The notes beneath the pieces are model-generated. The model worked only from the letters and a program-made list of their open reading frames with translations, was not told the DNA's origin and ran no database searches. A stretch of 64,000 nt of DNA, from contig NZ_VDUY01000002.1 in assembly GCF_008039575.1 (NCBI RefSeq), positions 372,001-436,000 on the forward strand, given 5' to 3'. Positions within the stretch are counted from its first letter, which is position 1, and every line of letters starts with the position of its first letter. The DNA comes from Zeimonas arvi (GTDB lineage: Bacteria; Pseudomonadota; Gammaproteobacteria; Burkholderiales; Burkholderiaceae_E). The position numbers and the translations under genes were made by a program. This document shows positions 1 to 64,000 of the stretch, piece after piece.

Positions 1-978
1 CTGGTTGTCGGCGCGGCCATCGGCACCACCCTGACCGGCGCGCTGGTGGCGATCGCCGGCACCGTCCACGCCAAGCGCACCGCGCTGGCCTACGTCCTGT
101 TCAACCTGATCGCCGGCCTGGTCGCGATCGCCCTGCTGCCGGTCTTCCTCGCCGCGATCGAATGGCTCGAAGTCCATGTCCGGCTCGAGGCGGGCGCCAT
201 GAGCCTGGCCGCCTTCCACACCTTGTTCATCGCCGTCGGCGTCGTGCTGCTCCTGCCCTTCGCGCATCCCTTCGCCCGCCTGGTCGAGCGCCTGCTGCCG
301 GCGCGCGGCGAGGTGCTCACCGAGCGGCTGGACCACTCGATGCTGGCGATCCCCGCAGTGGCGCTCGAAGCGTCGCAGCGGTCGCTCGAGGCGATCGCCG
401 CGCATTTGCTCGCGCTGTACGACGGCATGCTGTCGGGCGCCGATGTCGATGACACCGGCAGGCGCCTCGCGCAGGCCGGCCAGGTGCTCGACGCGGTCTA
501 CGACTTCGTCAGCCGCATCGAGCTCGCCGCCGGCGACGAGGCCGGCTCCGCGCAACGCGTCGCGCAGCTGCACGCGATCGACCATCTGCTGCGGCTGCGC
601 ACCCGACTCGACGAACTGGCGCGGGCGCGTGTCGACCTGTCCGAGCCCGCATACGAATGGGCCATGCCGAACACGCGCCTGATCCTCGATCTGGCGCGAC
701 AGGGACTGGCCCTCGCGGATCTCGGGCAGCAGGTGCCGCAGATCGCGCGCGAGGCCCAGGCGCTCGAAGCGCTGTCGCACCGGATGCGGCACGGGGCCCT
801 GGCCGGCGCGCTGCCGGGCGCCCAGAGCCCGGCGCAGGCCCTGACCCGCACCGATGCCTTCCGCTGGCTGGAACGCATCGGCGGCCACGTCTCGCGGATC
901 TGCCACTACCTGTCCGAGGGACGCGGCGCGAAGCAGCGCGCGGCAACTCGCCGGCGTCCGCCGCCGAGTCCTGCCTAG
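1..978 (+). CDS. Na/Pi cotransporter family protein, 3' part (5' end outside window)
   Basis: This is the C-terminal 325 residues of a sodium-dependent phosphate transporter of the NptA/PhoU-containing family, which imports phosphate across the inner membrane or regulates its level. The frame is open from the first base. The visible start reads VGAAIGTTLTG, matching the conserved GA(N)IGTT motif of the second transporter repeat. Two hydrophobic segments follow (about residues 25-50 and 70-90). The last 220 residues are helical and charged, as in the cytoplasmic PhoU-like domain of this family. The gene converges on radA. The N-terminal half is missing only because the window begins here. Family assignment is good; substrate is inferred from the family. 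Confidence 0.8.
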   Translation: MVVGAAIGTTLTGALVAIAGTVHAKRTALAYVLFNLIAGLVAIALLPVFLAAIEWLEVHVRLEAGAMSLAAFHTLFIAVGVVLLLPFAHPFARLVERLLPARGEVLTERLDHSMLAIPAVALEASQRSLEAIAAHLLALYDGMLSGADVDDTGRRLAQAGQVLDAVYDFVSRIELAAGDEAGSAQRVAQLHAIDHLLRLRTRLDELARARVDLSEPAYEWAMPNTRLILDLARQGLALADLGQQVPQIAREAQALEALSHRMRHGALAGALPGAQSPAQALTRTDAFRWLERIGGHVSRICHYLSEGRGAKQRAATRRRPPPSPA

Positions 979-982
979 GAGC

Positions 983-1005
983 CTGGGCGGCACTCTGCCG
1001 CCCAG
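983..1005. terminator. Hairpin between convergent genes
   Basis: CTGGGCGG and CCGCCCAG form a perfect 8-bp stem around a 7-base loop. An outer CTAGG/CCTAG pair (975-979 with 1009-1013) can extend it. It fills the 31-bp gap between the Na/Pi transporter gene and radA. No T-tract follows on either side, so intrinsic termination is only a guess. Confidence 0.35.
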
Positions 1006-1009
1006 ACCC

Positions 1010-2371
1010 CTAGCCCCAGGCCGCCGCGATCGCCTCGTCGACCCGGTCGAGCGCCACCGCGGTCAGTCCCTCGATCGGCTTCTTGGGCGCGTTGGCCTTC
1101 GGGATCAGCACCCGGGAGAAACCGAGCTTGACCGCCTCGCGCAGCCGCTCCTGGCCACGCGGCGCCGGCCGGATCTCGCCCGCCAGGCCGACTTCGCCGA
1201 ACACCGCCAGGCCGCGCGGCAAGGGCTTGCTCTCGAGCGAGGACACGATGGCCAGCATCACCGCCAGGTCGGCGGCCGGCTCGCCGATCCGCACGCCGCC
1301 CACCGCGTTGATGAAGACGTCCTGGTCGAAGCAGGCCACGCCGGCATGCCGGTGCAGCACGGCCAGCAGCATCGCCAGCCGGCTCTGCTCCAGGCCCACC
1401 GCCAGCCGCCGTGGATTGGCCACGTGCGAGGTGTCGACCAGCGCCTGCACCTCGACCAGCAGCGGCCGGGTGCCTTCCTGGGTGACCAGCACGCAGGAGC
1501 CGGGCACCTGCCGGTCGTGCTGCGACAGGAACAGCGCCGACGGATTGGACACGCCGCGCAGCCCCCGATCGGTCATCGCGAACACGCCCAGCTCGTTGAC
1601 CGCGCCGAACCGGTTCTTGAAGGCCCGCACCAGCCGGTGCGACGAGTGGGTGTCGCCCTCGAAATAGAGCACCGTGTCGACGATGTGCTCGAGCACGCGC
1701 GGCCCGGCGAGCGTGCCCTCCTTGGTCACGTGGCCGATCATGACCACCGCCACGCCGAGCTGCTTGGACAGCCGCGTGAGCTGGGCTGCGCATTCGCGCA
1801 CCTGCGCCACCGAGCCGGGCGCCGACTGCAACTGCGAGGAGTACAGCGTCTGGATCGAATCGACCACCACCACCGCCGGCCGCCGCTCCTCGACCGCGCC
1901 GACGATCCGCTCGAGCTCGATCTCGGCCAGCAACGGCAGCCGCGCGCCGTCGAGCCCCAGCCTGCGAGCCCGCAGCGCGATCTGCGCCGCCGATTCCTCG
2001 CCCGACGCGTAGAGCACGTCGCGGCTCGCCGACAGGTGCGCGAGCGCCTGCAGCAGCAGCGTGGATTTGCCGATGCCCGGGTCGCCGCCGATCAGCACCA
2101 CCGAGCCCTCGACCAGCCCGCCCCCCAGCACGCGGTCGAACTCCTCGCTGCCGGTGCCGAGGCGCTGGACCGTTTCGGCAGGCACCGCGTCGAGCGTGAC
2201 CACCGACTGGGTCGGCGCAAGCGACTGGTAGCGATGCGGCCCCTTGGCCGCGGGTTCGGCCAGCGTCTCGAGCAGCGTGTTCCAGGCGCCGCAGTGCGGG
2301 CACTGGCCCTGCCATTTGGGGGCCTCGCCGCCACACTCGCTGCAGACGTGACGAGTCTTCGCGCGGGCCAC
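1010..2371 (-). CDS. radA: DNA repair protein RadA
   Basis: RadA is a RecA-like ATPase/helicase that drives branch migration during recombinational repair. The 453-residue product has the family layout. An N-terminal C4 zinc finger has Cys10, 13, 24 and 27. A Walker A motif GGDPGIGKST lies near residues 95-104, and the RadA signature KNRFG at 252-256. A C-terminal Lon-like domain follows, with the conserved stretch around GGVRIGEPAADL. The start is GTG, three bases after the alr stop codon, so alr and radA are almost certainly one operon. The length is normal and all key motifs are intact. Confidence 0.97.
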   Translation of the reverse strand: MARAKTRHVCSECGGEAPKWQGQCPHCGAWNTLLETLAEPAAKGPHRYQSLAPTQSVVTLDAVPAETVQRLGTGSEEFDRVLGGGLVEGSVVLIGGDPGIGKSTLLLQALAHLSASRDVLYASGEESAAQIALRARRLGLDGARLPLLAEIELERIVGAVEERRPAVVVVDSIQTLYSSQLQSAPGSVAQVRECAAQLTRLSKQLGVAVVMIGHVTKEGTLAGPRVLEHIVDTVLYFEGDTHSSHRLVRAFKNRFGAVNELGVFAMTDRGLRGVSNPSALFLSQHDRQVPGSCVLVTQEGTRPLLVEVQALVDTSHVANPRRLAVGLEQSRLAMLLAVLHRHAGVACFDQDVFINAVGGVRIGEPAADLAVMLAIVSSLESKPLPRGLAVFGEVGLAGEIRPAPRGQERLREAVKLGFSRVLIPKANAPKKPIEGLTAVALDRVDEAIAAAWG

Positions 2372-2374
2372 GCT

Positions 2375-3457
2375 TCAGGGCTCCGCCCGATCGACGCGCA
2401 GCGTCACCCGCGGCGCCAGCGCGCACATCAGCTCGTAGCCGATCGTGCCGGCCGAGGCCGCGACCTCGTCGATGTCCACCACGCCGCCGCCCCAGAGCTC
2501 GACCTCGGCGCCCGCGCGCGCCTGCGGCACGGGCCCCAGGTCGGCCACCAGCATGTCCATCGACACGCGGCCCAGCGTGCGGGTGCGCCGGCCGGCGACC
2601 GCGATCGGCGTGCCGGTCGGCGCATGGCGCGGATAGCCGTCGGCGTAGCCGCAGGCCACCACGCCCACGCGCATCGGCCGATCGGCGGTGAAGGTCGAGC
2701 CGTAGCCCACCGACTCGCCGGCGGCGAGCGTTCGCACCGAGATCAGCCGGGAGACGAGCTTCATCGCTGGCTTCAGGCCGCAATCGGCCGCGCTGCGATC
2801 GGCGAAGGGCGACGCGCCATAGAGCATGATGCCCGGCCTCACCCAGTCGCGATGCGCCGGCTGCACGGCGATCACCGCCGCGGAGTTGGCCAGCGAGCGC
2901 TCGCCGGCCAGGCCGGCCGTCGCTCGTTCGAAGCTCGCGATCGCCGCGTTCGCGCCGCCGGGCAGGTCGGAGTTGGCGAAGTGGGTGACCAGCGCGATGG
3001 CCCCGGCGCCCGGCAAGCCCGACAGTCGAGCGTGCGCCTGGCGCAAGCCGGCCTCGTCGAAACCGAGCCGGTTCATCCCGCTGTTGAACTTCAGGTGCAG
3101 GTCGATCGGCTCGGCCGGCCGCGCCGCCTCGACCCAGTCGACCTGGCGCGGCTCGTGGACCACCAGCGAGAGCCGGTCGCGTGCCGCCTGCGCGACGTCG
3201 GCCTCGTCGAAGGCGCCCTCGAGCATCAGGATGGGCCGCTGCCAGCCGGCTTCACGCAGCGCGCGGGCCTTGTCGAACTCGACCAGCGCCAGCCCGTCCG
3301 CCTCGCGAAAGCCTTCGAGCGCGGCCTCGAGTCCGTGCCCGTAGGCATTGGCCTTGACGACCGCCCAGACGCGCGCGCCAGGCGCCAGCGCGCGCACCCG
3401 GGCCAGGTTGTGCCGCATCGCGGCGACGGAGACAGTTGCAGAAATCGGTCGGCTCAT
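2375..3457 (-). CDS. alr: Alanine racemase
   Basis: PLP-dependent alanine racemase of 360 residues, which interconverts L- and D-alanine for peptidoglycan synthesis in the cytoplasm. The PLP lysine is Lys35 in the motif AVVKANAYGHG. The second catalytic element, the tyrosine in ESVGYGSTF, and the C-terminal beta domain motif VSMDMLVADLG are present. The frame stays open far upstream, antisense to lplT, but homology begins at this ATG (MSRPISATV), which I therefore chose. The gene runs divergently from lplT and is followed after three bases by radA. Confidence 0.96.
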   Translation of the reverse strand: MSRPISATVSVAAMRHNLARVRALAPGARVWAVVKANAYGHGLEAALEGFREADGLALVEFDKARALREAGWQRPILMLEGAFDEADVAQAARDRLSLVVHEPRQVDWVEAARPAEPIDLHLKFNSGMNRLGFDEAGLRQAHARLSGLPGAGAIALVTHFANSDLPGGANAAIASFERATAGLAGERSLANSAAVIAVQPAHRDWVRPGIMLYGASPFADRSAADCGLKPAMKLVSRLISVRTLAAGESVGYGSTFTADRPMRVGVVACGYADGYPRHAPTGTPIAVAGRRTRTLGRVSMDMLVADLGPVPQARAGAEVELWGGGVVDIDEVAASAGTIGYELMCALAPRVTLRVDRAEP

Positions 3458-3464
3458 GGCGGCA

Positions 3465-3473
3465 TGGTATAAC
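3465..3473 (+). promoter_or_regulatory. Candidate extended -10 promoter for lplT
   Basis: TGGTATAAC matches the extended -10 form TGnTATAAT at 8 of 9 bases. It sits about 70 bp upstream of the lplT start and beside the alr start codon. No good -35 hexamer lies 17 bp upstream, which is tolerated for extended -10 promoters. Unproven. Confidence 0.4.
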
Positions 3474-3541
3474 GCTGCCGCGCGTTCGACTGTCGCCCCG
3501 AAGGCTGGTACCCGCGCGGGAACGGAGACCTTGGTATCCCG

Positions 3542-4804
3542 ATGAAACGCGGGTTCTACACGATCATGGCGGCGCAGTTCTTCTCGTCGCTGGCCGACAA
3601 TGCGCTGCTCATCGCCGCGATCGCGCTGCTCATCGAGATGCACGCGCCGGACTGGATGAAGCCGCTGCTCAAGCTCTTCTTCACCGTCTCCTACGTGATG
3701 CTGGCGCCCTTCGTGGGCGCCTTCGCCGATTCGATGCCCAAGGGCAAGGTCATGCTGGTGACCAACGCGGTAAAGATCGTCGGCTGCGCGCTGATGTTCT
3801 TCGCGGTGCACCCCCTGCTTGCCTACGCGATCGTCGGCTTCGGGGCCGCCGCCTATTCGCCGGCCAAGTACGGAATCCTCACCGAACTGCTGCCCCCCGA
3901 GAAACTGGTCGCGGCCAATGGCTGGATCGAGGGCACCACGGTCGGTTCGATCATCCTGGGAACGGTGCTGGGCGGGGCCCTGATCAGCCCTGCCGTGTCG
4001 GGCGCGCTGCTCGCGATCGACGTGCCGCTGGTCGACACCGGCGTTCGGACGCCGGCCGAGGTCGCGGTGCTCGTCATCGCGCTGTGCTATGCGCTGGCGG
4101 CCTGGTTCAATCTGCGGATTCCCGATACGGGGGCGCGCTATCCGGCCCAGCACCGCAATCCGGCGAAGCTGGTCGTCGAGTTCGGCCACTGCTGCGTGAT
4201 CCTCTGGAAGGACAAGCTCGGGCAGATCTCGCTGGCGGTCACCACGCTGTTCTGGGGCGCCGGCGCCACGCTGCAGTTCATCGTGCTCGACTGGGCCCGG
4301 GTCCATCTCGGCATGCCGCTCGACAAGGCGGCGGTGCTCCAGGGTGTCGTCGCGCTGGGCATCGCGATCGGCGCGGTCTCGGCGGCCCGGATGGTGAGGC
4401 TGCGCGACTCGCTGCGCGTGCTGCCGGTGGGCGTGGCCATGGGCCTGCTCGTGCCGATGATGACGCTGGTCACCGCGCAGTGGGCGGCCTGGCCGCTGCT
4501 GGTGCTGATCGGCGGGCTGGCGGGCTTCTTCGTGGTGCCGATGAACGCGCTGCTGCAGCACCGCGGTCACGTGCTGATGAGCGCCGGCCACTCGATCGCG
4601 GTGCAGAACTTCAACGAGAACCTGAACATCCTGCTGATGCTCGGGCTGTACTCGCTGCTGCTGCGCATGGAGTTCGAGGTCAACGTCGTGATCGTGATGT
4701 TCGGGAGTTTCGTGGCCGCGATGATGGTGGCGGTGATCGCGCTGCATCGCGCCAACCAGCGCAGGTTCGACTCGGGCGCGCTCATCGGCGAGCAGAAGCA
4801 CTGA
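3542..4804 (+). CDS. lplT: Lysophospholipid transporter LplT
   Basis: MFS-type permease of 420 residues with about 12 hydrophobic segments. LplT flips lysophospholipids across the inner membrane for re-acylation. The opening MKRGFYTIMAAQFFSSLADNA and the PFVGAFADSMPKGKVM loop are typical of LplT. The partner acyltransferase Aas, fused or adjacent to lplT in many bacteria, is not next to it here. The gene is divergent from alr, and its 3' end overlaps the convergent udg gene by 23 bp. The length agrees with the family. Confidence 0.93.
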   Translation: MKRGFYTIMAAQFFSSLADNALLIAAIALLIEMHAPDWMKPLLKLFFTVSYVMLAPFVGAFADSMPKGKVMLVTNAVKIVGCALMFFAVHPLLAYAIVGFGAAAYSPAKYGILTELLPPEKLVAANGWIEGTTVGSIILGTVLGGALISPAVSGALLAIDVPLVDTGVRTPAEVAVLVIALCYALAAWFNLRIPDTGARYPAQHRNPAKLVVEFGHCCVILWKDKLGQISLAVTTLFWGAGATLQFIVLDWARVHLGMPLDKAAVLQGVVALGIAIGAVSAARMVRLRDSLRVLPVGVAMGLLVPMMTLVTAQWAAWPLLVLIGGLAGFFVVPMNALLQHRGHVLMSAGHSIAVQNFNENLNILLMLGLYSLLLRMEFEVNVVIVMFGSFVAAMMVAVIALHRANQRRFDSGALIGEQKH

Positions 4805-5531
4805 GGCTGCAGGCCAGCCTCAGGTCCGCCCAGGCCTTGGCCTTGTCCAGCGGCGTGCGCAGCAGATAGGCGGGGTGGTAGGTCACCACCACCGGAATGT
4901 CCGACCCGCCCGCGTGCAAGCGATGGACGCGGCCGCGCAGGCTGGCGATCGAAGCCTCCGTGTCCAGCAGCGCCTGGGCGGCGATCTTGCCCACGACCAG
5001 GATCAGCTCCGGCGCGACCAGCTCGATCTGGCGAAGAAGATAGGGCGCGCATTTCACGGCCTCCTCGGGCAGCGGATTGCGGTTCTCCGGCGGGCGGCAC
5101 TTCAGCACGTTCGCGATGAAGACGCCTTCCCGGCGCGAGCGGCCCGCCGCCGCGAGCATCGCATCGAGCAAGTGCCCCGCCCGGCCGACGAAGGGCTCGC
5201 CGACCTTGTCCTCCTCCGCACCCGGCGCCTCGCCCACGACCATCCAGGCAGCCCGCTCGTCGCCCACACCGAACACGGCGTTGCGGCGAGTCTCGCAGAG
5301 CGCGCACAGACGGCAACCGGCGACCGCCTCGCGCAGGCCGGCCCAGTCGAGGCTGGCCGAGGGCCCCGCGCCCTGGGGGCCACCCCCCTCGAGCGCCCGC
5401 GCGACCTCCACGGCCCCCACGGGTTCGTCGCCCTCCCGGCCGGGCGCCACGACGCCGCCGGGCTGCTCGCGCAGCCGCCAGGCGGGACCGATGTCGAGCG
5501 CCTCCCAGGCGCGCCGCCGCGACTCGCTCAC
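4782..5531 (-). CDS. Uracil-DNA glycosylase, family 4 (Fe-S type)
   Basis: This 249-residue protein removes uracil from DNA in base excision repair. It has the hallmarks of family 4/5 Fe-S glycosylases: a Cys pair in GCRLCALC, a later Cys pair spread over NVLKCRPPENRNPLPEEAVKC, the active-site motif GEAPGAEEDK and the C-terminal motif HPAYLLR. The first 75 residues are Pro/Gly-rich and poorly conserved. The GTG start overlaps the rimI stop as GTGA, which indicates translational coupling; the frame is open further upstream but that stretch overlaps rimI. It is the last gene of the tsaB-rimI-udg operon. Confidence 0.93.
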   Translation of the reverse strand: MSESRRRAWEALDIGPAWRLREQPGGVVAPGREGDEPVGAVEVARALEGGGPQGAGPSASLDWAGLREAVAGCRLCALCETRRNAVFGVGDERAAWMVVGEAPGAEEDKVGEPFVGRAGHLLDAMLAAAGRSRREGVFIANVLKCRPPENRNPLPEEAVKCAPYLLRQIELVAPELILVVGKIAAQALLDTEASIASLRGRVHRLHAGGSDIPVVVTYHPAYLLRTPLDKAKAWADLRLACSLSASARR

Positions 5532-6139
5532 CGCATGCCTCCGACTTCCGGGCTGTCGTGTCCGCCCTGTTCGCCCTGCCCGGCCTGCGCGCCGAACCGC
5601 CTGAACAGCACCCAGGCGTCCTCGCGCTGCTGGTCGGGCGCCGGGTAATACCGCCGCCTGACGCCGATCCGCTCGAAGCCGCTGCGCTCGTAGAGGCGCA
5701 ATGCCGGCAGGTTCGACGGCCGGACCTCCAGCAGCATGCCCCGGGCGCCGCGACGCGCGGCGTCGGCCGACACCCATTCGAGGATCGCGCGGCCCAGCCC
5801 CCGGCGCTGGCGCGGGGCCGCCACGCTGAGGTTCAGCAGGTGCACTTCGTCAGGGATCCACATCACGACCGCATACGCGACCAGCGCGCCCGAACCGTCG
5901 TCGAAGGCCCAGCAGTCGTAGCCGGCCTCGAGCGAATCCGAGAAATTGCCCGGGCTCCAGGGGAAGGAGTAGATCTCGTTCTCGATCGCGATCACCCGGG
6001 GCAGGTCGTGCCGCGCCATGTGGCGCGCGCGGACGCCGGGCATCGGGCCGGGCCGCCCGCCGCGCGCATCGCAGACCCCTGCGCCGCCGGGATTGCCGCC
6101 CGGTCCTTGTCCCGGCCCCTGGCCCACGCCGGCGCTCAT
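5528..6139 (-). CDS. rimI: Ribosomal protein S18-alanine N-acetyltransferase
   Basis: GNAT acetyltransferase that acetylates the N-terminal alanine of ribosomal protein S18. The GNAT fold is clear: ARHDLPRVIAIENEIYSFPW, the acetyl-CoA loop RQRRGLGRAIL and LEVRPSNLPALRLYERSGF, which is diagnostic for RimI. The start chosen is the ATG that overlaps the tsaB stop as ATGA; it gives 203 residues with a Gly-rich leader. The ATG at 6043 (MPGVRARHM) gives 171 residues and fits the usual RimI start, so it is a real alternative. The C-terminus carries a Gly/Gln tail (QAGQGEQGGH) encoded by a 9-bp repeat that also occurs in ispD. Confidence 0.92.
   Translation of the reverse strand: MSAGVGQGPGQGPGGNPGGAGVCDARGGRPGPMPGVRARHMARHDLPRVIAIENEIYSFPWSPGNFSDSLEAGYDCWAFDDGSGALVAYAVVMWIPDEVHLLNLSVAAPRQRRGLGRAILEWVSADAARRGARGMLLEVRPSNLPALRLYERSGFERIGVRRRYYPAPDQQREDAWVLFRRFGAQAGQGEQGGHDSPEVGGMR
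5561..5587. repeat. 9-bp minisatellite, 3 copies, inside rimI
   Basis: On the plus strand this reads TCCGCCCTG, TTCGCCCTG, CCCGGCCTG in tandem, preceded by GTG. Antisense it encodes the Gln/Gly-rich tail of RimI. The same 9-mer array, also preceded by GTG, lies inside ispD at 16774-16800. Confidence 0.6.
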
Positions 6140-6987
6140 GGCGCGACCGACCGCTGCGCGCGCAGGCGGCGCTGCTCGTCGACGTCGAGGGCGACCTTGT
6201 CGCGCACATAGCGAGGCGACGCCGCCTCGGCCGGCACCCACTGCCCGGCCCGCCAGAGCCCGAGCGCGAGCTCGGCAAGCGCGTGCGCGTCACCGGCGAC
6301 GGCACCCGTCGGGTCGCGGCCGGCCAAGGCCTCGTGCCAGCCCGCGCCCAGCCCGATCCCGTGCCAGGCGTCGCCGGCCGCGAACCACGCGAGGCCGGCC
6401 AGGTCCGGCCGGGTCGCCGCGAGCGCGGCGCGCGTCATCGGCGCGGGCGGCGCGTCGGGGCGGCACACCATCGGCCCGGCCACCACTTCGATCAGCGGAG
6501 CGTCGGCGCCCGCGTCCGGCGCGCGCACCAGGCACAGCGCGGCGTAGATCTCGCCCATCCGCGCATCGTTGGCCACCAGCGCCAGCGCCGGCGGCCGGCC
6601 GGCCAGCCTGAGGCTGCGCCAGGCCGCGGATTCGAGGCTGCCGACTTCGATCAAGGGCAGGCCCCGGGCGAATCCCAGGCCCTGCGCCACCGAGCAGCCG
6701 ATCCTGAGTCCGGTGAACGCGCCGGGGCCGGCATCGAAGGCGATCGCGTTCAGGGAACCGGCATCGCGTCCCCCCAGCACCTCGCCGATCATCGCCAGCA
6801 GGCGCGCCGACTGGTCGGACCCCGCCGGCTCGGCGAGGCTGTCGCACTCGACACCGGCGGCATCGGCCCGCAGCAGGGCGACCGAGGTCCAGGCGCCCGA
6901 GCTCGCGAGGGCGAGCAGGCATGCCTCCTCGCCCGCATGCGGGGGCGGCGCCGAAGCGGCAGATGGGGAAAGCGGATCGCGTTGCAT
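6136..6987 (-). CDS. tsaB: tRNA threonylcarbamoyladenosine biosynthesis protein TsaB
   Basis: TsaB is the non-catalytic partner of TsaD in making the t6A modification of ANN-decoding tRNAs. The 283-residue ASKHA-fold protein shows FDAGPGAFTGLRIG, the best-conserved TsaB motif, followed by the VAQGLGFARGLPLIEVGSLE region. The first 20 residues are Pro/Ala-rich and precede the usual start of homology (LALASSGAWTSVAL). The stop overlaps the rimI start as ATGA, and tsaB-rimI pairing is common across bacteria. A small Tat-signal protein gene lies 36 bp upstream on the same strand. Confidence 0.94.
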   Translation of the reverse strand: MQRDPLSPSAASAPPPHAGEEACLLALASSGAWTSVALLRADAAGVECDSLAEPAGSDQSARLLAMIGEVLGGRDAGSLNAIAFDAGPGAFTGLRIGCSVAQGLGFARGLPLIEVGSLESAAWRSLRLAGRPPALALVANDARMGEIYAALCLVRAPDAGADAPLIEVVAGPMVCRPDAPPAPMTRAALAATRPDLAGLAWFAAGDAWHGIGLGAGWHEALAGRDPTGAVAGDAHALAELALGLWRAGQWVPAEAASPRYVRDKVALDVDEQRRLRAQRSVAP

Positions 6988-7023
6988 GGAGAACGCGATT
7001 CTAGGGCCCTTCGGGGACTGCCC

Positions 7024-7383
7024 CTAGTTCCGGCGCCGACCGGCCTCGCGAAGCTGCCGGCGAAGCTGCTGACGCTCGTCGTCGGACAGCCGGCCCGGCG
7101 TCCCGTAGGACGGCTCCCGACGCCGCGGATCCTGGCGGGGATCGGGGGCTGCCTCCCGACGCTGCCAGCCGTCGAAGCCGCGCTCGCGAAGATCGCGGCG
7201 CAGGCGGTCCCGCTCGTCGGGATCGAGCCCTCGGCCACGCTCGGAGCGCCGCGGCTGCGCGAGGGCATCGGCCGGCGCAAGCACGGCCGCGCCGCCGGCG
7301 ACGCCCAGCGCGCCGACAACCAGCCGCCTGAGGAAGCCCCGGCGACCGGTCGATGCTGGATGGCGCGCGTCTGCCCGATTCAT
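7024..7383 (-). CDS. Small exported protein with Tat-like signal, function unknown
   Basis: This 119-residue protein begins with a twin-arginine-like signal (GRRGFLRRLVVGALGVAGG) followed by an Ala-rich cleavage region near LAPADALAQ. The mature part is short, very basic and low in complexity. It contains two similar segments, LDPDERDRLRRDLRERG and LSDDERQQLRRQLREAG, which look like an internal helical repeat. I do not recognise a function. Similar Arg/Glu-rich exported proteins occur in Burkholderiales as hypotheticals. It is probably co-transcribed with tsaB, 36 bp downstream. Confidence 0.65.
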   Translation of the reverse strand: MNRADARHPASTGRRGFLRRLVVGALGVAGGAAVLAPADALAQPRRSERGRGLDPDERDRLRRDLRERGFDGWQRREAAPDPRQDPRRREPSYGTPGRLSDDERQQLRRQLREAGRRRN

Positions 7384-7427
7384 GCCCGAATTCTATCGGC
7401 GCACGCGTCGCATCGATACCGCTTCAC

Positions 7428-7453
7428 CGGTAAGCGCTGTAACAACTGGTAAA
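7428..7453. promoter_or_regulatory. Candidate OmpR-type response-regulator binding site
   Basis: Three GTAA half-sites lie in a row starting at 7430, 7439 and 7449, that is 9-10 bp apart. On the other strand they read TTACC, TTACA, TTACC, resembling the direct repeats bound by OmpR-family regulators. The site is about 65 bp upstream of the response-regulator gene, so it may be autoregulatory. Inference only. Confidence 0.35.
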
Positions 7454-7516
7454 CCGCGAGCCGCCGGCCCATGCGGTGCGACCCGAAATCGGACACCCGA
7501 GGCTATCATCGCCGCC

Positions 7517-8245
7517 ATGAACACGACCGCTCCCGCCGCCCGGAAGCTCCTGGTCGTCGACGACGATCCCAGGATGCGCGACCTGCTCCGGCGCTACCTG
7601 ACCGAGAACGGCTTCGAGGTGAGCCTCGCCGCCGACGGCCCGGCGATGAACCGCCTGCTGCTTCGCGAGCCCTTCGACCTGATCGTGCTCGACCTGATGC
7701 TGCCCGGCGAAGACGGCCTGTCGATCGTGCGACGGCTGCGCGGCGCCGGCGAGCGCACGCCGGTGGTGATGCTCACCGCGCGCGGCGACGACGTCGACCG
7801 GATCATCGGCCTCGAGGTCGGCGCCGACGACTACCTGCCCAAGCCCTTCAATCCGCGCGAGCTGCTGGCCCGCATCCACGCGGTGCTGCGCCGCCAGCCG
7901 CCGCCCGAGCTGCCCGGGGCGCCGTCGACCGAGCCGGAGGAAGCGGCCTTCGGTCCCTTCGTGCTCAACCTGGCCACCCGCGCCCTGACCCGCGGGGGCG
8001 AGCCGGTGCCGCTCACCTCGGGCGAGTTCTCGGTGCTCAAGACGCTGGTGCGCCACCCCCGCCAGCCGCTGTCGCGCGAGAAGCTGATGGCGCTGGCCCG
8101 CGGGCGCGAATACGGCGCCTACGATCGCAGCCTCGACGTGCAGGTTTCGCGGCTTCGCAAGCTGATCGAGGCCGACCCGCAGCAGCCCCGCTTCATCCAG
8201 ACAGTGTGGGGCGTCGGATACGTGTTCGTGCCCGACGGCCAGTGA
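7517..8245 (+). CDS. OmpR-family DNA-binding response regulator
   Basis: Two-component response regulator of 242 residues. The receiver domain (about 10-125) has the acidic pocket VVDDDP, the phospho-acceptor Asp59 in LIVLDLMLPGEDG, Thr87 in MLTARG and Lys109 in LPKPF. The C-terminal winged helix (about 145-240) ends in the typical PRFIQTVWGVGYVFVPDG. The sequence is closest in style to OmpR itself, and the partner kinase is EnvZ-like. The kinase start overlaps this stop as GTGA. The signal and target genes cannot be read from the window. Confidence 0.95.
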   Translation: MNTTAPAARKLLVVDDDPRMRDLLRRYLTENGFEVSLAADGPAMNRLLLREPFDLIVLDLMLPGEDGLSIVRRLRGAGERTPVVMLTARGDDVDRIIGLEVGADDYLPKPFNPRELLARIHAVLRRQPPPELPGAPSTEPEEAAFGPFVLNLATRALTRGGEPVPLTSGEFSVLKTLVRHPRQPLSREKLMALARGREYGAYDRSLDVQVSRLRKLIEADPQQPRFIQTVWGVGYVFVPDGQ

Positions 8246-9612
8246 GCCGGCTCGCGATGCCGCGGATCAGCCTGTTCTGGCGAACCTTCCTGATGCTCGC
8301 CGCGCTGATCGTGGCGAGCCTCGCCGCCACGCTGGGCTCGATTCGCCTGCTCGATCCGGCCCCACCCGAGCAGCGGCTGGCCTGGGAGCTCGCCACCGTG
8401 CTCAACCTCACCCGGTCGGCGCTGGTCAGCGCCGACGCCGAACGGCGGCTGCTGCTGCTCGACGCGCTGGCCCGCGACGAAGGCGTGCGCGTGATCCCGC
8501 TCGAACCGGGCGACCGGATCGACGCCACGGCCGCCGGCCCGCGCCTGCGGGCGATCGAGCCGCGGCTGCGGCAACTGCTCGGCGAGCCGACCCAGGTCGC
8601 CGGGCGGGTCAACGGAATCGACGGGGTCTGGATCAGCTTCGGCATCGAAGGCGACGCCTACTGGCTGATCCTGCCGCGCGAGCGCGTCGAGCGGCAGTTC
8701 GGCCCGAGCGTCCGGTTGCTGGGCGCGATCGCGCTGGTTCTGTCGCTGGTCGGCGCGCTGGTGCTTTCGCGCCTGGTCAACCGGCCGCTGGCCCTGCTGG
8801 CGCGCGCCTTCGGCGCGGTCAGCCGCGGCGAGGCGCCGCCGCCGCTGCCGGTGCGCGGCCCCATCGAGATCGCCGAGCTCAACCGGCGCTTCAACCGGAT
8901 GGCCGCCGACCTGGCGGCGCTCGAGCGCGACCGAACGATCGCGCTGGCCGGCATCTCCCACGACATCCGCAGTCCGCTCGCGCGCCTGCGCATGGAGATC
9001 GAGCTGGCGCGGCTGGACGAGGCGCAGCGCGAGGCCATGGCCGGCGACATCGACCGGATCGATCGCATCGTCGGGCAGTTCGTGCACTACGCGCGGATCG
9101 CGCAGCCGCCGCGCGGCGAAGCGGTCGACGTGCCCACGGTGATCGAAGCGACCGCGTCGAGCTATCGCCCGCTCGTCGCCTCCGACGCGCTGGAGCTGTC
9201 GATCGACACCGGCGACACGCGCAGCTGGAAAGGCGATCCCACCGACCTGATTCGCGCGATCGGCAACCTGATCGACAACGCGCTGCGCTACGGCCGCAGC
9301 GCGGACGGCGTGGCGCGGATCGCGCTGCGAGCGTCGGCCACCCCGGCTGGAATCACCGTCGAAGTGGCCGACGCCGGGCCGGGCGTGCCCGCCGAGCAGC
9401 TCGACCGGCTGCTTCGCCCCTTCGAGCGAATGGACGCCGAGCGCAGCGACAGCGGCGGCGCGGGACTCGGGCTGGCGATCGTCGACCGGATCGCCCGGCG
9501 CTATGGCGGCAGCCTCAGGCTCGCGTCGACGCCCGGAAGCGGGCTGCGCGCCCGCCTCGAGCTCCCGGGTCTCGCGCCGGCCCCGCGCGTGCCTGCGACG
9601 GTCCTGCGATAG
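8242..9612 (+). CDS. EnvZ-like sensor histidine kinase
   Basis: Membrane sensor kinase of about 456 residues, partner of the preceding response regulator. It has an N-terminal transmembrane helix (about 11-35), a periplasmic domain of roughly 120 residues, a second transmembrane helix (VRLLGAIALVLSLVGALVL), a HAMP segment and a HisKA domain. The HisKA phospho-acceptor is His240 in LAGISHDIRSPLARL. The HATPase domain has the N box NLIDNALRYG, the G1 box DAGPGVP and GAGLGLAIVDRIA. The GTG start overlaps the upstream stop as GTGA; an ATG five codons later is the alternative. The last residues after the G2 region are Pro/Arg-rich. Confidence 0.94.
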   Translation: MSRLAMPRISLFWRTFLMLAALIVASLAATLGSIRLLDPAPPEQRLAWELATVLNLTRSALVSADAERRLLLLDALARDEGVRVIPLEPGDRIDATAAGPRLRAIEPRLRQLLGEPTQVAGRVNGIDGVWISFGIEGDAYWLILPRERVERQFGPSVRLLGAIALVLSLVGALVLSRLVNRPLALLARAFGAVSRGEAPPPLPVRGPIEIAELNRRFNRMAADLAALERDRTIALAGISHDIRSPLARLRMEIELARLDEAQREAMAGDIDRIDRIVGQFVHYARIAQPPRGEAVDVPTVIEATASSYRPLVASDALELSIDTGDTRSWKGDPTDLIRAIGNLIDNALRYGRSADGVARIALRASATPAGITVEVADAGPGVPAEQLDRLLRPFERMDAERSDSGGAGLGLAIVDRIARRYGGSLRLASTPGSGLRARLELPGLAPAPRVPATVLR

Positions 9613-9746
9613 CCTGACGCAATCAATCGGATATCTTTCGTCAATTGGCCCGCGCAATCGGAGTTTGCTAACCTTTTGACGCCCGCCGACGACCGTCGAG
9701 CACGGTCCGGCGATCCTCCGACCCACCGTCAATCAAGGAGACTTCA

Positions 9747-10166
9747 ATGCCGAGCCTGAAGGGAACGAAGACCCATCAAAACCTGAAGGATGCGTTCGCC
9801 GGCGAGAGCCAGGCCAACCGCCGTTACCTGTACTTCGCAAACAAGGCCGACGTCGAAGGCCATCCGGAAGTCGCCACGCTCTTCCGCTCGACCGCCGAGG
9901 GCGAGACCGGCCACGCGCACGGCCACCTGGACTATCTGGCCGAAGTGGGCGACCCGGCCACCGACCTGCCGATCGGCTCCTCGGAAGCCAACCTGAAGGC
10001 CGCCGTCGCCGGCGAGACCCACGAGTACACCGACATGTACCCGGGCATGGCCAAGACCGCGCGCGACGAAGGCTTCGACGAGATCGCCGACTGGTTCGAG
10101 ACGCTGGCCAAGGCCGAGCGTTCGCACGCGAACAAGTTCGCCAAGGCCCTCGAAGGCCTGGCCTGA
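9747..10166 (+). CDS. Rubrerythrin without rubredoxin domain
   Basis: Diiron peroxidase of the rubrerythrin family, 139 residues. The four-helix ferritin-like domain carries the ligands Glu20, Glu53 (with His56), Glu90, Glu93, Glu124 and His127, which is the canonical pattern. The C-terminal rubredoxin domain of classical rubrerythrin is absent, so an external electron donor is needed. A strong ribosome-binding site (AAGGAG) lies just upstream of the start. The next gene encodes an Fe-S protein and the one after that a DUF3501 protein; the three occur together in many proteobacteria, and the Fe-S protein is the obvious donor candidate. Function in peroxide or low-oxygen stress is inferred from the family. 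Confidence 0.93.
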
Positions 10167-10231
10167 TCGCCCGTCCGGGGGTGCGTCGCGCGGCCATCGA
10201 CTGCCGCACGGCGCTCTCCGGCCAGCGGACG

Positions 10232-10259
10232 GGGGAGCGCGCGCGCTCCCCTTTTCGTT
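10232..10259 (+). terminator. Rho-independent terminator after the rubrerythrin gene
   Basis: GGGGAGCG and CGCTCCCC form a GC-rich stem with a four-base loop, followed at once by TTTTCGTT. This is a good intrinsic terminator on the plus strand. It suggests the rubrerythrin message mostly ends here, with the Fe-S gene reached by read-through or its own promoter. Confidence 0.75.
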
Positions 10260-10338
10260 CCGGACACGCGGTCCGGGCGCAGGCTCCCGCCGGCGGCACC
10301 GGCCCCATCGAACACCAAGACCTCTGCAGGGAACGACG

Positions 10339-11697
10339 ATGACCGTACGCGAAGGATCGCTCGAAGCCCCCATCCGCCATCCTCTCGACTGGAAGAACCC
10401 CGAGTTCTACGACGAGAAGTCCGCGCTCGACGAGATGGAGCGCGTGTTCGACATCTGCCACGGATGCCGGCGCTGCGTCAGCCTGTGCAACGCGTTCCCC
10501 ACGCTGTTCGACCTGGTCGACGAGTCGTCCACCATGGAGGTCGACGGCGTCGATCGCCAGGACTACTGGAAGGTGGTCGACCAGTGCTACCTGTGCGACG
10601 TCTGCTACATGACCAAGTGCCCGTACGTGCCGCCGCACCCGTGGAACCTGGACTTCCCCCACCTGATGCTGCGCGCCAAGGCGATCCAGTTCCGGCAAGG
10701 CACGCCCACCCGGTTCCGCGACACGCAGCTCTCCTCGACCGACCGCAACGGCACGCTGGCCGGCATCCCGGTGGTGGTCAAGGCGGTCAACGCGCTGGCG
10801 AAGAACAAGACCGTGCGCAACGTGGTCGAGAAGCAGCTCGGCGTTCACCACAAGGCCTGGCTGCCGGAGTTCACCAGCGAGAAATTCCGCGCCTACGCCG
10901 CGCCGTCCAAGGGCTACCCGGTGCGCGACGGCGAGCGCACCCCTGGCAAGGTCGCGATCTATGCGACCTGCTACATCAACTACAACGATCCCGGCATCGG
11001 CCACGACCTGATCAAGGTGCTCGACCACAACGAGATCCCGCACGTGCTGGCCGAGAAGGAGGCCTGCTGCGGCATGCCCAAGCTCGAGCTCGGCGACCTC
11101 GATTCGGTCGCGGCGCTCAAGGAAAAGAACATTCCGGCGCTGGCGAAGCTGGCCCGCGAGGGCTACGCGATCCTCGCGCCCATTCCCTCCTGCGCGCTGA
11201 TGTTCAAGCAGGAGCTGCCGCTGATGTTCCCGGACGACGCGGACGTTCAGGCAGTCCGGGAAGCGATGTACGACCCTTTCGAGTACTTCGTGGCCCGCGC
11301 GAAGGACGGCCTGCTGAAGACCGACTTCAAGACCGCGCTGGGCAAGGTCTCGTACCACATCGCCTGCCACCTGAGGGTGCAGAACGTGGGCCAGAAGACC
11401 CGCGAGATGCTGCAGATGGTGCCGGACACGAACGTCAACACCATCGAACGCTGCTCGGGCCACGCCGGCACCTGGGGGGTGAAGAAGGAGTTCCACGAGG
11501 TCGCGATGAAGATCGGCCGGCCGGTGTTCCGGCAGATGGGCGAGCATCCCGGCGGCGGCGAGCCCGACTGGATCGCGTCGGACTGCCAGCTCGCCGGCCA
11601 CCATATCGAGCAGGGGATGACCGAGGCCGGCCGCACTGTCGACGGCAAGCTGGCCCACCCCATCACCTTGCTCAGAATGGCCTACGGCCTGGCTTGA
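10339..11697 (+). CDS. HdrD/GlpC-like Fe-S oxidoreductase
   Basis: Iron-sulfur protein of 452 residues related to heterodisulfide reductase subunit D and the glycolate oxidase Fe-S subunit. Two [4Fe-4S] motifs are at Cys40/43/46/50 and Cys83/86/89/94. The C-terminal half has two CCG-type domains. The first ends in ACCGMP (Cys243-244); the second has ACHLRVQN (Cys343) and CSGHAG (Cys372), where the usual CC is reduced to CS. There is no FAD or membrane segment, so it is a soluble electron carrier. Its position between rubrerythrin and a DUF3501 gene suggests it delivers electrons to rubrerythrin, but the true partner is unknown. Confidence 0.9.
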
Positions 11698-11712
11698 CGA
11701 AACCAGCTTGGC

Positions 11713-11789
11713 CGGGCCGGGGGCTGGGGCCCCGCCCGACCAAGCGAGTATCGGGGAGCGACTCGGGCGGGGCCCCAGCCCCCGGCCTG
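11713..11789. repeat. Perfect 24-bp inverted repeat between Fe-S and DUF3501 genes
   Basis: The arms at 11716-11739 and 11763-11786 are exact reverse complements, all G/C-rich, separated by 23 bp. Pairing can extend at 11715/11787 and, across a G-T wobble, 11713/11789. No T-tract follows. The hairpin fills almost the whole 106-bp gap, ending about 17 bp before the DUF3501 start. It may be an mRNA-processing or stability element, an attenuator or a REP-like sequence. Confidence 0.85.
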
Positions 11790-11803
11790 CACAGGATTCA
11801 CCA

Positions 11804-12388
11804 ATGCCGAAGGTAACCAGAGACTCGCTGATGACGCTCGAGGCCTACGCCAAGGCCCGGCCCGAGTTCCGCAAGAAGGTCATCGCGCACAAGAAGCACC
11901 GCGCGGTCCGCCTGGGCCCGCACCTCACGCTGCTGTTCGAGGACGAGCTCACCATCCGCTACCAGATCCAGGAGATGCTGCGGATCGAGAAGATCTTCGA
12001 GGAAGAAGGCATCCAGCACGAGCTCGAGGCCTACAACCCGCTGATCCCGGACGGCCGCAACTTCAAGGCCACGATGCTGATCGAGTACGAGGACGCCGAC
12101 GTGCGCAAGCGCGAGCTCGCGAAACTGATCGGCATCGAGGACAAGGTCTGGGTGCAGGTCGAGGGTTCGCCGAAGGTCTACGCGATCGCCGACGAGGACC
12201 TCGAGCGCGAGAACGACGAGAAGACCTCGTCGGTGCACTTCATGCGCTTCGAGCTCACCGAGGACATGGCCGCCGCGCTCAAGTACGGCGTGCCGCTGTC
12301 GATCGGCGTGGATCACCCGAACTACAAGGCCGCGCAGGAACCGGTGCCCGCCGAGATCCGCGCAGCCCTGGTCGCCGACCTGGCCTGA
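11804..12388 (+). CDS. DUF3501 family protein
   Basis: Conserved protein of 194 residues matching the DUF3501 family: RDSLMTLEAYAKARPEFRK, ELTIRYQIQEMLRIEKIFEE and LEAYNPLIPDGRNFKATMLIEY are its typical blocks. It is rich in acidic residues and predicted soluble, with no cysteine cluster or membrane segment. The function is not known. The gene is regularly found behind rubrerythrin and the HdrD-like Fe-S gene, so a role in the same redox module is likely. The start was set at the ATG where homology begins (MPKVTRDSL); the frame is open further upstream only across the inverted repeat. Confidence 0.9.
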   Translation: MPKVTRDSLMTLEAYAKARPEFRKKVIAHKKHRAVRLGPHLTLLFEDELTIRYQIQEMLRIEKIFEEEGIQHELEAYNPLIPDGRNFKATMLIEYEDADVRKRELAKLIGIEDKVWVQVEGSPKVYAIADEDLERENDEKTSSVHFMRFELTEDMAAALKYGVPLSIGVDHPNYKAAQEPVPAEIRAALVADLA

Positions 12389-12425
12389 GGCGCGCACTCG
12401 CAGCCGCGCGCCGCGCCGGCCGATC

Positions 12426-13109
12426 TCAGCCCTGCCCGATCGCCGATCCGATCCGCGCTGCAAGCGCCTCGATCCGGCCGCCGGCGGGCAGGCAGGAAGC
12501 GGTCAGCGCCTGCAGCCGCTCAGCGTCTGCGGGCGCGCCCATCGCCTCGCACAGCAGCGCCCAGTCGGGCTCGGTCGCCAGGACGCCGGCCACCAGCAGG
12601 ACGGCGTCGCGGGTGCGTCGCTGCGCCAGCCCCACCAGCTTGCGACCCCGGGCGTCGACGATCTCCCAGGCCGACAGCGAACCGAAGCAGGCCCAGGGCA
12701 CGCTCGCCGGATCGCCGGCGGGGCCGCGGCTCGCCTTCACCGCCTCCGGCGACAGGGCCCGTGCATCGCAACCCGACTCGCGCAGCGAGTCGGCGAGCCT
12801 GAGCGACAGCCAGCGGTAACCCTCGGTCGGCGAGCGCCCGGCCCGCGGATCGTCCACGGGCAGCACCAGCGAGACGCCGATCATCCAGGGCCCGACCAGC
12901 ACTGCGCCGCCGCCCGCCTCGCGCACCAGCACCTCGACGCCGGCGTCGGCACGGCTTCTCACCGCGTCGAACAGGCCGCGCTGCGCGCAGCCCAGCACGA
13001 TGCCCGGGCGCGGCCACCGCCAGACGCGCCAGGCGACCGAGACCGGCCGCTGGGCCATGGACGCAGCGTTCCAGGCCTGCTCGCCGGCCGCGTCGACAAT
13101 GACCGGCAT
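12426..13109 (-). CDS. Lipoate/biotin-protein ligase-like protein
   Basis: 227-residue member of the BPL/LplA catalytic-domain family, which attaches lipoate, octanoate or biotin to acceptor proteins. Visible family motifs are REAGGGAVLVGPWMIGVSLVLP (the RRxxGGGxVxH-like core, with Val-Gly in place of Tyr-His) and GRKLVGLAQRRTRDAVLLVAG, where an active ligase would have a lysine next to the LVGLAQ element. The classical lysine and histidine positions are changed, so activity as a normal lipoate ligase is uncertain. It is the last gene of the trpB2-GNAT-ligase run and converges on the DUF3501 gene. Confidence 0.75.
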   Translation of the reverse strand: MPVIVDAAGEQAWNAASMAQRPVSVAWRVWRWPRPGIVLGCAQRGLFDAVRSRADAGVEVLVREAGGGAVLVGPWMIGVSLVLPVDDPRAGRSPTEGYRWLSLRLADSLRESGCDARALSPEAVKASRGPAGDPASVPWACFGSLSAWEIVDARGRKLVGLAQRRTRDAVLLVAGVLATEPDWALLCEAMGAPADAERLQALTASCLPAGGRIEALAARIGSAIGQG

Positions 13110-13127
13110 CTCGATGGCGCCGCCGGG

Positions 13128-13409
13128 TCAGGCCCGCGCGAGCAGCCTCTCCACTTCCGGATGACGCCGCGCCCAGACCCGGACGTAGGAGCACGCCGGG
13201 TCGACCTTCAGCCCGTGCTGCGCCGCGTGCTCGAAGGCCGCCCGCACCAGCTCGGCCGCGATGCCGCGGCCTTCCAGCGCGCGCGGCACTTCGGTGTGGA
13301 AGACGCGCATCGTGTTGCCGTCGAGACGGTAGTCGGCCCGGCAGAGCAGGCCTTCGACCGTGGTCTCGAAGCGCGACGCCGCCTCGTTGTGCCGGACCTC
13401 GACCCGCAT
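13128..13409 (-). CDS. Small GNAT-like N-acetyltransferase (YjdJ type)
   Basis: 93-residue protein of the short GNAT class (YjdJ/NATD1-like). It starts VRHNEAASRFETTVEG, contains the acetyl-CoA loop EGRGIAAELVRAAFEHA, and ends with the typical PACSYVRVWARRHPE. Substrates of this class are mostly unknown. The ATG overlaps the trpB2 stop by one base (TGATG), so the two are translationally coupled. The lipoate-ligase-like gene follows after 18 bp. Confidence 0.88.
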   Translation of the reverse strand: MRVEVRHNEAASRFETTVEGLLCRADYRLDGNTMRVFHTEVPRALEGRGIAAELVRAAFEHAAQHGLKVDPACSYVRVWARRHPEVERLLARA

Positions 13410-14779
13410 CAGGCGGGTTCGGGCACGCTGGGCAGGCCTGACAGCGCCATCGCCAGCTCCTGCTCGTCGTACTGCTGGTCGGTCAGCTTGCCGGCCGTGT
13501 AGTCCATGTAGGCCTGCATGTCGAAGTGGCCGTGGCCGCACAGGTTGAACAGGATGGTCTCGGAGCGACCCTCGCGCTTGCAGCGCAGCGCCTCCTCGAT
13601 CGCGCCCTTCACCGCATGGTTGGCCTCGGGCGCCGGCAGGATGCCCTCGGCGCGCGCGAACTGGATGCCGGCCGCGAAGCACTCTGTCTGGTGGTAGGCC
13701 ACCGCCTCGATCAGGTCGAGCTCCTTCAGGTGCGAGACCAGCGGCGCCATGCCGTGGTAGCGCAGGCCGCCGGCGTGGAAACCCGGCGGCGTGAAGGTCG
13801 AGCCCAGCGTGTGCATCTTGGTGAGCGGCGTCATGTGCGCGGTGTCGCCGAAATCGTAGGCGTACTTGCCGCGGGTCAGCGACGGGCAGGCCGCCGGCTC
13901 GACCGCCACGATGCGCGGCTTGGCGCCCCCGCGCAGACCCGCCCCGATGAACGGAAACGCGATCCCGGCGAAGTTGGAGCCGCCGCCGGTGCAGCCGACG
14001 ATCACGTCGGGATACGCGTCGGCCATCTGCATCTGCTCCATCGCCTCGATGCCGACCACGGTCTGGTGCAGCAGCACGTGGTTCAGCACCGAGCCGAGCG
14101 CGTACTTGGTGTCCTCGCGCTGCGCGGCGATCTCGACCGCCTCGGAGATCGCGATGCCCAGGCTGCCCGGGTGATCGGGCCGCTTGGCGAGCACCGCCCG
14201 GCCGTATTCGGTCTCGGTCGACGGCGACGGGATGCAGCGCGCGCCGTAGGACTCCATCAGCGCGCGACGGTAGGGCTTCTGGTCGTAGGACACGCGCACC
14301 TGGAACACGGTCACGTCGATGCCGAACAGCGCGCCGGCGAAGGCGAGCGACGAGCCCCACTGGCCCGCCCCCGTCTCGGTGGTCAGGCGCGTGACACCGG
14401 CCACCTTGTTGTAGAAGGCCTGCGCGACCGCGGTGTTCGGCTTGTGGCTGCCCGCCGGGCTGACGCCCTCGTACTTGTAGAAGATCCTGGCCGGCGTGCC
14501 CAGCACCTGCTCGAGACGCCGCGCGCGGAACAGCGGCGCCGGCCGCCAGACGCGATAGATGTCGCGCACCGGCTCGGGGATCTCGATCTCGCGCTCGGTG
14601 GTGACCTCCTGCATGATCAGCGCCATCGGGAACAGCGGCGCGAGATCGTCGGGCCCGACCGGCTTCATCGTGCCGGGATGCAGCACCGGCGGCATGGGCT
14701 TGGGCAGGTCGGCCTGGATGTTGTACCAGTGCTTCGGGATCCTGCTTTCGTCGAGCAGGTACTTGATCTGATCGCCCAT
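13409..14779 (-). CDS. TrpB-like pyridoxal-phosphate enzyme (TrpB2 type)
   Basis: 456-residue PLP enzyme of the TrpB2 subfamily of tryptophan synthase beta chains. The N-terminal extension [19 protein letters not shown] separates TrpB2 from TrpB1. The PLP lysine is Lys113 in [10 protein letters not shown], and the phosphate-binding loop GCTGGGSNF is present. TrpB2 proteins make tryptophan from indole and serine but do not depend on a TrpA partner; some may recycle free indole. No trpA is nearby. The ribosome-binding site AGGAG supports the chosen ATG. It forms an operon with the downstream GNAT gene. Confidence 0.92.
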
Positions 14780-14841
14780 CGTGGGTCTCCTGGAATGTCC
14801 GTCGCGTTGCAGGTTCGGGGTATCTGTCGGCAGGTCCGTGG

Positions 14842-15927
14842 TTACGTCCGCCGGGACGGCCCGCGCTCGATGCGGGCCAGCGCGCCTCGCAGCAATCCTA
14901 GCAGCGCGAGCAGCAGGTCGGTGGCGAGCCGCAGGACCGGCAGTGCCAGAAACACGATGGGCAGCAGCAAGAGGGTCCAGCCGCCGAAGACGGCGAGCCA
15001 GGCGGGCACGCCTGCCATGGCGGCCAGGCCGGCGAAGAACTCGCTCACGACACCGGGATGCCGCACCGCGATCCAGGTCGCCACGAGGGCCGCCGGCCAC
15101 TTCGCGCGGCTCGCCCCGGCCAGTCCGATCTTCCCCGCACGCGCCAGCCGCGCGGCCGTGGCCGATGCGCGCGCGCCCGCCTCGCCGGTACGGACCGCCG
15201 CGGCCGCGGCCTTGCCCGCGCGAAGGACCTGCACCGCGCCGAGCACCGCGACGGCGTCGACGGCCGCCCAGCCGAGGTCGCCCGCGGTCACCTCGCGGCC
15301 GCTCCGGTACTTGCGCTCGAGGTCCCGGACGCCGCCCGCGAACAGCGAGCCGAGCCCTTCGAGCAACCGCTCGGTGCGGATCCACTGTGTGCCGCCGTCG
15401 GGTGCGACCTCGAACTGGCCGAGAAAATCGTGCCCTTCGGCCTGGATGAATCGCACCGCGTGCCAGCCCCGGTCCTCGGGCGTCAGCGCGAGCCGTTCCG
15501 ACCCCGCCCCGCCCTTCACCTTGTCCACCGCGCGCGCGGCGGCGTCGGCCAGGGTGAGCGTCACGACCTCGTTGTCGAGGAAGTGGGCGATCGGCGGCAG
15601 GACTGCCTCGCCGTGCGCGCGCAGGATCGACCGGAACTCCGGCGTCGCGCCGTACAAGGGCAGGATCCTGGCCGCCATGTCGGGACGGGCGAGCACGGCA
15701 GCTCTTGCCTTGAGCAGAAGCACTCGGTCGTCGGCATAGTCGAGGAGCTGCGCCTGCACCTCGACCGGCACGCGGGCCGCCAGGTCCGCTCTGGCCGCCA
15801 GCTCGGGAAAGGCGCGCTGCGCCTCGATCCGGACCCGCCGCTCCTCGACCGGAACCGGCCGCCAGCTGGCCGCGAGCAGCGCGGCGAGGGTGGCCGCCGC
15901 CGCGAGCACGATCAGGAATCTCCGCAT
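14842..15927 (-). CDS. Membrane protein of unknown function
   Basis: 361-residue protein I do not recognise. It starts with a basic N-terminus and a hydrophobic helix (about 4-21), consistent with a signal anchor. A periplasmic-type region with no cysteines follows (about 25-205), then moderately hydrophobic Ala-rich segments (about 220-245 and 275-295). The C-terminus has a strong cluster of helices (about 300-350) and a basic tail ERGPSRRT. It lies between ispF and trpB2 on the same strand, with gaps of 34 and 62 bp, so it may be part of the ispD-ispF transcript. Confidence 0.7.
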
Positions 15928-15961
15928 CCTCTCCTCCTCGCGCCGCCGCCAGGCCGCGGCG

Positions 15962-16492
15962 TCAGTCCCCGGCAGCCACCGCGATCAACGCGACCGCCTC
16001 GGCGGCGATCGCCTCGCCTCGCCCGAGATAGCCCAGGCGCTCGCTGGTCTTCGCCTTGACGTTCACGCAAGCCGCGTCGATCGCGAGCGTATCCGCGATC
16101 CGCGCGACCATTGCCGGGATGTGCGGCGCCATCTTCGGCGCCTGCGCGACGATCGTGGCGTCCACGTTGCCGATCCGGTATCCCGCAGCGCGCACGCGCC
16201 GGGCGGCCTCGGCGAGCAGCGTCGCGCTGTCGGCGCCCGCGAAGGCCGGATCGGTGTCCGGGAAGTGGCGGCCGATGTCGCCGAGCCCGGCGGCGCCGAG
16301 CAGGGCATCGGTGACCGCGTGCAGCAGCACGTCGGCGTCGGAGTGCCCCAACAGCCCATCCCCGTGCGGAATCGTCACGCCGCCGACCACCAGCGGCCGG
16401 CCCGGCACCAGCGCGTGCACGTCCCAGCCCTGGCCGATCCGGAACGGCAGGCCGGCGCGGTGTCCGGCGTTCCTGGTCGGTCGATCGCTCAT
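15962..16492 (-). CDS. ispF: 2-C-methyl-D-erythritol 2,4-cyclodiphosphate synthase
   Basis: IspF performs the fifth step of the MEP isoprenoid pathway, making the cyclodiphosphate and releasing CMP. The 176-residue protein has the zinc-binding motif [19 protein letters not shown] and the substrate loop [11 protein letters not shown], followed by [22 protein letters not shown] short N-terminal extension ([14 protein letters not shown]) precedes the normal start. The ATG overlaps the ispD stop as ATGA; ispD-ispF coupling is usual in proteobacteria. Confidence 0.97.
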
Positions 16493-17292
16493 CGGGTCCT
16501 CGCTTCGCCTGGCGGCACGGATTCGGCGGCGAGCAGGCGCCGCATCAGGTCGAGATCCTCGGCGGTGGTGACCTTGAAGTTCGCTCGCGAACCCGTCACC
16601 AGCTTCGGCGCGAGGCCGGTAAGCTCGATGGCCGCCGATTCGTCGGTGACATCGGGGAAGCGCTCCAGCGCGCCGAGCAGCCGCCCGAGTCGGAACATCT
16701 GCGGCGTCTGGGCAAGCCAGAGAGCCTCGCGCGGGACCGTCTGCGCAACCCGGGCCGCCGATGCCTCGGCGTGCCCGCCCTGCCCGGCCTGCCCGCCCTG
16801 CCTGGCGTCCCCGGGGCGTGCAGGGTCGTGCGGCGCGCCTCGCTTGACCGTGTCGCTGACTGGCAGCGCGAGAAGCCCGCCCACCGGGTCGGCCGCGAGC
16901 GACTCGCGCAAGCGCTCGAGCGAGGGACGATCGAGCCCGGGGCGCGCCGCGTCGTGCACCAGCACCCAGTCGTCCGGGCTCGCCTCGCGCGCGCCCGCCA
17001 GCCAGCGCAGGCCGGCCAGCACCGTGTCGCGGCGCGTCGCCCCGCCCTCGCCCAGCACCGTGGTGCGCGGCAGCCCGGCCAGCACGCCGGCTGCGCGGGC
17101 GTCGTCGGCCGCCACGACCACGACCAGCTGTTCGATCCAGGGCGCGGCCAGCAGCGCGCGCGCGGCGCGCGCGATCATCGGCTCGCCGGCCAGCTCCAGG
17201 TACTGCTTGGGCAATGTGGCGCCGAGCCTCGAGCCGGTGCCGCCGGCGGGCATCACGGCCAGGCAGCGCGGCGCACCGGCAGGGGTCGTCAT
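16489..17292 (-). CDS. ispD: 2-C-methyl-D-erythritol 4-phosphate cytidylyltransferase
   Basis: IspD makes CDP-methylerythritol in the MEP pathway. The nucleotide-binding signature [29 protein letters not shown] and TDESAAIE are present. An odd feature is a 25-30 residue Gly/Gln/Ala-rich insertion between SDTVKR and [16 protein letters not shown], where normal IspD has only a few residues. Part of that insertion is encoded by three copies of a 9-bp repeat also found in rimI. The insertion is in frame and lies in a surface loop region of the fold, so activity is probably kept. The gene is divergent from mfd. Confidence 0.96.
16774..16800. repeat. 9-bp minisatellite, 3 copies, inside ispD
   Basis: On the plus strand CCCGCCCTG, CCCGGCCTG, CCCGCCCTG stand in tandem, preceded by GTG, and encode antisense the GGQAGQGG part of an insertion in IspD. 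The array at 5561-5587 in rimI has the same unit, copy number and flanking GTG. Confidence 0.65.
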
Positions 17293-17386
17293 CGGGGAAT
17301 CGAGGCGCAGGAGTCGGAAAAGCTAGAATTCTAAGCTTTCGCTGCGCCTGCCCGCAGGCCCGCGCCGCGCCCGACCGGATCCAGCC

Positions 17387-20300
17387 TTGACCCCCACCGC
17401 CCTGCAGCCCGCGCGCGGCCAGCCCTCGCCGGGCGAGCCCGCCGCCGCATCGCCGCCCGCCGGCAGCGCCGAAGCGGCCGACGCGCGCGCCCGGACCCTC
17501 TCCCTGGCCGCCGCCGCGCTCGCGGCTCTGCCCGCGCTCGCCGCGATTCCGGCCCCCGCGCCCGGCAAGGTCCGCACCCTGCCCGCCGGCCACGGGTCGT
17601 CCGACGCGCTGCTGCTGGCCGCCCTGGCCACCCGCGAGACGCGCGAAGGCCGCACGCTGGCGATCGTCTGCGCGGCCGTGGTCGACGCGCAGCGGCTCGC
17701 GACCGAGATCGGCTGGTTCGCGCCCGCCCTGCGAACCCGGCTGCTGCCCGACTGGGAGACCCTCCCCTGGGATGCGTTCTCGCCGCACGAGGACCTGATC
17801 TCCGAGCGGCTCTCGACGCTGCACGCCCTGCATCGCAACGACGTGGACGTGCTGCTGGTGCCCGCCACCACCGCGCTCTACAGGCTGGCCCCGCCCGCGT
17901 TCCTGGCCTCGCACACCTTCCACTTCCACAAGGGCCAGTCGGTCGACGAGCGACAGCTGCGCGAGCAACTCACGCTGGCCGGCTACGACCACGTCTCGCA
18001 GGTGGTGCACCCGGGCGAGTACTGCGTGCGCGGCGGCCTGATCGACCTGTACCCGATGGGCTCGACGCTGCCCTTCCGGCTCGACCTGTTCGGCGACGAG
18101 ATCGAATCGATCCGCACCTTCGATCCGGACACGCAGCGCAGCTTGTACCCGATCGAGAAGGTCCGGCTGCTTCCCGGCCGCGAGTTCCCGATGGACGAGG
18201 CCGCCCGCACCGCCTTCCGCGGGCGCTGGCGCGAGCGCTTCGAGGGCGACCCCTCCAGGAGCCCGCTGTACCGCGACGTGGGCAACGGCATCGCGCCGGC
18301 CGGCATCGAGTACTGGCTGCCGCTCTTCTTCGACGAGACCGCGACGCTGTTCGACTACCTGCCGGCGCAGACCATCGTGGTCTCGCACGGCGACATCGAG
18401 GCGGCCGCCCGCGCCTTCGCCGAGGACATCGGGCAGCGCCACCGGTTCCTGGCGCACGACCCCGAACGGCCGCTGCTCTCGCCAGCCGAGGTCTTCATCG
18501 ACGCCGAGCGCTTCTTCACCGACGCCAGACGCTTCGGGCGCTGGGCGATGGCCCGCGACGGTTCGGCGCAAGCCGCGAGCGCCGGCGGCGCCGACGGCCC
18601 GCGTTTCGCGCTCGCCCTGCCCGACGTCTCGGTGAACCGCCGCGCCGAGAACCCGGTCGAGCGGGTCGAGCGCTTCCTGGTCGGGCACCCGGGCCGCAAG
18701 CTGATCGTGGCCGAGTCGCCGGGGCGGCGCGAAACGCTCACGCAGCTGCTGCTCGATCACGGCATCACGCTGCCCGCCATCGACGACTGGAGCGCCTTCG
18801 CCGCCAGCAGCGAGGAAGCGGCGCTGGCGGTCGGCCCGCTGCACGACGGCTTCGAGCTGGCCGGGGACGGCCTGGCCATCGTGACCGAGGCCGAGCTCTT
18901 CAGCGGCACGGTGCGCCGCACGCGGCGTGGATTGCGCGAGACCCAGACCGACGTCGACTCGATCATCCGCGACCTCTCCGAGCTCAAGGTCGGCGATCCG
19001 GTGGTCCACGTGCAGCACGGCATCGGCCGCTACCAAGGCCTGGTGACCATGGATCTCGGGGACGGCCCGACCGAGTTCCTGCACCTGAGCTACGCCGGGC
19101 GGGCCACGCTCTACGTGCCGGTCTCGCAGCTTCACGTGATCGGCCGCTACAGCGGCGCCAACCCCGACGAGGCCCCGCTGCACCAGCTCGGCTCAGGCCA
19201 ATGGGAGAAGGCCCGCCGCAAGGCCGCCCAGCAGGCGCGCGACGCCGCCGCCGAGCTGCTGAACCTGTACGCACGCCGCGCCGCGCGCACCGGCCACGCC
19301 TTCAGGGTCGACATGAACGACTACGAGGCCTTCGCCGACGGCTTCGGCTTCGAGGAAACGCCCGACCAGCTCGCCGCGATCCACGCGGTCGTGCAGGACA
19401 TGGTCTCGGGCAGGCCGATGGACCGGCTGGTCTGCGGCGACGTCGGCTTCGGCAAGACCGAGGTCGCGCTGCGCGCCGCCTTCGTCGCGGTGGCCGACGG
19501 CAAGCAGGTGGCGATCCTCACGCCCACCACGCTGCTCGCAGAGCAACACTTCCAGACCTTCTCGGACCGCTTCGCGAACTGGCCGGTGAAGCTCGCCGAG
19601 CTGTCGCGCTTCCGGTCCGGCAAGGTGACCAAGGCCGCGCTGGCGGGCATCGCCAAGGGCGAGATCGACATCGTGATCGGCACGCACAAGCTGCTGTCGC
19701 CCGAGACGAAGTTCCCGCGCCTGGGCCTGGTCATCATCGACGAGGAACACCGCTTCGGCGTGCGCCAGAAGGAGGCGCTGAAGGCCCTGCGCGCCGAGGT
19801 CGACGTGCTTACGCTCACCGCCACCCCGATCCCGCGCACGCTGTCGATGAGCCTGGAAGGCATCCGCGATTTCTCGGTCATCGCCACCGCGCCGCAGAAG
19901 CGACTGGCGATCCGGACCTTCGTGCGGCGCGAGTCCGAGGGCACGATCCGAGAGGCGCTGCTTCGCGAGCTCAAGCGCGGCGGGCAGGTCTATTTCCTGC
20001 ACAACGAGGTCGAGACGATCGAGAACCGGCGCCAGCGGCTGGCCGAGCTGGTGCCCGAGGCGCGCATTGCCGTCGCCCACGGACAGATGCCGGAGCGCGA
20101 GCTCGAGCGGGTGATGCGCGACTTCCACCAGCAGCGCTTCAACGTGCTGTTGTGCACCACGATCATCGAGACCGGCATCGACGTTCCGACCGCCAACACG
20201 ATCGTCATGCACCGCGCCGACCGCTTCGGCCTGGCCCAGCTGCACCAGCTGCGCGGCCGCGTGGGCCGCTCGCACCACCAGGCCTACGCCTACCTGATGA

Positions 20301-20986
20301 TCCCGGACGAGTCGGCGATCACCAAGGACGCGGCCAAGCGGCTCGAGGCCATCCAGATGATGGAAGAGCTCGGCTCGGGCTTCTACCTGGCCATGCACGA
20401 TCTGGAGATCCGCGGCGCCGGCGAGGTGCTCGGCGAGAGTCAGTCGGGCGACATGAAGGAAGTGGGCTTCGCGCTGTACACCGAGATGCTCAACGAGGCG
20501 GTGCGCGCGCTGAAGGCCGGGCGCGAGCCCGACCTGAGCGCGCCGCTGTCGGCGACCACCGAGATCAACCTGCGCGTGCCCGCGCTGCTTCCGGCCGATT
20601 ACTGCGCCGACGTGCACGAGCGGCTCACGCTGTACAAGCGGATGGCCAACTGCGAGGACCTCGACGCGCTCGACGGCCTGCGCGAGGAACTGGTCGACCG
20701 CTTCGGCAAGCTGCCCGACGCGGCGCGCGCCCTGATCGAGACCCACCGGCTGCGCATCCTGTCCAGGCCGCTGGGCGTGGCCAAGATCGACGCGTCCTCC
20801 GACACCATCGTGCTGCAGTTCCGGCCGAACCCGCCGATCGACCCGGCCCGGATCATCGCGCTGATCCAGAGCCGCAAGAACGTGAAGCTCTCCGGGCAGG
20901 ATCGCCTGCGCTTCACGCTCGCCACGCCGGACCTCGCCCAGCGCGTGCAGCGGATTCGCGAGATCCTCAAGGCGCTAGCCGACTGA
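17387..20986 (+). CDS. mfd: Transcription-repair coupling factor Mfd
   Basis: Mfd displaces RNA polymerase stalled at DNA damage and recruits UvrA. The 1199-residue protein has the UvrB-homology N-terminal module ([38 protein letters not shown]), the RNA-polymerase interaction domain ([18 protein letters not shown]), and the RecG-like motor with Walker A at 684-691 (GDVGFGKT, Lys690), [12 protein letters not shown] and [14 protein letters not shown]. The C-terminal TRCF domain is present. The start used is TTG; the first 55 residues are Ala/Pro-rich and not conserved, so the start is less certain than the product. Divergent from ispD. Confidence 0.96.
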
Positions 20987-21025
20987 AGCGCGACCGATCA
21001 CCGACCGACGACTGACGACCCATCG

Positions 21026-21871
21026 ATGACCGACCTGATCATCCAGCACCCCGAGCTCGCCGACGACGCGGTGGCGGCCTTCGCCGGCGCCCTCGGCCGC
21101 GCCCCCGATCGCCGCGAAGCGGCGCTGGCCGCCTGGCGTGGCGCGGTCATGGACCGCGCGGGCGTCGACCGGCTGGCCGAAGCGCAGCAGGTCGACGCCG
21201 CGCTGGTGCCGCAGGGCGCCCGCCTGGCCGACTACCGGCTGGCCGCCTTCGACATGGACTCCACGCTGATCACGATCGAGTGCGTGGACGAGATCGCCGA
21301 CTACGTGGGCCGCAAGGCCGAGGTCGCCGCGATCACCGAGGCGGCGATGCGCGGCGAGATCGCCGACTACGACGAGAGCCTGCGTCAGCGAGTGGCCCTG
21401 CTCGAAGGGCTCGAGGAGCGCACGCTGCAGCGCGTGTGGGACGAGCGCGTCGCCCTCACTCCCGGCGTGGAGCGCCTGTTCGCCGGGCTGAAGGCGTCGG
21501 GCCTGAAGATCCTGCTGGTGTCGGGCGGCTTCACCTTCTTCACCGACCGGCTCAAGGCGCGGCTGGGCATCGACTTCACCCGCTCGAACGTGCTCGAGGT
21601 CGCGAATGGCAGGCTGACCGGCCGGCTGGTCGGCACGATCGTGAATGCCAGCGGCAAGCGGCAGGCCCTGGAGTCGGCCTGCGCCGAGCTGGGCTGCGCA
21701 CCGGCCCGGGCGATCGCGGTGGGCGACGGCGCCAACGACCTGGAGATGATGGGCGTGGCCGGCGTGTCGGTGGCCTACCGCGCCAAGCCGGTGGTGCGCG
21801 CCCGCACCACCTTCGCGATCAACCACAACGGCCTCGACGCCCTGCTGGGCTGGCTGCCCCCGCAGGGATGA
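21026..21871 (+). CDS. serB: Phosphoserine phosphatase
   Basis: HAD-superfamily phosphatase of 281 residues, catalysing the last step of L-serine synthesis. The nucleophile and acid are Asp76 and Asp78 in AAFDMDSTL. The serine in LLVSGGFTFF, the later lysine in ASGKRQAL and the acidic GDGANDLEMM motif complete the HAD set. The N-terminal ~70 residues are a degenerate ACT-like region typical of proteobacterial SerB. A MAPEG gene follows after 4 bp. Confidence 0.96.
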   Translation: MTDLIIQHPELADDAVAAFAGALGRAPDRREAALAAWRGAVMDRAGVDRLAEAQQVDAALVPQGARLADYRLAAFDMDSTLITIECVDEIADYVGRKAEVAAITEAAMRGEIADYDESLRQRVALLEGLEERTLQRVWDERVALTPGVERLFAGLKASGLKILLVSGGFTFFTDRLKARLGIDFTRSNVLEVANGRLTGRLVGTIVNASGKRQALESACAELGCAPARAIAVGDGANDLEMMGVAGVSVAYRAKPVVRARTTFAINHNGLDALLGWLPPQG

Positions 21872-21875
21872 CCGG

Positions 21876-22253
21876 ATGAGCTTCTCGATCGTCTGCCTGA
21901 TCATCGCCGCGATCCTGCCGATCGCCTGCGCCGCCATCGCCAAGTGGGGGCTGCGCGACTACGACAACCGCAACCCGCGCGCCTGGCTCGCGGCTCAGAG
22001 CGGCCACCGGGCCCGCGCAGTGGCCGCGCAGGCGAACTCCTGGGAGGCCTTCCCGGTGTTCGCCGCCGGATTGCTGGTGGCGATGCAGGCCGGCGCATCG
22101 CCACTGGCGGTCGACCTGCTGTCCGGCTTCTTCGTCGCCAGCCGGATCGCCTACATCTGGCTCTACGTGAGCGACCGCGCGACGGCGCGCTCGATCGTCT
22201 GGACCTTCGGCTTCCTCGCGTCGCTGACGCTGTACTTCGCGGCACTGTGGTGA
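21876..22253 (+). CDS. MAPEG family membrane protein
   Basis: 125-residue protein with four hydrophobic segments and the MAPEG pattern: NPRAWLAAQSGHRARAVAAQANSWEAFPVFAAG and a later SRIAYIWLYVSD. MAPEG proteins include glutathione-dependent membrane enzymes, but bacterial members of this short class have no assigned substrate. Four bases separate it from the serB stop, and the MFS gene begins 10 bp after it, so the three are likely one transcript. Confidence 0.88.
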   Translation: MSFSIVCLIIAAILPIACAAIAKWGLRDYDNRNPRAWLAAQSGHRARAVAAQANSWEAFPVFAAGLLVAMQAGASPLAVDLLSGFFVASRIAYIWLYVSDRATARSIVWTFGFLASLTLYFAALW

Positions 22254-22263
22254 GCGGACCGGC

Positions 22264-23478
22264 ATGCCCGGTGCGACGATGAGCCGCAGCGACGGCGATC
22301 CGCTTCGCCTGGCGCTGGCCGGTGCCTGCGCGCTGGCGCTTGCGATGGCGATCGGCCGCTTCGCCTACACGCCGATGCTGCCCCCGATGCTCGAAAGCGG
22401 GGGGCTCACGCTGGCCGGTGCGGGCATCGTCGCATCGTCCAACTTCGCCGGCTACCTGGCCGGCGCCCTGCTTGCAACCCGGACTTTCTTCGCCGCGGAC
22501 CGCGTCCTCTGGCTGCGCGCCGGCATCGTGCTGAGCGTCGCGAGCACCGCGGCGATGGCGCTCGAGGCGGGCACCGCCGGCTGGGCCGCGCTGCGCTTCG
22601 TCGCCGGCGCGGCGAGCGCCTTCGTGCTGGTCTACACCTCCGGGATGATCTTCGAGGTGGCCGCCCGCCACGCCCGGCCGATGCTGGGCAGTCTCGTGTA
22701 CTCGGGCGTCGGCGTCGGCATCGCGCTGACCGCGCTGGTGGTCTTCGCCGGGCGCGGTGCCGGGCTCGACGCGCCGTCGCTCTGGCTCGCGATGGGCGCG
22801 ATCGCCGCCGCGCTGGCGCTGGCCCCGTGGCGAAGCCTGACGCTGGCAGCCCCGGGACGGCACGGCGGCGACGGCAGCGCCGCCGCCCCGCCCCCTGGCG
22901 CGGCCACCGCCCTGCGGCGCCTGATCGTCGCCTACGCCTGCCTGGGATTCGGCTACGTGATCACCGCGACCTTCATCGTCGTGATGGTCAGGCGCCTGCC
23001 AAACGCGCCGGCCTGGGAGTTCTGGGCCTGGATGACGGTCGGCCTCGCGGGTGCCCCGTCGAACTGGCTCTGGGCCAGGCTGGCCGGGCGCATCGGCCCC
23101 TACCGCGCGATCGTCGCCGCCTTCCTGCTCGAGGCGATCGGCGTGGCGCTGGCGGCGCTGGGCAGCGGCCCGATCGCGATCCTGGCCGGCGCGGCGCTGC
23201 TGGGCGGCACCTTCCTCGCGATCACCGCGCTGGGCCTGTCGGCCGCCCGCACCCTCGTCGCCGACAAGCCCGACCAGACGATCGCGCGGATGACGGTCGC
23301 CTTCAGCCTGGGCCAGATCGCCGGCCCCGCCCTCGGCGGCTGGCTGGCCGAACGCAGCGGCAGCTTCGTGTCCGCCTCGTGGCTCGCCGTGGCCACACTG
23401 CTGGTCGGCGCCGCGCTGACCGCGTCGGCCGGGCGAGCCTTGAGCGCGACCGGCTCGGTCAAGGCATCGCCGGGTTGA
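22264..23478 (+). CDS. YbfB/YjiJ family MFS transporter
   Basis: Major facilitator of 404 residues with about 12 hydrophobic segments. It matches the YbfB/YjiJ family: AMAIGRFAYTPMLPPML in helix 1, SSNFAGYLAGALLA in helix 2 and MTVAFSLGQIAGPALGGWLAE near the end. Substrates of this family are not established. A second ATG five codons in (MSRSDGD) is an alternative start. It is the last gene of the serB run and is followed by a large inverted-repeat element. Confidence 0.9.
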   Translation: MPGATMSRSDGDPLRLALAGACALALAMAIGRFAYTPMLPPMLESGGLTLAGAGIVASSNFAGYLAGALLATRTFFAADRVLWLRAGIVLSVASTAAMALEAGTAGWAALRFVAGAASAFVLVYTSGMIFEVAARHARPMLGSLVYSGVGVGIALTALVVFAGRGAGLDAPSLWLAMGAIAAALALAPWRSLTLAAPGRHGGDGSAAAPPPGAATALRRLIVAYACLGFGYVITATFIVVMVRRLPNAPAWEFWAWMTVGLAGAPSNWLWARLAGRIGPYRAIVAAFLLEAIGVALAALGSGPIAILAGAALLGGTFLAITALGLSAARTLVADKPDQTIARMTVAFSLGQIAGPALGGWLAERSGSFVSASWLAVATLLVGAALTASAGRALSATGSVKASPG

Positions 23479-23510
23479 GTCGCCCGGTCACGCGGCGCTC
23501 TCGAGGTCTC

Positions 23511-23754
23511 CGGCGACGCGGATGCGGGTTCCGCGCCGGCGCTCGACGGCAGCGGTCCGGCCTTGCGGCCGGACTGCCCTCGTTGCTCGGACGCGTGGCC
23601 TGCCGCCGAACTCGCTTCGCTCACTCCGTTCGCTGCGCTCGAACAGGCGGCGGCAAGTCAGAGGGACGACGCGCGCTGCGCGCGCGGGCCACGCGTCCTG
23701 CGCGACTCGGCGCTGCCAACGCGCGCCGGCGCGGAACCCGCATCCGCGTCGCCG
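23511..23754. repeat. 244-bp nested inverted-repeat element between convergent genes
   Basis: Outer arms at 23511-23554 and 23711-23754 are 44 bp long with three mismatches, 32 bp of which are an unbroken match. Inside lie further stems: GTCCGGCC/GGCCGGAC (23555-23574, loop TTGC), GGACGCGTGGCC with GGCCACGCGTCC (23589-23600, 23687-23698), and TGCCGCC/GGCGGCA (23601-23607, 23649-23655). The centre is a run of TCGCT-type repeats. The whole fills the gap between the MFS gene and metY. It could be a bidirectional terminator, a structured RNA or a MITE-like element. No coding function is seen. Confidence 0.85.
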
Positions 23755-23768
23755 CGCACCAGAGCCGG

Positions 23769-25040
23769 CTACGCCGCCGCGATCGCCTGGTCGAGATCCG
23801 CGATCAGGTCGTCGACGTGCTCGATGCCGATCGACAAGCGCACGAGTTCGGGCGACACGCCCGCCGTGGCCATTTCCGCCGCCGACAGCTGCCGGTGCGT
23901 GGTGCTGGCCGGGTGAGTGGCCAGCGTGCGCACGTCGCCGATGTTGACCAGCCGCAGCACGAGCTGCAGCGCGTCGAGGAAGCGCTCGCCGGCTTCGCGG
24001 CCGCCCTTCAGGCCGAAGGACAGGATGCCCGAGGCGCCCTTCGGAAGGTAGCGCTTCGCCTTCTCGTGGTCGGGCGAGCCTTCCAGGCCCGGATAGCGGA
24101 CCCACTCGACCTTCGGATGCGCCGCCAGGTGGCGAGCGATCTTCAAGGCGTTCTCGGAGATCCGCTCCATCCGCAGCGGCAGCGTCTCGAGCCCCTGCAG
24201 GATCAGGAAGGCGTTGAAGGGCGACAACGCCGCGCCGGTGTTGCGCAGCGGCACCACCCGCGCGCGCCCGATATAGGCGGCCGGTCCCAGCGCCTCGGTG
24301 TAGACCACGCCGTGGTACGAGGGATCGGGCTCGTTGAGCCGGCGAAAGCGCGCCTTGTGTTCGGCCCAGGGGAACTTGCCCGAGTCGACGATGATGCCGC
24401 CGATCGAGTTGCCGTGCCCGCCGATGTACTTGGTCAGCGCATGCACGACGATGTCGGCGCCGTGTTCGATCGGCCGCAGCAGGAAGGGCGAAGGCACCGT
24501 GTTGTCGGCGATCAGCGGTACGCCATGGGCATGCGCGATCTTCGCGAAGGCCTCGACGTCGGCCACGCTGCCCGAGGGGTTGCCCACGGTCTCGATGAAG
24601 ATCGCCTTCGTCCGGTCGTCGATGAGCTTTTCGAACGAGGCCGGATCCTCGCCGTCGGCGAAGCGGGTCTCGATGCCGAATTGCGGCAGCGTGTGGGCGA
24701 ACAGGTTGTAGGTGCCGCCGTACAGCCGCGTGGCCGACACGATGTTGTCGCCGGCCTCGGCGATCGTCTGGATCGCGTAGGTGATCGCGCTCATGCCCGA
24801 GGCCAGCGCCAGGCCCGCGATGCCGCCCTCGAGCGCCGCGACGCGCTTCTCGAGCACGTCGGTCGTCGGGTTCATGATGCGGGTGTAGATGTTGCCCGCA
24901 ACCTTCAGGTCGAACAGGTCGGCCCCGTGCTGCGCCGAATCGAAGGCATACGAGGTGGTCTGGTAGATCGGCACCGCCACCGACTTGGTGGTCGGCTCGG
25001 GCGAATAGCCGGCGTGAACGGCAAGGGTTTCGGGCTTCAT
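23769..25040 (-). CDS. metY: O-acetylhomoserine sulfhydrylase
   Basis: PLP enzyme of the Cys/Met metabolism family, 423 residues, that makes homocysteine (or methionine) from O-acetylhomoserine and sulfide. The PLP lysine is Lys204 in VVHALTKYIGGHGNSIGG. The opening ETLAVHAGYSPEPTTKSVAVPIYQTTSY and the C-terminal RLSIGIEHVDDLI are typical of MetY rather than of cystathionine lyases. GGAGAG lies just before the ATG. It stands alone on the minus strand between the inverted-repeat element and a 32-bp palindrome. Confidence 0.95.
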   Translation of the reverse strand: MKPETLAVHAGYSPEPTTKSVAVPIYQTTSYAFDSAQHGADLFDLKVAGNIYTRIMNPTTDVLEKRVAALEGGIAGLALASGMSAITYAIQTIAEAGDNIVSATRLYGGTYNLFAHTLPQFGIETRFADGEDPASFEKLIDDRTKAIFIETVGNPSGSVADVEAFAKIAHAHGVPLIADNTVPSPFLLRPIEHGADIVVHALTKYIGGHGNSIGGIIVDSGKFPWAEHKARFRRLNEPDPSYHGVVYTEALGPAAYIGRARVVPLRNTGAALSPFNAFLILQGLETLPLRMERISENALKIARHLAAHPKVEWVRYPGLEGSPDHEKAKRYLPKGASGILSFGLKGGREAGERFLDALQLVLRLVNIGDVRTLATHPASTTHRQLSAAEMATAGVSPELVRLSIGIEHVDDLIADLDQAIAAA

Positions 25041-25102
25041 CGGACTCTCCGTGAGGTGAACCCGCGAGTGTGCCCGCGTGCGGCGCGGGATTCAAAGGAA
25101 AG

Positions 25103-25134
25103 ACGGATCGTGCATGAGCTCATGCACGATCCGT
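25103..25134. terminator. 32-bp perfect palindrome, probable terminator
   Basis: The 32 bases are their own exact reverse complement, centred on GAGCTC. Read on the minus strand the hairpin is followed by CTTTCCTTT, so it can end the transcript of the PEP-CTERM gene whose stop is about 100 bp upstream. It also lies 63 bp upstream of metY, so an operator role is possible. The region on its other side is a pyrimidine tract (CTCC and CCCCTC). Confidence 0.6.
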
Positions 25135-25237
25135 GTCTCCCCCTCCCCCTCTCGTCTTTGCAGCGGCTTGCGATGTGTGCCCGCGAAGCCGCCCAAGCCT
25201 GCCAGACCGCTTGTGCGGCGAGTCGCGCCGACTGTCG

Positions 25238-25840
25238 TCAGCCGCGTGTGCGGCGCCTGATGCTCGCGGCGAGCAGCCCGAGGCCGAGGCCCAGCAGCGC
25301 CAACCCGCCGGGAGCCGGAACCGAGTTGCCGACTGCCCGTTCGATGAGGTAGCCGTTCGCGTAACCCGAAAAGACCTGCCCGAGGTTGTCCGGCGCGTCG
25401 TTCCAGCGCCAGCTCATCCGGATGCTGCCCGCCTGATCGGTTTCCGATCGCGCGTCATAGGCCAGATAGTCCTCGACGCCGCCCGCGTTGTTCGGTTCGC
25501 CGCCCCACCAGTTCGAGTACCCGAAAGCCTCCCCGGTGCCCCAGACGAAACTGCCTTCGTTGGCCGCGTCGTTGGCGCCGATCCAGTAGTGGGAACGATC
25601 GCCGGTGCTCGGCGGCAGGACCGATGCCACGACGAAATCGTTCTCGGCAAGCGAGGTGATCGTCGCCAGGTACCAGCCGCCGCCCATGGTTTGCGCTGCG
25701 GCGTTCGCATCGCTCCAGGTGATGCCCTCGCTGTCCACCCGGTCGTATTCGTGTCCGTTCCAGAGAACGGCTGCATGGCCCACCTGCGCCGCCACACCGA
25801 GCGCCAGGCCCGCCACCATTTGCTTCCAGACTCTTTTCAT
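25238..25840 (-). CDS. PEP-CTERM sorted protein with C-type-lectin-like domain
   Basis: 200-residue exported protein. A signal peptide (MKRVWKQMVAGLALGVAAQVGHA) leads into a C-type-lectin-like domain with ITWSDANAAAQTMGGGWYLATI, YWIGANDAANEGSFVW, the sugar-binding type EPN in GGEPNNAGGVEDYLAY, and WND. Only the short form of the fold with no cysteines is present. The C-terminus is a PEP-CTERM sorting signal: VPAPGG, a hydrophobic helix and the basic tail IRRRTRG, normally processed by exosortase. No exosortase or polysaccharide locus is in the window. The long open frame upstream is antisense to rimO, so I placed the start at this ATG, which follows a GGAG. Confidence 0.85.
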   Translation of the reverse strand: MKRVWKQMVAGLALGVAAQVGHAAVLWNGHEYDRVDSEGITWSDANAAAQTMGGGWYLATITSLAENDFVVASVLPPSTGDRSHYWIGANDAANEGSFVWGTGEAFGYSNWWGGEPNNAGGVEDYLAYDARSETDQAGSIRMSWRWNDAPDNLGQVFSGYANGYLIERAVGNSVPAPGGLALLGLGLGLLAASIRRRTRG

Positions 25841-25986
25841 TCGTCTTCTCCGGGAGACTGCTGCCACCCAAAGAGATGCAAAAAAGATGCCTGTTCTGCA
25901 AATTATTGATTTTATTGAAGCAACGACACCCGATCGAGAAATGACGTAAAGATTCCCGACGCGCAATTTCTCACTAATCGGAACAC

Positions 25987-27381
25987 TCAGAGCGCCGAGG
26001 CGTAGAGATCGTGCTCGTCCGCCTCGTCGATCCGCACCCGCAGCAGGCTGCCGGGCGGGGTCGCCATCGCCCGCTTCTCGTCGGCCAGGTCCACGTAGAC
26101 CACGCCGTCGATCTCGGGCGCATCGCCCTGCGAGCGGGCCACCGCGCGCCAGGCCTTCGCCTTGCGGTCGTGCTCGATCGCGTCGACCAGCACCTCGGCC
26201 TCGCGGCCCACCCAGCGGCGCAGCCGCCGCTCGCTGATCGTCTGCTGCACGTCCATGAAGCGCGCCTGGCGCTCGTGGCGAACCTCGTCGGGCAGCGCGC
26301 CGGGCAGTTCGTTGGCGGAGGCGCCCTCGACCGGCGAGTAGGCGAAGCAGCCCACCCGGTCGAGCTCGGCCTCGCGCAGGAAGTCGAGCAGGTGCTCGAA
26401 CTCCGCCTCGGTCTCGCCGGGGAATCCGGCGATGAAGGTGCTGCGGATCGTCAGGTCCGGGCAGATCGCCCGCCAGGCGCGGATCCGCTCGATGTTCCGC
26501 TCGCCCGAGGCCGGCCGCTTCATCAGCTTGAGGATGCGGGGATGCGCGTGCTGGAAAGGCACGTCCAGGTAGGGCAGCACCTTGCCCTCGGCCATCAGCG
26601 GCAGGACTTCGTCGACATGCGGGTACGGGTACACGTAGTGCAGCCTGACCCACGCGCCGAGCTGCGCCAGCTCCTTCACCAGCTCGGTCATGCGAGTGCG
26701 CACCGGCCGCCCGTTCACGAAACCGGTCCGGTACTTGACGTCCACCCCGTAGGCGCTGGTGTCCTGCGAGATCACCAGCAGTTCCTTGACGCCGCCGCGC
26801 ACCAGCGCCTCGGCCTCGCGCACCACCTCGCCGATCGGGCGGCTGACCAAGTCGCCGCGCATCGACGGGATGATGCAGAAGCTGCAGCGGTGGTTGCAAC
26901 CTTCGGAAATCTTCAGGTAGGCGTAGTGCTTCGGCGTGAGCTTCACCCCCGCCTCGGGAACCAGGTCGGTAAAGGGGTCGTGGGGCCGCGGCAGGTGCGC
27001 GTGGACATGCGACATCACCTCGTCGGCCGCGTGCGGACCGGTGACCGCCAGCACCCGAGGATGGACTTCCTCGACCAGCTTGCCGCCGGCATGCCCCGGG
27101 CGCGCGCCCAGGCAGCCGGTCACGATCACCTTGCCGTTCTCGGCCAGCGCCTCGCCGATCGCGTCGAGCGACTCCTGAACCGCCTCGTCGATGAAGCCGC
27201 AGGTGTTGACCACCACCAGGTCGGAGCCGGTGTAGTCGCCGGCGATCTCGTAGCCCTCCGCGCGCAGCTGGGTGATGATCCGCTCGGAATCCACCAGTGC
27301 CTTGGGACAGCCGAGCGAGACGAAGCCGACCTTCGGCGCCTTCGGCGGACGGCGGCGGGTCGAACGGGCGGGTTCGGTCAT
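25987..27381 (-). CDS. rimO: Ribosomal protein S12 methylthiotransferase RimO
   Basis: Radical-SAM enzyme that adds a methylthio group to Asp88 (E. coli numbering) of ribosomal protein S12. The 464-residue protein has the N-terminal MTTase domain with Cys25, Cys61 and Cys90, the radical-SAM cluster Cys162/166/169 (CNHRCSFC), and a C-terminal TRAM domain. The motifs [12 protein letters not shown] and [10 protein letters not shown] are RimO-specific and exclude MiaB. It is a single-gene unit between the phaR terminator and the PEP-CTERM gene. Confidence 0.97.
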
Positions 27382-27403
27382 GTGAGCCTCGGGTGGGGCG
27401 GTC

Positions 27404-27435
27404 GCAAAGAAAAACGCCGCCCGATGGGGCGGCGT
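27404..27435 (-). terminator. Rho-independent terminator after phaR
   Basis: On the minus strand ACGCCGCCC and GGGCGGCGT form a 9-bp stem with a CATC loop, followed by TTTTCTTT. It lies 40 bp downstream of the phaR stop and just before the rimO start, so it ends the pha transcript. Confidence 0.88.
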
Positions 27436-27474
27436 ACGGACGAGAGAGAATTGTATCGCGGCCGGCGCGCGCGC

Positions 27475-28032
27475 CTATTTCCGCTCCGGCGGCTCGCCCG
27501 GCTGGCCGGGGAACGGGAAGTTCTGGAACATGTTGCGGGTCTGGGCGTGCATCTGCTCCTGCATCTGCACGAACAGGTTCTTGCTCTGCTCGATGTAGTT
27601 GCCCATCATCGCCTGCACCATCGGCGCTTGCATCGACATGAACTGCGCCCAGAGTTCGGGGTTGGGCATGCCCTTGGGATCGTAGAAGCCCTTGGACTGC
27701 TCCTGCATCTTGTTCTGGATCTCGACGAAGGCCTGCATCGTCTTCTCCAGGTAGGTGCCCATCATCCCCTGCATCGCGTGACCGTAGAAACGGATGATCT
27801 GCGCGAGCATCGGCGAGGAGAAGAGCGGCGTCCCGCCTGCCTCCTCCTCGAGGATGATCTGCAGCAGGATGCTGCGGGTCAGGTCCTCCGTGCTCTTCGC
27901 GTCGACGACCTTGAAGTCCTCGGTCGCCAGCACCAGTTGCTTGACGTCGGCCAGCGTGATGTAGGCGCTGGTCTGCGTGTCGTAGAGCCGGCGATTCGGG
28001 TACTTCTTGATCAGTCGCATGGCGTTTGCCAT
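27475..28032 (-). CDS. phaR: Polyhydroxyalkanoate synthesis repressor PhaR
   Basis: 185-residue regulator that binds DNA and PHB granules and controls phasin expression. The N-terminal PHB/PHA accumulation regulator domain reads RLIKKYPNRRLYDTQTSAYITLADVKQLV. It is followed by the PHB_acc domains and a Met/Gln-rich helical C-terminus (MQEQMHAQTRNMFQNF). It lies directly behind phaB, with 4 bp between stop and start, as in other Burkholderiales. Confidence 0.96.
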   Translation of the reverse strand: MANAMRLIKKYPNRRLYDTQTSAYITLADVKQLVLATEDFKVVDAKSTEDLTRSILLQIILEEEAGGTPLFSSPMLAQIIRFYGHAMQGMMGTYLEKTMQAFVEIQNKMQEQSKGFYDPKGMPNPELWAQFMSMQAPMVQAMMGNYIEQSKNLFVQMQEQMHAQTRNMFQNFPFPGQPGEPPERK

Positions 28033-28036
28033 CTCC

Positions 28037-28774
<738 letters not shown>

Positions 28775-28865
28775 AGGGGTCATCCTCTCGTCGATTCGTC
28801 TTCTGGCGCCTGGAGCGCGGCGATCTCGCGCCTCCATGCGGGGTTGCCCCCGGGCCGACGCGCCC

Positions 28866-30626
28866 TCATTCGGCCCTTTTCTTCACGTAGCTGCCCGGCG
28901 CGGCCTCGATCGGCCGGTGTTTCGCATTGCCCGGTGCCGCGGGCGCGGGCCTCGGGCCGCCGCTGAATTGCGCCAGCCACCGGCCCCAGTCGGGCCACCA
29001 GCTGCCGCGATGCTCGGTCGCGCCGGCCAGCCAGTCGTCGGCCTGCTCGGGCAGCGCGTCGCTGGTCCAGTGGCTGCGCTTGTTGGGCGCCGGCGGGTTG
29101 ATCACGCCCGCGATGTGGCCGCTGGCGCCCAGCACGAAGCGGTTCTGCCCGGAAAGCAGTCGCGTGGATTCGTAGGCGCCGTGCCAGGGCACGATGTGGT
29201 CCTCGCGCGAGCCGTAGATGTAGGTGGGCAGGCCGATCGCGCCGAGATCCACCGGCACCCCGCAGACCTTCAGGCGGCCCGGGATGCGCAACTCGTTCTG
29301 AAGGTAGGTGTGGCGCAGGTACCAGCAGAACATCGGGCCCGGCAGGTTGGTGCTGTCGGCGTTCCAGTAGAGCAGGTCGAAGGGCGGCGGATCCTCGCCC
29401 TTCAGGTACTTGCTGACCACGTAGTTCCAGACCAGGTCGTTCGGGCGCAGGAAATTGAAGGTGGTGGCCAGTTCGCGGCCCGGCATGATTCCGCCGTGGC
29501 CGATCGTGCGCTCGCGGAAGGCGACGAAGTTCTCGTCGATGAACACGCCGATCGTGCCCGGACGTGAAAAGTCGAGAAAGGTGGTGAGCAGCGTCATCGA
29601 CTCGATCAGACGCTCGCCGCGGCCGGCCAGCACCGCCGCGGCCGTGCCGAGCAGGGTGCCGCCCACACAGAAGCCCAGCGCGTTGATCCGGTCGGCGTCG
29701 GCGATTTCCCGCGTGCGCCGGATCGCCTCGACGACGCCCTGCTCGATGTAGTCGTCCCAGCCCAGCTCGCCCTGCGCGGCGTCGACGTTGCGCCAGGAGA
29801 GCATGAACACGGTGTGACCCTGCGACACCGCCCAGGCCACCAGCGAATTGGACGGCTGGAGATCGAGGATGTAGTACTTGTTGATGCAGGGCGGCACCAT
29901 CAGCAGCGGCCGCCTGCCGACCTGCGCGGTGCTGGGCGCGTACTGGATCAGCTCGAAGAGTTCGTTGCGGAACACCACGCTGCCCGGCGTGGTCGCCATG
30001 TTCTTGCCGACCTCGAAGACGGTTTCGTCGGTGTGCGAGATCCGGCCCTTCTGCAGGTCCTCGAGCATGTGCCGCACGCCGTGCATCAGGCTCTCGCCGC
30101 GGCTCTCGAGAAGCTTGCGCTGGGCCTCGGGATTGGTGGCCAGGTAGTTGGCCGGCGACATGGCGTCGACCCACTGCTGCGTGGCGAAGCGGATGCGCTC
30201 CTGGGTCTTCGGATCGGCGTCGACCGACTCCGCCAGCTTGCGCATGAACTCGGCGTTGAGCAGGTACAGGTTCGCCGCCCAGCCGAAGGGCCCGGCCTGC
30301 CAGGCCTCGCCGGAGAAGCGCCGGTCTGCCGGCGCGCCGGCCTGTTCGCCGGACATCATCTCGCGAAGGCGAGTCAGGTACTCGGCCTGAAGCTCCGCCA
30401 GGCGATCGGGATGGACATGGGGGGCAGCGTGGACGCCCGTCGCGGCCGCAGGGCCGGTCGCCGTCTTCTTGCCCTTTGCAGCGGCGGCGCCGGACTTCGA
30501 GGCGCCGCGCTTGCTGCCGGCTCCGGGCCGCTTGCCCGTGCCGGCAGCGGCTTTCGCGGATGCGCTGCGCTTGCGCGCAATCGGCTCAGTCGCGGCTCGG
30601 TCTTCGCCCCGCGGCTTGCTCGGCAT
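28866..30626 (-). CDS. phaC: Class I poly(3-hydroxyalkanoate) synthase
   Basis: PHA polymerase of 586 residues that links hydroxyacyl-CoA units at the granule surface. The catalytic cysteine is Cys320 in the lipase-like box GFCVGGT; the triad Asp is in YGSREDHIVPW and the His in GASGHIAGVINPP. The first ~65 residues are an unusual basic Ala/Lys/Gly-rich tail before the usual start of homology. I chose the ATG preceded by GAGGGG; an in-frame ATG 22 codons upstream has no ribosome-binding site. phaB follows after about 90 bp. Confidence 0.95.
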   Translation of the reverse strand: MPSKPRGEDRAATEPIARKRSASAKAAAGTGKRPGAGSKRGASKSGAAAAKGKKTATGPAAATGVHAAPHVHPDRLAELQAEYLTRLREMMSGEQAGAPADRRFSGEAWQAGPFGWAANLYLLNAEFMRKLAESVDADPKTQERIRFATQQWVDAMSPANYLATNPEAQRKLLESRGESLMHGVRHMLEDLQKGRISHTDETVFEVGKNMATTPGSVVFRNELFELIQYAPSTAQVGRRPLLMVPPCINKYYILDLQPSNSLVAWAVSQGHTVFMLSWRNVDAAQGELGWDDYIEQGVVEAIRRTREIADADRINALGFCVGGTLLGTAAAVLAGRGERLIESMTLLTTFLDFSRPGTIGVFIDENFVAFRERTIGHGGIMPGRELATTFNFLRPNDLVWNYVVSKYLKGEDPPPFDLLYWNADSTNLPGPMFCWYLRHTYLQNELRIPGRLKVCGVPVDLGAIGLPTYIYGSREDHIVPWHGAYESTRLLSGQNRFVLGASGHIAGVINPPAPNKRSHWTSDALPEQADDWLAGATEHRGSWWPDWGRWLAQFSGGPRPAPAAPGNAKHRPIEAAPGSYVKKRAE

Positions 30627-30632
30627 CGAGGT

Positions 30633-30638
30633 CCCCTC
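30633..30638 (-). promoter_or_regulatory. Ribosome-binding site that sets the phaC start
   Basis: GAGGGG on the minus strand lies 6 bases before the ATG at 30626. It favours this start over the upstream in-frame ATG at 30692. Confidence 0.6.
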
Positions 30639-30747
30639 TTCCGTGTCAACAGGTATCTTTGGCCATTCTGCACTGCGCAAGGCATTTGTCAACGCGAGTA
30701 CCGGCAGCGCGCGCGGGCTCGCCAGACGTCATCGTCGGGACACTCGG

Positions 30748-31125
30748 ATGTACATCGTCGCGATCGCGTGGATCTACGTCACGCTGCTGATGGCCCTGAC
30801 CGAGACCTCGTTCGTCGCGGGCGCGGCCACGTTCTTCTTCTATGGCCTCTTCCCGCTGGCGATCCTGCTATGGCTGCTCGGCACGCCGGAGCGCAGGCGC
30901 CGGCAACGCCGTGCGGCTGCTGAGGCCGAGGCCTCCGCCGCCACCAAGCCCCCCACCGGCGATCAGGCTTCAGGCCGCGATCCAGATCAGCGAAGCCATC
31001 CGTCCGCTGTCGGCACGCCGCCGGTAGGACCAGAATCGTCCGCGGTCGGTGAAGGTGCAGAAGCCGCCGCCGTCGATCCGGGCGACGCCTGCCGCCCTGA
31101 GTCTGCGCCGGGCCAGCAGGTATAG
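30748..31125 (+). CDS. Small two-helix membrane protein, function unknown
   Basis: The first 55 residues (MYIVAIAWIYVTLLMALTE, then a second hydrophobic segment ending LLGTPERRRR) match a small membrane-protein type seen in Burkholderiales without known function. The rest is a hydrophilic Ala/Pro/Glu-rich tail. The last 156 bp overlap the 3' end of pgeF on the other strand, so the C-terminal tail may simply be constrained by that gene. The gene is divergent from phaC. Confidence 0.6.
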   Translation: MYIVAIAWIYVTLLMALTETSFVAGAATFFFYGLFPLAILLWLLGTPERRRRQRRAAAEAEASAATKPPTGDQASGRDPDQRSHPSAVGTPPVGPESSAVGEGAEAAAVDPGDACRPESAPGQQV

Positions 31126-31776
31126 ATCGGCCTGCCACTTGCCGGGCCGAACGCCCGGCGCGAACGCCTCCCCGGCCCCACGGTCCCGCGAAACGAAGGC
31201 CTCGCGCACCTCGTCGCCAACCTCGAACGCCGACTGCCCGATCGCCGGCCCCATCCAGGCCTGCAGCGCGGCGCCGGACGGCAGCAGGGCGCGCATCGCT
31301 TCCACCGTTCGCTCGAGCACCCCGGCGGACAGGCCGCGCCAGCCGGCGTGGGCAACGCCGACTGCCCTGCCCCGGTCGTCGGCGAACATCACCGGCAGGC
31401 AATCGGCGGTGAGGACCGACAGGACCAGGCCCGGCCGATCGGTGACCACCGCGTCGGCGACCGGCTCATCCTCGAGCGGCCCGCGAGCGACGTGGATGGC
31501 GACACCGTGGACCTGCCGCAACCACACCGGCTCCGACGGCAAGGCGGCGGCGAGTCGCCGGCGGTTCTCGCGAACCGCCACCGGATCGTCGCCGCAACGC
31601 GCGCCCAGGTTGAGCCCCCCGGACCGGTCGCCGTCCATGCCCCAGGGCCCGTGGCTCACGCCGCCGGCGCGTCCGGTCACGAAGCCGAGCACCCCGGGCG
31701 GCGCGGGCCAGTCGGGCACCAGGGCCGCCAGGTCATGCCAGGCGGCGGTCGGCTCGGATTCTCGGGCTCGGTTCAT
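30970..31776 (-). CDS. pgeF: Peptidoglycan editing factor PgeF (YfiH/laccase-like)
   Basis: 268-residue protein of the YfiH family, which removes mis-incorporated L-Ser from peptidoglycan precursors and was earlier described as a copper/zinc polyphenol oxidase or nucleosidase. Metal-site motifs are QVHGVAIH, LTADCLPVMFAD and GVAHAGWRGL. The start is the ATG just after the rluD stop (TGACGATG); a GTG two codons earlier overlaps that stop. rluD-pgeF pairing is common in proteobacteria. The end overlaps a small membrane-protein gene on the plus strand. Confidence 0.93.
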   Translation of the reverse strand: MNRARESEPTAAWHDLAALVPDWPAPPGVLGFVTGRAGGVSHGPWGMDGDRSGGLNLGARCGDDPVAVRENRRRLAAALPSEPVWLRQVHGVAIHVARGPLEDEPVADAVVTDRPGLVLSVLTADCLPVMFADDRGRAVGVAHAGWRGLSAGVLERTVEAMRALLPSGAALQAWMGPAIGQSAFEVGDEVREAFVSRDRGAGEAFAPGVRPGKWQADLYLLARRRLRAAGVARIDGGGFCTFTDRGRFWSYRRRADSGRMASLIWIAA

Positions 31777-31778
31777 CG

Positions 31779-32870
31779 TCACGTGTCGTCCGAAGTGTCG
31801 TCGGGGCCGGCCTCGCCGGCGCGTGCGGCCGGCGGAAGGGCCGAGGCCGGGATGCCCGAACGGGCGAGCAACTCGGCCAGATCGGCCGGCAGCGGCGACG
31901 CCCAGGCTCGGCGCCGGCGCTCGACCGGATGCTCGAGCGACAGCCGCCATGCGTGCAATGCCTGTCGGGCGAATCCCCCCAGCGCCGGCCCCCCGTACAG
32001 CGTGTCGCCCACCAAGGGAAAGGCCGCATGCGCCAGATGCACCCGGATCTGGTGCGTCCTGCCGGTCTCCAGCCGGCACTCGAGCAGCGCCACCGGGCGA
32101 CCGTCGAGGTTGCCGCGGGCCAGCGTCCTGAAGTGGGTCCGGGCCGGCCGGCCGCGCACGGGCGGCACCACGGCCATCCGCACCCGCGCGCGCGCGTCGC
32201 GCCCGATGGGCGCATCGACGGTGCCCGACGCCGGCGGCGCCCCGAGAACCACCGCGAGGTAACGCCGGCCCATGCTCCGGTCGGCGAGCTGGGAAGCCAG
32301 CGCGGCCATCGCCGCCTCGGTGCGGGCCACCACCAGCAGGCCGCTGGTGTCCTTGTCGAGCCGATGCACGATCCCTGCCCTGGGCAAGGCGGCGAGGGCC
32401 GGATCGAGGTGAAGCAGGCCATTGAGCATCGTGCCGCGCCAGTTGCCCGCCGCCGGATGAACGACCAGGCCGGCCAGCTTGTCGACGACCAGCAGCGTCG
32501 CGTCGCGCCATGCGATCGCCAGCGGCACCGGCTCCGCGACGAAGGCGGTATCGGCCTCGCGCGGCTGCGGCTCGACGACGAGGGTCTCGAAGCCCCCCAG
32601 CCGTGCGCTGGCCGGCAGGACCCGCCCGTCGCAGCGCACCGCGCCCAGCGCGATCCAGCGCTGGATACGGGTGCGCGACAGCCCGGCCTGCTCGGCAGGC
32701 AACCGCGCCGGGAGCGCCGCGGCGAGGAAGCGGTCGAGGCGCTCGCCGCGGCCGCCCGAGGCCTCGAGCACGACCTGCCCGAGTTCCGTCGCGACAGGGT
32801 CCGCCTCGGCCTCGAAATCGTCGGCCGCCGGGCAGGGCAAGTCCCCCGCCTTGGCTATAATCGTCGTCAT
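31779..32870 (-). CDS. rluD: 23S rRNA pseudouridine synthase RluD
   Basis: RluD makes pseudouridines 1911/1915/1917 in helix 69 of 23S rRNA. The protein of 363 residues has an N-terminal S4 domain (ERLDRFLAAALP ... LSRTRIQRWIALGAV) and the catalytic motif GIVHRLDKDTSGLLVVA, with the active-site Asp in RLD. The typical LECRLETGRTHQIRVHL follows. The start (MTTIIAKAGD) is an ATG that overlaps head-to-head with the bamD ATG; a downstream GTG near 32770 is possible. Pairing of rluD divergent to bamD is conserved in many proteobacteria. Confidence 0.93.
   Translation of the reverse strand: MTTIIAKAGDLPCPAADDFEAEADPVATELGQVVLEASGGRGERLDRFLAAALPARLPAEQAGLSRTRIQRWIALGAVRCDGRVLPASARLGGFETLVVEPQPREADTAFVAEPVPLAIAWRDATLLVVDKLAGLVVHPAAGNWRGTMLNGLLHLDPALAALPRAGIVHRLDKDTSGLLVVARTEAAMAALASQLADRSMGRRYLAVVLGAPPASGTVDAPIGRDARARVRMAVVPPVRGRPARTHFRTLARGNLDGRPVALLECRLETGRTHQIRVHLAHAAFPLVGDTLYGGPALGGFARQALHAWRLSLEHPVERRRRAWASPLPADLAELLARSGIPASALPPAARAGEAGPDDTSDDT
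32856..32861 (+). promoter_or_regulatory. Candidate -10 box of the bamD promoter
   Basis: A perfect TATAAT stands 7 bases before the bamD ATG, with no ribosome-binding site between them. Transcription would start at or within two bases of the ATG, giving a leaderless message. No convincing -35 hexamer is seen. The box lies inside the 5' end of rluD. Confidence 0.4.
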
Positions 32871-33675
32871 GAAATCGAACGCCTTCCGGCTTGGCGCGGC
32901 GCTCGCCGCGATCGTCGTGGCGCTGGCCGCGTGCAGTGTCAGCGATCCGCCCGACCCGACGATCGGCTGGTCGCCCGACCGATTATATGCAGAGGCCAAG
33001 GACGAAATGTCCGCGGCGAACTACCCGAAGGCGGTCGAGCTCCTGGGCAAGCTCGAATCCCGCTATCCCTTCGGCCGCTGGGCCCAGCAGGCGCAGATCG
33101 AGATCGCCTGGGCGCACTACAAGGACGGCGAGCGCGCGCTGGCGCTCAGCGCGATCGACCGTTTCCTGCGCCTGCATCCCGAACATCCGGCGCTCGACTA
33201 TGCCCTCTACCTGAAGGGCCTGATCAACTTCAACGAGCAACAGGGCCTGATCGCCTGGCTGGGCAGGCAGGACCTCGCCGAGCGCGATCTGCAGGCTGCG
33301 CGCGAGTCCTTCGACACCTTCAAGCAGCTGGTCACCCGCTTCCCCGAGAGCAAGTACGCGCCCGACGCCGAGGCGCGGATGACCTACCTGGTCGCATCGA
33401 TGGCGCGCGGCGAGATGCTGATCGCGCGCTACTACTTCCAGCGCGGCGCCTATGTCGCGGCGGCCAACCGCGCCCAGGAGGTCGTCCGCAAGTACGACCG
33501 CGCGCCGGCGGTCGAAGACGCGCTCGCGATCCTGGTCCACTCCTACGACAAGCTCGGCATGACCGAGCTTCGCGACGACGCGCAGCGCGTCCTCGACCGC
33601 AACTTCCCGAACAGCGAGGCGATGGCCCGCGTGACCGCCAACGACGACCGTCGCTGGTGGCAGGTCTGGCGCTGA
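32869..33675 (+). CDS. bamD: Outer membrane protein assembly factor BamD
   Basis: Lipoprotein of 268 residues, essential part of the BAM complex that inserts beta-barrel proteins into the outer membrane. It has a signal peptide with a lipobox ending LAAC, followed by TPR-type helical repeats: LYAEAKDEMSAANYPKAVELLGKLESRYPFG, IDRFLRLHPEHPALDYALYLKGL and YYFQRGAYVAAANRAQEVVRKYD. The length and layout are typical. It is divergent from rluD, with overlapping start codons. Confidence 0.97.
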   Translation: MKSNAFRLGAALAAIVVALAACSVSDPPDPTIGWSPDRLYAEAKDEMSAANYPKAVELLGKLESRYPFGRWAQQAQIEIAWAHYKDGERALALSAIDRFLRLHPEHPALDYALYLKGLINFNEQQGLIAWLGRQDLAERDLQAARESFDTFKQLVTRFPESKYAPDAEARMTYLVASMARGEMLIARYYFQRGAYVAAANRAQEVVRKYDRAPAVEDALAILVHSYDKLGMTELRDDAQRVLDRNFPNSEAMARVTANDDRRWWQVWR

Positions 33676-33710
33676 GCCCGGCGCTCCCGCCCTTCCAGGG
33701 CCTGTTCACA

Positions 33711-35729
33711 CTAGGCTTCGTCCCTCAGCCACGCGAGCGCCTCGCCGGCATCCCGCAGGATCGTGAACGGCGGCATGCTGCGCACCAGGCTGCGTCCGTA
33801 GCCGCGCGTCACCAGCCGGTCGTCGCAGACCACCAGCAGCCCGCGATCGGTCTCCGAGCGGATCAGGCGGCCCGCGCCCTGCTTGAGCGCCATGGCGGCC
33901 GCGGGCAGCTGGATTTCCCTGAACGGATCGCCGCCTCGCCGGCGCAAGGCGTCGATGCGCGCGCGCAGCACCGGGTCGTCGGGCGGCGCGAAGGGCAGCT
34001 TGTCGATGATGACCAGCGACAGCTGCCGGCCGGCCACGTCCACCCCTTCCCAGAAGCTCGCGCTGCCCACAAGCACCGGGCGATCGGCGACGCGGAATCG
34101 TTCCAGCAGCGCGGCGCGCGGCGCACTGCCCTGCACCAGCAGCTCGATCGGCGCCTCCTGGCGGCCCGCGCGCTCGCGCAGCAGCGCCGACACGCGATCC
34201 ACCATCCGCAGGCTGGTGCACAGCACGAAGGCCCGGCCGCCGTTGGCCTCGATCAGCGGCCAGCAGGTCTCGACCAGGCGATCGGCGAACTCCGGGCTGC
34301 CAGGATCGCCGCAGTCCCTGGGCACCAGCAGCCGCGCGTTCCTCTCGTAGTCGAAGGGGCTGCCCAGCTGCAGCGTGCGGGCGTCGGGCATCCCGATCGC
34401 CTCGGTGAAGTGGGCGAAGTCGCCGGCCACCGACAGCGTGGCCGACACGAAAATCCAGCTGCGCAGCGTCTGCTCCCGATGGCGTCTCATGGCCGGCGCC
34501 ACCGACAGCGGCGTCGCGTGCAGCGTGACCCCGCTCTGGTGAACCTCGCTCCACAACACCGCCTCGTCGAGCTCGTCGGCGGGCCCGTCCGTCTCGCCCT
34601 TCTCGTGCGGTTCGGCACCCGGCCGGATCGCCGTCCCGTCAAGCATCGCCAGCCATTGCGCGAGCCGCCGGTGCAGCTCGGCGCCCCGCAGGGCGAGCCG
34701 GGCCAGGTCCCGGCTGCGCTGGGCCGCGCCCATCAGCAGCGCATCGATCCGGTCGAGCAAGGCGAGCAGCGCGTCCAGGGCCTGCCGCTGCTCGCGGTCG
34801 CCGCGCAGCTGCGGCGCGTCGCGCCGGCCGGGCCGTCCTGCGGCGAGCCGCCAGACGCGCAGCGCCTGCTCGATCTCGCCCGAGGCCGGCGTCCAGTCGG
34901 CGGTGTCGCGCGCGTCGGCCAGGCCGATCCGCAGTAGGTCGCGGGCGAAGTCGCCGAGCTGGCGCGTCGACAGGCTTCGGCCGAAGAACTGCACCGCGGT
35001 CTCGGGCAGCTGGTGGGCCTCGTCGAAGATCACCGCGGCCGCGCTCGGCAACAGCTCCGAGACGCCCTCGTCCCGGAGCGCCAGATCGGCGCAGAAGAGG
35101 TGGTGGTTGACGACCACCACGTCGGCCTGCTGCGCCGCCTGACGGGCCTTGAACACGAAACAGCGGTCGAAGTCCGGGCAGTCCTGGCCCAGGCAGTTCT
35201 CGCGGGTCGACACCGCCCGCGCCCAGACCGGCGAGTCCTCGGCAATGCCCGGCGCATCGGCGCGATCGCCGGTGCTGCTTATCGCCGCGAAGCGCTCGAT
35301 CCGGCGCAGCACGGCTGCGTCCTCGCGGCGCTCGAAGCGGCCGTCCTCGAGGTTGCGACGCAGGTGGTGATGGCAGACGTAGTTGGACCGGCCCTTGAGC
35401 AGGGCGATCCGCAGGCCCAGCCCCAGCGCGTCGCGCACCGCCGGCAGGTCCCGCCGGAACAGCTGGTCCTGCAGGGTCCGCGTGCCGGTGCTGATCAGCA
35501 CTCGCCCGCCCGACACCAGGGCGGGCACCAGGTAGGCGAAGGTCTTCCCGGTGCCGGTCCCCGCTTCGGCGACCAGCGCCTCGCCCTGCTCGATGGCTTC
35601 GGCCACCGCGACGGCCATCCGGCGCTGCCCTTCGCGCGCGACGAAGCCGGGGTGTGCGCGGGCGAGCTGGCCGTCGGGCTCGAATGCCGAGGCGACACGG
35701 CCGGCGAAATCGTGATCTGGAACGGACAA
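33711..35729 (-). CDS. ATP-dependent DNA helicase of the DinG/YoaA family
   Basis: XPD-like superfamily 2 helicase of 672 residues. Walker A is EAGTGTGKT (55-63) and the Walker B box is FDEAH. An Fe-S cluster is indicated by the cysteine after SNYVC and three in CLGQDCPDFDRC. The C-terminal helicase half has GSASFWEGVDVAG and KQGAGRLIRSETDRG. It unwinds 5'-3', and DinG acts on R-loops and replication-transcription conflicts while YoaA helps chain-terminator repair; which of the two this is cannot be decided from sequence alone. It converges on bamD, with a 35-bp gap. Confidence 0.93.
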   Translation of the reverse strand: MSVPDHDFAGRVASAFEPDGQLARAHPGFVAREGQRRMAVAVAEAIEQGEALVAEAGTGTGKTFAYLVPALVSGGRVLISTGTRTLQDQLFRRDLPAVRDALGLGLRIALLKGRSNYVCHHHLRRNLEDGRFERREDAAVLRRIERFAAISSTGDRADAPGIAEDSPVWARAVSTRENCLGQDCPDFDRCFVFKARQAAQQADVVVVNHHLFCADLALRDEGVSELLPSAAAVIFDEAHQLPETAVQFFGRSLSTRQLGDFARDLLRIGLADARDTADWTPASGEIEQALRVWRLAAGRPGRRDAPQLRGDREQRQALDALLALLDRIDALLMGAAQRSRDLARLALRGAELHRRLAQWLAMLDGTAIRPGAEPHEKGETDGPADELDEAVLWSEVHQSGVTLHATPLSVAPAMRRHREQTLRSWIFVSATLSVAGDFAHFTEAIGMPDARTLQLGSPFDYERNARLLVPRDCGDPGSPEFADRLVETCWPLIEANGGRAFVLCTSLRMVDRVSALLRERAGRQEAPIELLVQGSAPRAALLERFRVADRPVLVGSASFWEGVDVAGRQLSLVIIDKLPFAPPDDPVLRARIDALRRRGGDPFREIQLPAAAMALKQGAGRLIRSETDRGLLVVCDDRLVTRGYGRSLVRSMPPFTILRDAGEALAWLRDEA

Positions 35730-35790
35730 GGCAGGGGGCGGTGGCGGCGATCCGGCAGGGCGGGCCGTTGAAAAGGACCGAAACGGGCGT

Positions 35791-36000
35791 TCAGGCCGGG
35801 ACGTCGGGCACCAGCTGCATCTGCAGCAGCATGATCGTGTCCTTGATCTGCAACTTGCGCTTCTTCAGCCTGCGCAGCTGCAGCTCGTCGAAACGGGGCT
35901 CGCGACCGAGTGCGTCGATCATGGCGTCGAGGCCACGATGCTCGAGCTGCAACTCGGCGATGCGGCGCTGGATCGATTCGGGGCTTCGGTCGTCGGACAT
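35791..36000 (-). CDS. YdcH/DUF465 family protein
   Basis: 69-residue coiled-coil protein. The core HRGLDAMIDALGREPRFDELQLRRLKKRKLQIKDTI matches the DUF465 (YdcH) family, small helical proteins of unknown function. The ATG giving MSDDRSPES fits family starts; another ATG at 36015 (MIFDT) is possible. The gene stands back to back with a PP2C phosphatase gene. Confidence 0.88.
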   Translation of the reverse strand: MSDDRSPESIQRRIAELQLEHRGLDAMIDALGREPRFDELQLRRLKKRKLQIKDTIMLLQMQLVPDVPA

Positions 36001-36023
36001 GGTATCGAATATCATTCTGCACC

Positions 36024-36827
36024 ATGCGCGTGACCGAATCCAGCCTGACCGGCCTGCAGATCGCCGCCTGTACCGGCCAGCACCGCGGCGACAGGAGCGA
36101 GCAACAGGACCGGGTCGCCATCCTCCAGGGTCGCCAGGCCCAGCGCTGCGCCCTCGGCGTGCTGGCCGACGGCCTGGGCGGCCGCAGCGGCGGCGCTCTG
36201 GCCGCCGAGAACGTGATCCTCACCGCGCAGAACTGCTTCGACCGGTTCGCGCCCAGCGTCGAGTCGCCGGCGCACTTCTTCGGCAACCTGGTCGATGAAG
36301 TCCACGCCGTCCTCAAGCTCACCGCGCTCGCCACTGACAAGGAGCCCCACAGCACCTTCGCGTCGGTCCTGGTGCAGCCCGACCGGGTCGACTGGTGCCA
36401 TGTCGGCGACAGCCGGATCTATCACTTCCGCGGCACCGAGCTGCAGCACTGCACCAGCGACCACACCTACGCCTGGCAGCTGGTCACCGAAGGGCGGGCC
36501 ACGGCGGAACGCGCGCTGCTCCACCCGCAGGCCCAGATGCTGGTCAACTCGATCGGTGGACAGCGCAAGCCCTGGGCCGAGATCGGCGGCATCGCCGATC
36601 CTCGCCCCGACGACAGCTTCTTGCTGTGCTCCGACGGCCTGTGGGCCTACTTCGATCCCGAGGAACTCGCGCAGATCATCGTGTCGCGCGCCTGCCGCGA
36701 GGCGGCGGCGCTGCTGATCGACCTGGCGCGGGAGCGGGCCCGCGGCCGAGGCGACAACTGCTCGCTGGTGCTGATGAAGCTCGCCGCGGGCGCGGCAGGC
36801 CCGTCTGCTTCACCCCGCCTCGCCTAG
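36024..36827 (+). CDS. PP2C-family protein serine/threonine phosphatase
   Basis: Metal-dependent phosphatase of 267 residues. Family motifs are GDRSEQQDR (Asp29), ADGLGGRSGG (Asp49), HVGDSRIYHF, LLCSDGLWAYF and DNCSLVLMK, which provide the metal-binding aspartates. No signal peptide or transmembrane segment is present, so it is cytoplasmic. No partner kinase or FHA gene of a type VI system is nearby, so its substrate is unknown. The 3' end overlaps the convergent zapE gene by 18 bp. Confidence 0.92.
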   Translation: MRVTESSLTGLQIAACTGQHRGDRSEQQDRVAILQGRQAQRCALGVLADGLGGRSGGALAAENVILTAQNCFDRFAPSVESPAHFFGNLVDEVHAVLKLTALATDKEPHSTFASVLVQPDRVDWCHVGDSRIYHFRGTELQHCTSDHTYAWQLVTEGRATAERALLHPQAQMLVNSIGGQRKPWAEIGGIADPRPDDSFLLCSDGLWAYFDPEELAQIIVSRACREAAALLIDLARERARGRGDNCSLVLMKLAAGAAGPSASPRLA

Positions 36828-37916
36828 CGCGGAGGCCTCCTCGCGGCGCGGCGCCTCGAGGTACTCGCGCGACTGCATCTCGACCAGCCGGCTCACGGTT
36901 CGGTGGAACTCGTTGGCCATCGGCCCCTCGGTGTAGAGCTGCTCCGGCGGGCAGGCGGCGGACACGATCAGCTTGATCCGCCGGTCGTAGAGCACGTCGA
37001 CCAGCCACACGAAGCGGCGCGCTTCCGAGGCCATGTTGGCGCCCATCTTCGGAACGCCCGACAGCACCAACGTGTGGAAGAGGCTCGCGATCTCGAGGTA
37101 GTCGTTCTGCGAGCGCGGACCGCCGCACAGCGTGCCGAAGTCGAACCAGACCGCGCCGCCCGCGCGCCGCAGCGCGCGCAGCTCGCGGTTCTCGATCAGC
37201 ATCTGGGGATTCTCGTCGTGCGCCTCGGCCACCGCCACGAAGGCCTGCTCGAGCGCCGCGCGCGCCGCGTCGTCGTCCGGGCAGTGGTAGGCCTTGACCT
37301 GGGCCATCGTGCGGCGCCGGTAGTCGATGCCGGCATCGACGTTCATCACGTCGACGTGCTGGCGGATCAGCGCGATCGCCGGCAGGATCCGGTCGCGGTG
37401 CAGGCCGTCCGGATACAGCGCGTCCGGGTGGTAGTTCGAGGTCATCACGAAGGTGACCCCGTGCGCGAACAGGCCGCGCATCAGCCGTTCGAGGATCATC
37501 GCGTCGGCGATGTCCGACACGTGGAACTCGTCGAAGCAGATCAGCCGGTAGCGCCGCGCCACCCGCTCGGCCACCGCGTCGAGCGGGTCGGCCGTGCCCT
37601 TGAGCTCCTCGAGCTCACGGTGCACCCCTCGCATGAACTCGTGGAAATGCAGCCGCGTCTTGCGCACGACCGGGACCGCCTCGTAAAAGCAGTCCATCAG
37701 GAAGCTCTTGCCGCGGCCCACGCCGCCGTACATCCAGACGCCGCGCGGCACCTGGGGCCGGTTGATGAGCCGCTTGAGCCGGGTGGCGCGCTTGGCCTTG
37801 AACACGACCAGCTCGTCGTGCATCCGCTGCAGGCGCTCGATCGCCGCGAGCTGGGCGGCGTCGGGCTGGTAGCCGCGCCGCGCCAGCTCGGCGCGCCAGG
37901 TCTCGACGACGTTCAT
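36810..37916 (-). CDS. zapE: Cell division protein ZapE (AFG1-like ATPase)
   Basis: ZapE is an ATPase that acts on FtsZ at the division ring, related to mitochondrial LACE1/AFG1. The 368-residue protein has Walker A YGGVGRGKSFLMD (Lys70), a Walker B region CFDEFHVSDIADAM and FVMTSNYHPDALYPDGLHRDRI. It is placed directly after lpdA: the ATG is three bases past the lpdA stop (TGACGATG), with a GTG overlapping that stop as alternative. This lpd-zapE order is common in Burkholderiales and suggests co-transcription with the oxoglutarate dehydrogenase genes. Confidence 0.95.
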   Translation of the reverse strand: MNVVETWRAELARRGYQPDAAQLAAIERLQRMHDELVVFKAKRATRLKRLINRPQVPRGVWMYGGVGRGKSFLMDCFYEAVPVVRKTRLHFHEFMRGVHRELEELKGTADPLDAVAERVARRYRLICFDEFHVSDIADAMILERLMRGLFAHGVTFVMTSNYHPDALYPDGLHRDRILPAIALIRQHVDVMNVDAGIDYRRRTMAQVKAYHCPDDDAARAALEQAFVAVAEAHDENPQMLIENRELRALRRAGGAVWFDFGTLCGGPRSQNDYLEIASLFHTLVLSGVPKMGANMASEARRFVWLVDVLYDRRIKLIVSAACPPEQLYTEGPMANEFHRTVSRLVEMQSREYLEAPRREEASALGEAG

Positions 37917-37918
37917 CG

Positions 37919-39355
37919 TCACATGTTCAGCGCGCGCTTGTCGGAAGCCGCCAGGGCCGCCTCGCGCATCACCTCGGCCAGCGACGGATGGGCGTGGCAG
38001 ATCCGGCCGATGTCCTCGGCCGAAGCCTTGAATTCCATGGCCATCGTGGCCTCGGCGATCAGGTCCGAGGCCGACGACGCCACGATGTGCACGCCCAGGA
38101 CCTCGTCGGTGGCGGCGTCGGCGATCACCTTCACGAAGCCCTCGGGCGCGCCGATCCCCAGCGCGCGACCGTTGGCCGCGAACGGGAACTGGCCGGTCTT
38201 GATCTCGCGGCCCTCTTCCTCGAGCTGCTGCTCGGTCTTGCCGACCCAGGCGATCTCGGGCGAGGTGTAGATGACCCAGGGGATCGTGTTGTAATCGATG
38301 TGGGGCTTCTGGCCGGCGATGAGCTCGGCGACCATCACGCCCTCGTCCTCGCCCTTGTGCGCGAGCATCGGGCCACGCACCACGTCACCGATTGCGTAGA
38401 CATTGGGCAGCGTGGTGCGGCACTGGCCATCGACCGGAACGAAGCCGCGCTCGTCGACCGACAGCCCGATCGCCTCGAGATTGAGCCCCTCGGTGTGCGG
38501 CACCCGGCCCACCGACACGATCAGCCGGTCGCATTCGAGCAGCTGCGCCTCGCCCTTGCTGTCGGTCCAGGTGACCCTGACCCCTTTCTTTCCCACCTCG
38601 ACCGCGCCGATGTTCACGCCGAGGTTGATCTTCAACCCCTGCTTGGCGAACAGCTTGGCGGCCTCCTTCTGCACCGCGACGTCGGTGGCGGCGAGCAAGC
38701 CCGGCAGCGCCTCGAGGATGGTCACGTCCGCGCCCAGCCGGCGCCAGACCGAGCCCAGCTCGAGTCCGATCACGCCGGCGCCGATCACACCCAGGCGCCT
38801 GGGCACCTCGGTGAGCGCCAGCGCGCCTTCGTTGTCGCAGACGATCTTGTTGTCGACCGGGATGCCGGGCAGGTGACGCGGCCTGGAGCCGGTGGCGATG
38901 ATCACGTTGGCCGCCTCGACCAGCTGGACCTCCTCGCCTTCGTCGGTGATCTCGAGCCGGATCGACTCGCCCTCGTTGGACACGAAGCGGGCATGGCCCT
39001 TGAGCCAGGCGATCTTGTTCTTGCGGAACAGGAACTCGATGCCCTTGGTCATCTTGGAGACGATCGCATCCTTGCGCGCGATCATCCGCGGCACGTCGAT
39101 CTTCACGCCGCTGGCCGAGATGCCGTGTTCGGCCAGGTGACCGCTCGCCTTCTCGAACTCCTCGCTGGAGGCCAGCAAGGCCTTGGAGGGGATGCAGCCG
39201 ACGTTCAGGCAGGTGCCGCCCAGCGCGTAGTCGCCGTTCGGATTGCGCCACTTCTCGACGCAGGCCACCCGGAAGCCGAGCTGGGCCGCGCGGACCGCGG
39301 CGATGTAGCCGCTGGAGCCCGCGCCGATCACGACGACGTCGAAGTTGAGGGACAT
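37919..39355 (-). CDS. lpdA: Dihydrolipoyl dehydrogenase (E3)
   Basis: FAD disulfide oxidoreductase of 478 residues that re-oxidises dihydrolipoyl groups in the 2-oxoglutarate dehydrogenase complex. The redox-active pair is Cys49/Cys54 in [26 protein letters not shown] binds [15 protein letters not shown] and [13 protein letters not shown] bind NAD, and the C-terminal [15 protein letters not shown] carries the catalytic His. It follows odhB after about 12 bp and is followed by zapE. Confidence 0.97.
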
Positions 39356-39367
39356 GTCGCGATCTCC

Positions 39368-40639
39368 TTACAGGTCGAGCAGCAGGCGCGCCGGGTCCTC
39401 GAGCGCTTCCTTGATGGCCACCAGGAACAGCACCGCCTCGCGGCCGTCGATGATCCGGTGGTCGTAGGACAGCGCCAGATAGTTGATCGGCCGGATCACG
39501 ATCTGGCCGTTCTCGACCACCGGCCGCTCCTTCGTGGCATGGATGCCCAGGATCGCGGACTGCGGCGGGTTGATGATCGGGGTCGAAAGCATCGAGCCGA
39601 ACACGCCGCCGTTGCTGATCGAGAAGGTGCCGCCGGTGAGGTCTTCCAGGCCCAGCTTGCCGTCCTGGGCGCGCTTGCCGTACTCGCCGATCTGCTTCTC
39701 GATCTGGCCGAAGGTCAGCTGGTCGGCGTTGCGCACCACCGGCACGACCAGGCCGCGCGGCGAGCCCACGGCCACGCCGATGTCGAAGTAGCCGTGATAG
39801 ACGATGTCGGTGCCGTCCACCGAGGCGTTGACAACCGGGAACTTCTTCAGCCCGTGCACCGCGGCCTTGACGAAGAAGGACATGAAACCCAGGCGCGTGC
39901 CGTGCTCCTTCTCGAAGCGATCCTGGTACTTCTTGCGAAGCTCCATGACCGGCTGCATGTTGACTTCGTTGAAGGTGGTCAGGATCGCGTTGGTGGCCTG
40001 CGACTGCAGCAGGCGCTCGGCCACGCGCTGGCGCAGCCGCGACATCGGCACACGCTGCTCAGGACGGCCTTCGAGCATGCTCGCCAGGTCGACCGGTGGC
40101 TTGACCTCCGGCAGGCTGCTGGTGGGCGCCCCGGTGGGAATCGCGGGCGTCGGGGCGGCCGCCGCCGCGCCGACCGCGGCCAGCACGTCGCCCTTGGTGA
40201 TCCGGCCGTCGCGGCCGGTGCCCGCGACCTGGGCAGGCGCGAGACCGGTTTCGGCCATCAGCTTGGCGGCCGCGGGCATCGCCACGCCGGCCTTGGCGCC
40301 GCCGGCCGCAGCCGGGGCCGCCGCGGGCGCGGCTGCGGCCGGCACAGCCTGCGCCGGCGCAGCCGCCGCGGCGGGCGCCGCAACCGCGCCGGCCTTCGCC
40401 TCGGTGTCGAGGATCGCGATCACCTCGCCCGCCACGACGGTGCTGCCATCGCCCTTGACGATCTGCGTGATGACGCCGGCGTCCGGCGCGGGCAATTCGA
40501 GCACGACCTTGTCGGTCTCGATGTCGATCAGGTTCTCGTCGCGAGCCACCGCTTCGCCGACTTTCTTGTGCCACTGCAGCAGGGTCGCCTCGGCGACCGA
40601 TTCGGAGAGCTGCGGGACCTTGACTTCGATGAGGGCCAT
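39368..40639 (-). CDS. odhB: 2-oxoglutarate dehydrogenase E2 (dihydrolipoyl succinyltransferase)
   Basis: E2 core enzyme of 423 residues. The N-terminal lipoyl domain has Lys44 in [11 protein letters not shown]. An Ala/Pro linker follows (about 85-130), then a peripheral-subunit binding domain ([29 protein letters not shown]) and the catalytic domain with [12 protein letters not shown] near the C-terminus. The sequence is the succinyl, not acetyl, type. It lies between odhA and lpdA; the gap to odhA is 58 bp. Confidence 0.97.
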
Positions 40640-40697
40640 TTTTCTGGATCTCCAGCGGAGAATTCGGGTATCGGGGAGGAGGAGTCGGGGCGAACGA

Positions 40698-43559
<2,862 letters not shown>

Positions 43560-43573
43560 GGTGCTTCACCTTG

Positions 43574-43659
43574 TTGAACGAGTTTCTCGTCAAAGATGCC
43601 CGGCCGTCGCGAAAGGACGACGCCGGCGAATCCTCACCGGATTCCGGTGACGGGATTCG
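43574..43659 (-). promoter_or_regulatory. Structured odhA (sucA) leader, candidate sucA RNA motif
   Basis: The leader contains three hairpins in a row: 43627-43659 (CGAATCC/GGATTCG outer and TCACCGG/CCGGTGA inner stems), 43600-43626 (CCGG and CGTCG stems) and 43574-43593 (TTG-ACGAG/CTCGT-CAA, loop AAA), which ends about 14 bases before the ATG next to the AAGGTG ribosome-binding site. A conserved cis-regulatory sucA RNA motif is known upstream of sucA in Burkholderiales. I see the right position and a structured leader, but could not test the consensus. Confidence 0.5.
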
Positions 43660-43792
43660 AGACAAATCGGAGCTGACGGGTGGGGATCAGGACATAAGGC
43701 AGCTTTGGCGAATCATGAAATGGTATCACCCGGGGCTGGCGACGCCCGAATGACCGTGCCGCTGAAGCGACAGTTTCAGCGCTTTGCCCGAA

Positions 43793-44755
43793 TCAGTCCG
43801 GCAGCCCCTTCACCGACAGCCCATCGAGCGTCTCGCGATACGCCTGCACGCGGGGCCCGCCCAGGAACACGGCCCTTCGCGCGGCCTCGATCGCCGCCCG
43901 CCGGTCGCCCGCGTCGGCCAGCGCGTGGGCCAGGTTGTTCCAGGCATCCGCGAAGTCGGGGTGCCGGCGCACCGCGGCCTGCCAGGCGGCGCGCGCCCCG
44001 GCCTTGTCGCCGGCGGCCCAGGCCGCGTTGCCCAGGCCCAGCGCCGCGGTGCGGTTGCCGGGCCAGCGCGCGAGCACGGCCGTCCAGCCTTGCCTGGCGG
44101 CGGCCGGATCGATCCGCTCCAGGCCGGCCACGCCGCGCGCGGCCGCCTCCTCGCCGGCGCCATCGGGCAGCCGATCGGGGCGCGACACGGTCATCGCCCA
44201 GGAGCCGCCGCGGACCCACGTGCGCTCGAACGGATGGATAGACTGCTCCGAGGCCTCCTCGACCCCGGTGTGCAGCACGACGGTGCCGCGCTGCAGGTCG
44301 TAGCCGATCAGGACCGCGTAATGCCAGAACGGTGCGGCATCGAGACCCAGGTTCTGGAACACCACCACCGGCAGGCCGCCGGCCAGCGCCCGCAGCGGAT
44401 CCTCGAGGGAGCCGCCCAGACGCACGCTGAGCAGGCCGCGCCGCCGGGGCGCGGCGAGCATTTCGGGCTGCAGGCTGCCCTGGCGCGCCGGCACCCAGAC
44501 CTCGGGCACCAGCGCATCGGGCGACACCCGGACGCCGGCCGGCTGCATGGCCATGGCCAGCGCCGCCGGTCCGCACTCGTACTCGCGCTGCGCGAAGAAG
44601 GGAACCCCGGCGATCGAGGCGCGTGCCGGCAGTCCGCGCGGCCGGTCCGCGCCCGACTCGATCGCCGACCTGAGCCGGTTCGCCTGCGGCGCCGCGCAGC
44701 CCGCGAGCGCCAGCGGCGCGACGGCGAGCGCCGCGAGCAGCGCCCGCCGGGTCAA
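43793..44755 (-). CDS. C39-like cysteine peptidase lipoprotein (PA2778 family)
   Basis: 320-residue lipoprotein (lipobox LALAGC, Cys20) of the PA2778 family. The papain/C39-like domain has Cys61 in EYECGPAALAMAM and His145 in APFWHYAVLIGYD. The C-terminal ~110 residues are TPR-like repeats (GLGNAAWAAGDKAGARAAWQAAVRRHPDFADAWNNLAHALADAGDRRAAIEAARRAV). The start is TTG, overlapping the stop of the upstream PA2779-type gene as TTGA. The substrate is unknown. The pair is widely conserved, often near other PA2778-type genes. Confidence 0.85.
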   Translation of the reverse strand: MTRRALLAALAVAPLALAGCAAPQANRLRSAIESGADRPRGLPARASIAGVPFFAQREYECGPAALAMAMQPAGVRVSPDALVPEVWVPARQGSLQPEMLAAPRRRGLLSVRLGGSLEDPLRALAGGLPVVVFQNLGLDAAPFWHYAVLIGYDLQRGTVVLHTGVEEASEQSIHPFERTWVRGGSWAMTVSRPDRLPDGAGEEAAARGVAGLERIDPAAARQGWTAVLARWPGNRTAALGLGNAAWAAGDKAGARAAWQAAVRRHPDFADAWNNLAHALADAGDRRAAIEAARRAVFLGGPRVQAYRETLDGLSVKGLPD

Positions 44756-45144
44756 CGGACCGATCGAGTGAAGGGGAAGACCTTGGTCAGGCCCAGGATG
44801 TCGGTGACCAGCAACACGACGAAGACGAACACGAGCGCGCCGACGATGCCGGCGCCCGCCGGGGCGGTCCCGACCTTGCCGGCCAGGTTGCGGACCTCGT
44901 CGTCACCCAGCGCGGCGACCCGCGCCTCGACCTCGGCGGGGCTCACGCCCATCGCCACCAACTCGTCGCGGACCTCCGCGCGGGCCAGCCAGGCATTGAT
45001 CGTTGCGCGATCCGCGTCGACCTGGGCGGCAGTGAGGGTTTCTTCGGAACCGATCATCCGTGCCGACACGGGCGCCGGCATCGTGGCGCCGAGCATCGAC
45101 ACCACGAGTGCAGCGGAGAGGAAACGCGACAGGCTCTTGAACAT
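44752..45144 (-). CDS. PA2779 family small membrane protein
   Basis: 130-residue protein with a signal peptide (MFKSLSRFLSAALVVSMLGATMPAPVSA), an acidic helical middle with the motif TAAQVDADRATINAWLARAEVRDELVAMGVSPAEVEARVAALGDDEV, and a C-terminal transmembrane helix (GIVGALVFVFVVLLVTDILGL). It matches the PA2779 family, whose gene always precedes the C39-like PA2778 gene. The function is unknown; it may anchor or regulate the peptidase. Coupled to the next gene by TTGA overlap. Confidence 0.85.
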   Translation of the reverse strand: MFKSLSRFLSAALVVSMLGATMPAPVSARMIGSEETLTAAQVDADRATINAWLARAEVRDELVAMGVSPAEVEARVAALGDDEVRNLAGKVGTAPAGAGIVGALVFVFVVLLVTDILGLTKVFPFTRSVR

Positions 45145-45365
45145 GGGGAGCTCCGAGGGGTTGGGGTGGCGGCAAGTTTGCACCGCGAAGTCCGGATGCC
45201 GCAAACCGCAGCGCACAAAGTCACGCCCGCCGGCGAAAAGCCGCGCAAACGACACATGCTCGCTTTGCCGCCCGCAAACCCGGGAGTAGACTGCCGCGGA
45301 CAAGACCGCAAACCGATGCGCACGAGCGCCGCAACCGCGCGCGGCTCCGCAGCATCGGGCGATGC

Positions 45366-45371
45366 AGGAGG
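45366..45371 (+). promoter_or_regulatory. Ribosome-binding site that sets a TTG start
   Basis: AGGAGG stands 7 bases before the TTG at 45379. The frame is open farther upstream with ATGs at 45166 and 45316, but those have no ribosome-binding site and the extra residues are not conserved. Confidence 0.7.
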
Positions 45372-45378
45372 AGACCCG

Positions 45379-47199
45379 TTGCAGGCGACCGACATCTCGC
45401 ATCCCGACTACTTCCACAAGGTGGTCGACTGTCAGTGGGCCTGCCCGGCCCACACCCCCGTTCCCGAATACATCCGGCTGATCGCCGCGGGGCGTCACAG
45501 CGACGCCTACATGGTGAACTGGCGATCCAACGTCTTCCCCGGCATTCTCGGCCGCACCTGCGACCGGCCCTGCGAGCCCGCCTGCCGGCGCGGCCGGGTC
45601 GAGGAGCGCCAGGCCGAGCGACCCGAACCGGTCGCCATCTGCCGGCTCAAGCGCGTCGCCGCCGACCTGAAGGACGACATCCGGCACCGTCTGCCCCGCC
45701 CGCCAGCCCGACCCGACGCGCCGCGCGTGGCATGCATCGGCGGCGGGCCCGCCTCGCTCACCGTGGCGCGCGACCTGGCCGCCATCGGCTATCGCGTCAC
45801 CGTGTTCGACGAAGGCCGGGCTGCCGGCGGGATGATCCGCACGCAGATCCCCCGCTTCCGACTGCCCGAGGAAGTCATCGACGAGGAAACCGGCTACATC
45901 CTCGGCCTCGGCGTGGACTACCGCTCGGGCACGCGCATCGATTCCATGCGCGAGCTGCTCGCGCAGGACTTCGACGCGGTGTTCGTCGGCTGCGGCGCCC
46001 CGCGCGGCCGGGACCTCGACATCCCGGGCCGCGCCGAGGCCGATTCGGCGATCCACATCGGCATCGAGTGGCTGGCTTCGGTCTCCTTCGGCCACGTCAG
46101 CTCGGTCGGCAAGCGGGTGCTCGTGCTGGGCGGCGGCAACACCGCGATGGACTGCTGCCGCACCGCCCGCCGCCTCGGCGGCGAGGACGTCAAGGTGGTG
46201 GTGCGCTCGGGCTTCGACGAGATGAAGGCGTCTCCCTGGGAGAAGGAAGACGCGATGCACGAGGGCATTCCCATCCTGAACTGGCTGGTGCCCAAGGCCT
46301 TCGTGCACGACGAAGGCAAGCTGACCGGCATGGTCTTCGAGAAGGTCCGCGCCGAGTACGACGCGCGCGGACGCCGCAAGCTGGTGCCGGCGGGCGAGCC
46401 CGACGTCCACCTCGAATGCGACGAGGTCCTTGTGGCGGTGGGCCAGGAGAACGCCTTCCCCTGGATCGAGCGCGACATCGGCATCGAGTTCGACGACTCC
46501 GGCATGCCCAGGCTCCACCCGGTCACCCTTCGCTCCACGCTGCCCAGGGTGTTCTTCGGCGGCGACGCGGCGCTCGGGCCCAAGAACATCATCTGGGCGG
46601 TCGCCCACGGCCACGAGGCCGCGGTGTCGATCGACCGCATGCTCAACGGCGAGCCGGTCGAGGATCGTCCGCTGCCCGCGGTCGAGACCATGTCCCAGAA
46701 GATGGGCATCCACGAGTGGAGCTACGACAACGACGTGTCGCTCGAGGCGCGTCACCGGGTGCCCTGGCGCGACGTCAACCAGGCCCTGCGCGACATCCGG
46801 GTCGAGGTCGAGCTGGGCTTCGACGCGAAGACCGCGATCCACGAGGCCCATCGCTGCCTGAACTGCGACGTGCAGACGGTCTTCAATCCGCCGCAGTGCA
46901 TCGAGTGCGACGCCTGCGTCGACATCTGCCCGATGGACTGCATCACCTTCACCGCCGACGGCGAGGAATCGGAGCTTCGCCAGCGCCTGCGGGCGCCCGC
47001 GCTGAACGCCGAGCAGGCGCTCTACGTACAGGACGGACTGAAGACCGGTCGCGTCATGGTCAAGGACGAGGACGTCTGCCTGCACTGCGGCCTGTGCGCC
47101 GAGCGCTGCCCGACCGGCGCCTGGGACATGCAGAAAACCCTGATCTCGATGACCCACGCCGGCCCCGCCTGCCGGCCCCCCCATAGGAAGGCAGCCTGA
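45379..47199 (+). CDS. GltD-like Fe-S flavoprotein, NAD(P)H electron-transfer subunit of a 2-oxoacid oxidoreductase
   Basis: 606-residue FAD/NAD(P)-binding oxidoreductase with Fe-S domains at both ends. The N-terminal cysteine cluster (DCQWACPAHTPVPEYIR, RTCDRPCEPACRRG, AICRLKR) is of the glutamate-synthase small subunit/dihydropyrimidine dehydrogenase type. It is followed by the FAD motif CIGGGPASLTVARDL and the NAD(P) motif VLGGGNTAMDC. Two bacterial-ferredoxin [4Fe-4S] motifs close the protein (CIECDACVDICPMDC and CLHCGLCAERCP). It probably passes electrons between the downstream ferredoxin-type oxidoreductase and NAD(P). The next gene overlaps by one base. Confidence 0.9.
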   Translation: MQATDISHPDYFHKVVDCQWACPAHTPVPEYIRLIAAGRHSDAYMVNWRSNVFPGILGRTCDRPCEPACRRGRVEERQAERPEPVAICRLKRVAADLKDDIRHRLPRPPARPDAPRVACIGGGPASLTVARDLAAIGYRVTVFDEGRAAGGMIRTQIPRFRLPEEVIDEETGYILGLGVDYRSGTRIDSMRELLAQDFDAVFVGCGAPRGRDLDIPGRAEADSAIHIGIEWLASVSFGHVSSVGKRVLVLGGGNTAMDCCRTARRLGGEDVKVVVRSGFDEMKASPWEKEDAMHEGIPILNWLVPKAFVHDEGKLTGMVFEKVRAEYDARGRRKLVPAGEPDVHLECDEVLVAVGQENAFPWIERDIGIEFDDSGMPRLHPVTLRSTLPRVFFGGDAALGPKNIIWAVAHGHEAAVSIDRMLNGEPVEDRPLPAVETMSQKMGIHEWSYDNDVSLEARHRVPWRDVNQALRDIRVEVELGFDAKTAIHEAHRCLNCDVQTVFNPPQCIECDACVDICPMDCITFTADGEESELRQRLRAPALNAEQALYVQDGLKTGRVMVKDEDVCLHCGLCAERCPTGAWDMQKTLISMTHAGPACRPPHRKAA

Positions 47200-49040
47200 T
47201 GAAGCGGATCGAGGCCGTCAACGACTTCGTCGTCAAGTTCGCGAACGTCAACGGCTCGGGGTCCGCCTCGGCCAACGAGCTGTTCGCCCGCAGCTTCCTG
47301 CGCATGGGCGTGCCGGTGAGCCCGCGCAACATCTTCCCGTCCAACATCCAGGGCCTGCCCACCTGGTACGAGGTGCGCGTCACCGAGAAGGGCTGGCTGG
47401 GCCGCCGCGGCGGCGTGGACCTGATGGTCGCGATGAACCCGCAGACCTGGGACCGCGACGTGGCCGAGGTGGACCCTGGCGGCTACCTGCTCTACGACAG
47501 CACCAAGCCGCTGCCGCCCGGCAGGTTCCGGCCCGACATCCACCCGATCGGCGTGCCGCTCACGCAGATGTGCAACGCGGCCTACTCCGATCCGCGCGAG
47601 CGCCAGCTTCTCAAGAACATCATGTACGTGGGCGTGCTCGCGGCGCTGCTGGGCATCGAGCCGGAGGCGATCGCACAGCTGGTCGGCGAGCAGTACAAGG
47701 GCAAGGAGAAGCTGCTCACGCCCAACCTCGACGCCTTCCGCAAAGGCTTCCACTACGCCACCGAGCACCTCGACGACGCGATCGGCCTGCGGGTCCGGCG
47801 CGCGGCCAACGTCGGCGACCGGATCTTCATGGAGGGCAACGCCGCGGCGGCGCTGGGCTGCGTGTATGGCGGCGCCACGGTCTGCGCCTGGTATCCGATC
47901 ACGCCCTCCTCGTCGGTGGCCGAGGCCTTCCAGAAGTTCTGCGGCAAGCTCCGGGTCGAGAAGGAGAGCGGCGAGAACCGCTTCGCGATCGTCCAGGCCG
48001 AGGACGAGCTCGCCTCGATCGGCATGGTCGTGGGCGCGGGCTGGAACGGCGCGCGCGCCTTCACCGCCACCTCCGGCCCGGGCATTTCGCTGATGACCGA
48101 GTTCATCGGCCTGGCCTACTTCGCCGAGATCCCGGCGGTCATCATCGACGTGCAGCGCGGCGGGCCTTCCACCGGCATGCCCACGCGCACCCAGCAGGCC
48201 GACCTGATCGCCTGCGCCTACGCCTCGCACGGCGACACCCGGCACGTGCTGCTGATCCCCGAGGACCCGCACGAGTGCTTCGAATTCGCGGCCCAGGCGC
48301 TCGACCTGGCGGACCGCCTGCAGACGCCGGTCTTCCTGATGACCGACCTCGACATCGGCATGAACCAGCGGCTGTGCGCGCCGCTCAAGTGGGACGACGC
48401 CCGCAGGTACGACCGCGGCAAGCTGATGACTGCCGACATGCTCGACGCCGGCCGCGACTTCGGCCGCTACCTCGACGTCGACGGCGACGGCATCCCCTTC
48501 CGCACGCTGCCCGGCACGCACCCCACCAAGGGCGGCTACTTCACCCGTGGCACCACCAAGGACGCCTACGCCCGCTATTCCGAGGCCGGGCCCGACTACG
48601 TCTACAACGTCCAGCGCCTGCTGAAGAAGCACGACACCGCGAAGAAGCTGGTTCCCGCCGCCATCGAGAAGCAGGCCGACCGTCCCACCCGCTTCGGCGT
48701 GATCCACTTCGGCTCCACCGCCCCGGCCATGGCCGAGGCCCACGAGGCCCTCGCCGCCCGCGACCTGCAGCTGGACACCCTTCGGCTGCGCGCCTTCCCC
48801 TTCGGCGACGAGGTCGGCAAGTTCGTCGCCGCGCACCAGACGGTGTTCGTCATCGAGCAGAACCGCGATGCGCAGATGCGCACGATGCTGGTCAACGAAC
48901 TCGGCACCGACCCCGCCAAGCTGGTGCCCATCCTCCACTACGACGGCACGCCGATCACCGCCCGCTTCATCACCGAGGCGATCGCCGAGCGGATGAGCGG
49001 CGCCAACGTCGAACCGATCAAGCGCGGCAAGGTGGCCTGA
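47199..49040 (+). CDS. 2-oxoacid:acceptor oxidoreductase, gamma-alpha fused subunit
   Basis: 613-residue subunit of a ferredoxin-type 2-oxoacid oxidoreductase, most like 2-oxoglutarate oxidoreductase (KorA). Residues ~1-190 are the gamma domain (FANVNGSGSASANELFARSFLRMGVPV), and the alpha domain follows (GNAAAALGCVYGGATVCAWYPITPSSSVAEAFQ, with the CoA/TPP contacts EDELASIGMVVGAGWNGARAFT). The start ATG overlaps the flavoprotein stop (TGATG). It forms a three-gene operon with the flavoprotein and the beta subunit. Substrate is inferred, not proven. Confidence 0.9.
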   Translation: MKRIEAVNDFVVKFANVNGSGSASANELFARSFLRMGVPVSPRNIFPSNIQGLPTWYEVRVTEKGWLGRRGGVDLMVAMNPQTWDRDVAEVDPGGYLLYDSTKPLPPGRFRPDIHPIGVPLTQMCNAAYSDPRERQLLKNIMYVGVLAALLGIEPEAIAQLVGEQYKGKEKLLTPNLDAFRKGFHYATEHLDDAIGLRVRRAANVGDRIFMEGNAAAALGCVYGGATVCAWYPITPSSSVAEAFQKFCGKLRVEKESGENRFAIVQAEDELASIGMVVGAGWNGARAFTATSGPGISLMTEFIGLAYFAEIPAVIIDVQRGGPSTGMPTRTQQADLIACAYASHGDTRHVLLIPEDPHECFEFAAQALDLADRLQTPVFLMTDLDIGMNQRLCAPLKWDDARRYDRGKLMTADMLDAGRDFGRYLDVDGDGIPFRTLPGTHPTKGGYFTRGTTKDAYARYSEAGPDYVYNVQRLLKKHDTAKKLVPAAIEKQADRPTRFGVIHFGSTAPAMAEAHEALAARDLQLDTLRLRAFPFGDEVGKFVAAHQTVFVIEQNRDAQMRTMLVNELGTDPAKLVPILHYDGTPITARFITEAIAERMSGANVEPIKRGKVA

Positions 49041-49042
49041 CC

Positions 49043-50098
49043 ATGACCTATCTCGCGAAACCTGCCCTGCACCACCCCACGCTGCCGACCAACCGGCTCG
49101 GCTACACGCGGCGCGACTACGAAGGCAAGATCTCCACGCTGTGCGCCGGCTGCGGCCACGATTCGATCTCGGCGGCGATCATCCAGGCCTGCTGGGAGCT
49201 CGACGTGGAGCCCCACCGGGTGGCCAAGCTCTCGGGCATCGGCTGCTCGTCGAAGACCCCCGACTACTTCCTGGGCAACTCGCACGGCTTCAACACGGTC
49301 CACGGCCGCATGCCCTCGGTGCTCACCGGCGCGGCGCTCGCCAACCGCGAGCTTGTCTACCTCGGCGTGTCGGGCGACGGCGACTCCGCGTCGATCGGGC
49401 TCGGGCAGTTCGCCCACCTGATGCGCCGCGGCGTCAACATGACCTACATCGTCGAGAACAACGGGGTCTACGGCCTGACCAAGGGCCAGTTCTCGGCCAC
49501 CGCCGACCAGGGCTCGAAGTCCAAACGCGGCGCGGTGAACCTGGACTCGCCCATCGATCTGGTGCCGCTCGCGCTGCAGCTCGGCGCCACCTACGTCGCG
49601 CGCGCCTTTTCCGGCGACAAGGCGCAGCTGGTGCCCCTGATCAAGGGTGCGCTGGCCCACCCGGGCGCGGCCTTCATCGACGTGATCAGCCCCTGCGTGG
49701 CCTTCAACAACCACGCCGGCAGCACCCGCAGCTACGACTACGTGCGCGAGCACAACGAGGCGGTCAACCGGATCGACTTCATGCCCCGGCGCAGCGAGAT
49801 CACCGCCGACTATGCGGCCGGCACGGTCGTCGACGTGCCGCAGCACGACGGCTCGATCCTGCGCCTGCGCAAGCTCGCCGAGGACTTCGACCCGCGCGAC
49901 CGGATCGGCGCCATCGAGCATGTGATGCAGCATCAGGCCCGCGGCGAGATCGTCACCGGCCTGCTGTTCGTCGACCCCGAGGCCGGCGACCTGCACCAGC
50001 GCCTGGGCACCCCCGCCACGCCGATGAACCGCCTCGACGAGAAGGCCCTGTGCCCCGGCTCGGCGATGCTCGAGCGAATCAACGCGTCGCTGCGCTGA
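49043..50098 (+). CDS. 2-oxoacid:acceptor oxidoreductase, beta subunit (TPP-binding)
   Basis: 351-residue beta subunit. It has the TPP-binding region GDGDSASIGLGQFAHLMRRGVNMTYIVENNGVYGLTKGQFSAT and the Fe-S cysteine positions STLCAGCGHDSI, SGIGCSSK and DVISPCVAF. Together with the preceding gamma-alpha gene it makes a KOR-type enzyme that oxidatively decarboxylates 2-oxoglutarate to succinyl-CoA. Start two bases after the previous stop. A close parallel is the 2-oxoglutarate:NADP oxidoreductase known from Azoarcus evansii. Confidence 0.9.
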   Translation: MTYLAKPALHHPTLPTNRLGYTRRDYEGKISTLCAGCGHDSISAAIIQACWELDVEPHRVAKLSGIGCSSKTPDYFLGNSHGFNTVHGRMPSVLTGAALANRELVYLGVSGDGDSASIGLGQFAHLMRRGVNMTYIVENNGVYGLTKGQFSATADQGSKSKRGAVNLDSPIDLVPLALQLGATYVARAFSGDKAQLVPLIKGALAHPGAAFIDVISPCVAFNNHAGSTRSYDYVREHNEAVNRIDFMPRRSEITADYAAGTVVDVPQHDGSILRLRKLAEDFDPRDRIGAIEHVMQHQARGEIVTGLLFVDPEAGDLHQRLGTPATPMNRLDEKALCPGSAMLERINASLR

Positions 50099-50169
50099 AC
50101 GGCCAACCGGCGGGAGAAGGCCCGGCCCTCTCCCTTCTCCGTTCTCCCTTCCCTCAACCTTTCCGCGAA

Positions 50170-50496
50170 ATGATCCACGAACTCCGCATCTACCACTGCA
50201 TGCCGGGCCGCCTGCCCGACCTGAACAAGCGCTTCGCCACCGTCACCCTGAAGCTCTGGGAGAAGCACGGCATCCGCCAGGCCGGCTTCTGGACCACGCT
50301 GGTCGGCCCGAACGCCAACGACCTGTACTACCTGCTCGAGTGGGAGAGCATGGCCGAGCGCGAGCTGAAGTGGAATGCGTTCGCCGCCGACCCCGAGTGG
50401 CTGAAGGCGAAGGCCGAGACCGAGGCCAACGGACCGATCGTCAGCGTGGTCGAGAACATGTTCCTGCAGCCCACGGCTTACTCGAGCGTGCGCTGA
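50170..50496 (+). CDS. NIPSNAP family protein
   Basis: 108-residue single NIPSNAP domain: IHELRIYHCMPGRLPDLNKRF, HGIRQAGFWTTLVG and YYLLEWESMAERELKWNAFAADPEW. These ferredoxin-like-fold proteins are small and of unknown role in bacteria. The gene follows the oxidoreductase beta gene by 71 bp and precedes a terminator, so it may be in the same transcript. A small hairpin at 50113-50140 (GGAGAAGG/CCTTCTCC) lies between them. Confidence 0.88.
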   Translation: MIHELRIYHCMPGRLPDLNKRFATVTLKLWEKHGIRQAGFWTTLVGPNANDLYYLLEWESMAERELKWNAFAADPEWLKAKAETEANGPIVSVVENMFLQPTAYSSVR

Positions 50497-50528
50497 CCCG
50501 GGGCCATCGCTCGCGCCAGGAAGAAGAA

Positions 50529-50556
50529 GGGCGGCCCTCGGGCCGCCCTTTCGTTT
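50529..50556. terminator. Terminator between NIPSNAP gene and gltA
   Basis: GGGCGGCC and GGCCGCCC form an 8-bp stem with a CTCG loop, followed by TTTCGTTT on the plus strand. On the minus strand it is followed by TTCTTCTT, so it may also stop transcripts ending gltA. It stands in the gap between the convergent NIPSNAP and gltA genes. Confidence 0.82.
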
Positions 50557-50580
50557 GCGCGATCGCGCCCGACCCGCGGG

Positions 50581-51888
50581 TCAGCGCTTGTCGATCGTCT
50601 GCACCTCGCGCGGGGTCTTGCCGGTGAACAGCTGGCGCGGCCGGCCGATCTTCTGGTCGGGATCGGCGATCATCTCGCCCCACTGCGCGATCCAGCCCAC
50701 GGTGCGAGCCAGCGCGAAGATGCAGGTGAACATGCTGGTCGGGATGCCCATCGCCTTCTGGACGATGCCCGAGTAGAAGTCGACGTTCGGGTAGAGCTTG
50801 CGCTGCACGAAGTAGTCGTCCTCGAGCGCGATCTGCTCGAGCTTCATGGCCAGCGCGAAGAGCGGATCGTCGTGCAGGCCCAGCTCGCCCAGCACCTCGT
50901 GGCAGGTCTCGCGCATCAGCTTGGCGCGCGGGTCGTAGTTCTTGTAGACCCGGTGGCCGAAGCCCATCAGCTTGACGCCCGAGTTCTTGTCCTTGACCTT
51001 GTCGATGAACTCGCCGATCTTCTCGACCCCGCCCTGCTTCTGGATGTCGTCGAGCATGATCAGGCAGGCCTCGTTCGCACCGCCGTGCGCCGGGCCCCAC
51101 AGCGTGGCGATGCCGGCCGCGATGCAGGCGAACGGGTTCGCGCCCGAGGACCCCGCCAGGCGGACGGTGGAGGTCGACGCATTCTGCTCGTGGTCGGCGT
51201 GCAGGATCAGGATCCGGTCGAGCGCGCGCACGAGCACGTCGTTCGGCTTGTACTCGTCGCAGGGCGTGCCGAACATCATGCGAAGGAAGTTCGCCGAGTA
51301 AGACAGGTCGTTGCGCGGGTACATGAACGGCTGGCCGGTGTTGTACTTGTAGGCCATCGCGGTCAGGGTCGGCATCTTGGCGATCAGCCTGATCGCCGAC
51401 ACGAAGCGGTGCTCGGGATCGTTGATGTCCAGCGAGTCGTGATAGAAGGCCGAGAGCGCGCCCACGCAGCCGACCAGCACCGCCATCGGGTGCGCGTCGC
51501 GGCGGAAGCCCTGGAAGAAGCGGGTCATCTGCTCGTGCACCATCGTGTGGTGCGTGACCCGGTAGTCGAAGTCGCGGCGCTGCTCCTCGTTGGGCAGCTC
51601 GCCGTTCAGCAGCAGGTAGCAGATCTCGAGGTAGTCGCAGTGCTGCGCCAGCTGCTCGATCGGGTAGCCGCGGTAGAGCAGCTCGCCCTTGTCGCCGTCG
51701 ATGTAGGTGATCTTCGACTCGCAGGCCGCGGTCGACATGAAGCCCGGGTCGAAGGTGAACTTGCCCGTCTGCCCGTAGAGCTTGCGAATGTCGACGACAT
51801 CGGGCCCCATCGTGCCCTTGTAGACCGGGAACTCGACCGAGGGCGTGCCGTCGGTGAACGAGAGCGTGGCTTTTTGCTGCGAGGTCAT
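50581..51888 (-). CDS. gltA: Citrate synthase (type II, hexameric)
   Basis: Citrate synthase of 435 residues for entry of acetyl-CoA into the citric-acid cycle. Landmarks: [57 protein letters not shown] (His), [12 protein letters not shown] (His) and [17 protein letters not shown] (catalytic region with Asp). The start [10 protein letters not shown] follows AGAGGAAG. It is the last gene of the sdhCDABE-gltA run on the minus strand. Confidence 0.97.
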
Positions 51889-51937
51889 CGGACTCTTCCT
51901 CTCAATGTTGATCGTTGCGTGCCCCGAGGCGCCGCGC

Positions 51938-52204
51938 TCAGACCGAGCGGAGCAACCCGAGCACCCGCCTCGCCTCCGGCGAGACACCCTGATCCGGCTC
52001 GGTCCGGGCGAGGATCAGGTCCAGCAGTTCGTTGTCGGCCAGATCCAGGAGCTGGTCCAGGCCCGCGACATCGTCATCCGAGAGCGATTCCTCGTACCGG
52101 TCGAAGAAGCGCCCGAAGATCAGGTCGTTCTCGAGCAGGCCCCGCCTGGCGCGCCAGCGCAGTCGCCGGCGCCTGGTCTCGTCGGCCTGGTGGCTCGAGG
52201 CCAT
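51938..52204 (-). CDS. sdhE: Succinate dehydrogenase assembly factor SdhE
   Basis: 88-residue protein that aids covalent FAD attachment to SdhA. It has the family motif [16 protein letters not shown] (matching RRGMxExD), followed by an acidic helical region. It is placed between sdhB and gltA and its ATG overlaps the sdhB stop by one base (TGATG), which signals coupled expression. Confidence 0.93.
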
Positions 52205-52965
52205 CAGACGGTTCGCCTGACCATCAGTTCCTTGATCTTGCCGATCGCCTTGGTCGGGTTGAGCCCCTTCGGGCACACGTCGACGCAATTCATGATCGAG
52301 TGGCAACGGAACAGCCGATACGGATCCTCGAGGTCGTCGAGACGCTGGCTGGTGGCCTGGTCGCGGCTGTCGGCGATGAAGCGGTAGGCCTGCAGCAGGC
52401 CCGCCGGGCCGACGAACTTGTCCGGATTCCACCAGAACGACGGGCACGAGGTGCTGCAGCAGGCGCACAGGATGCACTCGTACAGGCCGTCGAGTTCCTC
52501 GCGCTCCTCCGGCGACTGCAGGCGCTCCTTCTCGGGCGGCGGCGTGTCGTTGATCAGGTAGGGGCGGATCGAGTGGTACTGCTTGAAGAACTGCGTCATG
52601 TCCACGATCAGGTCGCGGATGACCGGCAGTCCGGGCAGCGGCTTGAGGACGATCGGCTCCTTCAGGTCGCGAAGGTTGGTGATGCAGGCCAGGCCGTTCT
52701 TGCCGTTGATGTTCATCGCGTCGGACCCGCACACGCCTTCGCGGCAGGAGCGGCGGAACGCGATCGAGTCGTCGGTCGCCTGCTTGATGCGCATCAGCGC
52801 GTCGAGCAGCATCTTGTCGGTGGGCAGGAGCTCGACCTCGAGGTCCTGCATGTAGGGCTTGGCGTCCTTGTCGGGATCGTAGCGATAGATCGAGAACTTC
52901 ACGACGCGTTTGGCCTGCGCGCCCGACGGGGTCACGCTGACCGGGGATTCGACCACTGCGCTCAT
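52204..52965 (-). CDS. sdhB: Succinate dehydrogenase iron-sulfur subunit
   Basis: 253-residue subunit of respiratory complex II. The [2Fe-2S] ligands are Cys74, Cys79 and Cys94 with Asp82 as fourth ligand, as in E. coli. The [4Fe-4S] and [3Fe-4S] sites are in [13 protein letters not shown] and [15 protein letters not shown]. Upstream is sdhA, downstream sdhE, in the standard order C-D-A-B-E. A slightly long N-terminus ([10 protein letters not shown]) is unconserved. Confidence 0.97.
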
Positions 52966-53020
52966 CGCTGCTCCTGCGCTCGTTCGGTGTGTCTGTGGGC
53001 TGTGCTCGGGAAGGCGCGCA

Positions 53021-54811
53021 TCAGAACGTGCGCGCCTTGGGCTGGAAGGTCTCGACCGTGAGCGGCTTCAAGGTCACCGGCTTGTAGTCGAGGCGGTTGC
53101 CTTCCGAGAACCACAGCGTGTGCTTGATCCAGCTGGCGTCGTCGCGCTCGGGATAGTCGCGGTGCGCGTGGGCGCCGCGGCTCTCCTTGCGGGCCTCGGC
53201 CGACACGATCGTGGCCTTGGCGGTCTCGATCAGGTTCGCGACTTCCAGCGCCTCGACGCGCGCGGTGTTGAACACCTGCGACTTGTCCTTCACGTGGATG
53301 TCGTTGCCGCGCGCCTCGATCTCGAGGATCTTCTGCACGCCCTGCTCGAGCAGCTCGCTGGTGCGGAACACGCCGCAGTGGGCCTGCATCGTGCGGCGGA
53401 TGTCGTTGGCCACGTCCTGCGCGTTCTCGCCGGACTTCGAGCCGTCGATGCGCGCCAGCCGGGCCAGCGCGTTGTCGCCGGCGTCGCGCGGCAGCGGCTT
53501 CTGCGCGCCGTCCTTGAGCTTCGAGGCCACGATGTGGTTGCCGGCCGCCCGGCCGAACACCAGCAGGTCGAGCAGCGAGTTGGTGCCCAGGCGATTGGCG
53601 CCGTGGACCGACACGCAGGCGCACTCGCCGATCGCGTACAGCCCACCGAGCACCGCGTTGGGATTGCCATCCTTCGGGACCACCACCTGCCCGTGGTAGT
53701 TGGTCGGGATGCCGCCCATCTGGTAGTGGATGGTGGGCACGACCGGGATCGGGTCCTTGATCGGGTCGACGTTGGCGAACTTGATCGCGATCTCGCGGAT
53801 CGAGGGCAGCCGCTTCATGATGGTCTCGGCGCCCAGGTGATCGAGCTTGAGCAGCACGTGATCGCCGTCGGGGCCCGCGCCTCGGCCTTCCTTGATCTCC
53901 TGGTCCATCGAGCGCGACACGAAGTCGCGCGGCGCCAGGTCCTTCAGGGTGGGCGCGTAGCGCTCCATGAAGCGCTCGCCGTGCTTGTTCAGCAGGATGC
54001 CGCCCTCGCCGCGCACGCCCTCGGTGATCAGCACGCCCGCGCCGGCCACGCCGGTCGGGTGGAACTGCCAGAACTCCATGTCCTCGAGCGGGATGCCCGC
54101 GCGCGCGGCCATGCCCATGCCATCGCCGGTATTGATGAAGGCATTGGTCGAAGCCTGCCAGATGCGGCCCGCGCCGCCGGTGGCGAGCACCGTGACCTTG
54201 GCCTCGAGGATCATCACCTGCCCGGTTTCCATCTCGAGGGCGATCACGCCGACGCAGTCGCCCTCGCTGTCGCGGATCAGGTCGAGCGCCATCCACTCCA
54301 CGAAGAACTGGGTGCGGGCGCGCACGTTGCGCTGGTAGAGCGTATGAAGCAGCGCGTGGCCGGTGCGGTCGGCGGCGGCGCAGGCGCGCTGCACCGGCTT
54401 CTCGCCGAAGTTCGCGGTGTGGCCGCCGAAGGGGCGCTGGTAGATGGTGCCGTCCGGGTTGCGGTCGAACGGCATGCCGAAATGCTCGAGCTCGTAGACG
54501 ACCTTGGGCGCCTCGCGGCACATGAACTCGATGGCGTCCTGGTCGCCCAGGTAGTCCGACCCCTTCACGGTGTCGAACATGTGCCAGTACCAGTTGTCCT
54601 CGCTCATGTTGCCCAGCGACGCGCCGATGCCGCCCTGGGCGGCCACCGTGTGCGAGCGGGTCGGGAAGACCTTGGACAGCACCGCCACGCTGTAGCCGGC
54701 CTCGGCCAGCTGCAGCGAGCAGCGCATGCCGGCGCCGCCGGCGCCGACGATCACCGCGTCGAACTTGCGCCGCGGAAGGTTGTTCGACAGATGGTTCAGC
54801 ACGTCGGCCAT
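53021..54811 (-). CDS. sdhA: Succinate dehydrogenase flavoprotein subunit
   Basis: Catalytic FAD subunit, 596 residues. [11 protein letters not shown] binds FAD; His54 in [17 protein letters not shown] is the covalent FAD histidine; the active-site loop [21 protein letters not shown] and the arginine in [16 protein letters not shown] follow. It oxidises succinate to fumarate at the inner membrane. One base separates its ATG from the sdhD stop. Confidence 0.98.
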
Positions 54812-54812
54812 C

Positions 54813-55163
54813 TCAGACGCTCCAGAGAATCATGATCGCCCAAATGGCGTAGCCGACCAGCGCAACGATCGTGGCGATCAGCAGGGACAGGCGAAGGCCC
54901 GTGGGCTTGATGTAGTCCATGAAGATGTCCCGCACGCCGACCCAGGCGTGCCAGACCAGCGACACCAGCGCGAGCAGCGTGAGCACCTTCATCCAGGTGG
55001 ATGCGAACATGCCGGCCCAGCTGCCGTAGCTGAGCTCGGGCAGCGCGAACAGCCAGCCCAGCAGCACCAGCGTGTACAGGACGAGGATCACCGCGGTGAT
55101 CCGTTGCGCGAGCCAGTCGCGCAGGCCGTAGTGCGCGCCGACGATCAGTCGTTTGGTCGTCAT
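54813..55163 (-). CDS. sdhD: Succinate dehydrogenase membrane anchor subunit
   Basis: 116-residue membrane subunit with three transmembrane helices. The heme-binding and quinone-site element VWHAWVGVRDIFMDYIKP corresponds to the E. coli HAWIG...DYVKP block, so His72 is the likely heme b ligand. Gap of 3 bp to sdhC and 1 bp to sdhA. Confidence 0.95.
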   Translation of the reverse strand: MTTKRLIVGAHYGLRDWLAQRITAVILVLYTLVLLGWLFALPELSYGSWAGMFASTWMKVLTLLALVSLVWHAWVGVRDIFMDYIKPTGLRLSLLIATIVALVGYAIWAIMILWSV

Positions 55164-55166
55164 GGT

Positions 55167-55592
55167 TCAGAACACTCCGAAGATCTTCAGCGCCACCAGC
55201 AGGGTCAGCGTGAGGCTGACCGCCAGGACCGCCGCCGCCGAGCTGCGCGAGGCCGCCTTCTCGACGCCCACGTGCATGTCGAGGAACAGGTAGCGGATGC
55301 CCGCGCACAGGTGGTGCAGGTAGGCCCAGGCCAGCGCGAGCAGCACCAGCTTGGCGAACCAGTGCGAGACGATCGCGCGGTAGCTCTCGAAACTGATCTC
55401 CGAGACCAGGCTTTGCTGGAAGAGATACAAGACGAAGGGCAGGCCCACCAGGAACATCAGCGCGCCGCTCACCCGATGGAGGATCGACACGATGCCCGCG
55501 AGAGGCAGTCGGTAACCGACGATCTGGGTGACGTGGATGTTCCTGAATTCCGGGCGGGGTCTGCCCGCTGATTTTTCTGCCGCGTCGGCCAT
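55167..55592 (-). CDS. sdhC: Succinate dehydrogenase cytochrome b556 subunit
   Basis: 141-residue membrane subunit of complex II with three helices. SILHRVSG (quinone site residues) and the heme ligand His94 in HHLCAGIRYLFLD are present. It is the first gene of the sdh operon. AGAGGA precedes the start. The upstream gap of 112 bp to gntR holds an imperfect dyad (see below). Confidence 0.95.
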   Translation of the reverse strand: MADAAEKSAGRPRPEFRNIHVTQIVGYRLPLAGIVSILHRVSGALMFLVGLPFVLYLFQQSLVSEISFESYRAIVSHWFAKLVLLALAWAYLHHLCAGIRYLFLDMHVGVEKAASRSSAAAVLAVSLTLTLLVALKIFGVF

Positions 55593-55625
55593 GACGTCCT
55601 CTTGGATGCAAAACCTTTACATTTT

Positions 55626-55656
55626 GACGCAAATTGGCGCATCGCACCAATGCGTC
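55626..55656. promoter_or_regulatory. Imperfect dyad upstream of sdhC
   Basis: GACGCA and TGCGTC flank an inner ATTGGCGC/GCACCAAT pair that differs by one mismatch and a two-base slip. The site lies 34 bp before the sdhC start, where a promoter-proximal operator of the sdh operon would be expected. No clear -35/-10 pair was found next to it. Confidence 0.3.
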
Positions 55657-55704
55657 GGACCGCTTGCAGGGTATTTCCGGACCCCCTCGCGCCCCGGGAG
55701 TGGC

Positions 55705-56559
55705 TCAGATCAGCTCGTTGTAGTAGTGGTGGTTCGTGGTGACCGAATACCCGCGCCGCAGCTCCACCGGCCGGTCTTCGTAGGTATAGGTGAGCCGCTC
55801 GACGAGCAGGAGCGGCGAGCCCGGCGCCACGTCGAGCTCGCGCGCGAGCGCCGCGTCGGCCGCGATCGCCTTCAGCCTTTCGGTGGCGCGGATCATCCGC
55901 GTGCCGAATTCCGCTTCGAACAGCCCGTACAGGGGGCCGCTGTAGGCGGCCAGGCGCTCCGCGGACAGGCCGCGAAAGCGCGCGCCCGGCAGCCAGATCT
56001 CGTCGAGCACCTCGGGGCGACCATCGGCCTCGAGCATGCGCCGGATCTGGATCACCGTCTCGCCGGTGCGAAGCTGGAGCAGCCGCGCGATCTCCACCGG
56101 CGCGCGCAGCCTTCGACAGTCGAGGATGTGGCTGGTCATCGGCATCGCCGCGTACGCGCCGCCGCCGGCGGGCTCGTCGGGCCGGATCCGCAGGAACCGG
56201 AACTGGGTGCGCACCTCGTGGTGCGAGGCCACGAAGGTGCCTCGCCCCTGGCGCCTGACCAGCATATGCCCGGCCGCCAGCTCGTCGATCGCCTTGCGCA
56301 CCGTGCCCTGGCTCACCCGGAAGCGCGCCGCCAGTTCGGTCTCGCTCGGGATGGCTTCGCCAGGCTTCCACTCCCCTTCCTGCAGGCTGCGCATCAGCAA
56401 GGCCTGGATCTGGCGGTAGAGCGGCGCGAAGGTCGGCGCGCCGTGGGCCGGCGCCGCCGTCTTCGTCCCGTGCCGGGAAGCGGGCCTGGACGCGCCCCGG
56501 CCGGCGGGGCGGGGAGCGCCCCCGGGGTCTCCGGACGGATGGTTCATGGCATCGTTCAT
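55705..56559 (-). CDS. GntR/HutC-family transcriptional regulator
   Basis: 284-residue regulator. A Pro/Gly-rich N-terminus (about 1-40) precedes the winged-helix domain (APLYRQIQALLMRSLQEGEWKPGEAIPSETELAARFRVSQGTVRKAIDELAAGHMLVRRQGRGTFVA), which is standard for the GntR family. The effector domain is of the UTRA/HutC type. It lies between sdhC (same strand, downstream) and mdh (divergent). The conserved mdh-gntR-sdh layout in Burkholderiales suggests it controls citric-acid-cycle genes. A matching palindrome is in the intergenic region. Confidence 0.92.
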   Translation of the reverse strand: MNDAMNHPSGDPGGAPRPAGRGASRPASRHGTKTAAPAHGAPTFAPLYRQIQALLMRSLQEGEWKPGEAIPSETELAARFRVSQGTVRKAIDELAAGHMLVRRQGRGTFVASHHEVRTQFRFLRIRPDEPAGGGAYAAMPMTSHILDCRRLRAPVEIARLLQLRTGETVIQIRRMLEADGRPEVLDEIWLPGARFRGLSAERLAAYSGPLYGLFEAEFGTRMIRATERLKAIAADAALARELDVAPGSPLLLVERLTYTYEDRPVELRRGYSVTTNHHYYNELI

Positions 56560-56601
56560 GACCCGGATTGAACCACGGACCGGGCACTGAAGTCCAGTTT
56601 C

Positions 56602-56623
56602 TTATGTCTTATATAAGATATAA
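56602..56623. promoter_or_regulatory. Palindromic operator, probable GntR-family binding site
   Basis: TCTTATATAAGA is a perfect 12-bp palindrome; the flanks TTAT and ATAA extend it to 22 bp with one mismatched pair. It is AT-rich in a GC-rich genome and stands between gntR and mdh, 8 bp upstream of the mdh -35 box. Binding by the neighbouring GntR regulator is inferred. Confidence 0.65.
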
Positions 56624-56630
56624 AGCCAAG

Positions 56631-56659
56631 TTGACATCATCATGCGGCCGACCTAAACT
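56631..56659 (+). promoter_or_regulatory. Sigma-70 promoter of mdh
   Basis: TTGACA, then a 17-bp spacer, then TAAACT (4 of 6 matches to TATAAT). It lies about 100 bp upstream of the mdh start and directly after the palindromic operator. Confidence 0.6.
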
Positions 56660-56758
56660 CGCCGCCATCCGGGCCCGGCCCGTTCGCGCGGCCGCCTGCG
56701 AGCGCCGCCCGCGCCCCGGCCGCGCCCATCCGATCCCTCTCATCGCAAAGGTCAGACA

Positions 56759-57742
56759 ATGTCCAAACCCGCAAAGCGCGTCGCGGTCACCGGCGCCGCC
56801 GGCCAGATCGGTTACAGCCTGCTCTTTCGCATCGCCAACGGCGACATGCTCGGCAAGGACCAGCCGGTCATCCTCCAGCTGCTCGACATCACCCCGGCGC
56901 TGCCCGCGGTGCGCGGCGTGGTGATGGAGCTCGAGGACTGCGCCTTCCCGCTGCTGGCCGGCGTCGTGGTCACCGACGATCCGAAGGTGGCGTTCAAGGA
57001 TGCGGACTATGCGCTGCTGGTCGGCGCCCGCCCCCGCAGCAAGGGCATGGAGCGCAAGGACCTGCTCGAGGCCAACGGCGCGATCTTCACGGTGCAGGGC
57101 CGCGCGCTCGACGAAGCGGCCAGCCGGGACGTGCGCGTGCTGGTGGTCGGCAACCCTGCCAACACCAACGCCTACATCGCGATGAAATCGGCTCCGAGCC
57201 TGCCGAAGAAGAACTTCACCGCCATGCTGCGCCTGGACCACAACCGGGCGCTGTCGCAGCTTGCGGCCCGGACCGGCAAGCCGGTCGGCCAGATCGAGAA
57301 GCTCGCGGTCTGGGGCAACCACAGCCCGACCATGTACCCGGACTATCGCTTCGCCACGATCGGCGGACAGTCGGTCAAGGCCATGATCAACGACGACGCC
57401 TGGAACCGCGACGCCTTCATCCCCACGGTGGGCAAGCGCGGCGCGGCGATCATCGAGGCGCGCGGCCTGTCCTCGGCGGCCTCGGCCGCCAACGCGGCGA
57501 TCGACCACATGCGCGACTGGACGCTGGGCACGAACGGCCGCTGGGTCACGATGGGCATCCCGTCCGACGGCTCCTACGGCATCCCCGAGGACATCATGTA
57601 CGGCTTCCCGGTCACCTGCGCCGGCGGCGAGTACACGATGATCAAGGGCCTGGAGATCGACGAATTCAGCCGCTCGAAGATGGACGCGACGCTCAAGGAG
57701 CTCTTCGAAGAGCGCGACGGCGTCGCCCACCTGCTCGGCTGA
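56759..57742 (+). CDS. mdh: Malate dehydrogenase
   Basis: NAD-dependent malate dehydrogenase of 327 residues. NAD-binding motif [14 protein letters not shown]; substrate arginine motif [16 protein letters not shown]; catalytic His in [12 protein letters not shown]. The sequence is of the cytosolic/plant-like type usual in Burkholderiales. Promoter and operator lie upstream. prpB follows at 95 bp. Confidence 0.98.
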
Positions 57743-57837
57743 GGCCACGCACCGCGCCCCCTCCTCCGCACGCCCGCCCTGCTCCCGCGCATCGGGGCGG
57801 CGGCCGCGCTCGCAAGCGAACCCGTAACGAGACCGAG

Positions 57838-58719
57838 ATGACACAGACCCCTGGCCAGAAGTTCAGGCAGGCCCTCGCCGACGAGAAACCCCTGCAGATC
57901 CCGGGCGCGATCAACGCGAACCACGCGCTGCTGGTGCGCAACGCCGGCTTCCGCGCCGTCTACCTGTCGGGCGGCGGCGTGGCCGCGGGCTCGCTGGGCC
58001 TGCCCGACCTGGGCATCTCGGGCCTCGACGACGTGCTGACCGACGTGCGCCGCATCACCGACGTCTGCGACCTGCCGCTGCTGGTCGACGTGGACACCGG
58101 CTTCGGCGCCTCGGCCTTCAACGTGGCCCGCACCACGAAGTCGCTGATCAAGTTCGGCGCGGCCGCGATGCACATCGAGGACCAGGTCGGCGCCAAGCGC
58201 TGCGGCCATCGCCCCGGCAAGGAGATCGTCTCGCAGCAGGAGATGGTCGACCGGATCAAGGCCGCGGCCGACGCGCGCACCGACGACTCCTTCTTCATCA
58301 TGGCGCGCACCGACGCGCTGGCCGTCGAGGGCATCGAGTCGGCGATCGAGCGCTCGATCGCCTGCATGGAGGCCGGTGCCGACGGCATCTTCGCCGAGGC
58401 GCTGACCGATCTGTCGATGTACCGCAGCTTCGTCGACGCGGTGAAGGCCCCGGTGCTGGCCAACATCACCGAGTTCGGGCAGACGCCGCTGTTCACCGTC
58501 GATGAGCTCGCCTCGACCGGCGCGGCGATGGTCCTGTACCCGCTGTCGGGCTTCCGCGCGGCGAACAAGGCCGCGCAGAACGTCTACGAGGCGCTGCGCC
58601 GCGACGGCACGCAGAAGGCGGTCCTCGACACGATGCAGACCCGCAAGGAGCTCTACGACGCGATCGGCTACTGGGATTACGAGCGCAAGCTCGACGAACT
58701 GTTCGCCAAGTCGCGCTGA
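57838..58719 (+). CDS. prpB: 2-methylisocitrate lyase
   Basis: 293-residue lyase that splits 2-methylisocitrate into pyruvate and succinate in the methylcitrate cycle. The catalytic motif KRCGH is present in [12 protein letters not shown] (isocitrate lyase has KKCGH), and VDVDTGFG and [11 protein letters not shown] are typical. The length is that of PrpB rather than the ~430+ residues of isocitrate lyase. It is followed by prpC. Confidence 0.95.
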
Positions 58720-58792
58720 ACATGACGCGCCGCCCCAGTCGCGCCGACGCGCGCGGCGCCCCGAGACACCGGATAGACCCGAGGAAGAACTG

Positions 58793-59950
58793 ATGAGCAA
58801 AGAGACTCCCGCCGCCGGATTCAAGCCCAAGAAGTCGGTCGCCCTGTCGGGCGTGACCGCGGGCAACACCGCGCTGTGCACCGTGGGCCGCAGCGGCAAC
58901 GACCTGCACTATCGCGGCTACGACATCCTCGACATTGCCGACGTCGCCGAGTTCGAGGAGATCGCCTACCTTCTGGTGCACGGCAAGCTGCCCAACCGCG
59001 CCGAGCTCGCGGGCTACAAGACGAAGCTGCGCGCGATGCGCGGCCTGCCCGCCAACGTGATGGACGCGCTCGAGAGCCTGCCGGCCTCGTCGCACCCGAT
59101 GGACGTCATGCGCACCGGCGTGTCGGCCCTGGGCTGCCAGCTGCCCGAGAAGGACGACCACAACATGCCGGGGGCGCGCGACATCGCCGACCGGCTGATG
59201 GCCTCGCTGGGCTCGATGCTGCTGTACTGGTACCACTACAGCCACAACGGCAGGCAGATCGACGTCGAGACCGACGACGACTCGATCGGCGGCCACTTCC
59301 TGCACCTGCTGCACGGCCGCGAGCCCTCGGCCGAGTGGGTGCGCGCCATGCACACTTCGCTGAACCTCTACGCCGAGCACGAGTTCAACGCGTCCACCTT
59401 CACCTGCCGCGTGATCGCGGGCACCGGCTCCGACATGTACTCGGCGATCACCGGCGGCATCGGCGCGCTGCGCGGCCCCAAGCACGGCGGCGCCAACGAG
59501 GTCGCCTTCGAGGTCCAGAAGCGCTACGACACGCCGGACGAGGCCGAGGCCGACATCCGCCGCCGCGTCGAGAACAAGGAAGTCATCATCGGCTTCGGCC
59601 ACCCGGTCTACACGATCGCCGACCCGCGCAACAAGATCATCAAGGACGTCGCGCGCAAGCTCTCCAAGAGCGCCGGCGACATGAAGATGTTCAGCATCGC
59701 CGAGCGGCTCGAGACGGTCATGTGGGACATCAAGAAGATGTTCCCCAACCTCGACTGGTTCAGCGCGGTCAGCTACCACATGATGGGCGTGCCCACCGCG
59801 ATGTTCACGCCGCTCTTCGTGATCGCCCGCACTTCGGGCTGGGCGGCGCACGTGATCGAGCAGCGGATCGACAACAAGATCATCCGCCCGAGCGCGAACT
59901 ACACCGGCCCCGAGAACCGGAAGTTCGTGCCGATCGACAAGCGCAAGTAG
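58793..59950 (+). CDS. prpC: 2-methylcitrate synthase
   Basis: 385-residue citrate-synthase homologue that condenses propionyl-CoA with oxaloacetate. The motifs [43 protein letters not shown] and [14 protein letters not shown] contain the catalytic histidines. The short, dimer-type N-terminus without the zinc/NADH domain separates it from gltA. The ATG is preceded by GAGGAAG. A methylcitrate dehydratase gene (prpD or acnD/prpF) is not in the window. Confidence 0.95.
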
Positions 59951-59993
59951 TCGCCCGCCCACCCTTCGCCGACCGGGGCGCTTCGTGACAGCC

Positions 59994-60590
59994 ATGACCC
60001 GCATCCCCGCCGCCAGCGCCCTGCGCGCGTTCGCGGCGTCGGCTGCGGCGAGCATCGCGCTGTCGCCCGCGGGTGCGGCCCTGGCCCAGTCCGCCCCCGC
60101 CCTGCCTGCGGCCAGCGGCCCGGATGCCGGGTCGACCGACTATCCGCGCCGCACCGCCGGCCTCTGGGAGGTGCGCTCGGTGGGCGCGCAGGCGGCCGGG
60201 CTCCCGCCGGTGCGGCAGTGCGTGGGCGCCGGGACCGACACGGCCGCCCACCACCTGGACCGCAGCCCCGGGCGGCGGGGCGCCTGCGAATTCGGCCCCT
60301 TCCGGCGCGCCGGCGCGGCCTGGCTCGCCGAGTCCGAATGCCGCCAGGGGCGCACCCTGGTGAGCACCCGCGCCGTCGTCACCGGCGACCTGGAGTCGAC
60401 CTACCGGATCGACACGCTGGTGCGCTACGATCCGCCGCTCGCCGGCACGAAGCGCGAAGACCGGGACGCGCTCGAGGCGCGCCGCCTGGGCCCCTGCCTC
60501 CCGGGGCAGGCGCCAGGCGACGTCGTCGTTCCCGGAATGGGCACCCTGAACATGGGCATCGGCGAGCCTCGCCGCGGCCCCCGTCCGTAG
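59994..60590 (+). CDS. DUF3617-like exported protein
   Basis: 198-residue protein with an N-terminal signal peptide ([24 protein letters not shown]) and a mature domain containing [11 protein letters not shown] and conserved cysteines (C in VRQCVG, GACEFG, ESECRQG, GPCLPG), as in the DUF3617 family. The function is unknown. A GTG three codons upstream is an alternative start. It lies between prpC and acnA on the same strand, with about 40 bp on each side, so it may be a passenger of that operon. Confidence 0.7.
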
Positions 60591-60624
60591 TCACACGAAC
60601 CTTCTTCTTCGACGAGGTCATCCA

Positions 60625-63327
<2,703 letters not shown>

Positions 63328-63336
63328 TGGCGCAAC

Positions 63337-63365
63337 GGAGCGGGGGCGCCGACCGCCCCCGCTCC
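63337..63365 (+). terminator. Hairpin after acnA
   Basis: GGAGCGGGGGCG and CGCCCCCGCTCC form a perfect 12-bp stem with a five-base loop ten bases after the acnA stop. No T-run follows (a C/T tract does), so the hairpin is a strong structure but a weak intrinsic terminator. Confidence 0.6.
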
Positions 63366-63460
63366 CTCTCCCACCCTCATCCACCTTCTCTCTCCCCCTT
63401 CCCCGATTCCCCTCCCCGCCCTTACACTCGGGTGATCGCACCGCCCTGGATCCAGGACCC

Positions 63461-64000
63461 TTGTTTCGCTCCGACCCCGCCCCGCCGCAGGACACCGGTC
63501 CCTTGCCGGACGCCGGAGGCGATGCCACCGCCGGCCCCCAACAGGCGGGCGGCGGGCTTGCCCTGGCGCTTGCGGTCTTCGCGATCGCCTTCTTCGCCTG
63601 CCTGGTCGCGCGGCTGATCTCGCCCCCCGCCCCCGGGGTGCTGCTCGTGTGGCCCGCCGCCGGCGTCGCGCTCGCCTTCGCCTGGCGCGACAGCCTGCGA
63701 TGGGTCCTGCCGGCGGCGGCCGGCGCGGCCCTCTGGGCCTGGGTCGACACCCGACTGCCGGGCGCCACGGCAGCCGCCTTCGCCGCAAGCGCTGCCGGGC
63801 CTGCCCTGGCCGTTCGTCTGATGCGGCAGCTCGGCGACTGGAAGCCGGCCGACTATCGGCTCGACGCCTCGGTCCGGTTCGCGATGCTGGTCATCCTGGT
63901 GGCGGCGCCGCTCGACGCGCTGTTCGCCGCGCTCGGCCTGCCGGCATCGATCGGCGGCGCCGAGTCGAACCCCATCCAGCGCTTCGCGGTCTGGTGGCTG
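63461..64000 (+). CDS. MASE1-domain membrane sensor protein, 5' part
   Basis: An open frame of 180 codons runs off the right end. After a Pro/Gly-rich N-terminus (about 1-33) come several transmembrane helices. The block GVLLVWPAAGVALAFAWRDSLRWVLPAAAGAALWAW is the MASE1 signature (WPaaGvalA). MASE1 is the N-terminal sensor of diguanylate cyclases, histidine kinases or EAL proteins; the output domain lies beyond the window. The start used is TTG, with AGGA six bases before it; an upstream start cannot be excluded. Confidence 0.65.
   Translation, partial: MFRSDPAPPQDTGPLPDAGGDATAGPQQAGGGLALALAVFAIAFFACLVARLISPPAPGVLLVWPAAGVALAFAWRDSLRWVLPAAAGAALWAWVDTRLPGATAAAFAASAAGPALAVRLMRQLGDWKPADYRLDASVRFAMLVILVAAPLDALFAALGLPASIGGAESNPIQRFAVWWL

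Follow-up and report, generated by a model that had tools for sequence, protein, structure and literature searches.

Three consecutive genes on the forward strand of the window (the whole 64,000-nucleotide stretch of DNA that was analysed) encode the known aerobic-type rubrerythrin system RBR-RFO-DUF3501, and its best explanation, which is judged probable, is that the Fe-S protein RFO would pass electrons to the rubrerythrin RBR for the reduction of peroxide, with the DUF3501 protein as a partner of RFO. The row of genes noticed in an earlier sequence-only reading was confirmed: all three lie on the + strand within 9747-12388 and encode an aerobic-type rubrerythrin of 139 amino acids (RBR, 9747-10166), a GlpC-like Fe-S protein of 452 amino acids with matches in Pfam and NCBIfam (RFO, 10339-11697) and a DUF3501 protein of 194 amino acids (11804-12388). 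As called mechanically, the open reading frame of the third gene begins at 11708; the ATG at 11804 is the predicted start, as indicated by the family match and by relatives. Judged by the DUF3501 protein, the closest named relative among the best 80 of 588 relatives is Quisquiliibacterium transsilvanicum (Burkholderiaceae; 82% over residues 1-182), which makes a betaproteobacterial origin close to that species probable for the window.

Novelty as a new module was ruled out by a published description (PMC5114695). Cardenas, Quatrini and Holmes (2016) named aerobic-type RBR and RFO and tied both to DUF3501, counting the triple in 185 genomes and RBR with DUF3501 only in 25; they described RFO as a COG0247-type protein, noted an RFO-DUF3501 fusion in Nitrosomonas, reported RBR and DUF3501 without RFO in Thermoproteales, and proposed that RFO compensates for the lost rubredoxin domain as a replacement electron route (PMC5114695). 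The window locus has all three proteins side by side, and nothing essential in it differs from the system as set out in that account. According to published work, the module ranges from archaea (an occurrence that rests on PMC5114695 and lies outside the loci sampled here) to the mitochondria of some protists: Andalucia godoyi has a three-component rubrerythrin system made up of the same three families as in the window, but with genes that are not physically linked and with predicted mitochondrial targeting (PMC7050145). The system has also been reported in a hot-spring bacterium and in Sideroxydans with OxyR (PMC7852563), and in Acidihalobacter (PMC7760498).

RBR is a single ferritin-like domain. 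Its Pfam matches are Rubrerythrin (PF02915, E = 3.8e-29) and Ferritin only, and its translation contains no cysteine at all, so it has no rubredoxin domain, as had been claimed from the sequence. Against the NCBIfam model for classical rubrerythrin it scores 133.6, below the cut-off of 200. The closest solved chains are the one-domain rubrerythrins 9onm (E = 6e-72) and 4di0 (E = 7e-72); sulerythrin is matched at E = 9e-56 and the two-domain rubrerythrin 1b71 at E = 1e-27. Residues E20, E53, H56, E90, E93, E124 and H127, which we take to be the di-iron ligands, are invariant in all 90 aligned sequences. Here and below, conservation counts (90 sequences for RBR, 90 for RFO and 96 for DUF3501) include the window sequence and leave out relatives with less than 90% query coverage (one RBR, four RFO and one DUF3501). 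A one-domain-looking rubrerythrin with 53% identity to RBR is encoded at G247:C4:965230-965622 (L120) by a genome that has neither a DUF3501 match nor a close match to RFO; it is possibly a module-free sister.

The description of the second protein as having two [4Fe-4S] motifs and two CCG domains was borne out, with the second CCG domain being degenerate and visible through alignment to GlpC. The first [4Fe-4S] motif (10456-10488) comprises C40, C43, C46 and C50, and the second (10585-10620), of the form CX2CX2CX4CP, comprises C83, C86, C89 and C94; both were read from the sequence, where Pfam Fer4_8 scores 21.4 bits, under its cut-off of 27. Pfam recognizes one CCG domain (residues 205-290, E = 1.1e-12), the first (10969-11193), with C211, C243-C244 and C285. 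The second, reduced CCG domain (11365-11586) has C343, C372-S373-G374-H375 and C416. All 15 motif cysteines (four in each ferredoxin-type motif, four in the first CCG domain and three in the second) are invariant in the 90 sequences, as is H375.

The closest curated family to RFO is GlpC, subunit C of the anaerobic glycerol-3-phosphate dehydrogenase, which likewise has two ferredoxin motifs and two CCG domains. GlpC is the best NCBIfam match (E = 1.4e-65), at 221.8 bits against a cut-off of 278, and for a second NCBIfam GlpC cut-off the score is 160.8 against 279.9, whereas six GlpC comparators all score over both. In their second ferredoxin motif, all six have CX2CX2CX3C where RFO has CX2CX2CX4C, and in their second CCG domain they keep CCG and CxxC where RFO has C-S/A-G-H and the single C416; the position of H375 is isoleucine in the comparators. 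Position 373 carries serine in 80 of the 90 RFO sequences and alanine in the other 10; at position 419, where GlpC has the second CxxC cysteine, 83 sequences carry alanine and seven carry glycine. Judged from these alignments, the changed second CCG domain, with two of five cysteines lost relative to GlpC and one histidine gained, is a feature of the family. Serine 373 was considered as a cluster ligand and ruled out, because with alanine there in 10 of 90 sequences there is no conserved ligand at that position. The sequence-only reading had noted CS in place of CC, which is right for C372-S373 and incomplete, since the later CxxC has likewise lost its second cysteine (A419). Its suggestion of a differing cofactor in that domain is made likelier by the loss of two cysteines throughout the family, which also means that the change is no peculiarity of this protein; we infer that the cluster of the second CCG domain differs.

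The same reading had called the protein HdrD-like, for which GlpC-like is the better term even at a score below the GlpC cut-off. The HdrB and HdrD proteins of heterodisulfide reductase have the CCG-domain fold in common with RFO (Foldseek matches 8rwn_B, E = 1.2e-4, and 5odc_B, E = 3.8e-4). In HdrB and HdrD, a five-cysteine CCG motif binds a noncubane cluster; in RFO neither CCG domain has the complete set of five, the first containing four cysteines and the second three.

The third protein is a DUF3501 protein as proposed, matching PF12007 at 262.8 bits against a cut-off of 25 (E = 2.5e-78). By sequence, the family includes one solved protein, 3fjv of Burkholderia pseudomallei (E = 8.1e-71, VIA-align Z 27.5), which was deposited without an assigned function and whose chain B has 16 residues fewer than its chain A. 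No clear relative of known function emerged: the best VIA-align match after 3fjv, the copper protein CrdA (Z 7.2), was rejected because values in this range may reflect merely a common arrangement. The predicted structure of the window protein, built with an alignment of 69 DUF3501 sequences (a subset of those collected), has a mean pLDDT of 94 and is weakest in the block of residues 131-140 (pLDDT 63), which contains D132, R135 and K140. In residues 131-146 (12194-12241), D132, R135, K140, V144 and F146 are invariant in all 96 sequences. According to the model the 131-140 loop is probably mobile, and that it is nevertheless invariant suggests the binding of a partner.

A survey of co-occurrence and gene order, which had been put forward together with the sequence-only reading, gave a positive result. 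In a sample of 299 genomes from one phylum, DUF3501, RFO (E no higher than 2.5e-105; next match 8.6e-39) and RBR (identity of at least 76%; next match 53%) were each found in 17, and the three lists consist of the identical 17 genomes. This is not chance-level co-occurrence: the odds of one such pairwise coincidence are about 10^-27 if genomes are taken as independent, which related genomes are not. Apart from the window, all 16 sampled loci have the order RBR-RFO-DUF3501 on one strand; with 80 named loci added to these 16, the full order is seen in 88 of 96, and the RBR and RFO matches are 63 to 449 bases apart. The named loci are the top 80 of 588 relatives and therefore close ones; most are titled Betaproteobacteria or Gammaproteobacteria. 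Of the eight loci without the full order, five are cut off by a contig edge on the upstream side; in the other three (L036, L090 and L091), the missing gene lies at another place in the genome. In the genome of L036 (G299:C1), RFO is split into 491779-492618 and 1197846-1198313, about 705 kb apart, with the first 280 residues near RBR and the last 160 by DUF3501, which is a rearrangement or an assembly error. The genomes of L090 and L091 (G300 and G301) have RBR-DUF3501 pairs with no RFO between them and RFO elsewhere, in G300 adjoining a second RBR.

A physical partnership of RFO and DUF3501 is hinted at by natural single frames. The two genes share an uninterrupted reading frame in 21 of the 81 genomes from a single family of the order, these 21 all belonging to the same genus, and in three named loci titled Nitrosomonas as well. 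Across 23 single frames the junction consists of 23 to 33 varied residues and always includes an internal ATG (23 of 23), preceded by a ribosome-site-like run in six; because this ATG is kept throughout, separate translation of RFO and DUF3501 is possible. A model of a natural fusion, built with an alignment of 23 fusions and 46 RFO sequences (a subset of those collected), showed an unordered linker and no interface, its pTM of 0.66 being about what is expected from the larger part alone by the author's estimate. In a Foldseek comparison, the RFO part of this model lay near a LutA model, EtfD and HdrB.

In the favoured explanation, RBR would reduce hydrogen peroxide, and probably organic peroxides too, at its di-iron site and, lacking a rubredoxin domain, would be re-reduced by RFO. 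RFO would be a soluble electron-transfer protein built around the pair of ferredoxin-type [4Fe-4S] motifs and the two CCG domains, with the last, three-cysteine site as a plausible electron exit point, and DUF3501 may be its docking or cluster-shielding subunit. A more specific version, to which only a slim chance is given, would place a site-differentiated Fe-S cluster on C343, C372 and C416, with H375 or a residue of the DUF3501 loop (D132, R135 or K140) as its fourth ligand or cap; the site would serve both for docking and for electron exit toward the di-iron peroxidase, and DUF3501 would be a gate against oxygen. The family-wide three-cysteine and histidine site of RFO, the invariant, low-confidence loop of DUF3501 and the natural single frames of the two genes offer more specific targets for work on the mechanism.

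Peroxidase activity and peroxide induction have been demonstrated by others for relatives of these proteins. Ferriperoxin of Hydrogenobacter thermophilus, which like RBR is a one-domain rubrerythrin without a rubredoxin domain, reduces hydrogen peroxide and organic hydroperoxides in vitro with NADPH and ferredoxin:NADPH oxidoreductase (FNR), and disruption of its gene abolishes aerobic growth (PMC3317640); unlike in the window, the RFO gene of this organism lies apart from the ferriperoxin gene (PMC5114695). In Sulfolobus solfataricus, a glpC-like COG0247 gene by the RBR gene was up 5.2-fold after exposure to hydrogen peroxide (SSO2643 in the table of PMC2739297, the text of which names the glpC gene as SSO2645), and RBR itself (SSO2642) was reported as up-regulated on the microarray, while of its protein spots one increased and two decreased (PMC2739297). 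The ferriperoxin and Sulfolobus data support peroxide defence, and neither tests RFO as donor; in the open-licence PMC papers searched, no experiment was found that addresses electron donation by RFO directly or the role of DUF3501. The chain first read from the sequence, in which the Fe-S protein supplies electrons for peroxide detoxification, is the leading idea on the strength of the co-occurrence, the single gene order and the Sulfolobus induction; it was published in 2016, and we still infer it. Two observations weigh against regarding it as demonstrated: FNR can serve ferriperoxin in vitro, so donors other than RFO are possible, and RBR and DUF3501 are described from Thermoproteales that lack RFO (PMC5114695).

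General donors such as FNR with ferredoxin, or rubredoxin, might reduce RBR, with RFO and DUF3501 working alongside, for instance by linking a dehydrogenase or flavoprotein to a different electron acceptor during oxidative stress. Besides ferriperoxin and the RBR-DUF3501 pairs of Thermoproteales, this would fit the presence of rubredoxin in 12 of the 17 module genomes (the window's included), the rubredoxin reductase gene that adjoins the module in one Gallionella locus, and the resemblance of the RFO part of the fusion model to EtfD and the LutA model, electron carriers of other pathways. It is nonetheless considered unlikely: RFO strictly co-occurs with this RBR in the 299-genome sample, and five of the 17 module genomes show no rubredoxin, which is therefore not obligatory for the module. 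Rubredoxin may serve RBR where it is present.

A role in iron handling, with RBR mainly a ferroxidase or iron buffer and with RFO and DUF3501 releasing or reducing the iron, would be in keeping with the EncFtn-like gene found between RFO and DUF3501 in some loci and with the binding of manganese, cobalt and iron by a Burkholderia RBR (PMC12585693). The EncFtn-like gene is present in only five of 96 loci, however, and relatives show peroxide induction and peroxidase activity (PMC2739297, PMC3317640), which makes this role very unlikely. It is more improbable still that RFO-DUF3501 is the electron subunit of a GlpC-like dehydrogenase of unknown substrate that RBR would protect: among curated families GlpC does match RFO best, but the six GlpC comparators stand far above the cut-offs that RFO falls below, and no dehydrogenase was among the recurrent neighbours listed (top ORF clusters, 96 loci).

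Among the same neighbours, no conserved fourth redox gene was seen. A secreted-looking protein, presumably CNP1-like, is encoded in 35 of the 96 loci, often directly downstream, and a relative of cyclopropane-fatty-acid synthase in 11; the remaining recurrent neighbours are, we assume, housekeeping genes. The five loci with the EncFtn-like gene are L019, L055, L057, L063 and L074; the gene matches PF22277 in L063 (E = 4.2e-43), the other four match the L063 gene at 72-90% identity, and no match to an encapsulin shell gene (PF04454) was found in the five genomes, four of which are of unstated completeness. In the Gallionella locus (L063:2717-8684), the module is accompanied by a divergent LysR-type regulator, another rubrerythrin-like gene and the rubredoxin reductase (PF18113), which hints at redox supply.

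The gap between RFO and DUF3501 in the window contains a perfect inverted repeat with arms of 27 bases (11713-11739 and 11763-11789), and folding of this stretch in isolation yields -80 kcal/mol. A search with 23 bases of the arm, allowing up to three mismatches, showed no other copy in the genome of the window. Only 22 bases separate the RFO and DUF3501 matches in the nearest relative (L034), and foldable gaps of different sequence are found between the two genes in a few other loci.
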